DNA from: Pseudomonas sp. GR 6-02
Lineage (GTDB): Bacteria; Pseudomonadota; Gammaproteobacteria; Pseudomonadales; Pseudomonadaceae
Length of the DNA stretch: 64,000 nt
Assembly: GCF_001655615.1 (NCBI RefSeq)
Contig: NZ_CP011567.1
Location: 434,001-498,000, forward strand
Reading direction: 5' to 3'
Shown: piece after piece, positions 1 through 64,000 of the stretch
Layout of the letters: every line of letters begins with the position of its first letter
How positions within the stretch are numbered: the stretch's first letter is position 1
Translations under genes and position numbers: made by a program
The notes under the pieces: generated by a model
Told to the model about the DNA's origin: nothing
The model's input: the letters and a program-made list of their open reading frames with translations, nothing else
Databases searched by the model: none

Positions 1-5144
<5,144 letters not shown>

Positions 5145-5158
5145 TCGACGCCTGACCC

Positions 5159-5246
5159 TGTAGGAGCCGGCTTGCTGGCGATGAACGATAACGCGGTGTA
5201 CCTGATACACCGCGTCGTCTGAATCGCCAGCAAGCCGGCTCCTACA
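5159..5246. repeat. REP-type inverted pair (REPIN) between gltD and hemE
   Basis: The arm TGTAGGAGCCGGCTTGCTGG (from 5159) returns as its reverse complement ending at 5246, giving arms of 24 bases. Between them sits a second perfect 10-bp hairpin, ACGCGGTGTA at 5191-5200 with TACACCGCGT at 5206-5215. This is the classic Pseudomonas REP doublet. It may also act as a transcript-end structure for gltBD. Confidence 0.85.
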
Positions 5247-5377
5247 GTGTTTTGTGGTGCTGCAAAGTCTGCATTTCACCGCGACAAATTGACCCGATAG
5301 ACAAAAGGATCGGCTCTTGCCGTGCCTTTTGCGTCGCGCTCTGAGAAAATGCCCGCACTTTTTTTCCGGATGCCGAC

Positions 5378-6445
5378 ATGACTGCCCTGAAGAACGACCG
5401 TTTCCTTCGCGCCCTGCTCAAGCAACCCGTAGACGTCACCCCAGTGTGGATGATGCGTCAGGCCGGTCGCTACCTGCCGGAATACCGCGCCAGCCGTGCC
5501 AAGGCCGGTGACTTCATGAGCCTGTGCATGAACCCGGCGTTCGCTTGCGAAGTCACGATGCAACCGCTCGACCGCTATCCGCAACTGGACGCGGCGATCC
5601 TCTTCTCCGACATCCTGACCATCCCCGATGCCATGGGCCAGGGCCTGTACTTCGAGACCGGTGAAGGTCCACGCTTCAAGAAAGTCGTCAGCACCTTGGC
5701 CGACATCGAAGCCTTGCCGATTCCTGATCCACAGAAAGACCTCGGCTACGTCATGGACGCAGTCAGCACCATCCGCCGCGAACTGAACGGCCGTGTGCCG
5801 CTGATCGGTTTTTCCGGCAGCCCATGGACCCTGGCCACCTACATGGTTGAAGGCGGTTCGTCGAAAGACTTCCGCAAGACCAAGGCCATGCTCTACGACA
5901 ACCCGCAAGCCATGCACCTGCTGCTGGACAAGCTTGCGCAGTCGGTCACCTCGTACCTCAATGGCCAGATCCTGGCCGGCGCACAAGCAGTGCAGATCTT
6001 CGACACCTGGGGCGGAAATCTCTCGGCGGCGGCGTACCAGGAATTCTCCCTGGCCTACATGCGCAAAATCGTCAGCGGCCTGATCCGCGAACATGAAGGC
6101 CGCAAAGTGCCGGTCATCCTGTTCACCAAGAATGGCGGCCTGTGGCTGGAAAGCATCGCCGACGCCGGCGCTGATGCGCTAGGCCTGGACTGGACTTGCG
6201 ACATCGGTGAGGCCCGCCAGCGCGTCGGCAACAAAGTCGCCCTGCAAGGCAACATGGACCCGACCGTGCTTTACGCCAAGCCAGAAGCCATCCGCGCCGA
6301 AGTCGGTCGGATCCTCGCCAGCTACGGCAAGGGCAGTGGCCACGTGTTCAACCTCGGCCATGGCATTACCCCGGAAGTCGATCCGGAGCACGCAGGCGCT
6401 TTCTTGCGCGCGGTGCATGAGCTGTCGGCGCAGTATCACGAGTGA
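5378..6445 (+). CDS. hemE: Uroporphyrinogen III decarboxylase HemE
   Basis: Cytoplasmic haem-pathway enzyme that removes four carboxyl groups from uroporphyrinogen III to give coproporphyrinogen III. It has 355 residues, the normal family length. Signature stretches are visible: [17 protein letters not shown] near the N-terminus, the substrate-binding [14 protein letters not shown], and [18 protein letters not shown] terminator follows at 6459-6488, so it ends its own transcript. The ATG at 5378 is the only sensible start because the conserved region begins about 15 residues later. Confidence 0.97.
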
Positions 6446-6458
6446 TCGTCGCCCGATA

Positions 6459-6488
6459 AAAAACGCCCGGCATTTGCCGGGCGTTTTT
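6459..6488 (+). terminator. Rho-independent terminator after hemE
   Basis: AAAAACGCCCGGCA pairs perfectly with TGCCGGGCGTTTTT around a two-base loop, and the right arm ends in a T run. It is near-symmetric, so it can also end the convergent MFS transcript, whose stop is at 6515. Confidence 0.9.
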
Positions 6489-6514
6489 GCATCAAAATCA
6501 AAAAGATCGCAGCC

Positions 6515-7789
6515 TTAAGCTTTCAAATTCTCCAACGGCGGCAACTTCGCCAATTTCAACGCCACCAACAGCGCAATCACTAGCAATCCGCTGATGAACA
6601 GCCCGATCCCGTTCCAGCCACCCAGATGCCAGGCCATACCGCCCGCCGTACCCGCGATACTCGACCCGGCGTAATAGCTGAACAGGTACAACGACGTCGC
6701 CTGCCCCTTGGCCTTGGTCGCGCGACGACCGATCCAGCTGCTGGCCACCGAATGCGCGCCGAAGAAGCCGAAGGTGAAGACCAGCATGCCGAAGATCACT
6801 ACTGGCAGGAGCGTAAACATCGTCAACGCAAGGCCCGCGAGCATCACCACAATGGTTGCCCAGAGCACTTTGCGCCGGCCGAGCTGGTCGGCCAGGGCGC
6901 CGATTTTCGCCGAGCTGTAGATGCCCGACAGGTACACCACCGAGAGTAGCCCGACGAAGGCCTGGTCCATGTGATACGGCTCGGCCAGCAGGCGATAGCC
7001 GATGTAGTTGAACAGGGTAACGAACGCGCCCATCAGCACGAACGCTTCGACAAACAGCAGTGGCAGGCCGGCGTCGCGAAAGTGCATGGTGAAGCCGTCG
7101 AGCAGGCTACGCGGGTGCAGCGAGCGGGCGTGGAAGTTGCGCGATTCGGGGAGGATTTTCCAGAACACCGCGGCGGCAATCAGCGCCAGGCCGCCGATGA
7201 CCAGCATTGCCGTGTGCCAGCTGACGAAGTCGATCAGCACCCCGACGATCAAGCGTCCACACATGCCGCCGATGGCATTGCCGCCGATGTACAAGCCCAT
7301 GGCCAGGCCAATGTGCTGCGGGTGGATCTCTTCGCTCAGGTAAGTCATCGCCACCGCCGCCAGACCGCTCAACGACAGCCCGACCAGCGCCCGCATCACC
7401 AGCACGCCTTGCCAGCTCGGCATCATCGCACTGGCCATGGTGCACAGTGCGGCGGCGAACAGTGCGGCGACCATCACCGGTTTACGCCCGATGCGATCGG
7501 AGATGGGGCCGGTGATCAGCAAGCCGATGGCGAGAAGGCCGGTGGCGACCGACAGGATCAGGCTGCTCTGGGCCGCATTGATGGAAAACTCGCGGGACAG
7601 CAGCGGCATCATCGGCTGTACGCAGTAGAGCAGGGCAAAGGTCGCGAAGCCTCCGGAGAACAGCGCCAGCACCGTGCGCATAAACATCGGTGTGCCTTTC
7701 TCGATGTAGATCTCGTTGTGTTCAGCGACGACATCATTCAGCGCGGCGGGCGGGATTTCATGGGCGAGTGGGGCGACAGCAGTTTTCAC
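6515..7789 (-). CDS. MFS transporter, drug/arabinose-efflux type
   Basis: Inner-membrane major facilitator family exporter, 424 residues, with about 12 hydrophobic segments. The motif-A-like stretch GPISDRIGRKPVM lies between segments 2 and 3 and is repeated in the second half as GALADQLGRRKVL. I chose the GTG at 7789 because an in-frame ATG at 7834 would put 15 unlikely residues in front, while the GTG has GAGG a few bases upstream. It is divergent from a LysR-type regulator starting 118 bases away, the usual arrangement for a regulator controlling its neighbour exporter. The substrate cannot be told from sequence. Confidence 0.85.
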   Translation of the reverse strand: MKTAVAPLAHEIPPAALNDVVAEHNEIYIEKGTPMFMRTVLALFSGGFATFALLYCVQPMMPLLSREFSINAAQSSLILSVATGLLAIGLLITGPISDRIGRKPVMVAALFAAALCTMASAMMPSWQGVLVMRALVGLSLSGLAAVAMTYLSEEIHPQHIGLAMGLYIGGNAIGGMCGRLIVGVLIDFVSWHTAMLVIGGLALIAAAVFWKILPESRNFHARSLHPRSLLDGFTMHFRDAGLPLLFVEAFVLMGAFVTLFNYIGYRLLAEPYHMDQAFVGLLSVVYLSGIYSSAKIGALADQLGRRKVLWATIVVMLAGLALTMFTLLPVVIFGMLVFTFGFFGAHSVASSWIGRRATKAKGQATSLYLFSYYAGSSIAGTAGGMAWHLGGWNGIGLFISGLLVIALLVALKLAKLPPLENLKA

Positions 7790-7856
7790 TTCGGACCTCG
7801 GAGGACGCAGCCGGTCAGGCAATGAAAAAATCATATAGCTGGCTAATGTTTCTATC

Positions 7857-7866
7857 CAATATATTG
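7857..7866. promoter_or_regulatory. Candidate LysR-type operator in the MFS/regulator intergenic region
   Basis: CAATATATTG is a perfect 10-base palindrome in the AT-rich 118-base gap between divergent genes. It lies inside a wider CTATC...GATAG arrangement (about 7851-7883). The position suits a LysR-type binding site overlapping both promoters. The assignment is by position and symmetry only. Confidence 0.35.
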
Positions 7867-7907
7867 TTCGACCTGTTTGATAGGTTTAACGACCTAATGG
7901 AGTTTTC

Positions 7908-8804
7908 ATGGAATTGCGTCACCTGCGCTACTTCATTGCCGTCGCCGAAGAACTGCATTTCGGCCGCGCCGCCCAAGTGCTGGGCATCTCGCAGCCGCCG
8001 CTGAGCCAGCAGATTCAGGCGCTGGAACAGGAAGTGGGGGCGCGTCTGTTCGAGCGGACCAATCGTCGGGTCGAGCTGAGTGAGGCCGGTCGGCTGTTTC
8101 TGGAAGAGGCGCGGCTGGTGCTGGCGCAGGTCGACAAAGCGGCGGATGTGGCTCGGCGGGCACAACTTGGTGAATTGGGTGAACTGAAGATCGGCTTCAC
8201 CTCGTCGGCGCCGTTCAACTCGACCATTCCCCAGGCGATTTTCTCATTTCGCCAACGCTTCCCGGCGGTGCACCTGAACCTGCGGGAAATGAGCAGCACC
8301 CAAGTGGCCGATGCGCTGGTGGACGAGTCGATCGAGGTCGGCATCATGCGCCCGTTGGGCTTGCCGGACTCCCTTAGCGTGGTGGAACTGATGCGTGAGC
8401 CATTGGTGGCGGTGCTCAGCTCCAAGCATCCGCTGGTGGATGGCAGCGAAGAAGGTCTGTTCCTGTCCGCTCTGGCCCTCGAGCCGTTCGTATTTTTCCC
8501 GCGCAGCTATGGCAGCGGTCTGTACGCACAACTGCTCAGCCTGGCGCGGGACGCCGGCTTCAGCCCGCACTTTGCCCAGGAGGCGGGCGAGGCGATGACC
8601 ATCATCGGGCTGGTGGCGGCGGGTTTGGGGGTATCGGTGTTGCCAGCGTCTTATCAGCGGATGCGCATTGATGGCGTGGTGTATCGGCCATTGCTCGATC
8701 CAGAGGCGATTTCGGCGGTGTGGCTGGTGCAGCGCAAGGATCAGAAGTCGCCGATGGCCAAGGCGTTTGTGGAGTTGTTGACGCGTAAGGTTGAAGGGAA
8801 GTGA
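7908..8804 (+). CDS. LysR-family transcriptional regulator
   Basis: DNA-binding regulator of 298 residues, standard LysR length. The N-terminal winged helix-turn-helix is MELRHLRYFIAVAEELHFGR followed by AAQVLGISQPPLSQQIQALE and the LF-RTNRRVELSEAG wing. The C-terminal part is a periplasmic-binding-like co-inducer domain of the BenM/CatM kind. It is divergent from the MFS exporter at 6515-7789, which it most likely controls together with its own gene. The inducer is unknown. Confidence 0.9.
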   Translation: MELRHLRYFIAVAEELHFGRAAQVLGISQPPLSQQIQALEQEVGARLFERTNRRVELSEAGRLFLEEARLVLAQVDKAADVARRAQLGELGELKIGFTSSAPFNSTIPQAIFSFRQRFPAVHLNLREMSSTQVADALVDESIEVGIMRPLGLPDSLSVVELMREPLVAVLSSKHPLVDGSEEGLFLSALALEPFVFFPRSYGSGLYAQLLSLARDAGFSPHFAQEAGEAMTIIGLVAAGLGVSVLPASYQRMRIDGVVYRPLLDPEAISAVWLVQRKDQKSPMAKAFVELLTRKVEGK

Positions 8805-9085
8805 AAGCGAGCAAATCACCGCACTCAGGACACTTCAAGTAATGGATCCGTCCTAGTGATTTATCTGAGTTTTACGCAATCAAAGCCGCGGTACGCAACG
8901 CTCTTGGCCTGTGATGCCATCAGAGGTGGCACAGTTGGGCGAGTCGCCACCCGTTGTCTCCCGTTAAGTTTCAAGCAATACTGCCCGCGTTCCCGAAAGG
9001 GGCTTGTGAGACTCTGAGGATCCTGGGTAACCAGCCATCGCAGAGCCAGGCAGGTACCGGGCGATGACAAGCCGACCTGTTTGTG
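8805..9085. other. Gene-free stretch between the LysR regulator and the APE cluster
   Basis: About 280 bases with no convincing coding region. A 69-codon minus-strand ORF (8861-9070) has no recognisable feature and no clear ribosome site. The stretch ends at a strong GAAA-loop hairpin (9086-9109). A small transcript reading plus-strand into that hairpin is possible, but nothing in the sequence proves it. Confidence 0.4.
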
Positions 9086-9109
9086 AAAGGGCGCCGAAAG
9101 GCGCCCTTT
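9086..9109 (-). terminator. Hairpin terminator downstream of the APE operon
   Basis: AAAGGGCGCC pairs perfectly with GGCGCCCTTT (10 bp) around a GAAA tetraloop. It sits 80 bases past the last stop codon of the 18-kb minus-strand operon. The T run is short (3) on both strands, so it could work in either direction. Confidence 0.65.
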
Positions 9110-9122
9110 GTCGATTCTGGCG

Positions 9123-9188
9123 TTACTGAACCTTCGCCAAATCCCCTTTCAGCGCAACCCCGGTAATGATCGCCCCTGCGTGGCTCGT
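9123..9188 (-). pseudogene. Possible 21-codon C-terminal remnant of a small secreted protein, joined in frame after the ketosynthase stop
   Basis: After the TAA of the last ketosynthase gene (9189-9191) the same frame stays open for 21 codons and then ends at a second TAA. The readout is TSHAGAIITGVALKGDLAKV plus Q, which looks like real coding sequence. From memory it resembles the C-terminal end (CHAGAI-GVALKG) of the small signal-peptide proteins often annotated as excinuclease-like in Pseudomonas and in APE clusters. The rest of that gene is absent, so a deletion that fused its last codons to the ketosynthase end is the simplest explanation. The family match is from memory only. Confidence 0.45.
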
Positions 9189-10415
9189 TTACGACCAGCG
9201 GCGGAAGATCAACGAGGTGTTGACCCCACCAAAAGCGAAGTTGTTGTTCATCACGTACTGGTTGCTCATCTGCCGGAATTCGCCGCGCAGGTAATCGAGC
9301 TTGCCGCACTGCGGATCGACCTCATCGAGGTTGAAGGTGTGCACGTACAGGTCGCGGTTCATCATTTCGATGCTGAACCAGGACTCCAGCGCGCCGCAGG
9401 CTCCCAGGGTGTGGCCGAGGAAGCTCTTCTGCGAGCTGATCGGCATGTGTTCGCCGAACAAACTGTTGGTCGCCAGTGTTTCGGCAATGTCACCCTGTTC
9501 TGTCGCCGTACCGTGACCATTTACATAGCCGATGGCGCTTGGGTCGAGCCCGGCGTCTTCCAAAGCCAGCTCCATGGCCCGGCGCATGGTGATCAGCTCG
9601 GGGCGGGTGGCATGCTGGCCGTCGGCGTTGCTGCCGAAACCGACGATCTCGGCGTGGATGCGGGCGCCACGTGCCAGGGCGTGTTCGAGTTCTTCGAGTA
9701 CCAGCATGCCGCCGCCCTCACCGATGACCAGGCCATCGCGGCCGCTGTCGTAAGGGCGCGGACTGGTTTGCGGGGCATCGTTTTTCAGGCTGGTGGCGTA
9801 GAGCGCATCGAACACCATGGCTTCGGTCGGGCACAGCTCTTCGGCGCCGCCGGCGAGCATCAGCGGCAGGCGGCCGAACTTGATCGACTCGTAGGCGTAA
9901 CCGATGCCCTGGCTACCGCTGGTGCAGGCACTGGAGGTCGGGATCAGTCGGCCGGTGAGGCCGAAGAAGATGCTGATATTCGCTGCCGTGGTGTGCGGCA
10001 TCATCCGCACGTAGGAGTTGGCGTTCAGGCCTTCGGCCACCGAATTGAGCAACATTTTGCCGAACGCCTTGATCTCGTCGGTGCTGCCGGTGGACGAGCC
10101 GCAGGACACGCCCATGCGCCCGTCTTTGATCGACTCATCACCCAGCAGCCCGGCGTCCGCCAGGGCCTGTTCTGCAGCGCCGACTGCCAGCCGCGATACC
10201 CGGCCCATGCTGCGCAGTTGCTTGCGCGTCCAGTGGCCGGGCACCTCGAAGTCGTCTATCGGCCCGGCCAGGCGGGTATTGAGTTCGGTAAAGCGATCCC
10301 ACTCGTGCATGCGACGAATGCCGCTGCGGTTGGCGGCGAAGTTGGCGGCGATGGTGTCCCAGTCGCTGCCCAGTGAGGTGATGCCGGCCATGCCGGTGAC
10401 GACGACGCGCTTCAT
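9189..10415 (-). CDS. apeR: Beta-ketoacyl-ACP synthase, ApeR-like, last gene of the APE cluster
   Basis: Condensing enzyme of the FabF class, 408 residues. The catalytic triad is visible as Cys164 (SSACTSGSQG), His301 (NGHGTATEQGD) and His335 (LGHTLGACGALE), so it should be active. In published APE systems the KS in this position is thought to do an early or specialised condensation beside the ApeO/ApeC pair; that role is carried over by position. I chose the ATG at 10415, which overlaps the reductase stop by one base (TGATG) and has GGAGG nine bases upstream; a GTG at 10421 is too close to that site. It is translationally coupled to the reductase gene. Confidence 0.88.
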   Translation of the reverse strand: MKRVVVTGMAGITSLGSDWDTIAANFAANRSGIRRMHEWDRFTELNTRLAGPIDDFEVPGHWTRKQLRSMGRVSRLAVGAAEQALADAGLLGDESIKDGRMGVSCGSSTGSTDEIKAFGKMLLNSVAEGLNANSYVRMMPHTTAANISIFFGLTGRLIPTSSACTSGSQGIGYAYESIKFGRLPLMLAGGAEELCPTEAMVFDALYATSLKNDAPQTSPRPYDSGRDGLVIGEGGGMLVLEELEHALARGARIHAEIVGFGSNADGQHATRPELITMRRAMELALEDAGLDPSAIGYVNGHGTATEQGDIAETLATNSLFGEHMPISSQKSFLGHTLGACGALESWFSIEMMNRDLYVHTFNLDEVDPQCGKLDYLRGEFRQMSNQYVMNNNFAFGGVNTSLIFRRWS

Positions 10416-11143
10416 CAGCACAGGCCTCCGTTGACGGCCAGAACCTGCCGGGTGATGTACGAAGCTTCCGCCGACATCAGGAAATTCACTGCGCTGGCCA
10501 CCTCTTCCGGGGTGCCCATGCGTTGTGCGGGGATCATTTTCATCAGTTCTTCCACCGGCACGTTTTCATCGAGCATCGCCGTGTCGATCAGGCCGGGTGC
10601 GACACAGTTAACCGTGATTTTGCGCTTGCCCAGCTCAATCGCCAATGCCTTGGCCGCGCCGATCAGACCGGCCTTGGACGCGCTGTAATTGACCTGCCCG
10701 CGATTGCCGATCAGCCCGGACACCGAAGTAATGCAGACAATCCGTCCGGCGGCGCGACGACGGATCATCGGCATCATCACCGGGTGCAGCACGTTGTAGA
10801 AACCGTCGAGGTTGGTGCGCATCACCACATCCCAATCCTCCTCGCTCAGGGCCGGAAAAGCACCGTCGCGGGTCAGGCCAGCGTTGAGCACCACGCCGTA
10901 ATAGGCGCCATGGGCTTCGACATCGGCTTCAAGGATCGCTTTGCAGCTGGCGCGGTTGCTGACGTCGAATTGCAGGATGCGCGCGTTGCGGCCCAAGGTT
11001 TCCACTTCGGCTTTGACGGCTTCGGCGTCCGCCAAGCCGCTGCGGCAGTGCAGCACGATGTCATGCCCCGCTCGGGCCAGACGCAGTGCGATGGCGCGGC
11101 CAATACCACGGCTGGAGCCGGTGACCAGTACGGATTCAGTCAT
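10415..11143 (-). CDS. apeQ: 3-ketoacyl-ACP reductase, ApeQ-like (FabG family)
   Basis: NADPH-dependent short-chain reductase, 242 residues, that reduces the beta-keto group after each condensation. The nucleotide-binding TGSSRGIG is at residues 8-15. The catalytic set is Ser140, Tyr153 and Lys157 (VNYSASKAG), with NAG at 87-89. The ATG at 11143 follows AAGGAG by seven bases, a better fit than the GTG at 11146. It lies between the dehydratase and the last ketosynthase, so the reduce-and-dehydrate pair needed for a conjugated polyene is encoded together. Confidence 0.9.
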   Translation of the reverse strand: MTESVLVTGSSRGIGRAIALRLARAGHDIVLHCRSGLADAEAVKAEVETLGRNARILQFDVSNRASCKAILEADVEAHGAYYGVVLNAGLTRDGAFPALSEEDWDVVMRTNLDGFYNVLHPVMMPMIRRRAAGRIVCITSVSGLIGNRGQVNYSASKAGLIGAAKALAIELGKRKITVNCVAPGLIDTAMLDENVPVEELMKMIPAQRMGTPEEVASAVNFLMSAEASYITRQVLAVNGGLC

Positions 11144-11601
11144 CACTCGACTCCTTGGGATTCATGCAGATATTGAGCGGCTTGAGGCGGGCGGAACACG
11201 TTCAACCGAGCGGTCGCGTGGATGCCGGGGGCGGTGATGTGGCATTCGAATACGCCCATGCCGTTATCGTCTTCCAGCGAGCGTATCCCGTGGATAGTCA
11301 GCTCGGTGCCGGCGGGGAAGTGTTCCACGTTGCATTCGAATTTGCGGCTGCCGAGCAGGAAGCCCAGTTCCACCGCATTGCCTTTCTGGCGCGCATGGCA
11401 ACCGGCATAAGCGGCGACGCTCTGGGCCATCAGCTCGATGCCGACCCAGGCCGGCAGACTGCCGTCGGGGCGATTGAACAGGCCGCCGGGTTTGACGGTG
11501 AGTCGGGTATAGATCTGCTCGTCGTCGAACGACAGGATCTGATCGATGAGGATCATGTCGCCGGCATGGGGCAGCAATTCGGCGAGCGGCCAGGTAATCA
11601 T
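11143..11601 (-). CDS. apeP: Hotdog-fold 3-hydroxyacyl-ACP dehydratase, ApeP-like
   Basis: Small hotdog-fold dehydratase, 152 residues, predicted to remove water from the 3-hydroxyacyl-ACP and make each double bond. LLPHAGDMILID near residue 10 is the FabZ-type substrate entry with the likely active His12, and GIELMAQSVAAYAG is the central helix. In APE systems two dehydratases, ApeP and ApeI, are reported to act together; the ApeI counterpart here is the C-terminal domain of the ligase at 23051-24733. It starts inside the stop of the preceding ketosynthase (ATGA). Confidence 0.85.
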   Translation of the reverse strand: MITWPLAELLPHAGDMILIDQILSFDDEQIYTRLTVKPGGLFNRPDGSLPAWVGIELMAQSVAAYAGCHARQKGNAVELGFLLGSRKFECNVEHFPAGTELTIHGIRSLEDDNGMGVFECHITAPGIHATARLNVFRPPQAAQYLHESQGVE

Positions 11602-12794
11602 GAGGCGTCTCCGATAATCAGGCTGACGTTATTGCCACCAAAGGCAAAGGAATTACTCATTAGGTAGCGGGGTGCAATGGACGTCAGGTGGTCGGTCGGG
11701 GTCACCCAATGCAACGCCGGCAACTCGGGGTCGGGCTGCCCGTCCCAGACATGGGGCGGCAGGGCATGCTCGTGGTTATCCGCGCTCAGGCTCAACCAGC
11801 AGAACGCCGCTTCCAGGGCACCAGCGGCGCCGAGGGTATGGCCGGTCATCGGTTTGGTCGATGAGCAAGGCACGCCTTGTGGAAACAGCGCCGTCACAGC
11901 CAGGCTTTCCATGGCGTCATTGTGTTGGGTGGCGGTGCCGTGCAGGTTCAGATAGCTGATCTGTTGGGGTTGCAGGCCTGCGCGGCTCAAGGCTTTGTGC
12001 ATGGCTTGCCGGGCGCCACGGCCGGTGGGTTCCGGCGCGGAAATATGGTGTGCATCGGAGCTGGCGCCACTGCCGAGCAAAGCAATCGGTTGGCTGCTGC
12101 CGGCGGTTTTGCTCATCAGGAACAGCACCGCGGCTTCGCCGATATTGATGCCGTTGCGGTTCGCCGAAAACGGGTTGCAGCGTTGCTCGGACACCGCTTC
12201 CAGGGCCGAGAAACCGTTGAGGGTCAGCTTGCACAAGCTGTCGACACCACCGCACAACACGGCATCGCACATGCCCAGGTCGAGCAGCCGCTGGGCACTC
12301 ATCAGCGCGCGGGCGCTGGAGGTGCAGGCGGTGGAGATCACATAGGCCGGGCCGCTCAATTGCAGCCAGTCGGCGAGAAACGTCGCCGGAGCGCCGAGCT
12401 CTTGCTGCTGATAGTCATAATCGGCCGGGAAGTGATGTTCGCGGATGTAATGGGCCAGGCCGCGGCTGGCTTCGTCGATGCCTGAGGTGCTGGTGCCCAG
12501 AATGACGCCGATACGGTCGCGGCCGTAGGTCTGGATCGCCTGCTCGATGTCTTGGCGAATTTGCAGCGCGGCCTCCAGCAGCAATTGGTTGTTGCGACTG
12601 CTTTGATGAGCCAGCTCAGCCGGAATCGGTGCCAGCTCACCACGCACCGCCGCCACTGGCAACGAGCGCTCCGCGACCCAGCCGGCCTCGTTGCGTATGC
12701 CCGAGCAATCGCCGGCAAACAGGTTGCGGGCGACTTCCTGCTTGTCGCGGCCGAGGGCGCAGATTACCCCGAGGGCATTCAGGTAAGCGGTCAT
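11598..12794 (-). CDS. apeO: Beta-ketoacyl-ACP synthase, ApeO-like, main elongating KS
   Basis: Condensing enzyme of 398 residues with an intact triad: Cys157 (STACTSS), His285 (NLHGTATQ) and His319 (TGHTLGAAGALE). By order it matches ApeO, which pairs with the chain-length-factor-like ApeC (here 26577-27302) to extend the polyene with malonyl units. It overlaps the upstream lipoprotein gene by ATGA and the downstream dehydratase gene the same way, so translation is coupled through O-P-Q-R. Confidence 0.88.
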   Translation of the reverse strand: MTAYLNALGVICALGRDKQEVARNLFAGDCSGIRNEAGWVAERSLPVAAVRGELAPIPAELAHQSSRNNQLLLEAALQIRQDIEQAIQTYGRDRIGVILGTSTSGIDEASRGLAHYIREHHFPADYDYQQQELGAPATFLADWLQLSGPAYVISTACTSSARALMSAQRLLDLGMCDAVLCGGVDSLCKLTLNGFSALEAVSEQRCNPFSANRNGINIGEAAVLFLMSKTAGSSQPIALLGSGASSDAHHISAPEPTGRGARQAMHKALSRAGLQPQQISYLNLHGTATQHNDAMESLAVTALFPQGVPCSSTKPMTGHTLGAAGALEAAFCWLSLSADNHEHALPPHVWDGQPDPELPALHWVTPTDHLTSIAPRYLMSNSFAFGGNNVSLIIGDAS

Positions 12795-13288
12795 GGCGTG
12801 TTTTCGCCTAACGGGGTGACGCGATAATGCGGGCCTTGGGACACGTTCAATTCAAAGCTCGGTGGTTGCGAAAGACTTGGTTGTGAATAGCGGATATTCC
12901 AGCGCGCTGACAATGACCGTTGCCCGTCATGCTGTCGGGCGGCGGGATAGTTGCCGTGCAACTCGCCTTCGGGGGTCAATGCAAACAACAGGGCGGCGAA
13001 CAGCTCCCGGGCTTCCGGATTGGGTGGTAGCAGACCGTCGGCTTGCCATTGGCCATCGATCAGTTTCTGTCGTGCCACGGGAATCCCCAACGGGTCCATC
13101 ATCGACCAGCGAATGCCCGGGCCTTCACGCTGGATCACCAGGAGCCAGTCCTGACGCTGCTCGGCCATCTGCCGTTCGATATGCAGTTGCAGTGGCAACG
13201 CCAGGTTCGGGGTTCGCTCGGGCAGCGGCGTCTGGCTGGCGCAGGCGCTCAGCAGCAGGACACAACCCAGAAGCAGCAAGCGGATCAT
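12791..13288 (-). CDS. DUF3261-type lipoprotein of the APE cluster
   Basis: Probable outer-membrane lipoprotein, 165 residues. The signal peptide MIRLLLLGCVLLLSACAS ends in the lipobox LSAC, with Cys16 as the lipidated residue. The rest is a soluble domain of the DUF3261 kind found in APE clusters (position N). Together with the LolA-like protein and the MMPL exporter it fits a Lol-like route that carries the finished pigment lipid to the outer membrane; this is inference. The start ATG overlaps the methyltransferase stop by one base. Confidence 0.75.
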   Translation of the reverse strand: MIRLLLLGCVLLLSACASQTPLPERTPNLALPLQLHIERQMAEQRQDWLLVIQREGPGIRWSMMDPLGIPVARQKLIDGQWQADGLLPPNPEARELFAALLFALTPEGELHGNYPAARQHDGQRSLSARWNIRYSQPSLSQPPSFELNVSQGPHYRVTPLGENTP

Positions 13289-14013
13289 CAGACACTCTCT
13301 TCAAGGGGCTTGCGCGCGACCACATTGACCAGGGTTTCTTCCCGTTGGCCAAAGGGTTTTGGCTGGCGCAAGCCGAAGCGTTCAAGCAGGCCGAAATCCT
13401 TGGCGCGACTCCACCACAAGTAAGGGTAAGACACGTTTTTCGGGCTAAATTCAAAACCCTGCCGACGAATCATCTCCAGGTAGCCGGCGGCACTCTTTTG
13501 CACGTGCATCGGGTGGCGGAACAACCAGCGAATCACCCACGTATCAATGTAAGCCTCGGTGGACTCGGCGAACAGCAGATAACCGCCCGGCTTGAGCACC
13601 CGATAGAACTCGGCCAGGGCCTGATCCTGCTCGACAAGATGATGGAAGGTCTGGTGGCAGAACAGCAGATCGACACTGGCGTCCGGCACTTTAATGCTCG
13701 CGCAGTCACTGCCGATCAGCTCTACCTCCATGCCCTGGCGGGCCGCTTCTTCGCCGCTCAGGTTCAGGCTGTGAGGGTCGGCATCCAGTCCGATCAGATG
13801 CTTGGGCGCGAAGGTCTGGCGCAGGTACTGGAACGATTTGCCCTGGCCGCACCCGGCGTCCAGCAAGACCGGATTGCTGGGCAACGGTGTGCTGAACAGG
13901 CTGCGCAAGTCATTGATCGCCACTCGCAATACATGGTGCTGCCAGGTGTGGCTGCGCAGGAACCAGAAGCCGAAACGGGTTTCTTCGACGTAGTTGTCGC
14001 TCAAATAACTCAT
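13288..14013 (-). CDS. SAM-dependent methyltransferase, class I
   Basis: Soluble methyltransferase of 241 residues. The SAM-binding glycine motif is LLDAGCGQGKSFQYLR near residue 50, followed by LIGLDADP and a YRVLKPGGYLLFAE stretch typical of the family. In aryl polyenes the aromatic head can be methylated, so this enzyme may act on the ring or on its hydroxyl; the exact position cannot be read from sequence. The ATG at 14013 overlaps the preceding stop (ATGA); the ATG at 14031 would add six unlikely residues. Confidence 0.82.
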   Translation of the reverse strand: MSYLSDNYVEETRFGFWFLRSHTWQHHVLRVAINDLRSLFSTPLPSNPVLLDAGCGQGKSFQYLRQTFAPKHLIGLDADPHSLNLSGEEAARQGMEVELIGSDCASIKVPDASVDLLFCHQTFHHLVEQDQALAEFYRVLKPGGYLLFAESTEAYIDTWVIRWLFRHPMHVQKSAAGYLEMIRRQGFEFSPKNVSYPYLWWSRAKDFGLLERFGLRQPKPFGQREETLVNVVARKPLEESV

Positions 14014-15257
14014 GTCGCTTCCCTGGCGCACAGGTCTGAGATCATCCGCAGTCGACGTTTGGCTTCGCTGACGAACGGGTTGCGTTCATCCCAGGCATAA
14101 CCCGCGAGGATCGAGCTGATCATGCGGCGAATATCCTCTGTACCGCCCTGATAGAAAATCACATCCTGAAAAGTCCCTGCGTACCAGCCCTCGACGTAGC
14201 AACGGAAGGTATCGACGCCGCGCTTGAGCGGTTCGGCGAATTCGGTCTGCCAGTCGACGCTTTCACCTTGCAGTTGGCGGTGCAGCACCCCGGCGGCCAT
14301 GCTCGCCGAACGCATGGCGATGGTCACGCCGGAGGAGAACACCGGGTCGAGAAATTCCGCGGCATTGCCCAACAAGACGAAGCCAGGGCCATGCAGGGTT
14401 TTGACGTTGGCCGAATAACCGCCGATGGTCCGCGCGGGGGTATCCCACACCGCATTGTTCAGCACCCCGGCCAGGCTTGGCGTTTCAGCGATAAAGCCGC
14501 GCAGGCAGTCGTCCAGATTCTCGGTGCGGCCTGCGAAGTGTTCGGCGGCTGCCACGACGCCCACCGAGCAGCGACCGTTGCTGAACGGGATGGTCCAGAA
14601 CCAGATGTCGCGCTGGGTCGGATGGGTGGTAATGAGGATTTTTTCCCGTTCGAAAGCCGGGCTGTCGATACAGTCTTCGACGTGGGTGAACACCGCCTGA
14701 CGCACCGGAAAGTTCGACGGTGCCTCAAGGTCCAGCAAGCGTGGCAGTACGCGACCGTAGCCGCTGGCATCGAGCACGAAATCGGCCTCGACGCGGTATT
14801 GGCTGCCATCTTCGCGAAGCACATCGAGCTGCGGTTTCGCCAAGCTGAAATCAACGCTGACGATGGCTTCGCCGTAACGGACGTCGACTCCCTGCAGTTC
14901 AGCCTGATCGGCCAGCAGTTTGTCAAAGTCGGCGCGCTGGACCTGGAAGGTCGTCGGCTTGCCGTTGCTGAACGTCTCACCGAAATCGAAGGTGCTGTAC
15001 TGATCGCCCCAGGCGAATGCCGCACCGTTCTTCAATTGGAAACCGGCCGCATTGACCGCGTCGAGCATGCCGGCTTCTTCGACGAAATCCAGGCAGTGGG
15101 ACAGCAGGCTTTCACCGATGGAAAACCGCGGGAAATGCTGGCGTTCGATCATCAGCACATCATGGCCTTTGCGCTTGAGCAGCGCGGCGGCGATGGCGCC
15201 CGAGGGGCCGGCACCGATCACCACCACCTGACGACGTTCCATTTCAACTGTTGGCAC
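14010..15257 (-). CDS. FAD-dependent oxidoreductase, halogenase/geranylgeranyl-reductase-like
   Basis: Flavoprotein of 415 residues. The N-terminal Rossmann motif is VVVIGAGPSGAIAAALLKRK, then IERQHFPRFSIGESLLSHC, which is the GESL region of tryptophan-halogenase-like monooxygenases. Further on lies VLLGNAAEFLDPVFSSGV, the second FAD contact. A possible role is hydroxylation or another oxidation of the aromatic head group. The true halogenase motif WxWxIP is only partly kept (IWFWTIPF), so I do not call it a halogenase. I chose GTG 15257 because AAGGAG lies five bases upstream; an ATG at 15242 is the alternative. Confidence 0.8.
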   Translation of the reverse strand: MPTVEMERRQVVVIGAGPSGAIAAALLKRKGHDVLMIERQHFPRFSIGESLLSHCLDFVEEAGMLDAVNAAGFQLKNGAAFAWGDQYSTFDFGETFSNGKPTTFQVQRADFDKLLADQAELQGVDVRYGEAIVSVDFSLAKPQLDVLREDGSQYRVEADFVLDASGYGRVLPRLLDLEAPSNFPVRQAVFTHVEDCIDSPAFEREKILITTHPTQRDIWFWTIPFSNGRCSVGVVAAAEHFAGRTENLDDCLRGFIAETPSLAGVLNNAVWDTPARTIGGYSANVKTLHGPGFVLLGNAAEFLDPVFSSGVTIAMRSASMAAGVLHRQLQGESVDWQTEFAEPLKRGVDTFRCYVEGWYAGTFQDVIFYQGGTEDIRRMISSILAGYAWDERNPFVSEAKRRLRMISDLCAREAT

Positions 15258-16404
15258 GGGTGCTCCTTGCCGGGGCGGCGATGTTCAAAGGGATTCGGTG
15301 CATGCCGGCGAGTGCCGGCAGCAGGGTTGCGACCAGGCCCATCAACATCAGCGCGAAATACAGCTCGGGGCTGATGAGTTGTTGTTGCAGCAGCAGGTTG
15401 AGAAAGACGATCTCGCTCAAGCCGCGGATATTCAGTAAAAGGCTTTCCCGCCAGCGGCTGGCACCTTCAAACGAGACGCCGGCCCAGCCGAGGCCCAGCC
15501 AGTTGCCCAACAATTTGCTGGCGATCGGCAACAACAGGAGCGCGGCCAGTTGCACCCCACCGAGATTGTCGAGGGCGCTGTGCACGTTGATCTGCACGAT
15601 GCCGAACGTGAGGATCAACGGGATGGCGATCCAGGTCTGCAAACGACTCATCCACGCCGTTGGCAATGGCAGTACCAGCGACACCTTGAGCACGGCCATG
15701 CACAGCAGGTAACCGATGCCGAAAATCAGCGCATTGAGCTTGAAGTGCTCGGCGACCACCAGCAGCGCGAAGAAGCAGCCGCTGTGCAGCAACGGCTGGC
15801 GCAACCCGAGCAGTCGCAGCAATAACGGCAGACAGGCGCCTGCCAGCGGCAGCAAGAGGCTGCTCAGGTGCAGGCTGCCTTGGGCGAACGCGAACAGGGT
15901 CCAGCAAGTCAGGTCGATCAGGATCGCGGTCTGCACCAGGCGTCGGGTGGCGGCGGGCGGGTAGTTGATGTGTCGCAGGTACAGGTACAACACCGGAATC
16001 GCGGTGATGGCGAACAACAGACCGACCGCCAGCGAGCTGATCCACGGCTGTGGCGGCAGTAACCAGACCGCTGTCGCCAGCCCGCAGGCAAAGGGAATGC
16101 AGAAACTCGGCAGGGCGATTTTCAGGCTCTGGCGATCCAGTCGCAGGTCGATCACGTCGCTGAGGATGTGCCCCAGCAGCAAGGCAAAGCTCAGGCTGTA
16201 GAGGTTCTTCAGCCAACCCGGCGAGATCAGGTCGGCACCGCTGAGATGCCAGCCTGGTTCGATCCAGAAATACATCAGCAGCGGCAGGCCGAAGGTTGCC
16301 AGCAACAACTGGCTGACGATCGGAATCAGACCGAAACGTCGACCGACGTGGGTGGCCATGGCGAACAACACCAGGGCCATGACCCAGAACGCCGCGACCA
16401 TCAT
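15244..16404 (-). CDS. Polytopic membrane protein, CPA2 sodium/proton-antiporter-like
   Basis: Inner-membrane protein of 386 residues with about 11-12 hydrophobic segments and few charged residues. The overall pattern (two sets of membrane segments, DVIDLRLDR after a helix, and INVHSALDNLGG) resembles the membrane half of Kef/NhaA-like cation:proton antiporters. No ligand-gating domain is present. I do not recall this gene as part of the core ape set, so its presence inside an ATGA-coupled operon suggests a cluster-specific job, perhaps driving export. The ATG at 16404 overlaps the exporter stop by four bases; the long N-terminal extension of the open frame is a shadow of the neighbour gene. 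Confidence 0.65.
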   Translation of the reverse strand: MMVAAFWVMALVLFAMATHVGRRFGLIPIVSQLLLATFGLPLLMYFWIEPGWHLSGADLISPGWLKNLYSLSFALLLGHILSDVIDLRLDRQSLKIALPSFCIPFACGLATAVWLLPPQPWISSLAVGLLFAITAIPVLYLYLRHINYPPAATRRLVQTAILIDLTCWTLFAFAQGSLHLSSLLLPLAGACLPLLLRLLGLRQPLLHSGCFFALLVVAEHFKLNALIFGIGYLLCMAVLKVSLVLPLPTAWMSRLQTWIAIPLILTFGIVQINVHSALDNLGGVQLAALLLLPIASKLLGNWLGLGWAGVSFEGASRWRESLLLNIRGLSEIVFLNLLLQQQLISPELYFALMLMGLVATLLPALAGMHRIPLNIAAPARSTRANS

Positions 16405-18740
16405 GCTGCTGGCTCCGCAACCGGGGCGGTGTGGACTTGGCGTCCGGCCCACGGCGCCAGGATGAAGCTGTACGCTAGGCCGAGGCTCACCGATAGGCCG
16501 AAGTTGCTCACCGCCGGTGTGCTGGACACCGCCAGCAGGCCAAACGATAGCCATGTGGTTGCGGCTGCCAGCATGGTGCCCAACAGGCTCGCGGCGGCGC
16601 CGCCGATCTGCTCGCGCATGAGGATCGCGTAGTCGACGCTGATGGCTGTCACCAGCAGCAGGCCGAACAGGCTGAACAGCGTCAGCGGCTGCCCGAGCCA
16701 GCCGAGGCTTGCCAGGCTGCACAGGGCCGCCAGTAGTGGCAGGGAGACAATTCGCAGTGCGCCACCGAGACCGAATGGCAGAATCAGCACCAGCACGATC
16801 AATACGCAGGAGGCGAGTTTCAATTCAGCGGCGCTGATTTGAGTTGCGGCAAATACCTTGTTCAGGTCGCCGAGGCGGTCGACCAGTTGCACACCCGGCA
16901 AGTCCAGCGCCTGGACCCGCAACAACGCCGGATTGTTCAAACCTTGCAGGCTGACCATCGCGGCCACGCCGTTATCGGTCGGCCCCAGCCACAGGGTGCG
17001 GTAGGGCTCGGCCAATGGGCCGGCCAGGGCCGCATCGATATCTTCGGTGGGCAGCGCCTGTAGCTTCACCAACTCGGCTTGCAGCGCGTCGGCAGGCACG
17101 CCAAGCTCGAGCAACGGTTGCCAGAACTGCGGCAGCTTGCCCAGAGCATCACGCACTTTGCGCTGTTCGCTCGGCGGGCTGACCAACTGGTTGAGCGACA
17201 GGTAGCCCTGGAGTTTTTCCAGGTTGACCAACTGATCCAGGCGCTCGCTCAGTGCCGTCTGGCGTTCGAGCAACTCCTGCTGATTGGCCGCGCGCACCAG
17301 GAAAAACTGGCTGGTGGGTTGATAGCCGGTGATGCGCGCAATGGTCTGGGCTTCGTCCGTCAGTTGCTGCGGTGCGCCGACCCATTGGCGAATGTCGTTT
17401 TTTGTTTGCAACTGCAACAGACCGCCAACACAGAACGCGATCAACAGCGCCAGCAACACCGGCGTGCGTACGTATTTGAGCAGCGATTCACGCAGCGCCA
17501 GCAAAGACTCGGCAATGCGCATCGGCCATTGCGCCGGACGCAGTTGCGCGCCCTTGAGCAGCGCCGGCAGCAGGCACACCGCTGACAGATAAGCGCCGAG
17601 CAGGCCAGCGGCGGAGAACACGGCAATCTGGGTCAGGGCAGGGAACGGCGTCCAGGCCAGGGCCAGGTAGCCGATGCAACTGGTGATCAGGCTCAGCGTC
17701 AGCCCTGGCAGGGTCAGGCGCAACGCCGGCCAACTGTGCCAGGGTTTCAGGCTCCAGCTTTTCGACAGGTAATGCAGTGGGTAATCCACCGCCACGCCGA
17801 TCAGGCTTGAGCCCAGCACCAGCGTCATCACATGCATCTGACCGAACAGTGCCACGCAGGCCACCGCGCCGAACAGCATGCCCACCAGCACCGGGACGAA
17901 CGCCAGCACCACCCGCCAACGCCGGAAGGCCAGCAACAGCAGCAACAAAATCCCCATCGTGGCGCCGCCACCGACCCAGGTGATCTCGCGCGCGGCTTGC
18001 CGTTGACCGCTGGCGGCATACAGCAGGCCGCTGGCAGCGAGCAGTTGCACATCCGCCTGGGCGGCTTCTTCGCGACTGTGCTGGAGCAGGTCAGCCACTT
18101 GCAGCGGCAGGTTCATGTCGAATGCGTTGCCGACGGTTCGCGCCCGCAGCATCACCCAGCTCTTGCCGTCGGCATCGGCGACCAGCACGCCGCTGCCGAT
18201 GTCCAACTGCACCGAACCGCGCTGTGGCTGGCTGTTCTGGATGCGCCCGGTCAGGCCGAGCCAGTCATCCTGGCTCGGCACCAGGCTGAACCCGGTGAAG
18301 GGGTCGAACAGGGCTTGTACCCGTTGCTGGATAAAGGCGTCGGGATGCTCGATGAGTTGCTGACGGTCGGCCGCGGACAGCATCGCCAGTCGGCCTTGCA
18401 GCAATTGCGTGCGCAGCGCTGGCAAGTCGGCTTGCAGGTTCCACTGGACCTTTTCGAACACGCCGCTGGCTTGCCACTGTTCACCGAGTTTTTGCGCCAT
18501 GGCGATGGCTTGCTGACGGTCTTTATGGCCGACCAGCACCAGCATTTCCCGGTTCAGCGGTTCTTGCATGCGTTGTTCGGCGCGCAACTCCAGTGCGTCC
18601 GGCGCGGTGCCTGGCACCAGTTCCATCAGGTTGGCCGACAGCGGAGTGCCGTCGCGCCACTGCCAACCGGCGAGTGCGAGCACCGCCAGCAGCAGGACCA
18701 GGAACAGCCGCGGCAGCATCCGTTCACTCGGCAAAGTCAT
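16401..18740 (-). CDS. MMPL/RND-like exporter, ApeM-like
   Basis: Inner-membrane transporter of 779 residues in the MMPL family. It has one N-terminal membrane segment (LPRLFLVLLLAVLALAGW), a large periplasmic domain, five further segments starting near ATMGILLLLLLAFRR, then a second periplasmic domain and five more segments near the C-terminus. This 1+5+1+5 layout is the HpnN/MMPL type. It probably extracts the acyl-linked aryl polyene from the inner membrane. The ATG at 18740 has GGAG four bases upstream and overlaps the LolA-like gene by 17 bases. Confidence 0.85.
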   Translation of the reverse strand: MTLPSERMLPRLFLVLLLAVLALAGWQWRDGTPLSANLMELVPGTAPDALELRAEQRMQEPLNREMLVLVGHKDRQQAIAMAQKLGEQWQASGVFEKVQWNLQADLPALRTQLLQGRLAMLSAADRQQLIEHPDAFIQQRVQALFDPFTGFSLVPSQDDWLGLTGRIQNSQPQRGSVQLDIGSGVLVADADGKSWVMLRARTVGNAFDMNLPLQVADLLQHSREEAAQADVQLLAASGLLYAASGQRQAAREITWVGGGATMGILLLLLLAFRRWRVVLAFVPVLVGMLFGAVACVALFGQMHVMTLVLGSSLIGVAVDYPLHYLSKSWSLKPWHSWPALRLTLPGLTLSLITSCIGYLALAWTPFPALTQIAVFSAAGLLGAYLSAVCLLPALLKGAQLRPAQWPMRIAESLLALRESLLKYVRTPVLLALLIAFCVGGLLQLQTKNDIRQWVGAPQQLTDEAQTIARITGYQPTSQFFLVRAANQQELLERQTALSERLDQLVNLEKLQGYLSLNQLVSPPSEQRKVRDALGKLPQFWQPLLELGVPADALQAELVKLQALPTEDIDAALAGPLAEPYRTLWLGPTDNGVAAMVSLQGLNNPALLRVQALDLPGVQLVDRLGDLNKVFAATQISAAELKLASCVLIVLVLILPFGLGGALRIVSLPLLAALCSLASLGWLGQPLTLFSLFGLLLVTAISVDYAILMREQIGGAAASLLGTMLAAATTWLSFGLLAVSSTPAVSNFGLSVSLGLAYSFILAPWAGRQVHTAPVAEPAA

Positions 18741-19440
18741 GTTGCTCCGCATCGCTCAAAGGTTGGGCGCTGGTGCTGTCCTGCATGCGCAACAGGGTTC
18801 GGTCACCCTGGGTTTCGAGCAGTTCGATGTTGTGTACCAGTTCGCCGCCGTCAATGTTGATCTGATTGAACACCTGTTTGAGCAGCATCGAACGCGGGGT
18901 CAGGGTCAGTTTCCAGTTCTGCGCATCGCCACTCAACGACAGCTCGAAATCCCGTTGCAGGCCACTGCTGTCGCCTTGCAGCACGGCGAGGAACAAACGG
19001 TTCTGTTCGGCGCCGGCACTCTTGTTCGGCAGCATTTGCCAGCCGCTGGCATCCCGCCGGGCAATGCCCTTGTCGCTGATGCGGTAATCCTGTTGCAGCG
19101 GCGTTTTCAGCAGCCAGAGCAGGCCGTGATTTTTCGCCAGAACGAAGGTGCCCTTGCTGGTCAGCGGCTGGGGCAGGGCGCGCAGGTGTTTTTCCTGGAT
19201 GAAGTTGCCGTGGATCACATCGGGTTTGGCCAGTTGATCGCTCAGTTGCTGGAGATCGAAGGCCTGGGCCAACGATGAAAAGCCCAGCATAAATATCAAG
19301 CTCACACCAATCCCGTAGCAGCTGCCGAGCCTGCGAGGCTGCGTCCGGCGGCGAAGCCGTCGTTCAGGCATATCCGGTGGCGACTGCTGCGCAGTCGAAC
19401 GCAGGCTTCGCCAGCTGCTACAAAGGAATCGCAAATTCAT
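18724..19440 (-). CDS. LolA-like periplasmic carrier, ApeL-like, with a REP-derived N-terminus
   Basis: Outer-membrane lipoprotein-carrier-like protein. The mature domain begins at FDLQQLSDQLAKPDVIHGNF and matches the LolA fold (RYxxFLQ-like QEKHLRALPQPLTSKGTF). If translated from ATG 19440, which overlaps the thioesterase stop as ATGA, the protein has 238 residues. In that case residues 7-42 are encoded by an inverted repeat (19315-19421), and only then comes the hydrophobic core GVSLIFMLGFSSLAQA. An internal GTG at 19305 would give 193 residues but a signal peptide with no positive charges. The repeat supplies arginines (RRLRRR) that could serve as the n-region. The start is therefore uncertain; the family assignment is not. 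Confidence 0.78.
   Translation of the reverse strand: MNLRFLCSSWRSLRSTAQQSPPDMPERRLRRRTQPRRLGSCYGIGVSLIFMLGFSSLAQAFDLQQLSDQLAKPDVIHGNFIQEKHLRALPQPLTSKGTFVLAKNHGLLWLLKTPLQQDYRISDKGIARRDASGWQMLPNKSAGAEQNRLFLAVLQGDSSGLQRDFELSLSGDAQNWKLTLTPRSMLLKQVFNQINIDGGELVHNIELLETQGDRTLLRMQDSTSAQPLSDAEQHDFAE
19315..19421. repeat. REP-type inverted repeat inside the LolA-like gene
   Basis: GTAGCAGCTG at 19315-19324 returns as CAGCTGCTAC at 19412-19421, and GAGCCTGCG nearby echoes CGCAGGCTTCG. A further hairpin, CGACTGCTGCGCAGTCG, lies at 19381-19397. Other REPs in this window lie between genes; this one lies in a reading frame, in the gap between the thioesterase stop and the signal peptide of the LolA-like gene. 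Confidence 0.75.
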
Positions 19441-19862
19441 GGCAGCACCCTTTCAACCGCGTCGGTAAACACCTTGGGCGAAGCCAACTGCATTTCGCGG
19501 CTGCTCATGTCGACGGCAACCTGCACTGAAACAGCGCGGGTCAGACGTTCGCCAGTTGCGAGATCGCTGATCAGGTAATTGATCTTCAGTCGGTTCTCCC
19601 ATTCCACCAGGCTGGCGCGCACATTCAGCTTCTGGCCGAACACGGCGCCGCGTACATAGCGCAACTGCAAGTCGATCACCGGCCAGGCGTAACCCGACGC
19701 AACCATGGCGTCGTAGTTGTGGCCGATCCTGTCCAGCAGCGCACAGCGGGCGACTTCCAGGTATTTGACGTAATGGCCGTGCCAGACCACGTTCATGGTG
19801 TCGACGTCAAAGAACGGGACGAGGATTTCCGTATCGGTGTGAAGCACTCCCTTGCTACGCAT
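19437..19862 (-). CDS. Hotdog thioesterase of the 4-hydroxybenzoyl-CoA type, ApeK-like
   Basis: Single-hotdog thioesterase, 141 residues. The family signature is FFDVDTMNVVWHGHYVKYLE near residues 17-36, with the acidic residue and the HGHY turn of 4-hydroxybenzoyl-CoA thioesterases. It may release the starter acid or edit stalled acyl-ACPs in pigment synthesis. The ATG at 19862 overlaps the lyase stop by eight bases; longer open frame upstream is a shadow of the lyase. Confidence 0.82.
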   Translation of the reverse strand: MRSKGVLHTDTEILVPFFDVDTMNVVWHGHYVKYLEVARCALLDRIGHNYDAMVASGYAWPVIDLQLRYVRGAVFGQKLNVRASLVEWENRLKINYLISDLATGERLTRAVSVQVAVDMSSREMQLASPKVFTDAVERVLP

Positions 19863-21399
19863 GCAGCCTCCAGTGTTGCTCGGCGATGCGTTGCAGGCAC
19901 AGGCGCAATTCGCCTTCCAGGGCACGGTCTTCGATGACCGGCGGGAAGTCCTTGGCCAATTCCTCGTGCATCGCGGCCAGGGCCGGTGGCAGTGGACGCG
20001 CGTCTTCAGCCTGGCCGCGCAGCCACACGCCTTGATTGGCGGCCAGCAGCGTGGCGGCGGCAACCTGTTCGGTCAGCTCCAGCACGCGGATGGCGTCGCG
20101 GGCAGCGATGGTGCCCATGCTGACTTTGTCCTGGTTGTGGCACTCGGTGGAGCGCGAGAAGACGCTGGCCGGCATGGTGTTTTTCAGGGCTTCGGCGGTC
20201 CAGGCGCTGGTGCCGATCTGCACGGCCTTGAAGCCGTGATTGAGCATCGCACGGTCGGCGGTGGCGCCGGACAGGTTGCTCGGCAAGCCATGGTTGTAGC
20301 GTTCGTCCACCAGCAGCGCGAGTTGACGGTCGAGCAAGTCGGCGACGTTGGCCACCAGGTTTTTCAGGCTGTCCATGGCGAACGCAATGTGGCCGCCGTA
20401 GAAGTGCCCGCCGTGCAGCACGCGTTCGGCTTCGGCGTCGATGATCGGGTTGTCGTTGGCGCTGTTGAGTTCGATCTCGATGAACGAGCGCAGCCAGTTC
20501 AGACTGTCGGCCAGCACACCGAGCACGTGTGGTGCGCAACGCAGGGAGTAACGGTCTTGCAGGCGATGCAGCGGCGCGGTCGGCGCGTCGATCGCCAGAT
20601 CCTTGCGCAGCCACGCGGCAACTTGCATCTGCCCTGGATGGGGTTTGGCGGCGAACAGGCGCTCGTCGAAGTGCTCCGGGTTGCCCTGCAAAGCGACCAC
20701 GTTCAGCGCGGTGATGCGCGTGGCCAGTTGCAGCAGGTAATCGGCACGGGCGTAAGCCAGGCACGCAAGGCCGGTCATCACGGCGGTGCCGTTCATCAGC
20801 GCCAGGGCTTCCTTGGGGCGCAATACCAGCGGTTGCCAACCCAGTTCCTTGTGCACATCAGCCGCTTGCCGGCGTTCGCCGCGGAACATCACTTCGCGCT
20901 CGCCGGACAAGGCTGCGGCGACGTAGGACAGCGGCGTCAGATCACCGCTGGCGCCCACGGAACCTTCTTCCGGAATCAGCGGCAGGATGTCGTGTTCGAG
21001 GAACGCTTGCAGGCGCTCCAGCAACTCCACGCGTACCCCGGACACGCCCTGGCACAGCGACTGTAAACGTGCCGCCAGCACCGCACGGGTGGCCTGGGCA
21101 TCGAGCAGTTTGCCCAGGCCGCAGCCGTGGAATGTGTACAGATGACGAGGCAGGGCTTCGACGTGGTGCAGCGGCACCGCCACCACACAGGAATCGCCAT
21201 AACCGGTGGTCACGCCATAGATCACGCCTTCCTTGTCCAGCAGGGAGTCAAGGAACTGCGGACCCTTGGCAATGCGCTGGCGAAACTCGGGGTTGCCCTG
21301 CAACTGCGTCGGCACCTGACGGTTGGCCAGGGCCAGCACGTCTTCGATGCACAAAGGGAGTTCGCCGAAGGTTACCGGCTCAAGCGTTGGCGTCGTCAT
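19855..21399 (-). CDS. Aromatic amino acid ammonia-lyase (HAL/TAL family) of the APE cluster
   Basis: Enzyme of 514 residues with the MIO cofactor triad Ala150-Ser151-Gly152 inside GSVGASGDLTPLSY and the catalytic loop tyrosine in YGVTTGYGDS (Tyr61). It would eliminate ammonia from an aromatic amino acid, giving a cinnamate-type acid that can be turned into the hydroxybenzoyl starter. The pair that sets substrate choice aligns as Phe90-His91 (TFHGCGLG), unlike the SH of histidine lyases or the HL of bacterial tyrosine lyases, so I do not name the substrate. The ATG at 21399 overlaps the acyltransferase stop by 20 bases. Confidence 0.85.
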   Translation of the reverse strand: MTTPTLEPVTFGELPLCIEDVLALANRQVPTQLQGNPEFRQRIAKGPQFLDSLLDKEGVIYGVTTGYGDSCVVAVPLHHVEALPRHLYTFHGCGLGKLLDAQATRAVLAARLQSLCQGVSGVRVELLERLQAFLEHDILPLIPEEGSVGASGDLTPLSYVAAALSGEREVMFRGERRQAADVHKELGWQPLVLRPKEALALMNGTAVMTGLACLAYARADYLLQLATRITALNVVALQGNPEHFDERLFAAKPHPGQMQVAAWLRKDLAIDAPTAPLHRLQDRYSLRCAPHVLGVLADSLNWLRSFIEIELNSANDNPIIDAEAERVLHGGHFYGGHIAFAMDSLKNLVANVADLLDRQLALLVDERYNHGLPSNLSGATADRAMLNHGFKAVQIGTSAWTAEALKNTMPASVFSRSTECHNQDKVSMGTIAARDAIRVLELTEQVAAATLLAANQGVWLRGQAEDARPLPPALAAMHEELAKDFPPVIEDRALEGELRLCLQRIAEQHWRLHA

Positions 21400-22327
21400 C
21401 GGTCTTCCAGAAAGGGTAAAAGTTGAACCATTGTTGGGGCGCTTCGAGGCAATAGTGACCCAGGCGTTCGGCATAGCGCGAAGCCCACTGATGAATGACC
21501 TGTTCGCGCTCGCTGCGTTTCCACACCACCGCCTCGGTGAACGGTTCGAGGGTCAGTCGATAGTCGCCCGTGGGCTTCTTCAGGCACAGCAGCAGATTGA
21601 CCGGGCATTTCAGCAAACCGGCCAGCAGCCACGGGCCTTGCGGGAACGCTGCCTGGTGACCGAGAAAATCCACCGTCACGCTGCGCCCGCCATGCAGCGG
21701 CACGCGGTCGCCGGCAATTGCCAGCCACTCGCCGCGCTCCAGGCGCTCATGCAGTTGCAACATGATCACCGGGTCGAGCTCGCTGACCTGGATCAGCCGC
21801 AGATTGGTTGCCCCGGCTTCGCCCAGCAGGCGGTTGAACTGCTCGGCGTGCTTGGTGTGCACCAGCACGTTCATGGTGACTTTCTCGCCGATCTCGGCCA
21901 GTGCCCGGCAAACCTCGAGATTGCCCAGGTGCGCGCCCACCAGCATCTGCCCGCGTGTGCCGCGCAGTTTATTGCGCAGCAGCGCCGGGTCGATGATTTC
22001 GATCTGCTCGATGCTCAGCTTGCCGTTCCACACGTCGAGTTTGTCGAGCATGGAATCGGCGAAGGCCATGAACTGGCCGAACACCCGCCAATGAGTCGGA
22101 CGCAATTCGCTGCGCCCGCTCCAGTCGGCGAGCCGCTGCTGGTATTGCCAGGCGCTTTGGCGGGCGCTGCGTCCGAACAGGAAAAAGTACAGCACGATGC
22201 CGTAGAGCAGCGGGCTCAGCAGGCGTCGGCCCAGGACCTTTGCGCAGAATGCGGTGAACTTCATCAACCAGAAACTGCCACGCTCCTGGCGGTCGGCCCA
22301 GTGCTGTTTGTCTGCGTTGCCGTTCAT
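21380..22327 (-). CDS. LpxL/HtrB-like acyltransferase, C-terminal half of ApeJ
   Basis: Membrane-associated acyltransferase of the lipid A lauroyltransferase type, 315 residues, with an N-terminal hydrophobic segment (LLSPLLYGIVLYFFLFG) and the active-site stretch GAHLGNLEVCRAL in place of the usual HTGNWE. It probably transfers the polyene acyl chain or another acyl group onto the lipid carrier. In several published clusters this domain is fused to a glycosyltransferase as ApeJ; here the two are separate genes overlapping as ATGA at 22324-22327. Confidence 0.8.
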   Translation of the reverse strand: MNGNADKQHWADRQERGSFWLMKFTAFCAKVLGRRLLSPLLYGIVLYFFLFGRSARQSAWQYQQRLADWSGRSELRPTHWRVFGQFMAFADSMLDKLDVWNGKLSIEQIEIIDPALLRNKLRGTRGQMLVGAHLGNLEVCRALAEIGEKVTMNVLVHTKHAEQFNRLLGEAGATNLRLIQVSELDPVIMLQLHERLERGEWLAIAGDRVPLHGGRSVTVDFLGHQAAFPQGPWLLAGLLKCPVNLLLCLKKPTGDYRLTLEPFTEAVVWKRSEREQVIHQWASRYAERLGHYCLEAPQQWFNFYPFWKTDDDANA

Positions 22328-23058
22328 GCCCGCCACCGTCGCCAGAGGATCACCGGTGCTCGCAGCAACATGCCGAAGAACAGCCGGGTGTGCATGCTCG
22401 TAATCAGTACGTTGTCGTAGAACAGACGGAAATGTGAAACGCCATCCAGAGGGTAATGGACCCTGGTTTTCAGCCACTGCATCGGCAGATTGCGCCAGGC
22501 CAGGCGCACCAGGATGTCGGAGTCGAAGTCCATGCGCTTGCCGATCCTGGCCGAGTCGATCAGTGCCAGGGTTGGCGGTAACGGATAGACACGGAAGCCG
22601 CACATCGAGTCGCGAATCTGCAGTGACAGGGTGTTGATCCAGACCATGACGTGAGTCAGGTAGCGCGCGTACAAACGACCTTTCGGCACGCTGGCGTCGT
22701 ATTGCGGATAGCCGCAGATCACCGCCTCGGGATGGTTGCGTGAGTATTCGATGAAGACTTTGACGTCTTGCAGGTCGTGCTGGCCGTCGGCGTCCACCTG
22801 CAAGGCATGGCTGAAGCCCAGGCGCGAAGCCTCCCGCAGACCGGTCATCACTGCGCCGCCCTTGCCCTGATTGATGGTGAGCCGGATCAGATAAACCCTG
22901 TCGCGCTGCGCCAGTTGGTCGAGTACCTTGGCGCAGGCGGGGCTACTGGCATCGTCCACCAGAATGCATGGCAGGTCACAGGCTAGCAGCGCATCGACCA
23001 CGGCAGTGATGGCGGTTTCGTGGTTGTAGACCGGGATTATGGCGCAGGGGTTATGCAT
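22324..23058 (-). CDS. Family 2 glycosyltransferase, N-terminal half of ApeJ
   Basis: GT-A glycosyltransferase of 244 residues, similar to dolichol-phosphate-mannose-synthase-like enzymes. CAIIPVYNHETAI starts the fold, LVDDASSPAC gives the nucleotide-binding aspartates, and LQVDADGQHDLQDV carries the metal-binding DxD. MDFDSDILVRLAWR is a later catalytic-region match. It likely adds a sugar during assembly of the pigment lipid. The ATG at 23058 overlaps the ligase-dehydratase stop by eight bases; the 38-residue upstream extension of the frame is a shadow. Confidence 0.82.
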   Translation of the reverse strand: MHNPCAIIPVYNHETAITAVVDALLACDLPCILVDDASSPACAKVLDQLAQRDRVYLIRLTINQGKGGAVMTGLREASRLGFSHALQVDADGQHDLQDVKVFIEYSRNHPEAVICGYPQYDASVPKGRLYARYLTHVMVWINTLSLQIRDSMCGFRVYPLPPTLALIDSARIGKRMDFDSDILVRLAWRNLPMQWLKTRVHYPLDGVSHFRLFYDNVLITSMHTRLFFGMLLRAPVILWRRWRA

Positions 23059-24733
23059 CGCTGGCAGCCTCCAGCAAAATCCGCCCGCTGGAGCAGGTGG
23101 CGGTTTCGTTGCGATAGGCGAAATACAATTTGCCGCGCACCGGGTCGAAGCGCAGGTGCAACTGGATTTCATCGCCAGGGCGCACCAGTTGCTGGAATTT
23201 CAGCACTTCCATGCCGGCGAACTTTGCCGGCAGGTCCATCAATTGTTGGCCCAGGCTCATTGCCCACTCCACTTGCACCACGCCGGGCAATACCGGGGCC
23301 CGGGGAAAGTGTCCGCTGAAATACGCCAGGTCCGGCGGGACGGCCAGTTGCAGGCTCCACTCACCATCGGCTTCGACCTGCTCCAGCACTTGCGGCGCCT
23401 TTGGGCGGGGCGCCAGCAGCAAGGCTTCAACCTCAGCCTGGGGCAGTTTGCCCTGCGCGTTCAGCGGCAACTGCCGCAACAGGCGCCAGCGTCGTGGCAG
23501 GGCCAGCGTTTCACAGTGCTGGCTCAGATGCTGACGCAACGCTTGCGTGAGGCTGCGTCGTCCCTGATTGCGCAACGCGTGCATACCTCGCTCGCTGAGC
23601 ACCAGCAACGCCCCCAATGAGGCGCGGTTTTCCTGAACCACTCCCAGGCGCGCTTCGGCGACCCAGGCGTGCGCCATCAGCGCGTGTTCGAGCATGGGTA
23701 GCGAGATACGTTTTTCTTCCAGTTTGACGATCCGGTCCAGCCGCCCCAACAGCTCGAAACGGCCGTCGGCTGCGATGCGCGCGGCATCGGCGGTGTGTTC
23801 GATATGACCTGCCGGCAGGTATGGCGATGCGATAAGCAGGGCGCCATCGCTGTCCTGGCTCAGCTCCACGCCGGCGAAGGGCTGCCAGAGATCCTGGCCC
23901 TGACGCCAGGCGATGCCGCCGGTTTCCGAGCTGCCGAGGATCTCGGTCGGCCATTGTTGCAGGCGTTCGTAAAGGCTTTGCGAGGCTTCGGCGGGTAACG
24001 CGCCACCGGAGGAGAACACTCGGCGCACTGCGCTCAGCGCTGGCCAGTCGAGGTTGTCGCCCATGCGCTTGAGCAATGCCGGGCTGGCGACCCAGGCGAA
24101 GGCCGGGTGTTCGCGGCTGGCGCGTTGCAAGTCTTCCGGGAAAGCCAGTTGCTTGCGCACGAACGAACGCCCGGCGCACAGCGGCCACAGCACCCGAAAC
24201 AGCAAGCCGTAGATGTGCTGGGTGGCGACGCTGCCGATGATGCAGGCTTCGCCCAGATCTGCGCCCCACAAGTGCTCCAGCGCTTCGACTTCATTGGCCA
24301 GTTGGCGCAGGGTTTTGTCGATGCGCTTGGGTTCGCCACTGGAGCCTGAGGTGCACAGGCTCAGCTGACAACGATCCAGGTCCAGCGGGTGGGCTGGTAG
24401 CGGCGGATGCCGATAATCGCTCAGGTGCGCATCGTCGGTCTGATCGGTCAGCCACAGATCGACCTCGGTCGACCAGCGCTGGCGCGTCTGCGCTTGCAGG
24501 TCGGCGGGCAGCAGTACGCTGATCCCGGCACGCCAGGCGCCGAGCAGGGCAATGGCCAGGTCGGCGGCGTCTTCAAGGTGCACGGCGATGCGCTGCACAC
24601 CCTGGGCTTGCAGGCCGGCAGCCAGGCTCAGGGCCCGGTCGCACAATTGCGCGTGATTCAACGCCGGCTCGGCCGTCACGGCACGCTCCGGCTGAGCCTT
24701 GAGCAGCAGTTGCTCAAGTTTTATCCAATTCAT
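23051..24733 (-). CDS. AMP-dependent acyl-ACP ligase fused to a hotdog dehydratase (ApeH-ApeI fusion)
   Basis: Protein of 560 residues with two domains. Residues 1 to about 450 are an ANL adenylating enzyme with the P-loop-like [15 protein letters not shown] and [10 protein letters not shown], ending in [11 protein letters not shown]. Residues about 455-560 are a FabA/FabZ-like hotdog with [20 protein letters not shown], where the histidine of GHFP is the usual active residue. The ligase would load the aromatic starter onto an ACP; the dehydratase would form double bonds with ApeP. These are separate genes in the E. coli cluster as I remember it. The ATG at 24733 overlaps the upstream stop by four bases. 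Confidence 0.85.
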
Positions 24734-25275
24734 GGGTGGCCTCGTACCCGTTGTCGTATCAGCCATTCAATGGCAAACATCAGGCCGATCAATCCATAGG
24801 AGATCAGGCCGGTGTACAACATCCACCAGCTCAGCGGCGCCCAAAGGGTCAGGGCGGCGGCGCACAAACCGTTGCAGAGAAAAAACACGCTCCAGGCAAT
24901 GGTCACCTGGCGGGTGTAGCGAATGGCCCTGGGCGGTAAATCCGGTTCTCGCAGGCGGGCCAGGCGTTCGACCATCGGCGGGCCGTATTTCAGGCTAAGA
25001 CCGAACAGCACCAGCATGAACGCGCTGATCAGCACCGGGTACCAGCGCAGCAGCACCGGGCTGTCGAACGCTGCCAGCAGCAGGCAGAAGGCGATGGCGA
25101 CCGTGGACATCCACAGGCTGCCGGGGCGCCGTTCGCCGGTCAGCGCTCGCGCCAGCCACAGGCTGCCCAGCAGCAGACCGAACTGCCACGGGGCAAAATG
25201 CTCCATGCCGAAATACACCGCAAAGGGGTACAACAGGCCTGCGAGCAGCAGGCCAAGGCCAATCAGTCGGCTCAT
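24730..25275 (-). CDS. COG4648-type inner-membrane protein, ApeG-like
   Basis: Small membrane protein of 181 residues with about five hydrophobic segments (LIGLGLLLAGLLYPFAVYFG, then a segment after FAPWQFGLLLGSL, and others). It belongs to the membrane-protein family found between the ACP and ligase genes of APE clusters. Function is unknown; by position it may anchor the synthase or handle the product. It overlaps both neighbours by ATGA. Confidence 0.75.
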   Translation of the reverse strand: MSRLIGLGLLLAGLLYPFAVYFGMEHFAPWQFGLLLGSLWLARALTGERRPGSLWMSTVAIAFCLLLAAFDSPVLLRWYPVLISAFMLVLFGLSLKYGPPMVERLARLREPDLPPRAIRYTRQVTIAWSVFFLCNGLCAAALTLWAPLSWWMLYTGLISYGLIGLMFAIEWLIRQRVRGHP

Positions 25276-25526
25276 GCGGCGGGCTGAACCAGACGGTAAA
25301 CCGCCTCGACCACGTCGCTGACGGTACGCACCGATTTGAATTCTTCGGCGGCGATTTTCTTGCCGGTCTGGCGTTTGATGTGATCGATCAGGTCGACCGC
25401 ATCGATGCTGTCGATTTCCAGATCCTGGTACAGGTTGGATTCCAGGCTGATGCGCTCGGGGTCCAGCTCGAAGAGTTCGACCAGAGCATCGCGCAGGGTG
25501 TTGAAAATATCGTCACGAGTTTGCAT
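25272..25526 (-). CDS. Acyl carrier protein, ApeF-like
   Basis: Acyl carrier protein of 84 residues. The phosphopantetheine serine is Ser40 in LEIDSIDAVDL, with acidic helix II around it. One of two tandem ACPs in the cluster; published work assigns one to the aromatic starter and both to chain building. Which does which here cannot be told. The sequence lies 9 bases behind the first ACP gene. Confidence 0.9.
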   Translation of the reverse strand: MQTRDDIFNTLRDALVELFELDPERISLESNLYQDLEIDSIDAVDLIDHIKRQTGKKIAAEEFKSVRTVSDVVEAVYRLVQPAA

Positions 25527-25535
25527 GGTCCGGTC

Positions 25536-25811
25536 TCAAGCTGCCTGTTTTGCAGTGACGAACGCCGCAAGGCTCGCCACGTTGCTGAAGTGATTACGGG
25601 TGTCCTTGGCGTCGGCATCGATTTTGATGCCGTACTTTTTCTGGATCGCCAGGCCGAGTTCCAGCGCGTCTACCGAGTCCAGGCCCAGGCCTTCGCCGAA
25701 CAGCGTCTGGTTGTCGCCGATGTCGTCGACGCTGATGTCTTCGAGGCCCAGGGCTTCGATGATCAGCTCTTTGATTTCCTGCATCAGGCTAACGGTGTTC
25801 TGATCGCTCAT
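25536..25811 (-). CDS. Acyl carrier protein, ApeE-like
   Basis: Acyl carrier protein of 91 residues with the attachment serine Ser46 in LGLDSVDALELGLAIQKKYG. It differs clearly from the second ACP (25272-25526): longer N-terminal helix and a KKYGIKID stretch, so the two are not a recent duplication. The start lies inside the acyltransferase gene (23-base overlap). Confidence 0.9.
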   Translation of the reverse strand: MSDQNTVSLMQEIKELIIEALGLEDISVDDIGDNQTLFGEGLGLDSVDALELGLAIQKKYGIKIDADAKDTRNHFSNVASLAAFVTAKQAA

Positions 25812-26601
25812 CTTCGGCGAGCTCCTTGATAAAGTAAGAGTGCAAATAGTCGTTGAGCTTGCGCGAGGCCTGGGGTGCAGGGCCTTGCGTAGCGAAGGCC
25901 TGTGGGTCTATATCGGCCCCGACGCGAAAACTGAAGTGCACGCGGCGTTTGGGGATCCGATACCAGGGTTCGGCCTTGGTCAATGTGGTCGGGTTGACCT
26001 TGATAATCACCGGGGTGAGGATTCTCGCACCGCGCAGCGCGATTGCCGCGCCCCCCCGATGAAAGGCCGGCGGTTGGCCGGGTCGGGTCCGGGTGCCCTC
26101 GGGAAAGATGATCAGGGTCTGACCGCTTTTCAGCGCGTCGGCAGCGGCGTCGAGCATGTCCATGCTGCCATCGTTGCTGATGTATTCGGTACAGCGTAGC
26201 GGACCGCGAGTGAACGGGTTTTCCCAGAGGCTTTTCTTGACCACGCAGTTGGCGTGGCGCACCAGGCCGATCAAAAACACCACATCGATCAGCGAGGGGT
26301 GGTTGGCGACGATCATTTGGCCTGGGCGCCCGAGCTTTTCCGCCCCCTGAATGTCATAGGTCAGCACGCCACTGCGCGCCATGAACCGAATGAAAAACCA
26401 GAAACACCGACTGACCGTATGTCGCGCGCGCTGACGATGGACCTGAGCGTCTCCTGGCAGGCAGTTCAACAGCGGGAACACCACCAGTCGCAGGCACAGG
26501 CTGCTCAACCCGAACAGGGTAAAGCTTGCGGCGGTGGCCAGCAGGCGCCAGTAGTAGGCGTCGCGGTTTTTATCGGTTACGGGTTGCGTTGCCAGGTCCA
26601 T
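25789..26601 (-). CDS. 1-acylglycerol-3-phosphate-type acyltransferase, ApeD-like
   Basis: Membrane-bound acyltransferase of 270 residues in the PlsC family. Motif I is NHPSLIDVVF (HX4D), motif III is IIFPEGTRTRPGQ. One hydrophobic segment (LLATAASFTLFGLSSLCLRL) lies near the N-terminus. It probably joins a fatty or polyene acyl chain to a phospholipid-like carrier. The ATG at 26601 overlaps the chain-length-factor stop by 25 bases; residues further upstream in the open frame are a shadow. Confidence 0.85.
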   Translation of the reverse strand: MDLATQPVTDKNRDAYYWRLLATAASFTLFGLSSLCLRLVVFPLLNCLPGDAQVHRQRARHTVSRCFWFFIRFMARSGVLTYDIQGAEKLGRPGQMIVANHPSLIDVVFLIGLVRHANCVVKKSLWENPFTRGPLRCTEYISNDGSMDMLDAAADALKSGQTLIIFPEGTRTRPGQPPAFHRGGAAIALRGARILTPVIIKVNPTTLTKAEPWYRIPKRRVHFSFRVGADIDPQAFATQGPAPQASRKLNDYLHSYFIKELAEDERSEHR

Positions 26602-27302
26602 ACACGATTTTTCCAGGCATGTTGGCAGGTTGTTTGCTGGCCGAGCAGCGTACGCAACAGATTCAGAGCATGGGGCCAGCGGGCTTTGGACAACGTGTGC
26701 GGGTCGCTGTTCAGCGACAGTTGCCACTGATTACCGGGGGTGATCAACAGGCCGACCGCATAAGGGAAAGGCACATCATCTATCCAGGCCGAGTAGGCGG
26801 CGGGAGGTTGCTCTTCGGTGACGATCAGCAGTACCGCGGGCGCGCCTTCCTCAAGCAGCGCCGCGGCCTCTAGCATGCCGTGTTCAAGGCCATCGCCGGC
26901 GGCGGCGAGGGCGGTCATTTCGCTGGTTTCGCCACGCATGATCGACCACAGGCCGATGACCGCGTTGTGCACCGACAGGCTGAACTGGGTGGGCGACAAC
27001 GGTTGGTCGGTCGCCAGATCGCTGAGAATTTCGAAGGTGCGCGGGGTTTCGCCGTGGCGAGAAATAAAGACCAACGGTAAATCCGGATGACCTTCGGCCA
27101 AGGGCCAGCCGACACTGAACGCCATCCGCGCCAGACGGCTGAGTCGCCGACGCTGCATGGCCGGCAGAAACGACACATCCGGGGCGGCATCGCTGGGCTC
27201 GAGCACGACCGGTTGTCGGCTCCAGGCCTGCCAATCATCCACGCTTTCAAGCCCAGGGGCCCAAGCGCGCCATTGGGCGATGTTGAAGTTGATCACAGAC
27301 AT
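26577..27302 (-). CDS. apeC: Chain-length-factor-like ketosynthase, ApeC-like, first gene of the APE operon
   Basis: Protein of 241 residues related to the N-terminal half of ketosynthases (beta-ketoacyl synthase chain length factor family). It has RRRLSRLARMAFSVGWPLAEG and a VNFSLSVHN-like FSLSVHNAVIGLWSIM stretch, but no TACSS cysteine motif, so it should not condense by itself. In the published APE system such a protein pairs with the active KS ApeO. As the first gene after a 356-base gap it marks the probable transcription start side of the 20-gene run. Confidence 0.85.
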   Translation of the reverse strand: MSVINFNIAQWRAWAPGLESVDDWQAWSRQPVVLEPSDAAPDVSFLPAMQRRRLSRLARMAFSVGWPLAEGHPDLPLVFISRHGETPRTFEILSDLATDQPLSPTQFSLSVHNAVIGLWSIMRGETSEMTALAAAGDGLEHGMLEAAALLEEGAPAVLLIVTEEQPPAAYSAWIDDVPFPYAVGLLITPGNQWQLSLNSDPHTLSKARWPHALNLLRTLLGQQTTCQHAWKNRVWTWQRNP

Positions 27303-27427
27303 TCATCCCGCCCCTGCGGGCTTCCTTTAACGCGGTGAGTCGCAAGAACCGCGGCTGACCTGACGTGGCGCTTAACGCCGAGTGGCGCGCATTATCCCGG
27401 TGCTGCGGGCGTGTAGCAAATGCTGGT

Positions 27428-27450
27428 TACATTTTGCGCAACGAAATGTA
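27428..27450. promoter_or_regulatory. Inverted repeat, candidate operator between the APE operon and parA
   Basis: TACATTT (27428-27434) and AAATGTA (27444-27450) form perfect 7-base arms, with the palindrome TTGCGCAA nested between them (27434-27441). It lies about 126 bases upstream of the first APE gene and 209 bases upstream of parA, in a 356-base gap with no gene. No convincing -35/-10 pair could be fixed here. The regulator is unknown. Confidence 0.45.
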
Positions 27451-27658
27451 CCGTCTGGTTCGCGAAAAGCTGTCGTTTGGCCATTATCCACAATGCGGCG
27501 GACATGTCTGTCGGCACTGTCGGCTATCAATGGACGAGTTGGCAGCTGTTCCGGCCAGAGATTTGCCTATGACTGTGTAGTCTAGATGCTGGCGAGGTAG
27601 CTAAGCAGCGATGTGGACTACTACACTCGGTCATTCTTTGATACACGGAGGTTTAGAC

Positions 27659-28429
27659 ATGCGGCGCGTGGTGTTCAATCAGAAAGGTGGCGTGGGCAAA
27701 TCAAGCATTGCCTGCAATCTGGCGGCGGTCAGCGCCAGCGAAGGCTATCGCACGTTATTGGTGGATCTCGATGCCCAGGCCAACTCCACTCAATACCTGA
27801 CGGGGCTCACCGGTGAGGATATCCCGATGGGTATCGCCGACTTCTTCAAGCAGACCCTGTCCTCCGGGCCGTTCTCGAAGAAAGGTCAGGTCGACATCTA
27901 CGAAACTCCGTTCGACAACCTTCACGTCATCACTGCCACCGCCGAGCTGGCAGACTTGCAGCCCAAGCTTGAGGCCAAACACAAGATCAACAAGCTGCGT
28001 AAATTGCTCGAGGAGCTGGACGGTGATTACGACCGGATCTACCTCGACACCCCGCCAGCGCTGAATTTCTATGCCGTCTCCGCCTTGATCGCCGCTGATC
28101 GCGTGCTGATTCCCTTTGACTGCGACAGCTTCTCGCGCCAGGCGTTGTATGGTCTGTTGGCGGAAATCGAAGAGTTGAAGGACGACCACAATGAAGGGCT
28201 GGAAGTCGAAGGCATTGTCGTCAACCAGTTCCAGGCCCGCGCCAGTCTGCCGCAGCAAATTCTCGACGAACTGATCGCCGAAGGGCTGCCGGTACTGCCG
28301 GTGTACCTGGCAAGTTCGGTGCGCATGCGCGAATCCCATCAGGCCAACACGCCGCTGATCCACCTCGACCCCCGGCACAAGCTGACCCAGCAATTCGTCG
28401 AACTGCACAACCTGCTGGAAAATGCCTGA
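27659..28429 (+). CDS. Orphan ParA-family ATPase
   Basis: Deviant-Walker ATPase of 256 residues. The motif KGGVGKSS (Lys9 to Ser16) has the signature lysine, followed by [12 protein letters not shown] (Walker A') and [10 protein letters not shown] (Walker B). ParA proteins form dynamic patterns on the nucleoid or membrane and position DNA or protein cargo. No ParB, CheW-like or carboxysome partner is adjacent; the next gene is trxC on the other strand with a 7-base gap. The ATG at 27659 has GGAGG eight bases upstream; the longer frame from 27611 lacks one. Cargo unknown. Confidence 0.85.
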
Positions 28430-28436
28430 AAGGCAA

Positions 28437-28871
28437 TCAGATCCCCTGACTGTGCAACCAGCTCATCAACTGCGGTAACGGGAAGGCCCCGCTTTGGCGA
28501 GCCACTTCCCGGCCGTTCTTGAACAGAATCAGGCTCGGGATCGAGCGAATCCCCAGCTGCGCCGACAACTGTTGATTCGCCTCGCTGTCCAGCTTGGCCA
28601 ACCGACACTTGCCTGCCAATTGCCCCGCCGCTTGCTCGAACACCGGCGCAAACGATTTGCACGGCCCGCACCAGTCCGCCCACACATCCACCAGCAACGG
28701 CAGGTCACCCTTGATCTGACTGGCGTAATCGCCTTGTTTCAGTTCGAACGGCTTGCTCAGCAGGACCTCGGCCTTGCAGCGGCCGCACTTTGGATGATCG
28801 TTGAGGCGTTCGGCGGGGATGCGGTTCAGGCCGTTGCAGTGGGGGCAGGGGATGAGGAGTGGGTCGGTCAT
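28437..28871 (-). CDS. trxC: Thioredoxin 2 TrxC
   Basis: Cytoplasmic thioredoxin of 144 residues with an N-terminal zinc-binding part (Cys9-x2-Cys12 and Cys29-x2-Cys32) and the redox centre WCGPC (Cys68, Cys71). This combination defines TrxC rather than TrxA. It reduces disulfides, often under oxidative stress. It is convergent with parA. Confidence 0.93.
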   Translation of the reverse strand: MTDPLLIPCPHCNGLNRIPAERLNDHPKCGRCKAEVLLSKPFELKQGDYASQIKGDLPLLVDVWADWCGPCKSFAPVFEQAAGQLAGKCRLAKLDSEANQQLSAQLGIRSIPSLILFKNGREVARQSGAFPLPQLMSWLHSQGI

Positions 28872-28999
28872 GAAGGAGGTCCTGTTAAGAAGCCGATCAC
28901 TCCTATGTGGAGACGTTTGCTCATATTTTCAATCGTGCAGCGTCTGGCGATGAAACTAGGCTGAATCGTACTGAGCGAGACCGTTGGTCTGCCGAGAGC

Positions 29000-29016
29000 T
29001 ATCGCAACTTGCGATA
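29000..29016. promoter_or_regulatory. Palindromic operator upstream of higBA
   Basis: TATCGCAA-C-TTGCGATA is a perfect 8+1+8 palindrome 50 bases upstream of the toxin start. A further near half-site TGCGATA lies at 29050-29056, just before the ribosome site of the toxin. HigA-type antitoxins bind such palindromes to repress their own operon. Binding by this HigA is inferred. Confidence 0.7.
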
Positions 29017-29066
29017 TTTTTGATCTGTGTTTAACTCCCCATAGCAGAATGCGATAAGGATGTTGC

Positions 29067-29363
29067 ATGCATGTGTTTACTGAAAAACCAATTCGTGAGG
29101 CCAAGGAAAAGTGGCCGCGGGCAGCCAATGCATTGGAGCAGTGGTATCGACTCGCCAAAGGGAGTAGCCCGGGAGACTTCGCGGCGATGAAGTCTATTTT
29201 TCCCGCAACCGACAAAGTCGGCGAGTTTCATGTGTTCGACATCGGTGGCAACAAATTGCGGCTTATCGCTTTTGTCAGGTATCGGTCTCAAAAGCTTTAT
29301 ATCAAGCATGTGCTGGATCATAGCGAATATGACCGCGGTAAATGGAAGGAGGGAAGGGTATGA
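29067..29363 (+). CDS. higB: HigB-type mRNA interferase toxin
   Basis: Toxin of 98 residues in the HigB/YgjN branch of the RelE superfamily (HigB_toxin). Typical stretches are the N-terminal WPRAANALEQWYRLAK, DFAAMKSIFPATDKVG, and the C-terminal KLRLIAFVRYRSQKLYIKHV with YDRGKWKEG. It would cut mRNA on the ribosome when the antitoxin is lost. The toxin gene comes first, as is usual for higBA. AAGGA precedes the ATG by about six bases. The antitoxin start overlaps this stop. Confidence 0.88.
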   Translation: MHVFTEKPIREAKEKWPRAANALEQWYRLAKGSSPGDFAAMKSIFPATDKVGEFHVFDIGGNKLRLIAFVRYRSQKLYIKHVLDHSEYDRGKWKEGRV

Positions 29364-29761
29364 GTGTTCTAATCAAAAAAGCTGCTGAGCATTGGGAGTT
29401 CGTCTCGCCATTGCTTCGAAAACCGAAAAACGAAGACGACTATGACATGTTGGCGCGGGCACTCGATGAATTGCTTGAGATGACCGGCGATGATGAGTCG
29501 CATCCGTTGATGAGCTTGGTGGACATCATCGGTGACTGGATTGCGGAGTGGGATCGCAACCATCACCCCATGCGCGAAGCCTCTGGTGCAGAGGTTCTTG
29601 GCTATATGATGCGCGAACACGGCCTGAGCCAGAGCGAGCTGCCCGGTGTGGGCACGCAATCGGTAGTCTCGGAGATCTTAAGCGGCAAGCGCCAGCTCAA
29701 CCTGCGGCAGGTTCGCTGGTTGGCCGAGCGCTTTGGTGTGTCCGTAGAGACCTTTATCTGA
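29360..29761 (+). CDS. higA: HigA-type antitoxin with C-terminal helix-turn-helix
   Basis: Antitoxin and repressor of 133 residues. The C-terminal part (EVLGYMMREHGLSQSELPGV to LAERFGVSVETFI) is a Xre-like helix-turn-helix; the N-terminal acidic part should bind the toxin. The ATG at 29360 overlaps the toxin stop (ATGA) and follows GGAGGGAAGG, whereas an upstream in-frame ATG at 29342 lies inside the toxin. It likely represses the operon through the palindrome at 29000-29016. Confidence 0.87.
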   Translation: MSVLIKKAAEHWEFVSPLLRKPKNEDDYDMLARALDELLEMTGDDESHPLMSLVDIIGDWIAEWDRNHHPMREASGAEVLGYMMREHGLSQSELPGVGTQSVVSEILSGKRQLNLRQVRWLAERFGVSVETFI

Positions 29762-29767
29762 CAAGCC

Positions 29768-31266
<1,499 letters not shown>

Positions 31267-31279
31267 AGGGATAGCGCGC

Positions 31280-34630
<3,351 letters not shown>

Positions 34631-34664
34631 AGAGACCGATCGAAAACGAGACGAAGTGTGGAGT

Positions 34665-36407
34665 TTAGAGGAACAGGCCGGGGCCGGGGCGACTTCCTTC
34701 GGGGAATCTGACGCCCACTTTCCCAATCTTGTTCCCTTCCATGACCGCGACGGTCCAGAGGGTGTTGTTCCACTCCACCTGGTCACCGACGACTGGAGCG
34801 CCGCCCACTTTCTGGGCAATGAAGTGGCCCAGGGACATGTTCGGATCGATGCCCTCGACTTTCAATCCGTACAGGGCCGCAACCGCGCCCAGCTGGGCGT
34901 CTCCTTCGAGTACGAAGTCGCCGAAGAAGCGCAAATCCAGCCCCCGTTGCGGTGCCTGGCTGAAGAGTTTTCCGAGGGCCGGAAGGTTGTGTTCATGGCC
35001 GATCACGCAGAGCAAATCATCGACTTCGAGCACCGTACTACCCGACGGATGGAGCAGTTGCTGGCCACGAAACAGGGCTGCGATACGGGTGCCTTCGGGC
35101 ATTTTCAGTTCGCGAAGGGGTGAACCGATGCACCATTTCTCGGCACCGAGGCGATACACGAACAGTTCCCACTCGCTGGTGACATGCACTTCCAGCGCCG
35201 ATCGGGAGATCGGCAGGGGCTCTGGGGGGACGGTCACTTTCAAAAGCTTGGCGACCCACGGCAGGCTTGTGCCCTGCACCAGCAGCGACACCAGCACGAT
35301 AAAGAACGCCAGATTGAAATACAGTTGAGCATTGGGCAGCCCCGCCATCAGCGGGAACACCGCCAGAATGATCGGTACGGCGCCGCGCAGGCCAACCCAG
35401 GAAATGAATGCCTTCTCGCGTCCATGGAACGCCTTGAAAGGCAGCAGGCCAGCCAGCACCGACAGCGGACGGGCAAACAGAATCATCCACAGCGCCAGGC
35501 CCAGCGCCGGCAAAGCGATCGGCAGCAGGTCATGGGGCGTGACCAGCAGCCCCAGCACCAGGAACATGCCGATCTGGGCCAGCCAGGCCATGCCGTCGAG
35601 CATATGCAAAATGCCGTGACGGCTGCGTACCGGGCGGTTGCCGATCACCAGGCCGCACAGGTACACCGCCAAAAAGCCGCTGCCGTGCAGGGCGTTGGTC
35701 AGGGCGAACACCACCAGGCCGCCGGCAATCACCAGAATTGGATAAAGGCCGGTGGCCAGGTGGATGCGGTTGACCAGTTGCAACATCAGCCAGCCACCGC
35801 CGAGGCCGATGACGCCGCCAATACCGAACTCACGCAGCAAGTGCCCGAGCAGGCTCCAGTGCAGGCCGGTCTGGCCGCTGGCAAGCATGTCGATCAGGGT
35901 GACGGTGAGAAATACTGCCATCGGGTCGTTGCTGCCGGATTCGATCTCCAGGCTCGCGGTCACCCGCTCGTTCAAGCCTTTACCACCGAGCAGCGAGAAC
36001 ACGGCCGCGGCATCGGTGGAACCGACGATGGCGCCGATCAGCAGGCCTTGAATCAGGTTCAGGTCGAACAACCACGCCGCCGCCATCCCGGTCAGCCCGG
36101 TGGTGATCAACACCCCGACTGTGGCCAGCGACAGCGCCGGCCATAACGCCACGCGAAAACTCGCCACCCGGGTGCGCAAGCCGCCGTCGAGCAGGATCAC
36201 TGCCAGGGCGAGGTTACCGACCAGATAAGCCGTGGGGTAGTTATCGAAAATAATGCCGGCGCCGTCGACACCGGCCGACATGCCCACCGCGAGGATGATC
36301 ACCAGAATCGGGATCCCGAGGCGCGATGAAAGTGAGCTCACCAGAATGCTCGCACCTACCAGCAACGCGCCGATCAAGAACAGGCTGTTGATGGTCGTCG
36401 CATTCAA
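34665..36407 (-). CDS. nhaP2: K(+)/H(+) antiporter NhaP2 (CvrA)
   Basis: Inner-membrane cation:proton antiporter of 580 residues, exactly the usual size. About 13 membrane segments are followed by a TrkA_C domain (near residue 400-485) and a CorC/HlyC-like domain at the end. Active-site aspartates lie in [16 protein letters not shown] and [14 protein letters not shown] chose TTG 36407: it is preceded by GGAG at eight bases, and the following [20 protein letters not shown] matches the family start. The open frame further upstream reads into a REP element and is not coding. Confidence 0.92.
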
Positions 36408-36522
36408 GGGCAGTACTCCGGAAGCGTAAAGGCGGGCGCAAACTGACCATGCAGTCCGCGTGCCAGCGATTCTAACCTGTTGAAATGTGATGCTGTCAAA
36501 AAGCTTTTGACGGCGATCATCC

Positions 36523-36656
36523 CCTGTGGCGAGGGGGCTTGCCCCCGTTGGGTCGCGCAGCGACCCCAAAGCCGGCGCTGCGGTGCGCCAGGTTCAACGC
36601 GTGGGTCAATTGCGACTGCTTCGCAGCCGAACGGGGGCAAGCCCCCTCGCCACAGG
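36523..36656. repeat. REP-type inverted pair between nhaP2 and the chemoreceptor gene
   Basis: CCTGTGGCGAGGGGGCTTGC (from 36523) returns as the reverse complement ending at 36656, with 27-base arms. Inside are smaller stems such as GGGTCGC-GCAGCGACCC. It is the same family as the repeats at 58507-58709. Confidence 0.85.
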
Positions 36657-36665
36657 GGGGAGCCG

Positions 36666-38291
36666 TTACAGGCTAAACCGCCCAACCATGTTGTTCAGGT
36701 CCAGCGCCAGGCGCGACAGTTCGTTGCTGGCCGCACTCGTCTGGTTGGCACCGGTGGCCGATTGCACCGACAGGTCACGAATGTTCACCAGATTGCGGTC
36801 CACTTCACGGGCCACTTGCGCCTGCTCTTCGGCCGCGCTGGCGATCACCAGGTTGCGCTCGTTGATTTCGACGATGGCGCTGTTGATGGTGTCCAGCGAC
36901 AGGCCGGCACCGCGCGCGATGTTCAAGGTCGACTCGGCGCGCTCGGTGCTGTTGCGCATCGAGTCCACGGCGTGTTCGGTGCCGCTCTGGATGCTGCCGA
37001 TCATGCGTTCGATTTCGCTGGTCGACTGCTGGGTGCGATGGGCCAGGGCCCGCACTTCATCGGCAACCACCGCAAAACCACGACCGGCTTCACCGGCACG
37101 GGCCGCTTCGATGGCGGCGTTCAACGCCAACAGGTTGGTCTGGTCAGCCAGGCCGCGAATCACGTCCAGCACTTTGCCGATGTCTCGCGACTCGTTGGCC
37201 AGATCGCCGATCAGGGTGGCGGTGCTCTGCACATCGGCGCTCATGCGTTCGATGGCGCTGACGGTCTCCTGTACCAGGTCACGACCGTCGCCCGCCGAAG
37301 TAGTGGCGTTTTTCGAGGCTTCGGAAGTGCTCACGGCATTGCGCGCGACTTCTTCCACGGCGCTGGTCATTTCGTTGACGGCGGTGGCGGCCTGTTCGAT
37401 TTCGTTGTTCTGCTGGGTCAGGCCGCGGGCGCTTTCGTCGGTGACACTGTTGAGTTCTTCCGCGGCGGATGCCAGTTGCGTGGCCGAACCGGAAATCCGT
37501 TGCAGGGTGTCGCGCAGTTTGTCCTGCATCTTCTCCATGGCGGCCAATAGACGACCGGCTTCGTCTGCACCGTCAACCGTGATCGGGCGTGTCAGGTTGC
37601 CTTCGGCGATTTCTTCGGCGGCGCTCAGGGCGTTGGCGATCGGTTTGGTGATGCTGTTGGTCAGCAGCCAGGCGAACAGCAGGGTCAGGCCGGTGGCGAT
37701 GACCAGCAGGGTCACCACCAGGTTGAACGCCGAGGAGTACTGGTCGGCGGCTTGCTGGTTGGTGTCGATGGTCTGCTGGGTGTTGATCTCCAGCAAGCGA
37801 TTGAGCACGGTGTTCATGGCTTCAGAGTTGTTCAGCAAATCGGTGTTGACCAGCGTGCGCTGTTCGTCGACTTGATTGTTGCGCGACAGACTTTTCATCC
37901 GGTCTTCGATCTGGCGGTACTGCCCCAGCAACTGCACATACTGATCATAGGCTGCACGCTCCTGCGGGCTGGCGATCAGTTTTTCGTAGCCGACCTGAGC
38001 CGCTCGGATCTGCTGGTTTCGGGTTTCCAGCAGCTCGATGGTTTTCTGCTGGACGTCCGGCTCACGATTCACGAGCAGACGATAGGCCAGCACACGCAGG
38101 CGCAGGGTCAGCTGGGTGAATTCGTCGAGGCTTTTAATGCTCGGTACGCTGTTTGAGGTGATCTCCTCGGCGGCGCCGCGAATCTTGCTCATCTGGTTCA
38201 GGGCGAACACACCCAGGATCAGCATCATGGCGCCAATCAGGGTGAAACCGAGGAACGCCCGCGGTGCGATATTCATATTTCTTAGGGACAT
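36666..38291 (-). CDS. Methyl-accepting chemotaxis protein, 4-helix-bundle type
   Basis: Chemoreceptor of 541 residues. N-terminal membrane segment [20 protein letters not shown], a periplasmic four-helix bundle of about 140 residues (4HB_MCP), a second membrane segment near [24 protein letters not shown], then a cytoplasmic signalling domain with the tip region [20 protein letters not shown] and [19 protein letters not shown]. The ligand is unknown. ATG 38291 is the conserved start; ATG 38276 is a possible alternative. It is divergent from the zapA pair. Confidence 0.92.
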
Positions 38292-38564
38292 GGTGTTCAC
38301 CGAAAAAAGCGCCTCCGTGCGAGGCTGAGACTGTTGTATGGATGACTTATCGGTCATACGACTAAAGTCTTGAGTCGCTGCGCGTATTTGTCGCAGAAGG
38401 GCCGCGACGACGAAGTGCAGGAACCAGAACCGCCAATCACAGTCTTTAAAGTTCGCGAGGAAGGTCGACCGCCAGGAAAATCAAGGCCTTGCGCCTGCAT
38501 ACCCCTGGCTTCCACAGTGACTTTTCTTTATCGTACGCGCCCTTGAAAATGCCCGGAAATCAAA

Positions 38565-38795
38565 ATGTTAGAAGCAACCCTAAGCCAATTGGAACAACTG
38601 GTCAGCGACCTGGTGCAACAGAACCAGGCGCTGCTCGGCACCAATCAATCCCTGAGTGCGGAGCTGGCCCAGGTCAAGGATGAAAACGAAAGCTTGCAAC
38701 TGAGCCTGATGGAACAGGAAGAGAAACAAGGCGCCACCGTTGCACGCATTCAGGCCTTGGTTGAGCGCGTCAGCGCCGGCCCTGTCAGCGCATGA
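38565..38795 (+). CDS. TIGR02449 family small coiled-coil protein
   Basis: Protein of 76 residues that is almost entirely coiled coil (LSQLEQLVSDLVQQNQALLG onward). It belongs to the small family encoded immediately before zapA in gammaproteobacteria and is ZapB-like in size and shape. Likely a cell-division accessory, but no direct function is known to me. Its stop overlaps the zapA start (ATGA). Confidence 0.85.
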   Translation: MLEATLSQLEQLVSDLVQQNQALLGTNQSLSAELAQVKDENESLQLSLMEQEEKQGATVARIQALVERVSAGPVSA

Positions 38796-39094
38796 GTTAC
38801 GGCGCCGCAGGGGTAAAAGTCGTCTCGATTCTGGGTGAAGACTATTCAATCAAGGCGCCGGCCGGGGAAGAGCAGACCCTGCTGGACGCCGCCTTAATGT
38901 TGAAGGCCGCTCTGGCCGAGACCAAAAAGAAATACCCGGCACTGATCGGTGACCGCTTGCTGGTGCTGGCGGCGATGAATCTGTGCTCGCAGCAGATCGA
39001 AATGCAAAAGCGTCACCAGCAGGAACTCGACCGTTACCAAGAGCAAGTCAGCGCCACGGTTGAAGTGATCGCCAAGACGATCAACCAGGCCTGA
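38792..39094 (+). CDS. zapA: Cell division protein ZapA
   Basis: Protein of 100 residues that binds and bundles FtsZ at the Z ring. The N-terminal globular part (VKVVSILGEDYSIKAPAGEE) is followed by a long C-terminal coiled coil from about residue 60. It is translationally coupled to the small coiled-coil gene before it. The usual downstream neighbours, the 6S RNA gene and the formyltetrahydrofolate cyclo-ligase gene, are missing here; a chemoreceptor gene begins 100 bases later. Confidence 0.93.
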   Translation: MSYGAAGVKVVSILGEDYSIKAPAGEEQTLLDAALMLKAALAETKKKYPALIGDRLLVLAAMNLCSQQIEMQKRHQQELDRYQEQVSATVEVIAKTINQA

Positions 39095-39194
39095 GCGGCT
39101 TTGCGCACAACCAAAGAATAAATTGTCGATTTAGTTGTATACAATCGGCATGGCTGTTGCAGTGTTTCAGCCTCTTATTCTTTGGGGGTGCTCC

Positions 39195-41132
39195 ATGCAG
39201 TTCTGGCGACGCAGTATTCAATGGCAGTTGATCCTGAGCATGGGCACCGCCCTGCTGATCAGTATTCTGATCGTGGTTGGCATTTATACCCTCGTGGTCA
39301 ACCGCCTCGCCCAGCGCTATCTGGTCGAGCAGGCGTTACCGTCGAGCATCGAAGCGATGCGCAACGACATCGAGCGCATCCTCGTTCAACCCCTCACCGC
39401 CGCCAAGGACATCGCCAGTAACAGCATGGTGCGCGACTGGTTGGCCGGAGGCGAAAACACTGCCCAGACCGCGGCCTTCGTCAGTTACCTGGAAGGCATC
39501 CGGACCGAGCACAAAGCCTTTACCGCGTTGATCATCGGCACCGCTTCAAACCATTACTTCACCGAAAAGGGTCTGGACCGTACGCTCAGCCGCTCCAATC
39601 CCAATGACGCCTGGTTCTATTCGTTCCTCGACAGTAATCAACCGCGCACCCTCAATATCGACAATGACACTGCCACCGGCGAGTTGGCGCTGTTCATCGA
39701 CCTCAAGGTCGAGCAGGCCGGCAAAGTCGTGGGCGTGGCCGGGCTGGGGCTGAACATGAAAGAGCTTTCGGAGCTGATCCACAACTTCAACTTTGGGGAG
39801 CGCGGCAAGGTCTATCTCGTGCGCTCCGACGGTTTGATCCAGGTTCATCCCGAGGCGCAGTTCAGCGGCAAACGTACGCTGGTCGAACAGATCGGCGCCT
39901 CGGCGGCGCAAGCGGTGATGACCTCCACCGCGTCTGGCAGCAGCAGTTTTGCCCGCGATGGTGAAGAGTTTCTGGCGTTGAGCCTGCCGCTGCGCGATTT
40001 GGGCTGGACCCTGGTGGCCGAAGTGCCGCAGTCGCAGATCTACGCCGAAGCTCGCCGGGCGATGTGGATGAGCGGCGGCATTGGCCTGGCGGTGGCGTTG
40101 GTTTGTCTTTTATTGGTGGTGTTGCTGGCTCGTGGATTGGTGCGACCGATTCGTCAGGTAACAGCGGCGTTGGTGGCCATCGGTAGCGGTGGTGGAGATT
40201 TGACCCACCGGTTAGATTCCAGTCGCGCCGATGAGCTGGGTGACCTGGCTCGTGGCTTCAATCGGTTCCTGGAAAGTCAGCGCGAGATGATCGGCGAAGT
40301 GCTGACCACCAGTGAACATTTGCGCACGGCAGTCGGCCAGGTGGCGCGGGTGGTGGACAACACCGCTGAGCGTTCCGGACGTCAGCAGGAAATGACCGAC
40401 ATGGTTGCCACCGCCGTTCATGAGATGGGGCTGACCGTGCAGGAAATCGCCCAGAACGCTGGCAACGCGGCGGTCGCTTCGCAAACCGCGCGGGATGAAG
40501 CGCTGCAGGCGCGGGAAGTGGTGGGCGGGTCGATCCGGCACATCGAAAGTATGTCTGACGAAATTGGCGTCGCCGCCGCAGCGGTGGGTGAGTTGGCCCT
40601 GCAGGTGGCGTCGATCGATCAAGTGCTGGCGGTGATTCGCGGGATTTCCGAGCAGACCAATTTGCTGGCGCTCAACGCCGCCATCGAAGCGGCGCGGGCC
40701 GGGGACATGGGGCGCGGCTTTGCGGTGGTGGCCGATGAAGTGCGGACCCTGGCGCGGCGGACTCAGTCGTCCACCGACGAGATCCAGCAGATGATCGGCA
40801 GCCTCAAGCAGGGTGCGGAGCATGCAGTGTCTTCTATGCACGCCGGGCAAGCGGCGACCGGCACGGGGGTTGAGTCAAGCCAGCGCACCGGGGCGTCGTT
40901 GACGGCGATTACCGGGCAGGTCGAGCACATCAGCGACATGAACCATCAGGTGGCCACAGCGACTGAAGAGCAATCGGCGGTGACGGAAGAGATCAACCGC
41001 AACGTGCAGGGGATTTCCGATTTGGCACGGGCCACGGCGGGGGAGGTCAGGGCTTGTCGTGAAGACTGTCAGACGTTGCAGCGCCTGGCCGATGATTTGG
41101 CGCGGCAGATGGGTGGGTTCAAGTTGAGCTAA
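39195..41132 (+). CDS. Methyl-accepting chemotaxis protein with dCACHE-like sensor
   Basis: Chemoreceptor of 645 residues. First membrane segment [20 protein letters not shown], a periplasmic region of about 250 residues with a dCACHE-type fold ([56 protein letters not shown]), second membrane segment [24 protein letters not shown], and a signalling domain with [23 protein letters not shown] 39195 starts just before the first membrane segment and has GGGGGTG upstream; ATG 39135 would precede it by 20 unlikely residues. Such sensors often bind amino acids or polyamines; no ligand is claimed. Confidence 0.92.
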
Positions 41133-41135
41133 CTG

Positions 41136-41191
41136 ATCATTCCCACGCTCTGCGTGGGAATGCAGCCCGGGACGCAGAGCGTGGGAACGAT
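41136..41191. repeat. Inverted repeat at the 3' end of the chemoreceptor gene
   Basis: ATCATTCCCACGCTCTGCGT and ACGCAGAGCGTGGGAACGAT are 20-base arms with one mismatch, with an inner TTCCCACGCTCTGCGTGGGAA hairpin. It is a repeat type distinct from the GTAGGAGC and GTGGCGAGG families in this window. It lies between two convergent genes. Confidence 0.8.
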
Positions 41192-41204
41192 CGGTGTCAG
41201 CGGG

Positions 41205-43007
41205 TCAGAACCACTCATCCTGCATGCTCAGACACACATCATCCCGCGCCTCAAGAATCGCCAGTTCATGGTGGCAACCCGGCACTTCCCACGTCAGGAA
41301 ATACCGCGCCGCCTGTAGCTTGCCTTTATAGAAGCTCACATCCACCGCATTACCCTTGGCCAACCCTTCCTCGGCACGAATCGCCTGTTCCAGCCAGCGC
41401 CAGCCGATCACCGTATGACCGAACACTTTCAGGTACAGCGCCGAGTTCGCCAGGCTGCTGTTGACCTTGCCCTGGGCCAGATCAGTCAGCAGGCCGATGG
41501 TCACGGTTTGCAGGCGAGCCACCAGTTTTTCCAGCGGTTCACGCAATGGAGTCAGCGACTCATGCGCCTGCGCCCGCTCAGCGGTGTCGGCGATCAGGCG
41601 GATCAGTTGCTTGAGCCCCGCGCCACCGTTCTGCGCCAGTTTGCGCCCCAGCAAGTCCAGGGACTGAATGCCGTGGGTGCCTTCATGGATCGGGTTCAGG
41701 CGGTTGTCGCGGTAATACTGCTCCACCGGATACTCGCGGGTGTAGCCGTGACCGCCGAGAATCTGGATCGCCAGTTCGTTGGCCTTCAGGCAAAACTCCG
41801 ACGGCCAGGATTTGACGATCGGCGTCAGCAGATCCAATAGCTCGTGGGCCTGTTTGCGCTCGGCTTCGCCTTCAAGCGTCGTGGTGTCGTCGAACAGCCG
41901 CGCAGCGTACAACCCGAGGTCGAACGCGCCTTCGACGTAGGCTTTCTGGGTCAGCAACATGCGTTTGACGTCGGCGTGTTGAATGATTGCCACCGGTGCG
42001 GTGGTCGGATCCTTGCTGTCCGGCACCCGACCTTGCGGACGCTCGCGGGCGTATTCCAGGGAATACAGATACCCGGCGTAACCCAGCATCACCGCGCCCA
42101 TGCCGACGCCGATCCGCGCCTCGTTCATCATCTGGAACATGTAGCTCAAGCCATGGTGTGGCTTGCCCACCAGATAACCGACACACTCGCCGTTATCGCC
42201 GAAGTTCAATGCGGTGGAGGTGGTGCCGCGCCAGCCCATCTTGTGAAACAGCCCGGCCAGCAGCACATCGTTGCGCTTGCCGAGACTGCCGTCATCGTTG
42301 ACCAAAAACTTGGGCACGATAAACAGCGAGATCCCCTTCACCCCGGCCGGCGCGTCCGGCAACTTGGCCAACACCATGTGCACGATGTTTTCCGACAGCG
42401 GGTGATCACCGCCGGAGATGAAGATCTTGTTGCCCTTGAGTCGATAGGTGCCGTCGGACGCCGGCTCGGCGCGGGTACGAATATCCGACAGTGACGAGCC
42501 GGCGTGGGGCTCGGTCAGCGCCATGGTGCCGAAGAAGCGACCGTCGATCATCGGTTGCAAAAAACGCTGCTTCTGCTCATCGGTGCCGAAGCTTTCAATC
42601 AGGTTGGCCGCGCCCATGGTCAGGAACGGGTAGGAGGTCGATGCCGCGTTGGCCGATTGAAAGTGCGCGAAGCAAGCCTGGGACAGCAGCGTAGGAAGTT
42701 GCATGCCGCCGGCATCGAAACTGCGCGCGGCGTTGAGGAAACCGGCTTCGAGGAAGGCATCCACCGCCGGTTTCACTTCCGGAATCAGAATCGCCTGACC
42801 GTCCTCATAGCGCGGCTCGTTCTCATCGCCCTTGCGGTTGTGCGGGGCGAAGAACTTCTCGGCGATATTGCGGGCAGTGCCGATGGCGGCATCGAAGGTC
42901 TCGCGATTGTGCTCGGCGAAACGCTCACGTTGGGTCAGGCCCTCGGCATCAAGGACTTCATACAGCTCGAAAGCCAGATTGCGGGAACTGAGCAACGTCT
43001 CGGACAT
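41205..43007 (-). CDS. Acyl-CoA dehydrogenase, DmdC-like long form
   Basis: FAD-dependent acyl-CoA dehydrogenase of 600 residues. The core has GTMALTEPHAGSSLSDIRTRAE, KGNKIFISGGDHPL, a substrate and flavin region with MMNEARIGVGMGAVMLGYAG, and QILGGHGYTREYPVEQYYRD near residue 430. The C-terminal extension after residue 470 is the kind present in 3-methylthiopropanoyl-CoA dehydrogenase-like enzymes. The true acyl substrate cannot be told. It is a single gene, convergent with the chemoreceptor. Confidence 0.88.
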   Translation of the reverse strand: MSETLLSSRNLAFELYEVLDAEGLTQRERFAEHNRETFDAAIGTARNIAEKFFAPHNRKGDENEPRYEDGQAILIPEVKPAVDAFLEAGFLNAARSFDAGGMQLPTLLSQACFAHFQSANAASTSYPFLTMGAANLIESFGTDEQKQRFLQPMIDGRFFGTMALTEPHAGSSLSDIRTRAEPASDGTYRLKGNKIFISGGDHPLSENIVHMVLAKLPDAPAGVKGISLFIVPKFLVNDDGSLGKRNDVLLAGLFHKMGWRGTTSTALNFGDNGECVGYLVGKPHHGLSYMFQMMNEARIGVGMGAVMLGYAGYLYSLEYARERPQGRVPDSKDPTTAPVAIIQHADVKRMLLTQKAYVEGAFDLGLYAARLFDDTTTLEGEAERKQAHELLDLLTPIVKSWPSEFCLKANELAIQILGGHGYTREYPVEQYYRDNRLNPIHEGTHGIQSLDLLGRKLAQNGGAGLKQLIRLIADTAERAQAHESLTPLREPLEKLVARLQTVTIGLLTDLAQGKVNSSLANSALYLKVFGHTVIGWRWLEQAIRAEEGLAKGNAVDVSFYKGKLQAARYFLTWEVPGCHHELAILEARDDVCLSMQDEWF

Positions 43008-43108
43008 GGCGGCCTACCTTTAATTGGGATGGACCGAGTCTAGGCGTGGGAATAGAGGCTGAACAGGATGATTGATCTTGGTGATGGAGAAGCAAAAGAT
43101 CCTGCTTC

Positions 43109-43145
43109 AAAAAAACCGGGCGCCCGTTGCAGGCGCCCGGCTTTA
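43109..43145 (-). terminator. Rho-independent terminator after putA
   Basis: CCGGGCGCC (43116-43124) pairs with GGCGCCCGG (43132-43140) around a seven-base loop. On the minus strand a run of seven T residues follows. It ends the putA transcript eight bases past the stop. Confidence 0.9.
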
Positions 43146-43152
43146 TTACGGT

Positions 43153-46100
43153 TTAACCGATAGTCATCAAGCTGGCATTACCACCCGCCGCGGCGGTGTT
43201 TACGCTCAACGCCCGTTCGATCACCAGGCGCTCCAGCGCAATGTTGGTTTCACCCTGGGACAAACCATGAACCCCGACAATCGCCCCCGCCCGCTTGGCC
43301 ACTTGCTGGCACACCGCGCGCAGCTGATCGGAATGGCCATGATGCAGAACGGCATCAACCACCACTTCGTCCTTGGTCCAGTCGGCCACCCGCTTGATCC
43401 GTGCCTGCACTTCTTTCGGCAGACGTGCGAACAAGGCCTTGCCCGGTTCCGCGTCCGGCCACACCGCCGAGCCGCCGACGGCCAATACCGCCGCCAGTTG
43501 AGTCAGCAGATCGCCTTCGACGTCCGCCAGGCACAGCACGTGTTCGCGCGGGAGGATGGCGTAGCTGTTGCGCTCGCCGGTCGGGCCGGCCAGCACGCGG
43601 GTGATCCCGCTTTGCGATTGCGCCGCGAACTGCACGCACAGGGCGCTCAGGTCCGTGAGCTTGTTGCTGTCGGCCCAGGCTTGCAGCGCGGTCAGCGGTT
43701 TGCTCATGGCGTCACGCAGACGCACGTCCGGCGCTACGATAGCGTCGCCGCGAGCGAAGGATTGTTCGATCGCATCGGTAGGACGCGTCGACAGCAGACG
43801 GTACAGGTACAGCGGACCGCCGGCCTTCGGACCGGTACCCGACAGGCCTTCGCCACCGAATGGCTGCACGCCGACCACGGCACCGACGATGTTGCGGTTG
43901 ACGTAGACGTTACCGGCGTTGACGTTGTCGATCACCTTGGCGATGGTTTCGTCGATGCGAGTGTGCACGCCGAGGGTCAGGCCGTAGCCGGATGCGTTGA
44001 TCTGGCCGATCAGTTGGTCGATGTCTTTGCGCTTGTAGCGCACCACGTGCAGCACCGGGCCAAAGATCTCCCGTTGCAGCTCGTCGAAGCTTTCCAGCTC
44101 GATCAGGGTCGGCATCACGAAGGTGCCGCGTTTGACTTCTTCGCTGTTGGCGATCGCCACCTGGTACACGTTGCGACCTTTGTCGCGCATGGCCTGGATG
44201 TGTTTCTCGATGCCGGCCTTGGCTTCGGCGTCGATCACCGGGCCAATGTCCACGGACAGGCGCTCCGGGTTACCGAGACGGCATTCCGCCATGGCGCCCT
44301 TGAGCATTTCGATGACACGATCAGCGGAATCTTCCTGCAAGCACAGCACCCGCAGCGCCGAGCAGCGTTGACCGGCGCTGTCGAAGGCTGACGACACCAC
44401 GTCGATAACGACTTGTTCGGTCAGTGCCGAGGAGTCGACGATCATCGCGTTCTGGCCGCCGGTTTCGGCGATCAGCGGGATCGGACGGCCCTGAGCATCC
44501 AGGCGACCGGCGATGTTGCGTTGCAGCAGGCGCGCGACTTCGGTGGAGCCGGTGAACATCACGCCTTTGACCCGATCGTCGCCGACCAGACGGGCGCCGA
44601 CGGTTTCGCCACGGCCCGGCAGCAGTTGCAGCACGCCTTCCGGAATCCCGGCTTCGAGCAGCAGACGCACGGCTTGAGCGGCGACCAGCGGGGTTTGTTC
44701 GGCAGGCTTGGCCAGTACCGGATTGCCAGCGGCCAGTGCGGCAGCGACTTGGCCGCTGAAGATTGCCAGCGGGAAGTTCCACGGGCTGATGCACACCACT
44801 GGGCCCAACGGGCGGTGGGCGTCGTTGGTGAAATCGTTGCGCGCCTGCACCGCGTAATAACGCAGGAAGTCCACCGCTTCACGCACTTCGGCGATGGCGT
44901 TGGCGAATGTCTTGCCGGCTTCGCGAGCCAACAGGCCCATCAGCGGCTGGATCTCGCCTTCCATCAAATCGGCGGCACGTTCCAGAATCGCGGCGCGTTC
45001 GGCCGGCGGCGTGGCCTGCCAGATCGGCGCAGCATTCAAGGCGCATTGGATCGCGTTGTCGACGTCTTCGACGGTGGCTTCCTGCACATGGCCCACCACG
45101 TCACGCAGATCGGAAGGGTTCAGGACTGGCGCAGGGCTTTCAGTGCTGGAGGCGCAACCGAGCATCGGCGCGGCTTTCCAGTTGTTGTGCGCGGTGGCCA
45201 GCAGGGCGCACGACAGGGATGCCAAACGGTGTTCGTTGGCCATGTCGATGCCACTGGAGTTGGCGCGCTCGGCACCGTACAGGTCACGTGGCAGCGGGAT
45301 GCGCGGGTGCGGCAGGCCGAAACCGCCTTCCAGCGTCGCCATCTGCTCGATGCTGGCCACCGGATCGGCCACCAGTTCCTGAATCGAAATCGACTGGTCG
45401 GCAATGCGGTTAACGAACGAGGTGTTCGCGCCGTTTTCCAGCAGACGACGCACCAGATACGCCAGCAGGGTTTCGTGGGTGCCGACCGGAGCGTACACGC
45501 GGCACGGACGGTTCAGCTTGCCTTCGGAGACTTTGCCTACAACCTGTTCGTAAAGCGGTTCACCCATGCCATGCAGGCACTGGAACTCGTACTGGCCGGG
45601 GTAATAGTTCTGGCCAGCGATGTGGTAAATGGCCGACAGCGTGTGGGCGTTGTGCGTGGCGAACTGCGGGTAGATGACTTCCGGCACCGACAGCAGTTTG
45701 CGCGCGCAGGCGATGTAGGACACGTCGGTGTACACCTTGCGGGTGTACACCGGATAGCCTTCCAGGCCTTCGACCTGGGCGCGTTTGATTTCGCTGTCCC
45801 AGTACGCGCCTTTCACCAGGCGGATCATCAGGCGATGACGGCTGCGGCGAGCCAGGTCGATCACATAGTCGATCACATAAGGGCAGCGCTTCTGGTAAGC
45901 CTGGATCACGAAGCCGATACCGTTCCAGCCGGTCAGTTGCGGCTCGAAGCACAGGCGCTCCAGCAGATCCAGCGACAACTCGAGGCGGTCGGCTTCTTCG
46001 GCGTCGATGTTCAGGCCGATATCGTATTGCTTGGCCAGCAGGGTCAGCGACAGCAGGCGCGGGTACAGCTCGTCCATCACGCGCTCGTACTGGGCGCGGC

Positions 46101-47106
46101 TGTAGCGCGGGTGCAAGGCGGACAGCTTGATCGAAATGCCCGGGCCTTCGTAAATCCCACGACCGTGGGAGGCTTTGCCGATCGCATGGATGGCTTGTTC
46201 GTACGAGGCCAGGTACTTCTGGGCGTCATGTTCGGTGAGGGCGGCTTCACCCAGCATGTCGTAGGAATAGCGGAAGCCTTTGGCTTCGAACTTGCTGGCG
46301 TTGGCCAGGGCTTCGGCGATGGTTTCGCCGGTGACGAACTGCTCGCCCATCAGGCGCATGGCCATGTCGACGCCCTTGCGGATCATCGGCTCGCCGCTCT
46401 TGCCGATGATGCGGCTCAGGGAGGAGGTCAGTCCGGCTTCATTGTGGGTGGCGACCAGTTTGCCGGTCAGCAACAGGCCCCAAGTGGCGGCGTTGACGAA
46501 CAGCGACGGGCTGTTGCCCAGGTGTGGCTGCCAGTTGCCGGTGCTGATCTTGTCGCGGATCAGTGCGTCGCGGGTGCCTTTGTCCGGGATGCGCAGCAGC
46601 GCTTCGGCCAGGCACATCAGCGCCACGCCTTCCTGGGACGACAGGGAAAATTCCTGCAACAGGCCCTGAACAATCCCGGCACGGCCGCCGGCGCTCTTCT
46701 GATTGCGCAGTTTCTCGGCAATCGAGGCGGCGAGCTTGTTGGTGGCCTCGGCCATCGGTGCCGGCAGGCGCGCCTGCTCGATCAGCATCGGCACCACTTC
46801 GGGTTCCGGGCGACGGTAGGCGGCGGTGATCGAAGCGCGCAGTACCGATTGCGGCAGGATGCTTTCGGCGAATTCCAGGAAGCACTGGTGTGCGTGATCG
46901 ACGTGGACCTCGCCGGCCTCGTCAACTTCCTTGCCGTTCAAACCATTCAGCTCGGACAGGGTTGCACCACCCTCGAGTTTTTCCAGGTAATTGAAAATTG
47001 CCTGCTTGATCAGCCAGTGCGGCGTGCGATCAATCGAGGTCGCGGCGGCCTTGAGGCGTTCGCGGGTCGGGTCGTCAAGTTTGACCCCAAGGGTGGTGGT
47101 AGCCAT
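43153..47106 (-). CDS. putA: Trifunctional PutA: proline dehydrogenase, P5C dehydrogenase and put repressor
   Basis: Protein of 1,317 residues that oxidises proline to glutamate in two steps and also represses the put genes when not membrane bound. Residues 1-47 are a ribbon-helix-helix DNA-binding domain (TTTLGVKLDDPTRERLKAAA). Residues about 260-570 are the FAD proline dehydrogenase with RLVKGAYWDSEIKRAQVEG. Residues about 650-1130 are the aldehyde dehydrogenase with AETGGQNAMIVDSS and the cysteine in FDSAGQRCSALRVLCLQED. The ATG at 47106 has TGAGG upstream and starts exactly at the RHH domain. It is divergent from putP. Confidence 0.97.
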   Translation of the reverse strand: MATTTLGVKLDDPTRERLKAAATSIDRTPHWLIKQAIFNYLEKLEGGATLSELNGLNGKEVDEAGEVHVDHAHQCFLEFAESILPQSVLRASITAAYRRPEPEVVPMLIEQARLPAPMAEATNKLAASIAEKLRNQKSAGGRAGIVQGLLQEFSLSSQEGVALMCLAEALLRIPDKGTRDALIRDKISTGNWQPHLGNSPSLFVNAATWGLLLTGKLVATHNEAGLTSSLSRIIGKSGEPMIRKGVDMAMRLMGEQFVTGETIAEALANASKFEAKGFRYSYDMLGEAALTEHDAQKYLASYEQAIHAIGKASHGRGIYEGPGISIKLSALHPRYSRAQYERVMDELYPRLLSLTLLAKQYDIGLNIDAEEADRLELSLDLLERLCFEPQLTGWNGIGFVIQAYQKRCPYVIDYVIDLARRSRHRLMIRLVKGAYWDSEIKRAQVEGLEGYPVYTRKVYTDVSYIACARKLLSVPEVIYPQFATHNAHTLSAIYHIAGQNYYPGQYEFQCLHGMGEPLYEQVVGKVSEGKLNRPCRVYAPVGTHETLLAYLVRRLLENGANTSFVNRIADQSISIQELVADPVASIEQMATLEGGFGLPHPRIPLPRDLYGAERANSSGIDMANEHRLASLSCALLATAHNNWKAAPMLGCASSTESPAPVLNPSDLRDVVGHVQEATVEDVDNAIQCALNAAPIWQATPPAERAAILERAADLMEGEIQPLMGLLAREAGKTFANAIAEVREAVDFLRYYAVQARNDFTNDAHRPLGPVVCISPWNFPLAIFSGQVAAALAAGNPVLAKPAEQTPLVAAQAVRLLLEAGIPEGVLQLLPGRGETVGARLVGDDRVKGVMFTGSTEVARLLQRNIAGRLDAQGRPIPLIAETGGQNAMIVDSSALTEQVVIDVVSSAFDSAGQRCSALRVLCLQEDSADRVIEMLKGAMAECRLGNPERLSVDIGPVIDAEAKAGIEKHIQAMRDKGRNVYQVAIANSEEVKRGTFVMPTLIELESFDELQREIFGPVLHVVRYKRKDIDQLIGQINASGYGLTLGVHTRIDETIAKVIDNVNAGNVYVNRNIVGAVVGVQPFGGEGLSGTGPKAGGPLYLYRLLSTRPTDAIEQSFARGDAIVAPDVRLRDAMSKPLTALQAWADSNKLTDLSALCVQFAAQSQSGITRVLAGPTGERNSYAILPREHVLCLADVEGDLLTQLAAVLAVGGSAVWPDAEPGKALFARLPKEVQARIKRVADWTKDEVVVDAVLHHGHSDQLRAVCQQVAKRAGAIVGVHGLSQGETNIALERLVIERALSVNTAAAGGNASLMTIG

Positions 47107-47178
47107 ATTTTTATCCTCATGTTTGCCACGACCGCGTGGCATCAGCTGACGGCAAGATTAGCTGTGCGCTGGTTGAGG

Positions 47179-47194
47179 TGCAACCGGGTGCAAC
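47179..47194. promoter_or_regulatory. Tandem PutA operator half-sites near putA
   Basis: Two TGCAAC motifs (GTTGCA on the other strand) lie at 47179-47184 and 47189-47194, ten bases apart, on the putA side of the 461-base gap. GTTGCA is the known core recognised by the RHH domain of PutA in enterobacteria and Pseudomonas putida. Binding here is inferred. Confidence 0.75.
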
Positions 47195-47342
47195 CCTTTT
47201 TTTGCCGGAATAATAAGCAGCTCGTCAGGAAATAAATTCTGGTACACCCGGACCGCTCCTGCTTGGTGCTTTTACTTCTAGCGCAATCCGGAAAACGCCC
47301 TAAAAAGGAGCAAAAACCGACTGTTTTCAGGTAAATCCGATT

Positions 47343-47377
47343 AGGTGCAACTTATTCGAACGAAACTGGTTGCACCT
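47343..47377. promoter_or_regulatory. Inverted PutA operator pair
   Basis: AGGTGCAAC (47343-47351) and GTTGCACCT (47369-47377) are perfect inverted arms, each holding the GTTGCA core. They lie in the middle of the putA-putP gap, suited to shared control of both genes. Confidence 0.75.
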
Positions 47378-47410
47378 TATTTGCATTGTTGAATAGCATT
47401 CGCGGCCAAG

Positions 47411-47418
47411 GTGCAACC
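47411..47418. promoter_or_regulatory. PutA operator half-site on the putP side
   Basis: GTGCAACC at 47411-47418 contains a fifth exact GTTGCA core, and a partial GGTGCACC follows at 47433. Nearest site to the putP start. Assignment rests on the motif and position. Confidence 0.65.
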
Positions 47419-47567
47419 GGGTCAAAAAGATCGGTGCACCGGCTGATGGCTTTCCTGGGGAAACATCAGTCATAAATGCGCGGGCCCCGAATCGTCTGTC
47501 AAACGTCATCGTTTGCGAGCGGTTCACCAGCCGCCGCTACATAAAAACAATGCCAGGGCGTAACTCA

Positions 47568-49052
47568 ATGAGCGTAAGCAATCCAACCCTGATCACGTTC
47601 GTGATCTACATCGCAGCAATGGTGCTGATCGGCTTCATGGCCTATCGCTCCACCAACAACCTTTCTGACTACATTCTGGGCGGCCGTAGCCTGGGCAGCG
47701 TCGTGACCGCACTCTCTGCCGGTGCTTCCGACATGAGCGGCTGGTTGTTGATGGGCCTGCCGGGCGCTATCTACATGTCCGGTCTTTCCGAAAGCTGGAT
47801 CGCCATCGGCCTGATCGTCGGTGCTTACCTGAACTGGCTGTTCGTCGCCGGCCGTCTGCGTGTGCAGACCGAGCACAATGGCGATGCGCTGACCCTGCCG
47901 GACTACTTCTCCAGCCGTTTCGAAGACAAAAGCGGCCTGCTGCGGATCATCTCCGCGGTCGTGATCCTGGTGTTCTTCACCATCTACTGCGCTTCCGGCA
48001 TCGTGGCCGGTGCCCGTCTGTTCGAAAGCACCTTCGGCATGTCCTACGAGACCGCGCTGTGGGCTGGTGCTGCGGCGACGATTGCCTACACCTTCGTTGG
48101 TGGTTTCCTGGCAGTGAGCTGGACCGACACCGTACAAGCCACGTTGATGATCTTCGCCCTGTTGCTGACGCCGATCATCGTGCTGTTGGCCACTGGCGGC
48201 ATCGACACCACGTTCCTGGCCATTGAAGCGCAAGATCCAAGCAACTTCGACATGCTGAAAAACACCACCTTCATCGGCGTGATTTCGCTGATGGGCTGGG
48301 GTCTTGGCTACTTCGGCCAGCCGCACATCCTGGCGCGTTTCATGGCGGCGGATTCGGTCAAGTCGATCGCCAACGCTCGTCGCATCTCCATGACCTGGAT
48401 GATCCTGTGCCTGGGCGGCACCGTCGCGGTAGGTTTCTTCGGCATCGCTTACTTCTCGGCAAACCCAGCCCTGGCCTTGCCGGTGAGCGAAAACCACGAG
48501 CGTGTGTTCATCGAACTGGCAAAAATCCTGTTCAATCCATGGGTTGCCGGTGTGTTGCTGTCGGCCATTCTGGCGGCGGTGATGAGTACCCTGAGCTGCC
48601 AACTGCTGGTGTGCTCGAGCGCCCTGACCGAAGATTTCTACAAAACCTTCCTGCGTAAAAGTGCTTCCCAGGTTGAGCTGGTCTGGGTCGGCCGTGCCAT
48701 GGTGCTGCTGGTTGCGCTGATCGCTATCGCTCTGGCGGCTAACCCGCAAAACCGTGTACTGGGCCTGGTCAGCTACGCCTGGGCAGGTTTCGGTGCTGCG
48801 TTCGGTCCAGTTGTCCTGATCTCCGTGATCTGGAAAAACATGACCCGCAACGGCGCACTGGCCGGCATCCTGGTCGGCGCGACCACTGTGATCGTCTGGA
48901 AACACTTCGAACTGCTGGGCCTGTACGAAATCATCCCTGGTTTCATCTTCGCCAGCCTGGCGATCTACATCGTCAGCAAAATGGGCGCACCGACCAGCGG
49001 CATGCTTTCGCGCTTCGCTGCAGCCGAAAAGGATTTCCGCCTGAACCAGTGA
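47568..49052 (+). CDS. putP: Sodium/proline symporter PutP
   Basis: Inner-membrane sodium:solute symporter of 494 residues with about 13 membrane segments. SDYILGGRSLGSVVTALSAG and the sodium-site stretch GASDMSGWLLMGLPGAIY are characteristic. ATG 47568 (SVSNPTLITFVIYI) aligns with the E. coli PutP start and has AGGG upstream; ATG 47550 would add six residues. Divergent from putA with shared PutA sites, so uptake and breakdown of proline should be switched on together. Confidence 0.96.
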   Translation: MSVSNPTLITFVIYIAAMVLIGFMAYRSTNNLSDYILGGRSLGSVVTALSAGASDMSGWLLMGLPGAIYMSGLSESWIAIGLIVGAYLNWLFVAGRLRVQTEHNGDALTLPDYFSSRFEDKSGLLRIISAVVILVFFTIYCASGIVAGARLFESTFGMSYETALWAGAAATIAYTFVGGFLAVSWTDTVQATLMIFALLLTPIIVLLATGGIDTTFLAIEAQDPSNFDMLKNTTFIGVISLMGWGLGYFGQPHILARFMAADSVKSIANARRISMTWMILCLGGTVAVGFFGIAYFSANPALALPVSENHERVFIELAKILFNPWVAGVLLSAILAAVMSTLSCQLLVCSSALTEDFYKTFLRKSASQVELVWVGRAMVLLVALIAIALAANPQNRVLGLVSYAWAGFGAAFGPVVLISVIWKNMTRNGALAGILVGATTVIVWKHFELLGLYEIIPGFIFASLAIYIVSKMGAPTSGMLSRFAAAEKDFRLNQ

Positions 49053-49090
49053 GGGGGATGAGCTGATGCTCTGACCTTTCGCCGAACATG

Positions 49091-49130
49091 AAAACGGCCC
49101 GCTTCCTTTTGGAGGCGGGCCGTTTTTTTT
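49091..49130 (+). terminator. Rho-independent terminator after putP
   Basis: ACGGCCCGC and GCGGGCCGT form the stem, followed by a run of eight T residues. It lies 39 bases past the putP stop. Confidence 0.92.
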
Positions 49131-49306
49131 GCGCTCCCACATTTGTTTGGAGGTGCTTCTGACAGGAATGTCTGTAGTGCTTTATCCAGTTTTTTGAAGG
49201 AAAAATCCCTAAAAAAGCAGGGTAAATCTGATTTCCTTGTCCCTCCATCAACACCCCTTGTCGCTCATGCAGAATCGCCCGCCTTCATTCTGCAGAGACA
49301 CATCGG

Positions 49307-51325
49307 ATGTTCGCGCCTGCCAATCAACCGCGTTTCACGTTGACCCTCGACGGCGTCCAGAATGAGCTCAAGGTGCTTGAGTTCACGGGCAAGGAAGCCA
49401 TCAGCCAACCCTACCGTTTTGACCTGGAACTGGTCAGCGAGCGACCCGACATAGAGCTCGAAAGCCTGCTGCATCGTCAGGCGTTTCTGAGTTTCGATGC
49501 GCAAGGTTCCGGTATTCATGGTCAGATCTTTCGCGTCGGCCAAAGCGATTCCGGGCACCGTCTGACGGGTTACCAGATCAGTCTCGTACCGCGTCTGGCG
49601 TATCTCGACCGGCGTATCAATCAGCGGATCTTCCAGCACAAAAGTGTGCCGACGATCGTCACGCAAATCCTCAAGGACCACGGCATCCAGCGCGACGCCT
49701 TCGAGTTCCGGCTCGGCAGCGACTACCCCGATCGCGAGTACTGCGTGCAATACGCCGAAAGCGATCTGGCGTTCATCCAGCGCCTGTGTGCCGAGGTCGG
49801 CATTCACTATCACTTCCAGCACAGCCCCGACGGGCACCTGTTGGTGTTCGGCGATGACCAGACGGTTTTCCCCCGTCTGCCCGAGCCGACGCTGTACCTG
49901 CCGGGCAGCGGGATGGCTGCGGATGCGCCGGCGATCAAGCGTTTCAATGTACGGCTGGAAACCCGGACCACCGCAGTCACCCGTCGCGACTACGACTTCC
50001 AGAAACCGCGTTTGCAACTCGAAAGCCGCCTCGACAGCGAACAGCGGCCGGCGCTGGAGGACTACCACTTTCCCGGTCAATTCACCGACCGTGAACACGG
50101 CAAACACCTGACTCAGCGAGCGCTGGAGCGGCACAGCGCGGATTACCGTCAGGCCGAAGGTCGCGGCGATGAATCCGCATTGGTCAGCGGGCATTTCCTA
50201 TACCTGGCCGAACACCCGCGTCAGGCGTGGAATGACCTGTGGTTGATCACCGAAATAGAACACCGCGGCCGTCAACCGCAGGTACTGGAGGAGTCAGCCA
50301 CCAGCGACAGCCCGGATGATTTCCAGGGCTATCGCAATACGTTTCTGGCGACGCCGTGGGACGTTTCTTTTCGCCCACCGCTGGGCCCGGAAAAGCCACG
50401 GATGCTCGGCTATCAACCCGGCGTAGTCACCGGCCCGACGGACAGCGAAATCCATTGCGACGAGTACGGTCGGGTCAAGGTTCAGCTCGCCTGGGACCGT
50501 GACGGTCAGCTCAACGAACACTCCAGTTGTTGGCTACGCGTCGCCACTGGCTGGGCTCATGACCGTTACGGCAGCGTGATGATTCCGCGCGTCGGCATGG
50601 AAGTGCTGGTGGGGTTTATCGATGCCGATGCCGACAAGCCACTGGTGATGGGCTGCCTGCCCAACGCCGCGACGCCTGTGCCCCTCGATCTGCCGGCGGA
50701 CAAGACCCGCAGTATTTTCCGCAGCCAAAGCAGTCCCGGTGGCGGCGGTTACAACGAATTGCGCATCGAGGATCGCAAAGGGGCCGAGGAAATCTACCTG
50801 CGCGCCCAGCGCAACTGGACTCAGCACGTCCTTAACGATCAACAGGTGCAGGTTGATAACCAGCGCAGCATCGTCGTCACCGGCACCGCCCGCCATGAGT
50901 TGAAGGCCGACGAAAAGCGCATCACCCATGGCCAGCGACAGACCGAAGTACGGTTGGACGATCACCTGGTGGTGGTCGGCGATCGGCACATTCGCGTGAG
51001 CAATCAAGCCCTCAATGCCAGTCAGCAATTCCACGTCAGCGCCGGCCAACAAGTGGTCATCGACGGCGGCGCCAGCGCGACCATTCAGGCGGGCGGGCAG
51101 TGGATCAACATCGGCCCCGGCGGGATTTTCAGCAGCGTGCCGATTCAGGTCGGTGGGGCACCGATGGCGGCCATGGCTTCCGCGCCGAGCTTGCCGGATA
51201 TGCCGTTGAAACTTGCAGCAGCCCCTGCGGCGCTGCTCAGTGCCGCGCAGATTCTCAGCCTGCAAAGCGACGCGCCGTTCTGCGAAGAGTGTGAGCGCTG
51301 CAAGGGCGGTGTCTGTGCTGCCTGA
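49307..51325 (+). CDS. vgrG: VgrG, type VI secretion tip protein (TssI), with cysteine-rich tail
   Basis: Spike protein of 672 residues that forms the trimeric tip of the type VI secretion tube and carries effectors. N-terminal gp27-like domain (SQPYRFDLELVSERPDIELE), then the gp5-like OB region with DEYGRVKVQLAWDRDG and SSCWLRVATGWAHDRYGSVM, and a DUF2345-like beta-spike from about residue 470. The tail ends CEECERCKGGVC, four cysteines in a short stretch, possibly a metal or adaptor site. No tss core genes are in the window, so this is an orphan vgrG island. The adaptor gene overlaps its last codons. Confidence 0.93.
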   Translation: MFAPANQPRFTLTLDGVQNELKVLEFTGKEAISQPYRFDLELVSERPDIELESLLHRQAFLSFDAQGSGIHGQIFRVGQSDSGHRLTGYQISLVPRLAYLDRRINQRIFQHKSVPTIVTQILKDHGIQRDAFEFRLGSDYPDREYCVQYAESDLAFIQRLCAEVGIHYHFQHSPDGHLLVFGDDQTVFPRLPEPTLYLPGSGMAADAPAIKRFNVRLETRTTAVTRRDYDFQKPRLQLESRLDSEQRPALEDYHFPGQFTDREHGKHLTQRALERHSADYRQAEGRGDESALVSGHFLYLAEHPRQAWNDLWLITEIEHRGRQPQVLEESATSDSPDDFQGYRNTFLATPWDVSFRPPLGPEKPRMLGYQPGVVTGPTDSEIHCDEYGRVKVQLAWDRDGQLNEHSSCWLRVATGWAHDRYGSVMIPRVGMEVLVGFIDADADKPLVMGCLPNAATPVPLDLPADKTRSIFRSQSSPGGGGYNELRIEDRKGAEEIYLRAQRNWTQHVLNDQQVQVDNQRSIVVTGTARHELKADEKRITHGQRQTEVRLDDHLVVVGDRHIRVSNQALNASQQFHVSAGQQVVIDGGASATIQAGGQWINIGPGGIFSSVPIQVGGAPMAAMASAPSLPDMPLKLAAAPAALLSAAQILSLQSDAPFCEECERCKGGVCAA

Positions 51326-52052
51326 TGTTTTGTCGCCTCGCGCCTGGCTGGAGCGCCAGCCACTGCAACCGTCGGAGCAACTGTTCGCGATTTTCAGCAG
51401 CGCCAGTGCCGCCGAACCGTTCAAAACCTGGCAACGCTCGATCACTGCACAAGCGCCGAGCCCGATCTGGGCCGGCACTGCCTACGCCGAGTGGGAAGCG
51501 GTGATGCCCTATGTCGGAATCGTCACCGCTGACAGTGAGTTTCTGGACTGGGTAGCCGCCACTGAGTCCCGCGATTGGGGTTGGCTGGCGGTGTCTTGCG
51601 CCACTCAAGAGGCGTTGGTCGAGCATTTGCGCAGCCTCACACACGTTCTGATGCCCAACGGCAACGCGGTGTTTTTCCGCTATTGGGATGGACGCTATTT
51701 GCTGCCGATTCTGCAGTCTGCCGAGGTTAACGCTGCGCAACTGATGCCGGTGATCGGGCGTTGCCTGATCAATGGTCAGCCACTGGATATCGGTGGTAGT
51801 GCGCTGAAAACCGCCAGGGATTTCCCCTGGTGGGAAGTATCTGAATCGCTGCTCAACCACCTCGCCACCGAGTCCGCGACAACGCATATCAACAACCTGC
51901 TGAAGTGGTTGAGCGAGGACCGCCCTGATCTTTATGAGGCGTTCTCCGAAAGCGTGTTGCGGCACAAAGTCGTGAGCTTTCTTGAGATGCCAGACCTGCC
52001 TCAAGCGCCGAAATCAGCGTTGGTGGATTACCTGATGACGGAGCTGGACTGA
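51315..52052 (+). CDS. DUF4123 adaptor/chaperone for loading the Rhs effector onto VgrG
   Basis: Protein of 245 residues in the DUF4123 family (Tap/Tec-type adaptors). Typical stretches are FAIFSSASAAEPFKTWQ, GWLAVSCATQEALVEHLRSL and VFFRYWDGRYLLPIL. Such adaptors bind an effector N-terminus and the VgrG tip and are encoded between the two, as here. I chose GTG 51315, which has AAGGG eight bases upstream and overlaps the vgrG stop by eleven bases; GTG 51309 is an alternative. Its stop overlaps the rhs start by one base (TGATG). Confidence 0.85.
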   Translation: MLPDVLSPRAWLERQPLQPSEQLFAIFSSASAAEPFKTWQRSITAQAPSPIWAGTAYAEWEAVMPYVGIVTADSEFLDWVAATESRDWGWLAVSCATQEALVEHLRSLTHVLMPNGNAVFFRYWDGRYLLPILQSAEVNAAQLMPVIGRCLINGQPLDIGGSALKTARDFPWWEVSESLLNHLATESATTHINNLLKWLSEDRPDLYEAFSESVLRHKVVSFLEMPDLPQAPKSALVDYLMTELD

Positions 52053-55000
52053 TGGATCAGATCGTACGGATCGAGCAGGAGCTCGACGGTTTCAAAGACA
52101 CACTGGTTTTGTATCGCCAACAGCTTGGCAACTTCTTGAGCCGGAATGCGGACAAGGTCAGCCGGGCGATGGACATGCCTTCGCTGTTGGACATGGAGCG
52201 GGTGATAAAACTCGGCAATACCACGACTGCGGTGAGCAGTGGCGACGATGATTTTATCTCGGGTCTTGCGCAGTGTCCGGCTAGTGGAATTCTGCAGATC
52301 GAGAGCAAGTTCGAATCGGTCTACGACATTCCGTTGGGGAGCATTCAGGTCGATGTGATTGCCAATGATGGCGGCGAAAGTACACCTGTAACACTCGATG
52401 AAAACGGTCAGGGGCAGTTCAAAGGCACGCCCGGCAAGTTCTACCGCGTTCATGTCCACAGTGAAGTTACCCCGACTCAAATCGATGACCTTTTCTCCTC
52501 CTACGACGGCCTGACCCAGGAGCTGGAAAGCTGGCTGCGCAAGGAATGGGAAGGGTTCAAGCCACAGTGGTCGCAGCAATCGGCATCCGCTTCGTTGGCG
52601 GCGGTGGGCAACGGAGTGCTCGCGGGAGGTTGGGCGGCGATTCAGGCGGTTTGGGATGGCATGGGTGAACTCGCCGACATCCTGAAAGACCCCAACGCCT
52701 ATGCCGAGAAGCTGGGTGAAAGCGCCGGCAGACTTGCCGATCTGGCCGTAACCGCTCCAGACAAGATGGAAAAGGCCATGTTGCTGGCCAGCGACGAGGC
52801 GGCGCTGTGCTTGCTGATGCGCACTGCGACCTTGTGGCTGGAAGCATTGCCACCTTCGCAACTGGCCGGGTCTTCGGCTGAAGCGATTTCCAAGGTCGTG
52901 GTTGGGTTGGTCATCGACCTGTTGATTGGTTTGGTACTGAGTGTGGTCGGGGTTGGCATTGCCTGGCTGACCGTGCGCCTGGCCAAGTACAGCGCACAGA
53001 TTTTTCAGGCCGCCATGGGCTTCGTGAAGTCGATGGTTGCGATCATCAACAACTTCATGGAGTACGTTGATCGCTACAAAAAGGTCGCCGCGCGCGGTGT
53101 TGCGGCGGGCCTGAAAAAAGGCCGGATGCAACTGCGCTGGGATGCCAAACGCAACACCACGCTCAAGCAAAACGAACACCACGACGACTCCCCGGATCAG
53201 GCGAAAAACCCCAACGGCGACAGCGCCGACTCAGTCGACAAAACCGCGACCAACCAATGCCCGGTGTCGATGGTCACCGGCGAAGAACTGCTGACCCTCA
53301 CCGACGGTGCGCTGGACGGCATCCTGCCGTTCGACTTCACCCGACTCTATCGCACCAGCGCCGCCGAGATCGACTGCGGCCTCGGCTTTGGCTGGAGCCA
53401 TTCGCTCGCCCATCGGCTGGAAATCGACGGCGACCAGGTCATCTGGATCGACCACGAAAACCGCCGCACCACGTTTCCATTGCCGAGCAGCGAACGCCCG
53501 GCGATCCACAACAGCCTGTCGCGCGCGGCAATTTACCTGGGCAATGACCCCGAAGAACTGATCCTCGCCCAGGCCGGTGGCGACACGCGGTTCTACCACT
53601 TTCACAATGGTCGGCTGACGGCGATCAGCGACGCCTACGACAACCGCTTGCGCATCACCCGCGATCGTCAGGAGCGCATCCAGCGCGTCGACAACGGCGC
53701 CGGTCGTGCCTTGCTGTTGCGCTACGACCGTGCCCACCTGATCGCTGTCGACTACCAAAGTTTTCGCCAGGCCCAGATCCTCGCCGAGGCCTGGCACACC
53801 GAACAAACCTTGGTCAGTTACCACTACGACGAACGCGATCAACTGATCGAAGCGAGCAACGCCGCCGGCGAAAGCGAGCGTTACGACTACGACGATCAAC
53901 ATGTGATCCTGCAGCGGCAACTGGCCGGCGGCGCGAGTTTCTTCTGGGAGTGGGAACGGTCCGGCAAGACGGCGCGCTGCGTACGGCATTGGGCGTCGTT
54001 TGCGCAGATGGACACGCGCTATGTCTGGGATGACCAGGGCCGCGTCACCGTCCGGAACATCGATGGCAGCGAAGAGGTTTACGTCCACGACGACCGGGCG
54101 CGGCTGGTGCGCCGGGTTGGGCTGGATGGCGGCGAACAGCTCAAGGCCTACGACGAGCAGGGCCGAATGGTGGCCGAGCAGGATCCGTTGGGGGCCGTCA
54201 CCGAATACCGTTATGACGACGTCGGACGGTTGGTGGCGCTGATTCCACCGCAAGACGAACCGACGTCCTACGAGTATCGCAACGGTTTCCTGCATGCGCG
54301 CTATCGCGGTAAGGCGGTGTGGAAATACCGGCGCAATGCTCAGGGCGATGTCACCGAGGCGACCGATCCGGACGGTCAGGTCACCCATTACCACTACGAC
54401 GACTACGGTCAGTTGCTGTCGATCCGTTACCCGGACACCAGCCGGCATGTGTTTGTCTGGAATGCCTTGGGCCAGTTGCTTGAGGAAACACTGCCGGACG
54501 GTGGGCAGCGAACGTTTTCCTACGATGCGCTGGGACGGCAGACGACTCGTCAGGACGAACACGGTGCGCTCACTCAGTACCAATGGGACGCCGTTGGCCG
54601 ACTGACCCAGACGACGTTGCCGACCGGTGCCACTCGCGCCTTCAGCTACAACGCCTACGGCAAGATCACCGCCGAACGCGACGAACTGGGCCGCGTCACC
54701 CGCTACGAATACGTCGACGATCTGCACCTGGTCAGCCGCCGGATCAATGCCGACGGCACCCAGCTCAAGTATCGCTACGACAACGCGCAGCTGTTGCTCA
54801 CGGAAATCGAGAATGAATCCGGCGAAACATATCGGCTGGACTACACGCCCGGCGGATTGATCCGACAGGAAACCGGATTCGATGGACGGCGAACGGCGTA
54901 CGTTTACGACCTCAACGGCCATTTGCTGGAGAAAACCGAATTCGGCGATGACGGCTCGCAGCTGATCACCGGGTACGAGCGGGATGCGGAAGGGCGGCTG

Positions 55001-56857
55001 TTAGTCAAAACCTTGCCCGACGGCATCCAGGTCGAATACCGCTACGACAGCCTCGGCCGATTGGTCAGCGTCGACGACGGCCACGACCATCCGCTGGAAT
55101 TCGAATACGACCAGCAGGACCGGCTGATCACCGAGCATCAGGGCTGGGGCACGCTGCGTTATGGCTACGACGCCTGCGGCCAACTTAACCGCCTGCGCCT
55201 GCCGGATGGCAGCAAGCTCGACTACCACCACGCCAAGGGTGGCGCGCTGACGGACATCGACCTCAACGGCGCACGGCTTACAGATCACACGTACAAGTCG
55301 GGTCGAGAAGTACAGCGCCAGCAAGGCCTGCTGCTCAGCGAATATGCCTACGACGACCAGGGCCGGCTAAAGGCCCACGCCGTCAGCCAACAGCAAAAAA
55401 GCCTGTACCGCCGCGACTATGCCTACAGCCTCAACGGCAATCTCGACCACATCGCCGACACCCGCCACGGCCAGCGCAGTTACCAGTACGACCCGCTGAA
55501 CCGGCTGACCCGCGTCCGCCACACCCGCGACGACCCACCGGAAAGCTTCGCCCACGACCCCGCCGGCAACCTGCTGATGCAGGACCGCCCCGGCCCGACG
55601 ACCGTCAAAGGCAATCGCCTGCTGATGCAAGGCGACCGTCATTACGACTACGACGCCTTCGGCAACCTGATCCGCGAACGCCGTGGCACCGGGCAGAAAC
55701 TGGTCACCGAATACCGCTACGACTGCCAGCATCGGCTGGTCGGCGTCACGTTGCCGGATGGAAGTTGCGCGAGCTATCGCTACGATGCCTTCGGTCGCCG
55801 CATCGCCAAAACCGTCGACGGCCAAACTACCGAGTTCTTCTGGCAGGGCGACCAAGTCGTCGCTGAAAGCAGCAAAGAGCACTACCGCAGCTACGTCTAC
55901 GAGCCGGGCAACTTCCGCCCGTTGGCCATGCTCGACGGCAAAGGCCCGAAAAAGGCCTGCCCGTTCTACTACCAGCTCGATCACCTGGGCACACCGCAGG
56001 AACTGACGGATTTTGGCGGCGAGATTGTCTGGTCGGCGAAGTACAACGCCTACGGCAAAGTCACTCACCAGACGTTCGGCGGGGGCGAGCAACTTGAACA
56101 ACCGTTACGGTTTCAGGGCCAATACTTCGACGCCGAGAGCGGTCTGCACTACAACCGGCATCGATACTATGATCCAGAGGTTGGTCGGTATCTGACACCG
56201 GATCCGATCAAGTTGGCGGGTGGGCTGAACCAGTACCAGTACACGCCGAATCCGACGGGGTGGGTTGATCCGTTGGGGTTGAGCGGGAATTGTCCGCCGC
56301 CGAATAAGCCTGGGTGTGGGGCGCCGGATGATACGACTGGCGCTAGGGTGGATGAGGGTGAACCGCAACTTCCGAAGCTGACGGGTGAGCAGCGGCGGGC
56401 GCGGATTGATGAGCTGGCTGAGGCGAATGCGAAGCGGCGTGTTGAAGAAATGGAAGCAAAATATGATATGCACACAGTCAAAAAACACAGCTCAGAAATA
56501 TCTGACCAAGCGCTCAATCAACGAGCAGTTAATGGGGCCGATCCTCATACCGGTGAGGTTCCGAAAGGCGCCAGAGGGAACTTGAGCTCTCAATTCAGAA
56601 ACTGGCGTATGCATTTGGGGGCATTGAATAAAGCTATGACAAGGGAAGCGTTAGGTTTGAGCCCGCATACAGGGAAGGACCAGAATAAAAATCCGATCGT
56701 AAGGATGGAACTTCCTGGGGCCGGGCGTGGTTATAAACCGAACAAGAAAGATGCTCGTAACCCAACACTAAATGAAGATCTGAATTGGTTTGAAGTTAAA
56801 TTCGATAAAGATAATGTGCTGCGGCCTTTTACTGCTTTTCCTTCGGAGAGAAAATAA
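52052..56857 (+). CDS. Rhs/YD-repeat type VI effector with an unidentified C-terminal toxin
   Basis: Polymorphic toxin of 1,601 residues. Residues 1-280 are an adaptor-binding-type N-terminus without a PAAR domain; about 281-309 is one strongly hydrophobic segment (VVVGLVIDLLIGLVLSVVGV). From about residue 400 come the Rhs shell and many YD repeats (such as YRYDSLGRLVSVDD), ending in GWVDPLGL, with the core boundary motif DPLGL at 1406-1410 where Rhs shells normally cut themselves. Residues 1411-1601 are the toxin, of which the last 130 or so, from about 56450, are much more AT-rich. I do not recognise the toxin; the ending WFEVKFDKDNVLRPFTAFP has a nuclease-like look, which is only an impression. 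Confidence 0.9.
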   Translation: MDQIVRIEQELDGFKDTLVLYRQQLGNFLSRNADKVSRAMDMPSLLDMERVIKLGNTTTAVSSGDDDFISGLAQCPASGILQIESKFESVYDIPLGSIQVDVIANDGGESTPVTLDENGQGQFKGTPGKFYRVHVHSEVTPTQIDDLFSSYDGLTQELESWLRKEWEGFKPQWSQQSASASLAAVGNGVLAGGWAAIQAVWDGMGELADILKDPNAYAEKLGESAGRLADLAVTAPDKMEKAMLLASDEAALCLLMRTATLWLEALPPSQLAGSSAEAISKVVVGLVIDLLIGLVLSVVGVGIAWLTVRLAKYSAQIFQAAMGFVKSMVAIINNFMEYVDRYKKVAARGVAAGLKKGRMQLRWDAKRNTTLKQNEHHDDSPDQAKNPNGDSADSVDKTATNQCPVSMVTGEELLTLTDGALDGILPFDFTRLYRTSAAEIDCGLGFGWSHSLAHRLEIDGDQVIWIDHENRRTTFPLPSSERPAIHNSLSRAAIYLGNDPEELILAQAGGDTRFYHFHNGRLTAISDAYDNRLRITRDRQERIQRVDNGAGRALLLRYDRAHLIAVDYQSFRQAQILAEAWHTEQTLVSYHYDERDQLIEASNAAGESERYDYDDQHVILQRQLAGGASFFWEWERSGKTARCVRHWASFAQMDTRYVWDDQGRVTVRNIDGSEEVYVHDDRARLVRRVGLDGGEQLKAYDEQGRMVAEQDPLGAVTEYRYDDVGRLVALIPPQDEPTSYEYRNGFLHARYRGKAVWKYRRNAQGDVTEATDPDGQVTHYHYDDYGQLLSIRYPDTSRHVFVWNALGQLLEETLPDGGQRTFSYDALGRQTTRQDEHGALTQYQWDAVGRLTQTTLPTGATRAFSYNAYGKITAERDELGRVTRYEYVDDLHLVSRRINADGTQLKYRYDNAQLLLTEIENESGETYRLDYTPGGLIRQETGFDGRRTAYVYDLNGHLLEKTEFGDDGSQLITGYERDAEGRLLVKTLPDGIQVEYRYDSLGRLVSVDDGHDHPLEFEYDQQDRLITEHQGWGTLRYGYDACGQLNRLRLPDGSKLDYHHAKGGALTDIDLNGARLTDHTYKSGREVQRQQGLLLSEYAYDDQGRLKAHAVSQQQKSLYRRDYAYSLNGNLDHIADTRHGQRSYQYDPLNRLTRVRHTRDDPPESFAHDPAGNLLMQDRPGPTTVKGNRLLMQGDRHYDYDAFGNLIRERRGTGQKLVTEYRYDCQHRLVGVTLPDGSCASYRYDAFGRRIAKTVDGQTTEFFWQGDQVVAESSKEHYRSYVYEPGNFRPLAMLDGKGPKKACPFYYQLDHLGTPQELTDFGGEIVWSAKYNAYGKVTHQTFGGGEQLEQPLRFQGQYFDAESGLHYNRHRYYDPEVGRYLTPDPIKLAGGLNQYQYTPNPTGWVDPLGLSGNCPPPNKPGCGAPDDTTGARVDEGEPQLPKLTGEQRRARIDELAEANAKRRVEEMEAKYDMHTVKKHSSEISDQALNQRAVNGADPHTGEVPKGARGNLSSQFRNWRMHLGALNKAMTREALGLSPHTGKDQNKNPIVRMELPGAGRGYKPNKKDARNPTLNEDLNWFEVKFDKDNVLRPFTAFPSERK

Positions 56858-57273
56858 TGTTGCGAGATCCATTTTTAAATGAAGAATTTCAACCAGATTT
56901 GATGTGGTTTATTGGCGTCTTTGATGTTTATGATCGCGAGGAAACTCGGGGTGCGGAACTGGAAGTGTTTAATCCTAATGATCGCTTTGATAGAGCTGAG
57001 CTGATCAAAAGATACAGCTTGAATCTAGGTTATCTGTCCTATCGACATAAGTTCGTGCTGCTGGATTTTCTAGCGGAAAAGCTAAGCGATGCGTCTTATG
57101 ATTTTCGGAGTTTGTTTGATATAGATGAAGAAGATGCAGGCAGTTGGCCGCGTGGTGAGTGGTATGCATTGGAAGATCCCCGTGGATTTTTTCAAGATGT
57201 CTATTTTTTGGCTCAGGAGACCTGGAAGGAAGATCTTCTTTTAGCGAGTCTTGAAGATCGGGCCAGTTGGTGA
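56857..57273 (+). CDS. Candidate immunity protein for the Rhs toxin
   Basis: Acidic protein of 138 residues whose start overlaps the rhs stop by one base (TAATG), the usual place for a cognate immunity gene. It is AT-rich like the toxin tip. It contains VFDVYDREETRGAELEVFNP, FVLLDFLAEKLSDASYDFRS and ETWKEDLLLASLED, all shared with the next gene. No known family is recognised. The immunity role rests on position, size, acidity and matching base composition. Confidence 0.75.
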   Translation: MLRDPFLNEEFQPDLMWFIGVFDVYDREETRGAELEVFNPNDRFDRAELIKRYSLNLGYLSYRHKFVLLDFLAEKLSDASYDFRSLFDIDEEDAGSWPRGEWYALEDPRGFFQDVYFLAQETWKEDLLLASLEDRASW

Positions 57274-57381
57274 TGGAAAAGGTGGTGCCTGTCAGTCTGG
57301 AGTCCTAGGTGTCGGCATTCTCAAGAGTAATAAATAAATCCGTCCCCTTTATGGTCTATACCAGATCAAGTGAGGGAGATT

Positions 57382-57804
57382 ATGTTTATTGATCCTGATA
57401 CTCAGCAGCCATATATACCGACACCTTCATATTTTTTGGGGTGTTTTGATGTTTATGATCGTGAAGAGACTCTTGGTGAGGAGTTAGAGAGGTTCGAACC
57501 TAATGATCCGACGGACAGGGAGGAGCTAATTCTCAAATACTGCCTCCCTAGAAAGCGATCATATAGGCAGAGATTTTTACTTTACAAATGTCTGGAGGAA
57601 GCTCTTCAGGACAAAAATTATGATTTCCAATCACTGCTGAAGTATGACCCTGAGGCGTATTCATCATTTCCTGATGGGTGGGATGAGATGAAAGATACCA
57701 GGGCATTTTTTGAAGACATTTTTCGCTTGGCAACTGTTGAGTGGAAAGACGACCTTCAAAAAGCCAGTCTCGAAGATCAATCCACTTGGACGGCTGTTGG
57801 TTAA
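57382..57804 (+). CDS. Second, paralogous immunity-like protein
   Basis: Acidic protein of 140 residues clearly related to the preceding one: FDVYDREETLGEELERFEPN, YRQRFLLYKCLEEALQDKNYDFQSL and VEWKDDLQKASLEDQS align without gaps in their cores. The rest has diverged, so it is an old duplication or a spare immunity gene from another toxin. ATG 57382 has GAGG six bases away; GTG 57370 is the alternative. It is separated from the first copy by 108 bases with no toxin fragment that I can recognise. Confidence 0.75.
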   Translation: MFIDPDTQQPYIPTPSYFLGCFDVYDREETLGEELERFEPNDPTDREELILKYCLPRKRSYRQRFLLYKCLEEALQDKNYDFQSLLKYDPEAYSSFPDGWDEMKDTRAFFEDIFRLATVEWKDDLQKASLEDQSTWTAVG

Positions 57805-58031
57805 TTGCATGGACGTCGTACATCCTGCGAAATTTCTGGGCAAGGTCGTCGGAAGTTTCCTTCAAGTCCTAGCGGTTTCCATGAACTGGTGTGAAATGAG
57901 CTCCATCGATAGTCTCTGGTGGTCACTGAAAATTCAGTGGCAGGGTGTAGGAACCCTTCGAAACCGTTAGAGCTATATTGGCGTCGATGCTTGGTTTGCG
58001 GCCGTTAACGTGCGTCCGTATGATCAGTTGC
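57805..58031. other. Gene-free stretch between the immunity genes and the RNA leader
   Basis: About 227 bases with no convincing gene. It holds a perfect hairpin, CACTGAA-AA-TTCAGTG, at 57924-57939 and a TATATT at 57974-57979 that could be a -10 box for the structured leader, without a clear -35. A minus-strand frame across 57548-57865 mostly mirrors the immunity gene and is not kept. Confidence 0.4.
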
Positions 58032-58161
58032 GGCGGCTATGCGCGGGCACGCTTCGGCGTGGTCGAGTTTTGCTCTAAGGGTCTCGATATTCCTACCCCG
58101 TGCATAGCTGCCACCCTAGCCTGTAGGAAGGCCTAAGGCAGCTCCATTTCTTCCTTGGAGC
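58032..58161 (+). ncRNA. Candidate structured leader RNA upstream of the DUF6124 gene
   Basis: GGCGGCTATGCGCGGG (58032-58047) can pair with CCCGTGCATAGCTGCC (58097-58112) along all 16 positions as RNA, two of them G-U. Inside lie a hairpin CACGC-TTCG-GCGTG (58048-58061, with the stable UUCG loop) and a stem TCGAG/CTCGA (58063-58067 with 58083-58087), which together make a three-way junction. Downstream, GCTCC (58141-58145) can pair with GGAGC (58157-58161), covering the ribosome site of the gene at 58169, while GGAAG (58126-58130) can pair with CTTCC (58150-58154) in a competing fold. This suggests a cis-acting regulatory RNA. No Rfam family is claimed. Confidence 0.55.
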
Positions 58162-58168
58162 AATTCAA

Positions 58169-58492
58169 ATGAAAACATTTACACCCGATCCACCCTACGA
58201 AAAACCAATTCCCCACCCCAAAAGCCGCTTCATGGCCCTAACCGGCAACTGCACCGACATGCCCACGCTATTCGTCGATACCCACGCGCCGCTGGATATT
58301 TTGACCGACACTGCCAGCTACCGAATTCGCGCCGTCACTCAGGTGCTGGAAAACATGTCCATGCGCGGTTCGGTCGAGTGTGAATCTTTCATTCTTAGTG
58401 ATTTTGCCTTGCTCTGTGCCATTTCATTGCGTGATGGGTGTGATGTGCTGGATGTGGTGGGGCGGCGGTTGCGGGCGCGGCCTTCGGAATAA
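58169..58492 (+). CDS. Small DUF6124-type protein
   Basis: Protein of 107 residues of the DUF6124/DUF3077-like kind common in Pseudomonas: MKTFTPDPP start, a central FVDTHAPLDILTDTASYRIR and a helical middle. Function is unknown. GGAG lies eight bases before the ATG but can be hidden in a hairpin. The residues beyond about 85 (DVLDVVGRRLRARPSE) are more basic than the rest. The gene stands alone, flanked upstream by the structured leader and downstream by REP repeats. Confidence 0.75.
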   Translation: MKTFTPDPPYEKPIPHPKSRFMALTGNCTDMPTLFVDTHAPLDILTDTASYRIRAVTQVLENMSMRGSVECESFILSDFALLCAISLRDGCDVLDVVGRRLRARPSE

Positions 58493-58506
58493 CGTCGAGT
58501 GGCTTT

Positions 58507-58709
58507 TGTGGCGAGGGAGCTTGCTCCCGTTGGGCTGCGTAGCAGCCCCAAAACCTGCAATCCCGTTTTGTCAGCTGTACCGAGTGGTTTGGTTTGGCGA
58601 CTGCTTCGCAGTCGAGCGGGAGCAAGCTCCCTCGCCACAGGTTATGGGTGGTCTGGATATTTTGGGGCTGCTTTGCAGCCCAACGGGGGGCAAGCCCCCT
58701 CGCCACAGG
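58507..58709. repeat. REP-type pair plus a third single copy before rlmJ
   Basis: TGTGGCGAGGGAGCTTGCTCCCG (from 58507) pairs with its reverse complement ending at 58639. A third unit, with GGGGCTGC-TTT-GCAGCCC and then a CAAGCCCCCTCGCCACAGG end, lies at 58664-58709. Same family as 36523-36656. Confidence 0.85.
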
Positions 58710-58815
58710 GTTTATGGATTGGCGCGGTATTGGGGTTGTACTTGCCCGCTCAGCCACCAACCCCTGACGTCCTGCGCCGTACAGGGTAAACTTCCCGGCC
58801 TTCGCAGGAGCAGCC

Positions 58816-59655
58816 ATGAATTATCGTCACGCCTTCCATGCCGGCAATCACGCCGATGTGTTCAAACACCTGACTTTGACCCGCCTCATCGCCTTGATGT
58901 CGCGCAAGGAGCAGCCGTTTGCTTATCTCGACACTCACGCCGGCATCGGCCTGTATGACCTGCAGGGCGATCAGGCCAGTCGTACCGGTGAGTACCTGGA
59001 AGGCATCGCGCGGTTGTGGGATCAGCCGGATTTGCCAGCGCTGACCGCCGATTACATGAAGGTGTTGCACGAGATGAACCCGGATGGCCAGTTGCGCTAT
59101 TACCCGGGGTCGCCGGAGTTGGCGCGGCGTTTGACCCGGCCGCAGGATCGTGTGTTGCTCAATGAGAAGCACCCGGAAGACGGTGTGTTGCTCAAGGACA
59201 ACATGAAGGGCGATCGTCGGGTGAAGGTTCACCTGGGCGAAGGCTGGCATGTGCCGCGTGCGCTGCTGCCGGTGCCGGAGAAGCGGGCGGTGATGTTGAT
59301 CGATCCGCCGTTCGAACAGCTTGATGAGATGCAGCGTTGTGCGGCGTCGTTGAAAGAGGCGATTGGCCGTATGCGCCAGACGGTGGCGGCGATCTGGTAT
59401 CCGGTGAAGGATCAGCGGGCGTTGCGGCGCTTCTATCAGGATTTGGCGGGAACGGGCGCGCCTAAGTTGTTGCGGGTGGAGTTGCTGGTGCATCCGCTGG
59501 ATACGCCGAACAGCCTGAACGGTTCGGGGTTGGCGATTGCCAATCCGCCGTGGGGGCTGGAAGAGGAGTTACGTGAGTTGCTGCCGTGGTTGTCCAAGAA
59601 GTTGGGGCAGACCCAGGGTGGCTGGCAGATGGATTGGTTGATCGCCGAGAGTTAA
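58816..59655 (+). CDS. rlmJ: 23S rRNA (adenine(2030)-N6)-methyltransferase RlmJ
   Basis: SAM-dependent RNA methyltransferase of 279 residues that methylates N6 of A2030 in 23S rRNA. The start MNYRHAFHAGNHADVFKHLT and LDTHAGIGLYDL (SAM motif) are diagnostic, and VMLIDPPFEQ holds the DPPF catalytic motif. GCAGGAG precedes the ATG by about five bases. A single gene. Confidence 0.94.
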   Translation: MNYRHAFHAGNHADVFKHLTLTRLIALMSRKEQPFAYLDTHAGIGLYDLQGDQASRTGEYLEGIARLWDQPDLPALTADYMKVLHEMNPDGQLRYYPGSPELARRLTRPQDRVLLNEKHPEDGVLLKDNMKGDRRVKVHLGEGWHVPRALLPVPEKRAVMLIDPPFEQLDEMQRCAASLKEAIGRMRQTVAAIWYPVKDQRALRRFYQDLAGTGAPKLLRVELLVHPLDTPNSLNGSGLAIANPPWGLEEELRELLPWLSKKLGQTQGGWQMDWLIAES

Positions 59656-59687
59656 TCAGTTGCATGTGTGGCGTCTAGTCGGACGCC

Positions 59688-59749
59688 TTCGCGGGCAAGC
59701 CTCGCTCCTACAGGTCGGTGTGACCGTAGGAGCGAGGCTTGCCCGCGAA
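59688..59749. repeat. REP-type inverted pair between rlmJ and msrA
   Basis: TTCGCGGGCAAGCCTCGCTC (from 59688) returns as its reverse complement ending at 59749, arms of 28 bases. It lies between two convergent genes and could act as a shared transcript end. Confidence 0.85.
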
Positions 59750-59768
59750 GCTTTTCAGCGTCCGAAAT

Positions 59769-60416
59769 TTAGATCGGGCACGTCACGCCAGTACCGCCAA
59801 TCCCGCAATACCCCTCAGGATTCTTGGCCAGGTACTGCTGGTGATACGCCTCGGCGTAGTAGAACGTCGGGGCTTCGTCGATTTCAGTGGTGATGATGCC
59901 TTTGCCCGCTTTGGTCAGTTCCGCCTGGAACACTTTCGCGCTGTTCTTCGCCGCTTCCAGTTGTTCCGGTTTGGTGCAGTAGATCACCGAGCGGTACTGG
60001 GTGCCGATGTCGTTGCCCTGGCGCATGCCCTGGGTCGGGTTGTGCAGTTCCCAGAACATTTTCAGCAGCTGTTCGTAGCTGACTTTTTCCGGCTCATACA
60101 CCACGAGCACCACTTCGGTGTGCCCGGTCAGGCCCGAGCAGACTTCTTCGTAGGTCGGGTTCGGCGTGAAGCCGCCGGCGTAACCGACCGAGGTGCTGAA
60201 CACGCCTTCGCGCTGCCAGAATTTGCGTTCCGCGCCCCAGAAGCAACCCAGGCCGAAGATTGCGAATTCTACGTTGCCCGGAAACGGACCCAGCAGCGGG
60301 TTGCCGTTGACGAAGTGTTTCTCCGGAACCTTGATCGGGGTTTCGCGGCCAGGCAGAGCTTGTTCTTTAGTCGGGAGCACGTTTTTGTTCACCAGAATTT
60401 CCGAGCGCAGAACCAT
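59769..60416 (-). CDS. msrA: Peptide methionine (S)-S-oxide reductase MsrA
   Basis: Repairs oxidised methionine in proteins. 215 residues, with the catalytic motif GCFWGAE (Cys58) and the resolving cysteines near the C-terminus in [13 protein letters not shown]. The DIGTQYRS and [14 protein letters not shown] stretches are standard. The N-terminal 50 residues are the extended form common in Pseudomonas. A single gene convergent with rlmJ. Confidence 0.95.
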
Positions 60417-60484
60417 GATCAGTCCTCTCAGTCAGGTTGAGATGTAAATACAGACTGCCAGTTTGCCCGAGTGTTACGTCGCTG

Positions 60485-63178
60485 TCAGGCGATTGGGCCG
60501 CGCGGGTAGCGTTTGAGCTTTTCGATCAGCTCGGAGCCCGGGATCGGTCGGTCGAACAGGTAGCCCTGGCCGACGTCGCAGCGGTGGCGGCGCAGGAAGG
60601 CCAGTTGCTCGGCAGTCTCGATGCCTTCAGCCACGACCTTGAGTTTCAGGTTGTGGGCCATGGCAATCACCGCGGAGGTGATTTCCATGTCGTCCTGGTT
60701 GTCGGGGATTTCGTGGATGAAGCTTCGATCGATCTTGATGATGTCGATCGGGAATTTTTTCAAGTAACTGAGCGACGAGTAACCGGTGCCGAAGTCGTCC
60801 ATCGCCAGGGTCAGGCCCAGACGCTTGAGCTGATCGAGCTGCAAGTGCGTGTCTTCGGTGGCTTCCAGCAGCAGGCCTTCGGTCAGTTCCAACTCCAGCA
60901 GGTTCGCCGGCAGCGCTTCTTCCTTGAGGATGTTGGCGATGGACGCCACCAGGTCCGGGTCGGAGAACTGCTTGGGCGACAGGTTGATCGCCACTTGCAG
61001 GTTGCCCAGGCCAGCGGCGGTCAGGTCTTTGCTCATGCGGCAGGCCTGACGGGCGATCCATTTGCCGATCGGGATGATCAGCCCGGTTTCTTCGGCCACG
61101 CTGATGAATTGGTCCGGGCGGATCATGCCTTTTTCCGGATGGTTCCAGCGCAACAGCGCTTCCATGCCCAGCAAGCGACCGCTGCGCAGGCACAGCTTGG
61201 GCTGGTAGAACACGTCCAGCTCGTTCTGGGTCAGGGCTCGGCGCAGGTTGTTTTCGACGAACAGTTTGTAGCTGGCTTCAGCGTTCAGCGCTTCGGTGAA
61301 CACTTGCACCTGGTGTTTGCCGTTGGCCTTGGCCTTGTGCAGCGCCAGGCCGGCGTTGCGCATCAGCGTCTGTGGGTCGCGACCGTGCAGCGGCGCGCAG
61401 GCCAGGCCCACGGAGCCGGTGACGCTGATCAACTGGTTGTCGACGAACATCGGTTTGTCGAGGGTTGCCAGCAATTGATTGGCAACCTGCTGGCCCGCCG
61501 AGAGGTCAGTGTCGTCCAGCAGCACCGCGAATTCGTTACTGGCAAACCGCGCCAGACTGCCGCTCGAACTCAGGCTGTTGCGCAGGCGCCGTGCCAGGCT
61601 GATCAGCAGTTTGTCGCCGGTCTGGTGGCCGAGGCTGTCGTTGATCCGCTTGAAGTTGTCGATGTCCACCAGCAGCAGGCTGATGGGTGTATCGCTGTCT
61701 CGGGCGAAGCGCTCATCGAGGTTGCGGATGAACGCCGGGCGGTTGCCGAGGTTGGTCAGGTTATCGGTGTAAGCCAGGCGCTCGATTCGTTGCTGGGCGA
61801 GCTTGGTCTGGGTGATGTCTTCGTAGATGCCGATGTAGTGCGTCAGCTCACGGTTGTCGCCGTAGACCTTGGAAATCGACAACTGGCCCCAGTAGGGTTC
61901 GAGGTTTTTACGCCGGCTCTTGAACTCGCCCTGCCAGCTGTTGCTTTTGGCCAGCGCCGACGGAGCGTCGAACAGCAGTTCGCTGAGGTTTTCCAGCGCC
62001 GGCAGTTCCGACAGCCGCTGACCGTGGACTTCCTCGGTGGTGTACTGGGTGATCGCGGTGAAGCTTGGGTTGACGTACTCCACCACGCCGTCGCAATTGA
62101 CCAGCAGAAAGGCGTTGGCGCTTTGTTCCACCGCACGCTGGAACAGGTGCAGGGCGCTGGTGGCGGTACGGCGGTTGTGGTTGTTGATGACTTGGGCGAA
62201 TTGATCCGCCAGTTCGCCGGCAAAGGCGATTTCGTCCGATTGCCAGGCGCGGGTCGCCCCGATCTGTTCCAGGCAGAGCACGCCGACCACCTGGCCATCG
62301 ACACGGATGCTGGCGTCGAGCATGGCGTTGACGTCGCGCGGGCGCAGGTACTCGGCGATTTCCCGGGTGCGCGGGTCGCGCATGGCGTTGTGGGCGTCGA
62401 TGGCGCGGCCGGTGTGCAAGGCCTCGAGGTAATCGGGAAAACCACTGGCGTCGATCGGCTTCGGCAGTTGGTGATTGCGGGTGGCACGGTGATAGGCCGA
62501 GATCGGCGTCAGTAGCGAGCCATCGAGGTTCCACAGGCTGGCGCAGTCGATTTCATAGATGTCGCAGGCGCTGCGGGTGATCAGTTCGGCGGCTTCTTGC
62601 AGGGAGTTGTTGGTGCTATAGCGCTGGCGGGTCAGCAGCAGGATCAGGTCTTGCTGGGCGCGCACCCGGTCCAGGTGCTGCAGTTGTTCCTGCTGGGCAC
62701 GTTGATTGAGTTCCAGGGCGATTTGCAGGCGTGAGTTCTGGGTTTCCAGATCCAGCGCCGGCAGCAAGGGTTCGCCGTCGAACAGGCCGTCCACCACCAT
62801 CAGGTAGCCGCGCAGCAGGTGCCGATTGTGTTGTTTGTAGGCTTCGCCCAGTTCCAGCAGGCTCAGAACGCCGGCGGCGGTGTGCAAGGTGTAGCGGATC
62901 AGGTAATGCGGGCTTTCGGTGAGTTGCTGCTGGATCGTGTCATGCAGTTGATAGCGCGCTTCGGGCTCCATCAGGCTGGCGTAGGGCGAGCCGACCAGAG
63001 CACAAAGCTCCACCGCCGGCAGGCCGAACTGTCGTTCGCAATTAGGATCGAGAAACAGCAGCGCCCAGCTTGGTTCATTCAGCCGTTCGAAACGCAGCAT
63101 GCCGAGCCGCGAGGGCACAGGCAACTGCGTCACTACCTCGGCCACCATACGGCTGGCGGCATCGGGTTGGCTTTTCAT
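60485..63178 (-). CDS. PAS-GAF-PAS-GGDEF-EAL protein, probable c-di-GMP phosphodiesterase
   Basis: Cytoplasmic signalling protein of 897 residues, with no membrane segment. A PAS-like domain covers about 25-140, a GAF domain about 185-335 (ending LADQFAQVINNHNR), a PAS domain about 345-465 (IYEDITQTK), a GGDEF domain 466-630 and an EAL domain 640-890. The GGDEF site reads ASNEF at 546-550, so cyclase activity is unlikely. The EAL site is intact: EALLRW at 673-678, INLSPKQF, ELTEG, MDDFGTGYSSLSYL and VVAEGIET. It should break down c-di-GMP under control of the sensory domains. ATG 63178 begins just before the first PAS; the 38 residues upstream in frame are not supported. Confidence 0.88.
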   Translation of the reverse strand: MKSQPDAASRMVAEVVTQLPVPSRLGMLRFERLNEPSWALLFLDPNCERQFGLPAVELCALVGSPYASLMEPEARYQLHDTIQQQLTESPHYLIRYTLHTAAGVLSLLELGEAYKQHNRHLLRGYLMVVDGLFDGEPLLPALDLETQNSRLQIALELNQRAQQEQLQHLDRVRAQQDLILLLTRQRYSTNNSLQEAAELITRSACDIYEIDCASLWNLDGSLLTPISAYHRATRNHQLPKPIDASGFPDYLEALHTGRAIDAHNAMRDPRTREIAEYLRPRDVNAMLDASIRVDGQVVGVLCLEQIGATRAWQSDEIAFAGELADQFAQVINNHNRRTATSALHLFQRAVEQSANAFLLVNCDGVVEYVNPSFTAITQYTTEEVHGQRLSELPALENLSELLFDAPSALAKSNSWQGEFKSRRKNLEPYWGQLSISKVYGDNRELTHYIGIYEDITQTKLAQQRIERLAYTDNLTNLGNRPAFIRNLDERFARDSDTPISLLLVDIDNFKRINDSLGHQTGDKLLISLARRLRNSLSSSGSLARFASNEFAVLLDDTDLSAGQQVANQLLATLDKPMFVDNQLISVTGSVGLACAPLHGRDPQTLMRNAGLALHKAKANGKHQVQVFTEALNAEASYKLFVENNLRRALTQNELDVFYQPKLCLRSGRLLGMEALLRWNHPEKGMIRPDQFISVAEETGLIIPIGKWIARQACRMSKDLTAAGLGNLQVAINLSPKQFSDPDLVASIANILKEEALPANLLELELTEGLLLEATEDTHLQLDQLKRLGLTLAMDDFGTGYSSLSYLKKFPIDIIKIDRSFIHEIPDNQDDMEITSAVIAMAHNLKLKVVAEGIETAEQLAFLRRHRCDVGQGYLFDRPIPGSELIEKLKRYPRGPIA

Positions 63179-63363
63179 TGAAGGAAACTCGCTTCGAATA
63201 TGCTGATCGCGCCGGGCTCTCGCCCTCTTTACTGTTGCCTGCGGCAAGGTTGCATCATTGCGACACCGACTGACAAGAGACATGAAGGCCAAGTGCTATA
63301 AGAATATGTCGGCAGGCGCACAGTTTTCTCCAGCGAGGCGTCAAAAAGTAATGTTGTGGGCCA

Positions 63364-63405
63364 AAAGATTGCAGCCCGTAGGGGCTGCCGAAGGCTGTGA
63401 TCTTT
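63364..63405. repeat. REP-type hairpin between the PhoD-like gene and the GGDEF-EAL gene
   Basis: AAAGATTGCAGCC and GGCTGTGATCTTT are near-perfect arms (11 of 13), with GCAGCCC-GTAG-GGGCTGC inside. It lies nine bases past the stop of the PhoD-like gene and may end its transcript. Confidence 0.75.
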
Positions 63406-63413
63406 CCGAGGGA

Positions 63414-64000
63414 TCAACGAAATTTGATGCTGATCGACTGCAATGGCTTGCCATCCCGATCGTGATAATTGACGCGAACCTGCTCGGCCTCGACGATCAG
63501 ATGCGCGAAGTTGTCCTGGCTGATCACCTCGCTGGTCAGTTCATGCCGATAGTCGCCTGCCGCTGTTCGGGCCAGGGCCTGATCGAGGATGAAGGTCGAT
63601 GCCTTGGCGTACGGCAGCAGTTTGCTGTTGCACAACGGTGAAGACACGATGGTGTGGACTTCGAAATCCGGGTCCTCGCTGTGGGTCAGGCGACTGGTGA
63701 GGGAGCCGTGGACATCGCCGGAGATGAACAAGACGTTTTTGATACGGCGTGTACGAATCGTCTCCAGCAGCCGTAGGCGTTGCTCCGGGAAGGCTTTCCA
63801 AGCGTCATCACCGTGAAGTTTACGGTCGGGATAGAACATGACACTGGTGACCACGAATTTGACCCGGGCCGGGTTATTGATCAGCCATTTGAGCAGGGCC
63901 TGTTCCTGTTCTTCGTCAAGGATGCGCCGGTCGTTGGCCGACAGATTGCGTCGGGTTCGACTGTCGGTGACAAACCACCCGATATCACCCTCGGAGAACT
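63414..64000 (-). CDS. PhoD-like alkaline phosphatase, C-terminal part only
   Basis: The C-terminal 195 residues of a metallophosphatase of the PhoD family; the N-terminal part lies beyond the window end. The frame stays open to base 64000 and reads GDIGWFVTDSRTRRNLSAND, DEEQEQALLKWL, VTSVMFYPDRK and VLFISGDVHGSLTSRLTH. The GDVH histidine is a metal ligand in this family. The shorter start at 63854 is not real, since coding sequence continues upstream. Such enzymes release phosphate from organic esters, usually outside the cytoplasm; the export signal, if any, is not visible. Confidence 0.88.
   Translation of the reverse strand, partial: FSEGDIGWFVTDSRTRRNLSANDRRILDEEQEQALLKWLINNPARVKFVVTSVMFYPDRKLHGDDAWKAFPEQRLRLLETIRTRRIKNVLFISGDVHGSLTSRLTHSEDPDFEVHTIVSSPLCNSKLLPYAKASTFILDQALARTAAGDYRHELTSEVISQDNFAHLIVEAEQVRVNYHDRDGKPLQSISIKFR

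Follow-up and report, generated by a model that had tools for sequence, protein, structure and literature searches.

The leader RNA ahead of a gene for a 107-amino-acid protein in Pseudomonas sp. GR 6-02 belongs to the known C4 antisense RNA family (Rfam RF01695). It lies in the window, the whole 64,000-nucleotide stretch of DNA analyzed here, and is one of at least 31 C4 copies in the same genome. The loop of the third hairpin of these RNAs and the ribosome site of the following gene coevolve locus by locus, likewise a second unpaired segment (a') and its target (a2), and on average a C4 is a much closer match to its own gene than to others. The sequences make it highly probable that a C4-type antisense RNA, encoded on the same strand as its target and probably carried in the same transcript, blocks translation of its own downstream gene. 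As far as we have seen, the set of genes that would be controlled and the evidence of own-gene addressing are new; the RNA family itself is known.

These results give a widespread and little-studied antisense RNA family an address code between loop and ribosome site that has been tested statistically, and likely targets of its chromosomal copies can now be named. A phage-type RNA is linked, as a likely silencer of translation, to DUF6124, DUF3077, and the window gene family, which makes the function of these families testable. The cell may keep such genes switched off, and the C4 set may serve as ready-made orthogonal translational switches.

Fold and family of the leader RNA

An Rfam scan of the entire 64-kb window returned a single match above a curated cutoff, RF01695 at 58026 to 58118, with 57.1 bits against a curated gathering cutoff of 45 (full length, model positions 1 to 87; window-wide E = 2.2e-8). 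When all 31 copies in the genome, the window copy among them, were used to build a model, the window copy scored 67.9 bits. Read directly, the P1 stem pairs GGCGGCUAUGCGCGGG (58032-58047) with CCCGUGCAUAGCUGCC (58097-58112) over 16 bp, with two G-U pairs and no mismatches, and it encloses both P2 (CACGC-UUCG-GCGUG), which is stacked on P1, and P3, which has a 6-bp stem (58062-58067/58083-58088). The fold predicted for 58020 to 58175 contains this three-way junction (−67.9 kcal/mol, z = −4.6, 0 of 200 shuffles as good) together with the hairpin at the ribosome site (Table 1).

Much of this had been anticipated by a sequence-only reading of the same DNA, which described a 16-bp stem containing G-U pairs, a stacked UUCG hairpin, and a further stem, all of them present where it placed them and folding together, and which saw that the ribosome site could be locked in a hairpin, as in the computed fold. 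Its suggestion that the loop of that hairpin can pair elsewhere holds in a different sense, in that the Shine-Dalgarno (SD) stretch is complementary to the P3 loop over 12 bp (b'-b2; −21.8 kcal/mol stacking at the window locus). Its statement that no named RNA family fits was overturned by the Rfam match.

Covariation was scored in three alignments fitted to the C4 model, which biases them toward the structure. Among the 31 paralogues, aligned to a model built from them with stems set by hand after the Rfam consensus, 96.9% of cells pair and 15 of 27 pairs changed on both sides; the corresponding values were 95.1% and 11 of 27 for 24 distinct rows of window-gene homologues and 95.3% and 15 of 27 for 57 distinct rows of such homologues. 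All five P2 pairs changed on both sides in each alignment, as did 8, 3, and 6 of the 17 P1 pairs, respectively, so that the compensatory changes in the long stem, named beforehand by the sequence-only reading as the test of its proposal, were found. None of 500 shuffles reached the observed value for P1, P2, and P3 by any of five measures in any of the three alignments, and controls with slid partners dropped to 24 to 47% paired. Assignment to RF01695 draws on the score, the three-way junction with its covariation, the a'-a2 and b'-b2 complementarities, and the presence of a1 and b1 upstream, each of which was found at the window.

Upstream of C4, the leader possibly starts from about 57920, a few bases after a candidate −10 box. 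The tA..T columns of this box lie about 8 to 12 bases before the first hairpin and are weakly conserved among the 26 of 31 paralogues that were placed by an anchor pattern (5 of 31 were not anchored). A consensus promoter scan of the locus found no promoter, and a terminator scan gave one terminator-like site, situated inside C4.

Table 1. Features of the C4 locus in window coordinates
Feature	Position	Strand	Basis or remark
Possible −10 box, GATAGT	57908..57913	+	weak column conservation (tA..T)
5' hairpin CACTGA/TCAGTG, upstream of a1	57924..57939	+	same pattern at same place in 26 of 31 paralogues
a1 hairpin, GGG-TGTAGGAA-CCC	57943..57956	+	contains a1
a1, GTAGGAA, complementary to a'	57947-57953	+	7 bp, position −79, rank 2 of 31
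b1, TTAGAGC, complementary to part of P3 loop	57967..57973	+	7 bp, position −59
C4 antisense RNA (RF01695)	58026..58118	+	Rfam match, 93-nt fold
P1 stem	58032..58112	+	16 bp, fold and covariation
P2 hairpin	58048..58061	+	fold and covariation
P3 hairpin	58062..58088	+	fold and covariation
b', UUGCUCUAAGGG in P3 loop, pairs with b2	58070..58081	+	own target rank 1 of 31
a', UUCCUAC in P3-P1 linker, pairs with a2 and a1	58090..58096	+	own target rank 1 of 31
a2, GUAGGAA, target of a'	58123..58129	+	a'-a2, 7 bp
Element c, GGCAGCU, complementary to P1 3' arm AGCUGCC (58106-58112)	58137..58143	+	
SD-sequestering hairpin GCUCCA/UGGAGC	58141..58161	+	58141-58146 with 58156-58161, computed fold
b2, UCCUUGGAGCAA with SD core GGAG (58157-58160), target of b'	58152..58163	+	
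Downstream gene, 107-aa protein	58169..58492	+	GGAG in b2 is its ribosome site

C4 copies and their match to neighboring genes

All 31 copies in the genome of the window scored above the cutoff, and their number is a lower bound because 150 of 1,864 first-look candidates were scored. C4 was found in at least 36 of 57 genomes (that of the window included), which include at least 32 of the 36 same-genus genomes surveyed; at least 23 of these 36 same-genus genomes carry at least 10 copies, and the highest count listed was 42. Across the order, with 17 or fewer candidates scored per genome, C4 occurs in at least 36 of 244 genomes and at least 19 of 112 genera, and of the 32 genomes outside the genus with C4 in this survey, 31 show at least 1 to 6 copies and one shows at least 14.

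The copies precede small genes of several kinds, which agrees with the mention in the sequence-only reading of similar leaders before other small Pseudomonas genes. Downstream of the 31 copies are 20 DUF6124 genes, one DUF3077 gene (L008), one Bro-N antirepressor gene (L004), four genes of the window type (L009, L015, L028, and L029), three other small genes (L010 and L026, with no Pfam match above the cutoff, and L031, which is like L026), and two truncated frames (38 and 51 aa); nine of these proteins besides that of the window were scanned against Pfam one by one, and the rest were classed by DUF6124 positions or by likeness. A C4 precedes 20 of the 24 DUF6124 genes of the genome, and the remaining four, along with one relative of the window family that was examined, had no C4 even at E 10. 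In other genomes, Bro-N genes followed C4 in five of ten proteins scanned, one of them barely above the cutoff. Those loci lie in other Pseudomonas genomes and in other genera, indicating that the phage arrangement and the chromosomal arrangement coexist.

Own-gene specificity was expressed as the best gap-free helix, with G-U pairs allowed, between the P3 loop and the ribosome-site window, comparing each locus's own target with all other targets. Gap-free scoring was adopted after poor separation had been seen with an earlier scoring that allowed bulges and included P3 stem bases (own target first in 9 of 31). Applied to phage P1, it finds a2 and b2 where they are annotated, and it was reused for the later sets with slightly different loop and ribosome-site windows. 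Start codons were set by hand at 4 of the 31 loci (L002, L024, L026, and L030).

By this measure, b' fitted its own SD region better than swapped ones in every set, with 0 of 10,000 permutations each time: −14.65 versus −8.37 kcal/mol in the 31 paralogues, −16.22 versus −8.98 in 26 window-gene homologues, −16.90 versus −10.29 in 40 other loci (39 of the genus), −15.55 versus −9.11 in 73 loci of named Pseudomonas genomes (32 distinct loops), and −15.69 versus −9.71 in 26 loci outside the genus. Runs restricted to Watson-Crick pairs agree (6.58 for own versus 3.97 for swapped in the 31 paralogues). For a' against the spacer, the values in the 31 paralogues were −13.19 versus −8.36 (0 of 10,000), and a'-a2 was own-specific at the level of sets (0 of 10,000) in the 31 paralogues, the 40 loci, and the 26 loci outside the genus. 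Among window-gene homologues a' contributes little (−12.73 versus −11.96, n = 26; −12.46 versus −11.91, n = 73) because it hardly varies there. Wrong pairings in the 31 paralogues gave no signal (b' with the spacer, 4,853 of 10,000; a' with the SD, 7,742 of 10,000), nor did b' with a downstream control (8,335 of 10,000 in the 40 loci and 8,829 of 10,000 in the 26 loci outside the genus).

The upstream a1 and b1 complementarities were also own-specific in all five sets (0 of 10,000, with the exception of a' in the 26 homologues, 25 of 10,000). At these upstream sites the difference between own and swapped targets was smaller than at the downstream targets and modest for the window locus alone, where b1 had a weak rank of 5 of 31 (set-wide test, 0 of 10,000). 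With a' and b' combined, the own gene came first in 25 of 31 paralogues, and the window RNA scored −34.0 on its own gene against −22.2 on the best foreign one; b' alone put its own target first in just 16 of 31. The best b2 helix misses the listed SD-like cores in 9 of 31 paralogues, and the b' helix is 6 bp or shorter in 7 of the 73 named-genome loci.

As for the makeup of the sets, the 26 homologues derive from 29 loci, minus two duplicates (L038 and L056) and one locus without a start by the rule applied (L048), with the window (L032) kept, and the named-genome set derives from 82 matches, of which 78 lie upstream of the gene and 73 are distinct. The 40 loci were hand-picked from the best 150 matches listed, and the non-genus locus among them (L095) is the same place as L200, so this place is shared with the outside-genus set. 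The 30-locus and 79-locus sets of gene relatives partly overlap.

Two further elements lie close to the ribosome site. The SD hairpin was weakly own-specific, at 103 of 10,000 (31 paralogues) and 118 of 10,000 permutations, and was own-specific in the set outside the genus (0 of 10,000). Element c, between a2 and b2, is a near copy of the P1 5' arm and can pair with the P1 3' arm. It was own-specific (0 of 10,000 each) in the 31 paralogues, with a narrow margin (−13.96 versus −13.91 for the best permutation), in the 40 loci, and in 24 loci outside the genus (the 26-locus b' set without the near-duplicates L199 and L204), where the result weighs less because 3 of 10,000 was reached with a downstream control stretch as well. 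For phage P1, element c gives a best match of just 5 bp. Forcing the element c pairing at the window opens the outer part of P1 alone, at a cost of about 15 kcal/mol (−53.1 versus −67.9), and compared with the matching piece of the 5' arm, element c is stronger in 18 of 31 paralogues, equal in 8, and weaker in 5. Given this cost and the 18 of 31, an equilibrium switch is doubtful; element c could act on the RNase P site or on the SD hairpin.

Proposed mechanism and alternatives

Transcription, processing, repression, action in cis or in trans, and the competitor role of a1 and b1 at the window are inferred. The leader would carry a1 and b1 and then the 93-nt C4 fold, all transcribed together with the target. 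C4 would probably be cut out by RNase P as in phage P1, judging from P1 itself and from read coverage in Acinetobacter. C4 would pair with the downstream mRNA through its two unpaired segments, a' with a2 and b' (in the P3 loop) with b2, and because the latter pairing would cover the SD site, translation of the 107-aa protein would be shut off. The upstream a1 and b1 may compete, holding unprocessed C4 inactive.

Whether an RNA has to be released at all bears on this scheme. If C4 stayed in the mRNA and acted only in cis, with its P3 loop forming a pseudoknot with its own ribosome site, the proximity of C4 and start codon would be accounted for (45 to 62 nt on one strand in the 31 paralogues, 45 to 59 nt in the 73 named-genome loci), and the own gene would be the best fit, as in 25 of 31, since the neighbor alone would matter. 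However, RNase P is reported to process the C4 of P1 (PMC5320573), which is listed as trans-acting (PMC12197685), and C4-like RNAs of Acinetobacter have processed read coverage (PMC5320573); we consider action in cis alone possible but unlikely. Chromosomal C4s might also be aimed mainly in trans at incoming or resident phages, with the neighboring gene secondary. C4 sets immunity in P1 and P7 (PMC5320573), and several C4s precede Bro-N antirepressor genes, but the adjacent gene is a strong, locus-specific partner and a tblastn search of 50,697 phage records (E 0.1) found nothing that matches the window gene, which makes a primarily phage-directed role improbable.

The logic of a riboswitch or protein-sensing leader, favored by the sequence-only reading, would suit the three-way junction, the UUCG-capped P2, and the local hairpin able to hide the SD. 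What stands of it is a structured leader bearing directly on the ribosome site; no sign of a ligand-binding core was seen. The RNA matches a known antisense family, at least 31 copies precede different small genes, and the P3 loops differ between loci (32 distinct ones among 73) in step with their targets, with no conserved pocket seen. A riboswitch was rejected as very improbable because the loops vary together with their targets, with no conserved core among the unpaired P3 loop positions, and because the RNA belongs to a named antisense family. Very improbable, too, is a decaying prophage relic lacking present function, which would fit the two copies before truncated frames (38 and 51 aa) and the gene relatives without C4 (L064 to L068, L054, and L132). 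It is contradicted by the compensatory changes in the stems and between loop and target, and the gene is under purifying selection (median dN/dS against the window gene of 0.145, for 77 of 79 loci).

Translational silencing of the adjacent gene by C4 can also be set in a broader picture, about which our judgment is evenly balanced. Pseudomonas species of one group may have adopted a phage immunity switch and multiplied it into a chromosome-wide collection of mostly individually addressed antisense switches, each directed at the ribosome site of the small-protein gene that it accompanies (DUF6124, DUF3077, the window family, or Bro-N). Element c would add a third conserved complementarity; by pairing with the outer portion of the 3' arm of P1, it might control either access to the SD or processing by RNase P.

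The window locus shares with the C4 of phages P1 and P7 its three-stem fold, with a' in the P3-P1 linker and b' in the P3 loop, and with that of P1 the order a1, b1, C4, a2, and b2 near the start codon, similar spacing, and about 50 nt from the end of C4 to the start codon. The P1 record annotates a1 and b1 upstream of C4, a2 directly behind it, and b2 ahead of icd. Unlike in P1 and P7, the target at the window is a chromosomal 107-aa gene and not icd or ant, and unlike the P1 record, which has one match, the genome holds at least 31. The immI layout of P1 and P7, in which C4 is followed by icd and the antirepressor gene ant, was not found at the window, where the gene has no Pfam match.

Large chromosomal sets in one genome are also known from Acinetobacter baumannii, whose Group 1 C4-like sRNAs (21 sequences; PMC5320573) resemble those described here and show apparent RNase P-type processing and variable target loops. 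Their targets are not named in the parts of that paper used, whereas here the downstream gene's own ribosome site matches. The c4 and c4-a1b1 motifs of Weinberg et al. 2010 (PMC2864571) represent the same RNA class, with c4 listed in Proteobacteria and phages and c4-a1b1 in gamma-Proteobacteria and phages; the portion of its main text used contains no mention of DUF6124, DUF3077, the window family, or loop-SD coevolution. The sar RNA of phage P22 is likewise a small RNA that blocks antirepressor translation (PMC12197685), but it is a different RNA that pairs with ant mRNA. The same 2025 review, in the sections used, describes C4 for P1 and P7 alone. A literature search for DUF6124 found no paper, and for DUF3077 one, on furfural tolerance (PMC9630843). 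C4 was not found tied to DUF6124, DUF3077, or the window family in the parts used of PMC2864571, PMC5320573, PMC8198154, PMC9630843, and PMC12197685, a partial coverage of the literature that does not prove such a tie unpublished.

The 107-aa gene and its surroundings

The 107-aa protein had no Pfam, NCBIfam, or PHROG match. The label of DUF6124 gene, given to it in the sequence-only reading, was rejected, as DUF6124 (PF19619) failed to match the protein even at E 10; a profile comparison of the window family with DUF6124 was weak, at 8.6% probability (the DUF6124 alignment contained one entry truncated to its first 60 residues). The predicted structure (mean pLDDT of 58) was too poor to search, and for this reason no function is proposed from the fold. 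Of 199 genomes in the genus, 101 contain relatives at E ≤ 0.001, frequently more than two to a genome or in some number. A C4 immediately precedes the ATG at 78 of 79 named-genome loci and lies upstream at 29 of 30 loci from the gene search in the genus, window included.

Genes of the window type with C4 often lie downstream of Rhs genes (52052-57804 in the window; L015 and L009 in the same genome). Three of the four C4-preceded window-type copies in the genome have an Rhs core within about 5 kb upstream on the same strand, and the fourth (L028) has none within the 12 kb examined. In partly overlapping sets viewed over about 1.5 kb on either side, 51 of 109 loci show an Rhs fragment or relatives of two small genes of the window (56857-57273 and 57370-57804), and among seven further loci without a nearby Rhs, one (L228) has Rhs farther upstream. 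These two small genes are related (about 49% identical), stand in tandem after the Rhs gene, and have no Pfam match; they are possibly Rhs immunity genes. At G000:C1:4031858-4034329, a DUF6124 gene without C4 lies about 2 kb after another Rhs core.

Elsewhere, C4 is followed by a family of 52- to 68-aa proteins with a motif like AHRAMAxAALxANSS..RLxRYN, in several genomes and genera (L071, L072, L075, L077, L080, L088, L093, L101, L195, L197, L205, L208, and L211); two examples scanned had no Pfam match. In many DUF6124 copies, an extended conserved segment (about GCCTACGACTGCGCCAGAATCCGCCGGCTTGTGCGC) precedes the presumed promoter, upstream of C4 (L003, L005 to L007, L011 to L013, L016, and L020 to L023). 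This segment, possibly an operator, was not seen in window-type copies. Between the 107-aa gene and rlmJ, positions 58500 to 58720 contain repeats of the kind GGCGAGGGAGCTTGCTCCC and GGGCTGCGTAGCAGCCC, which we take to resemble REP-type elements.
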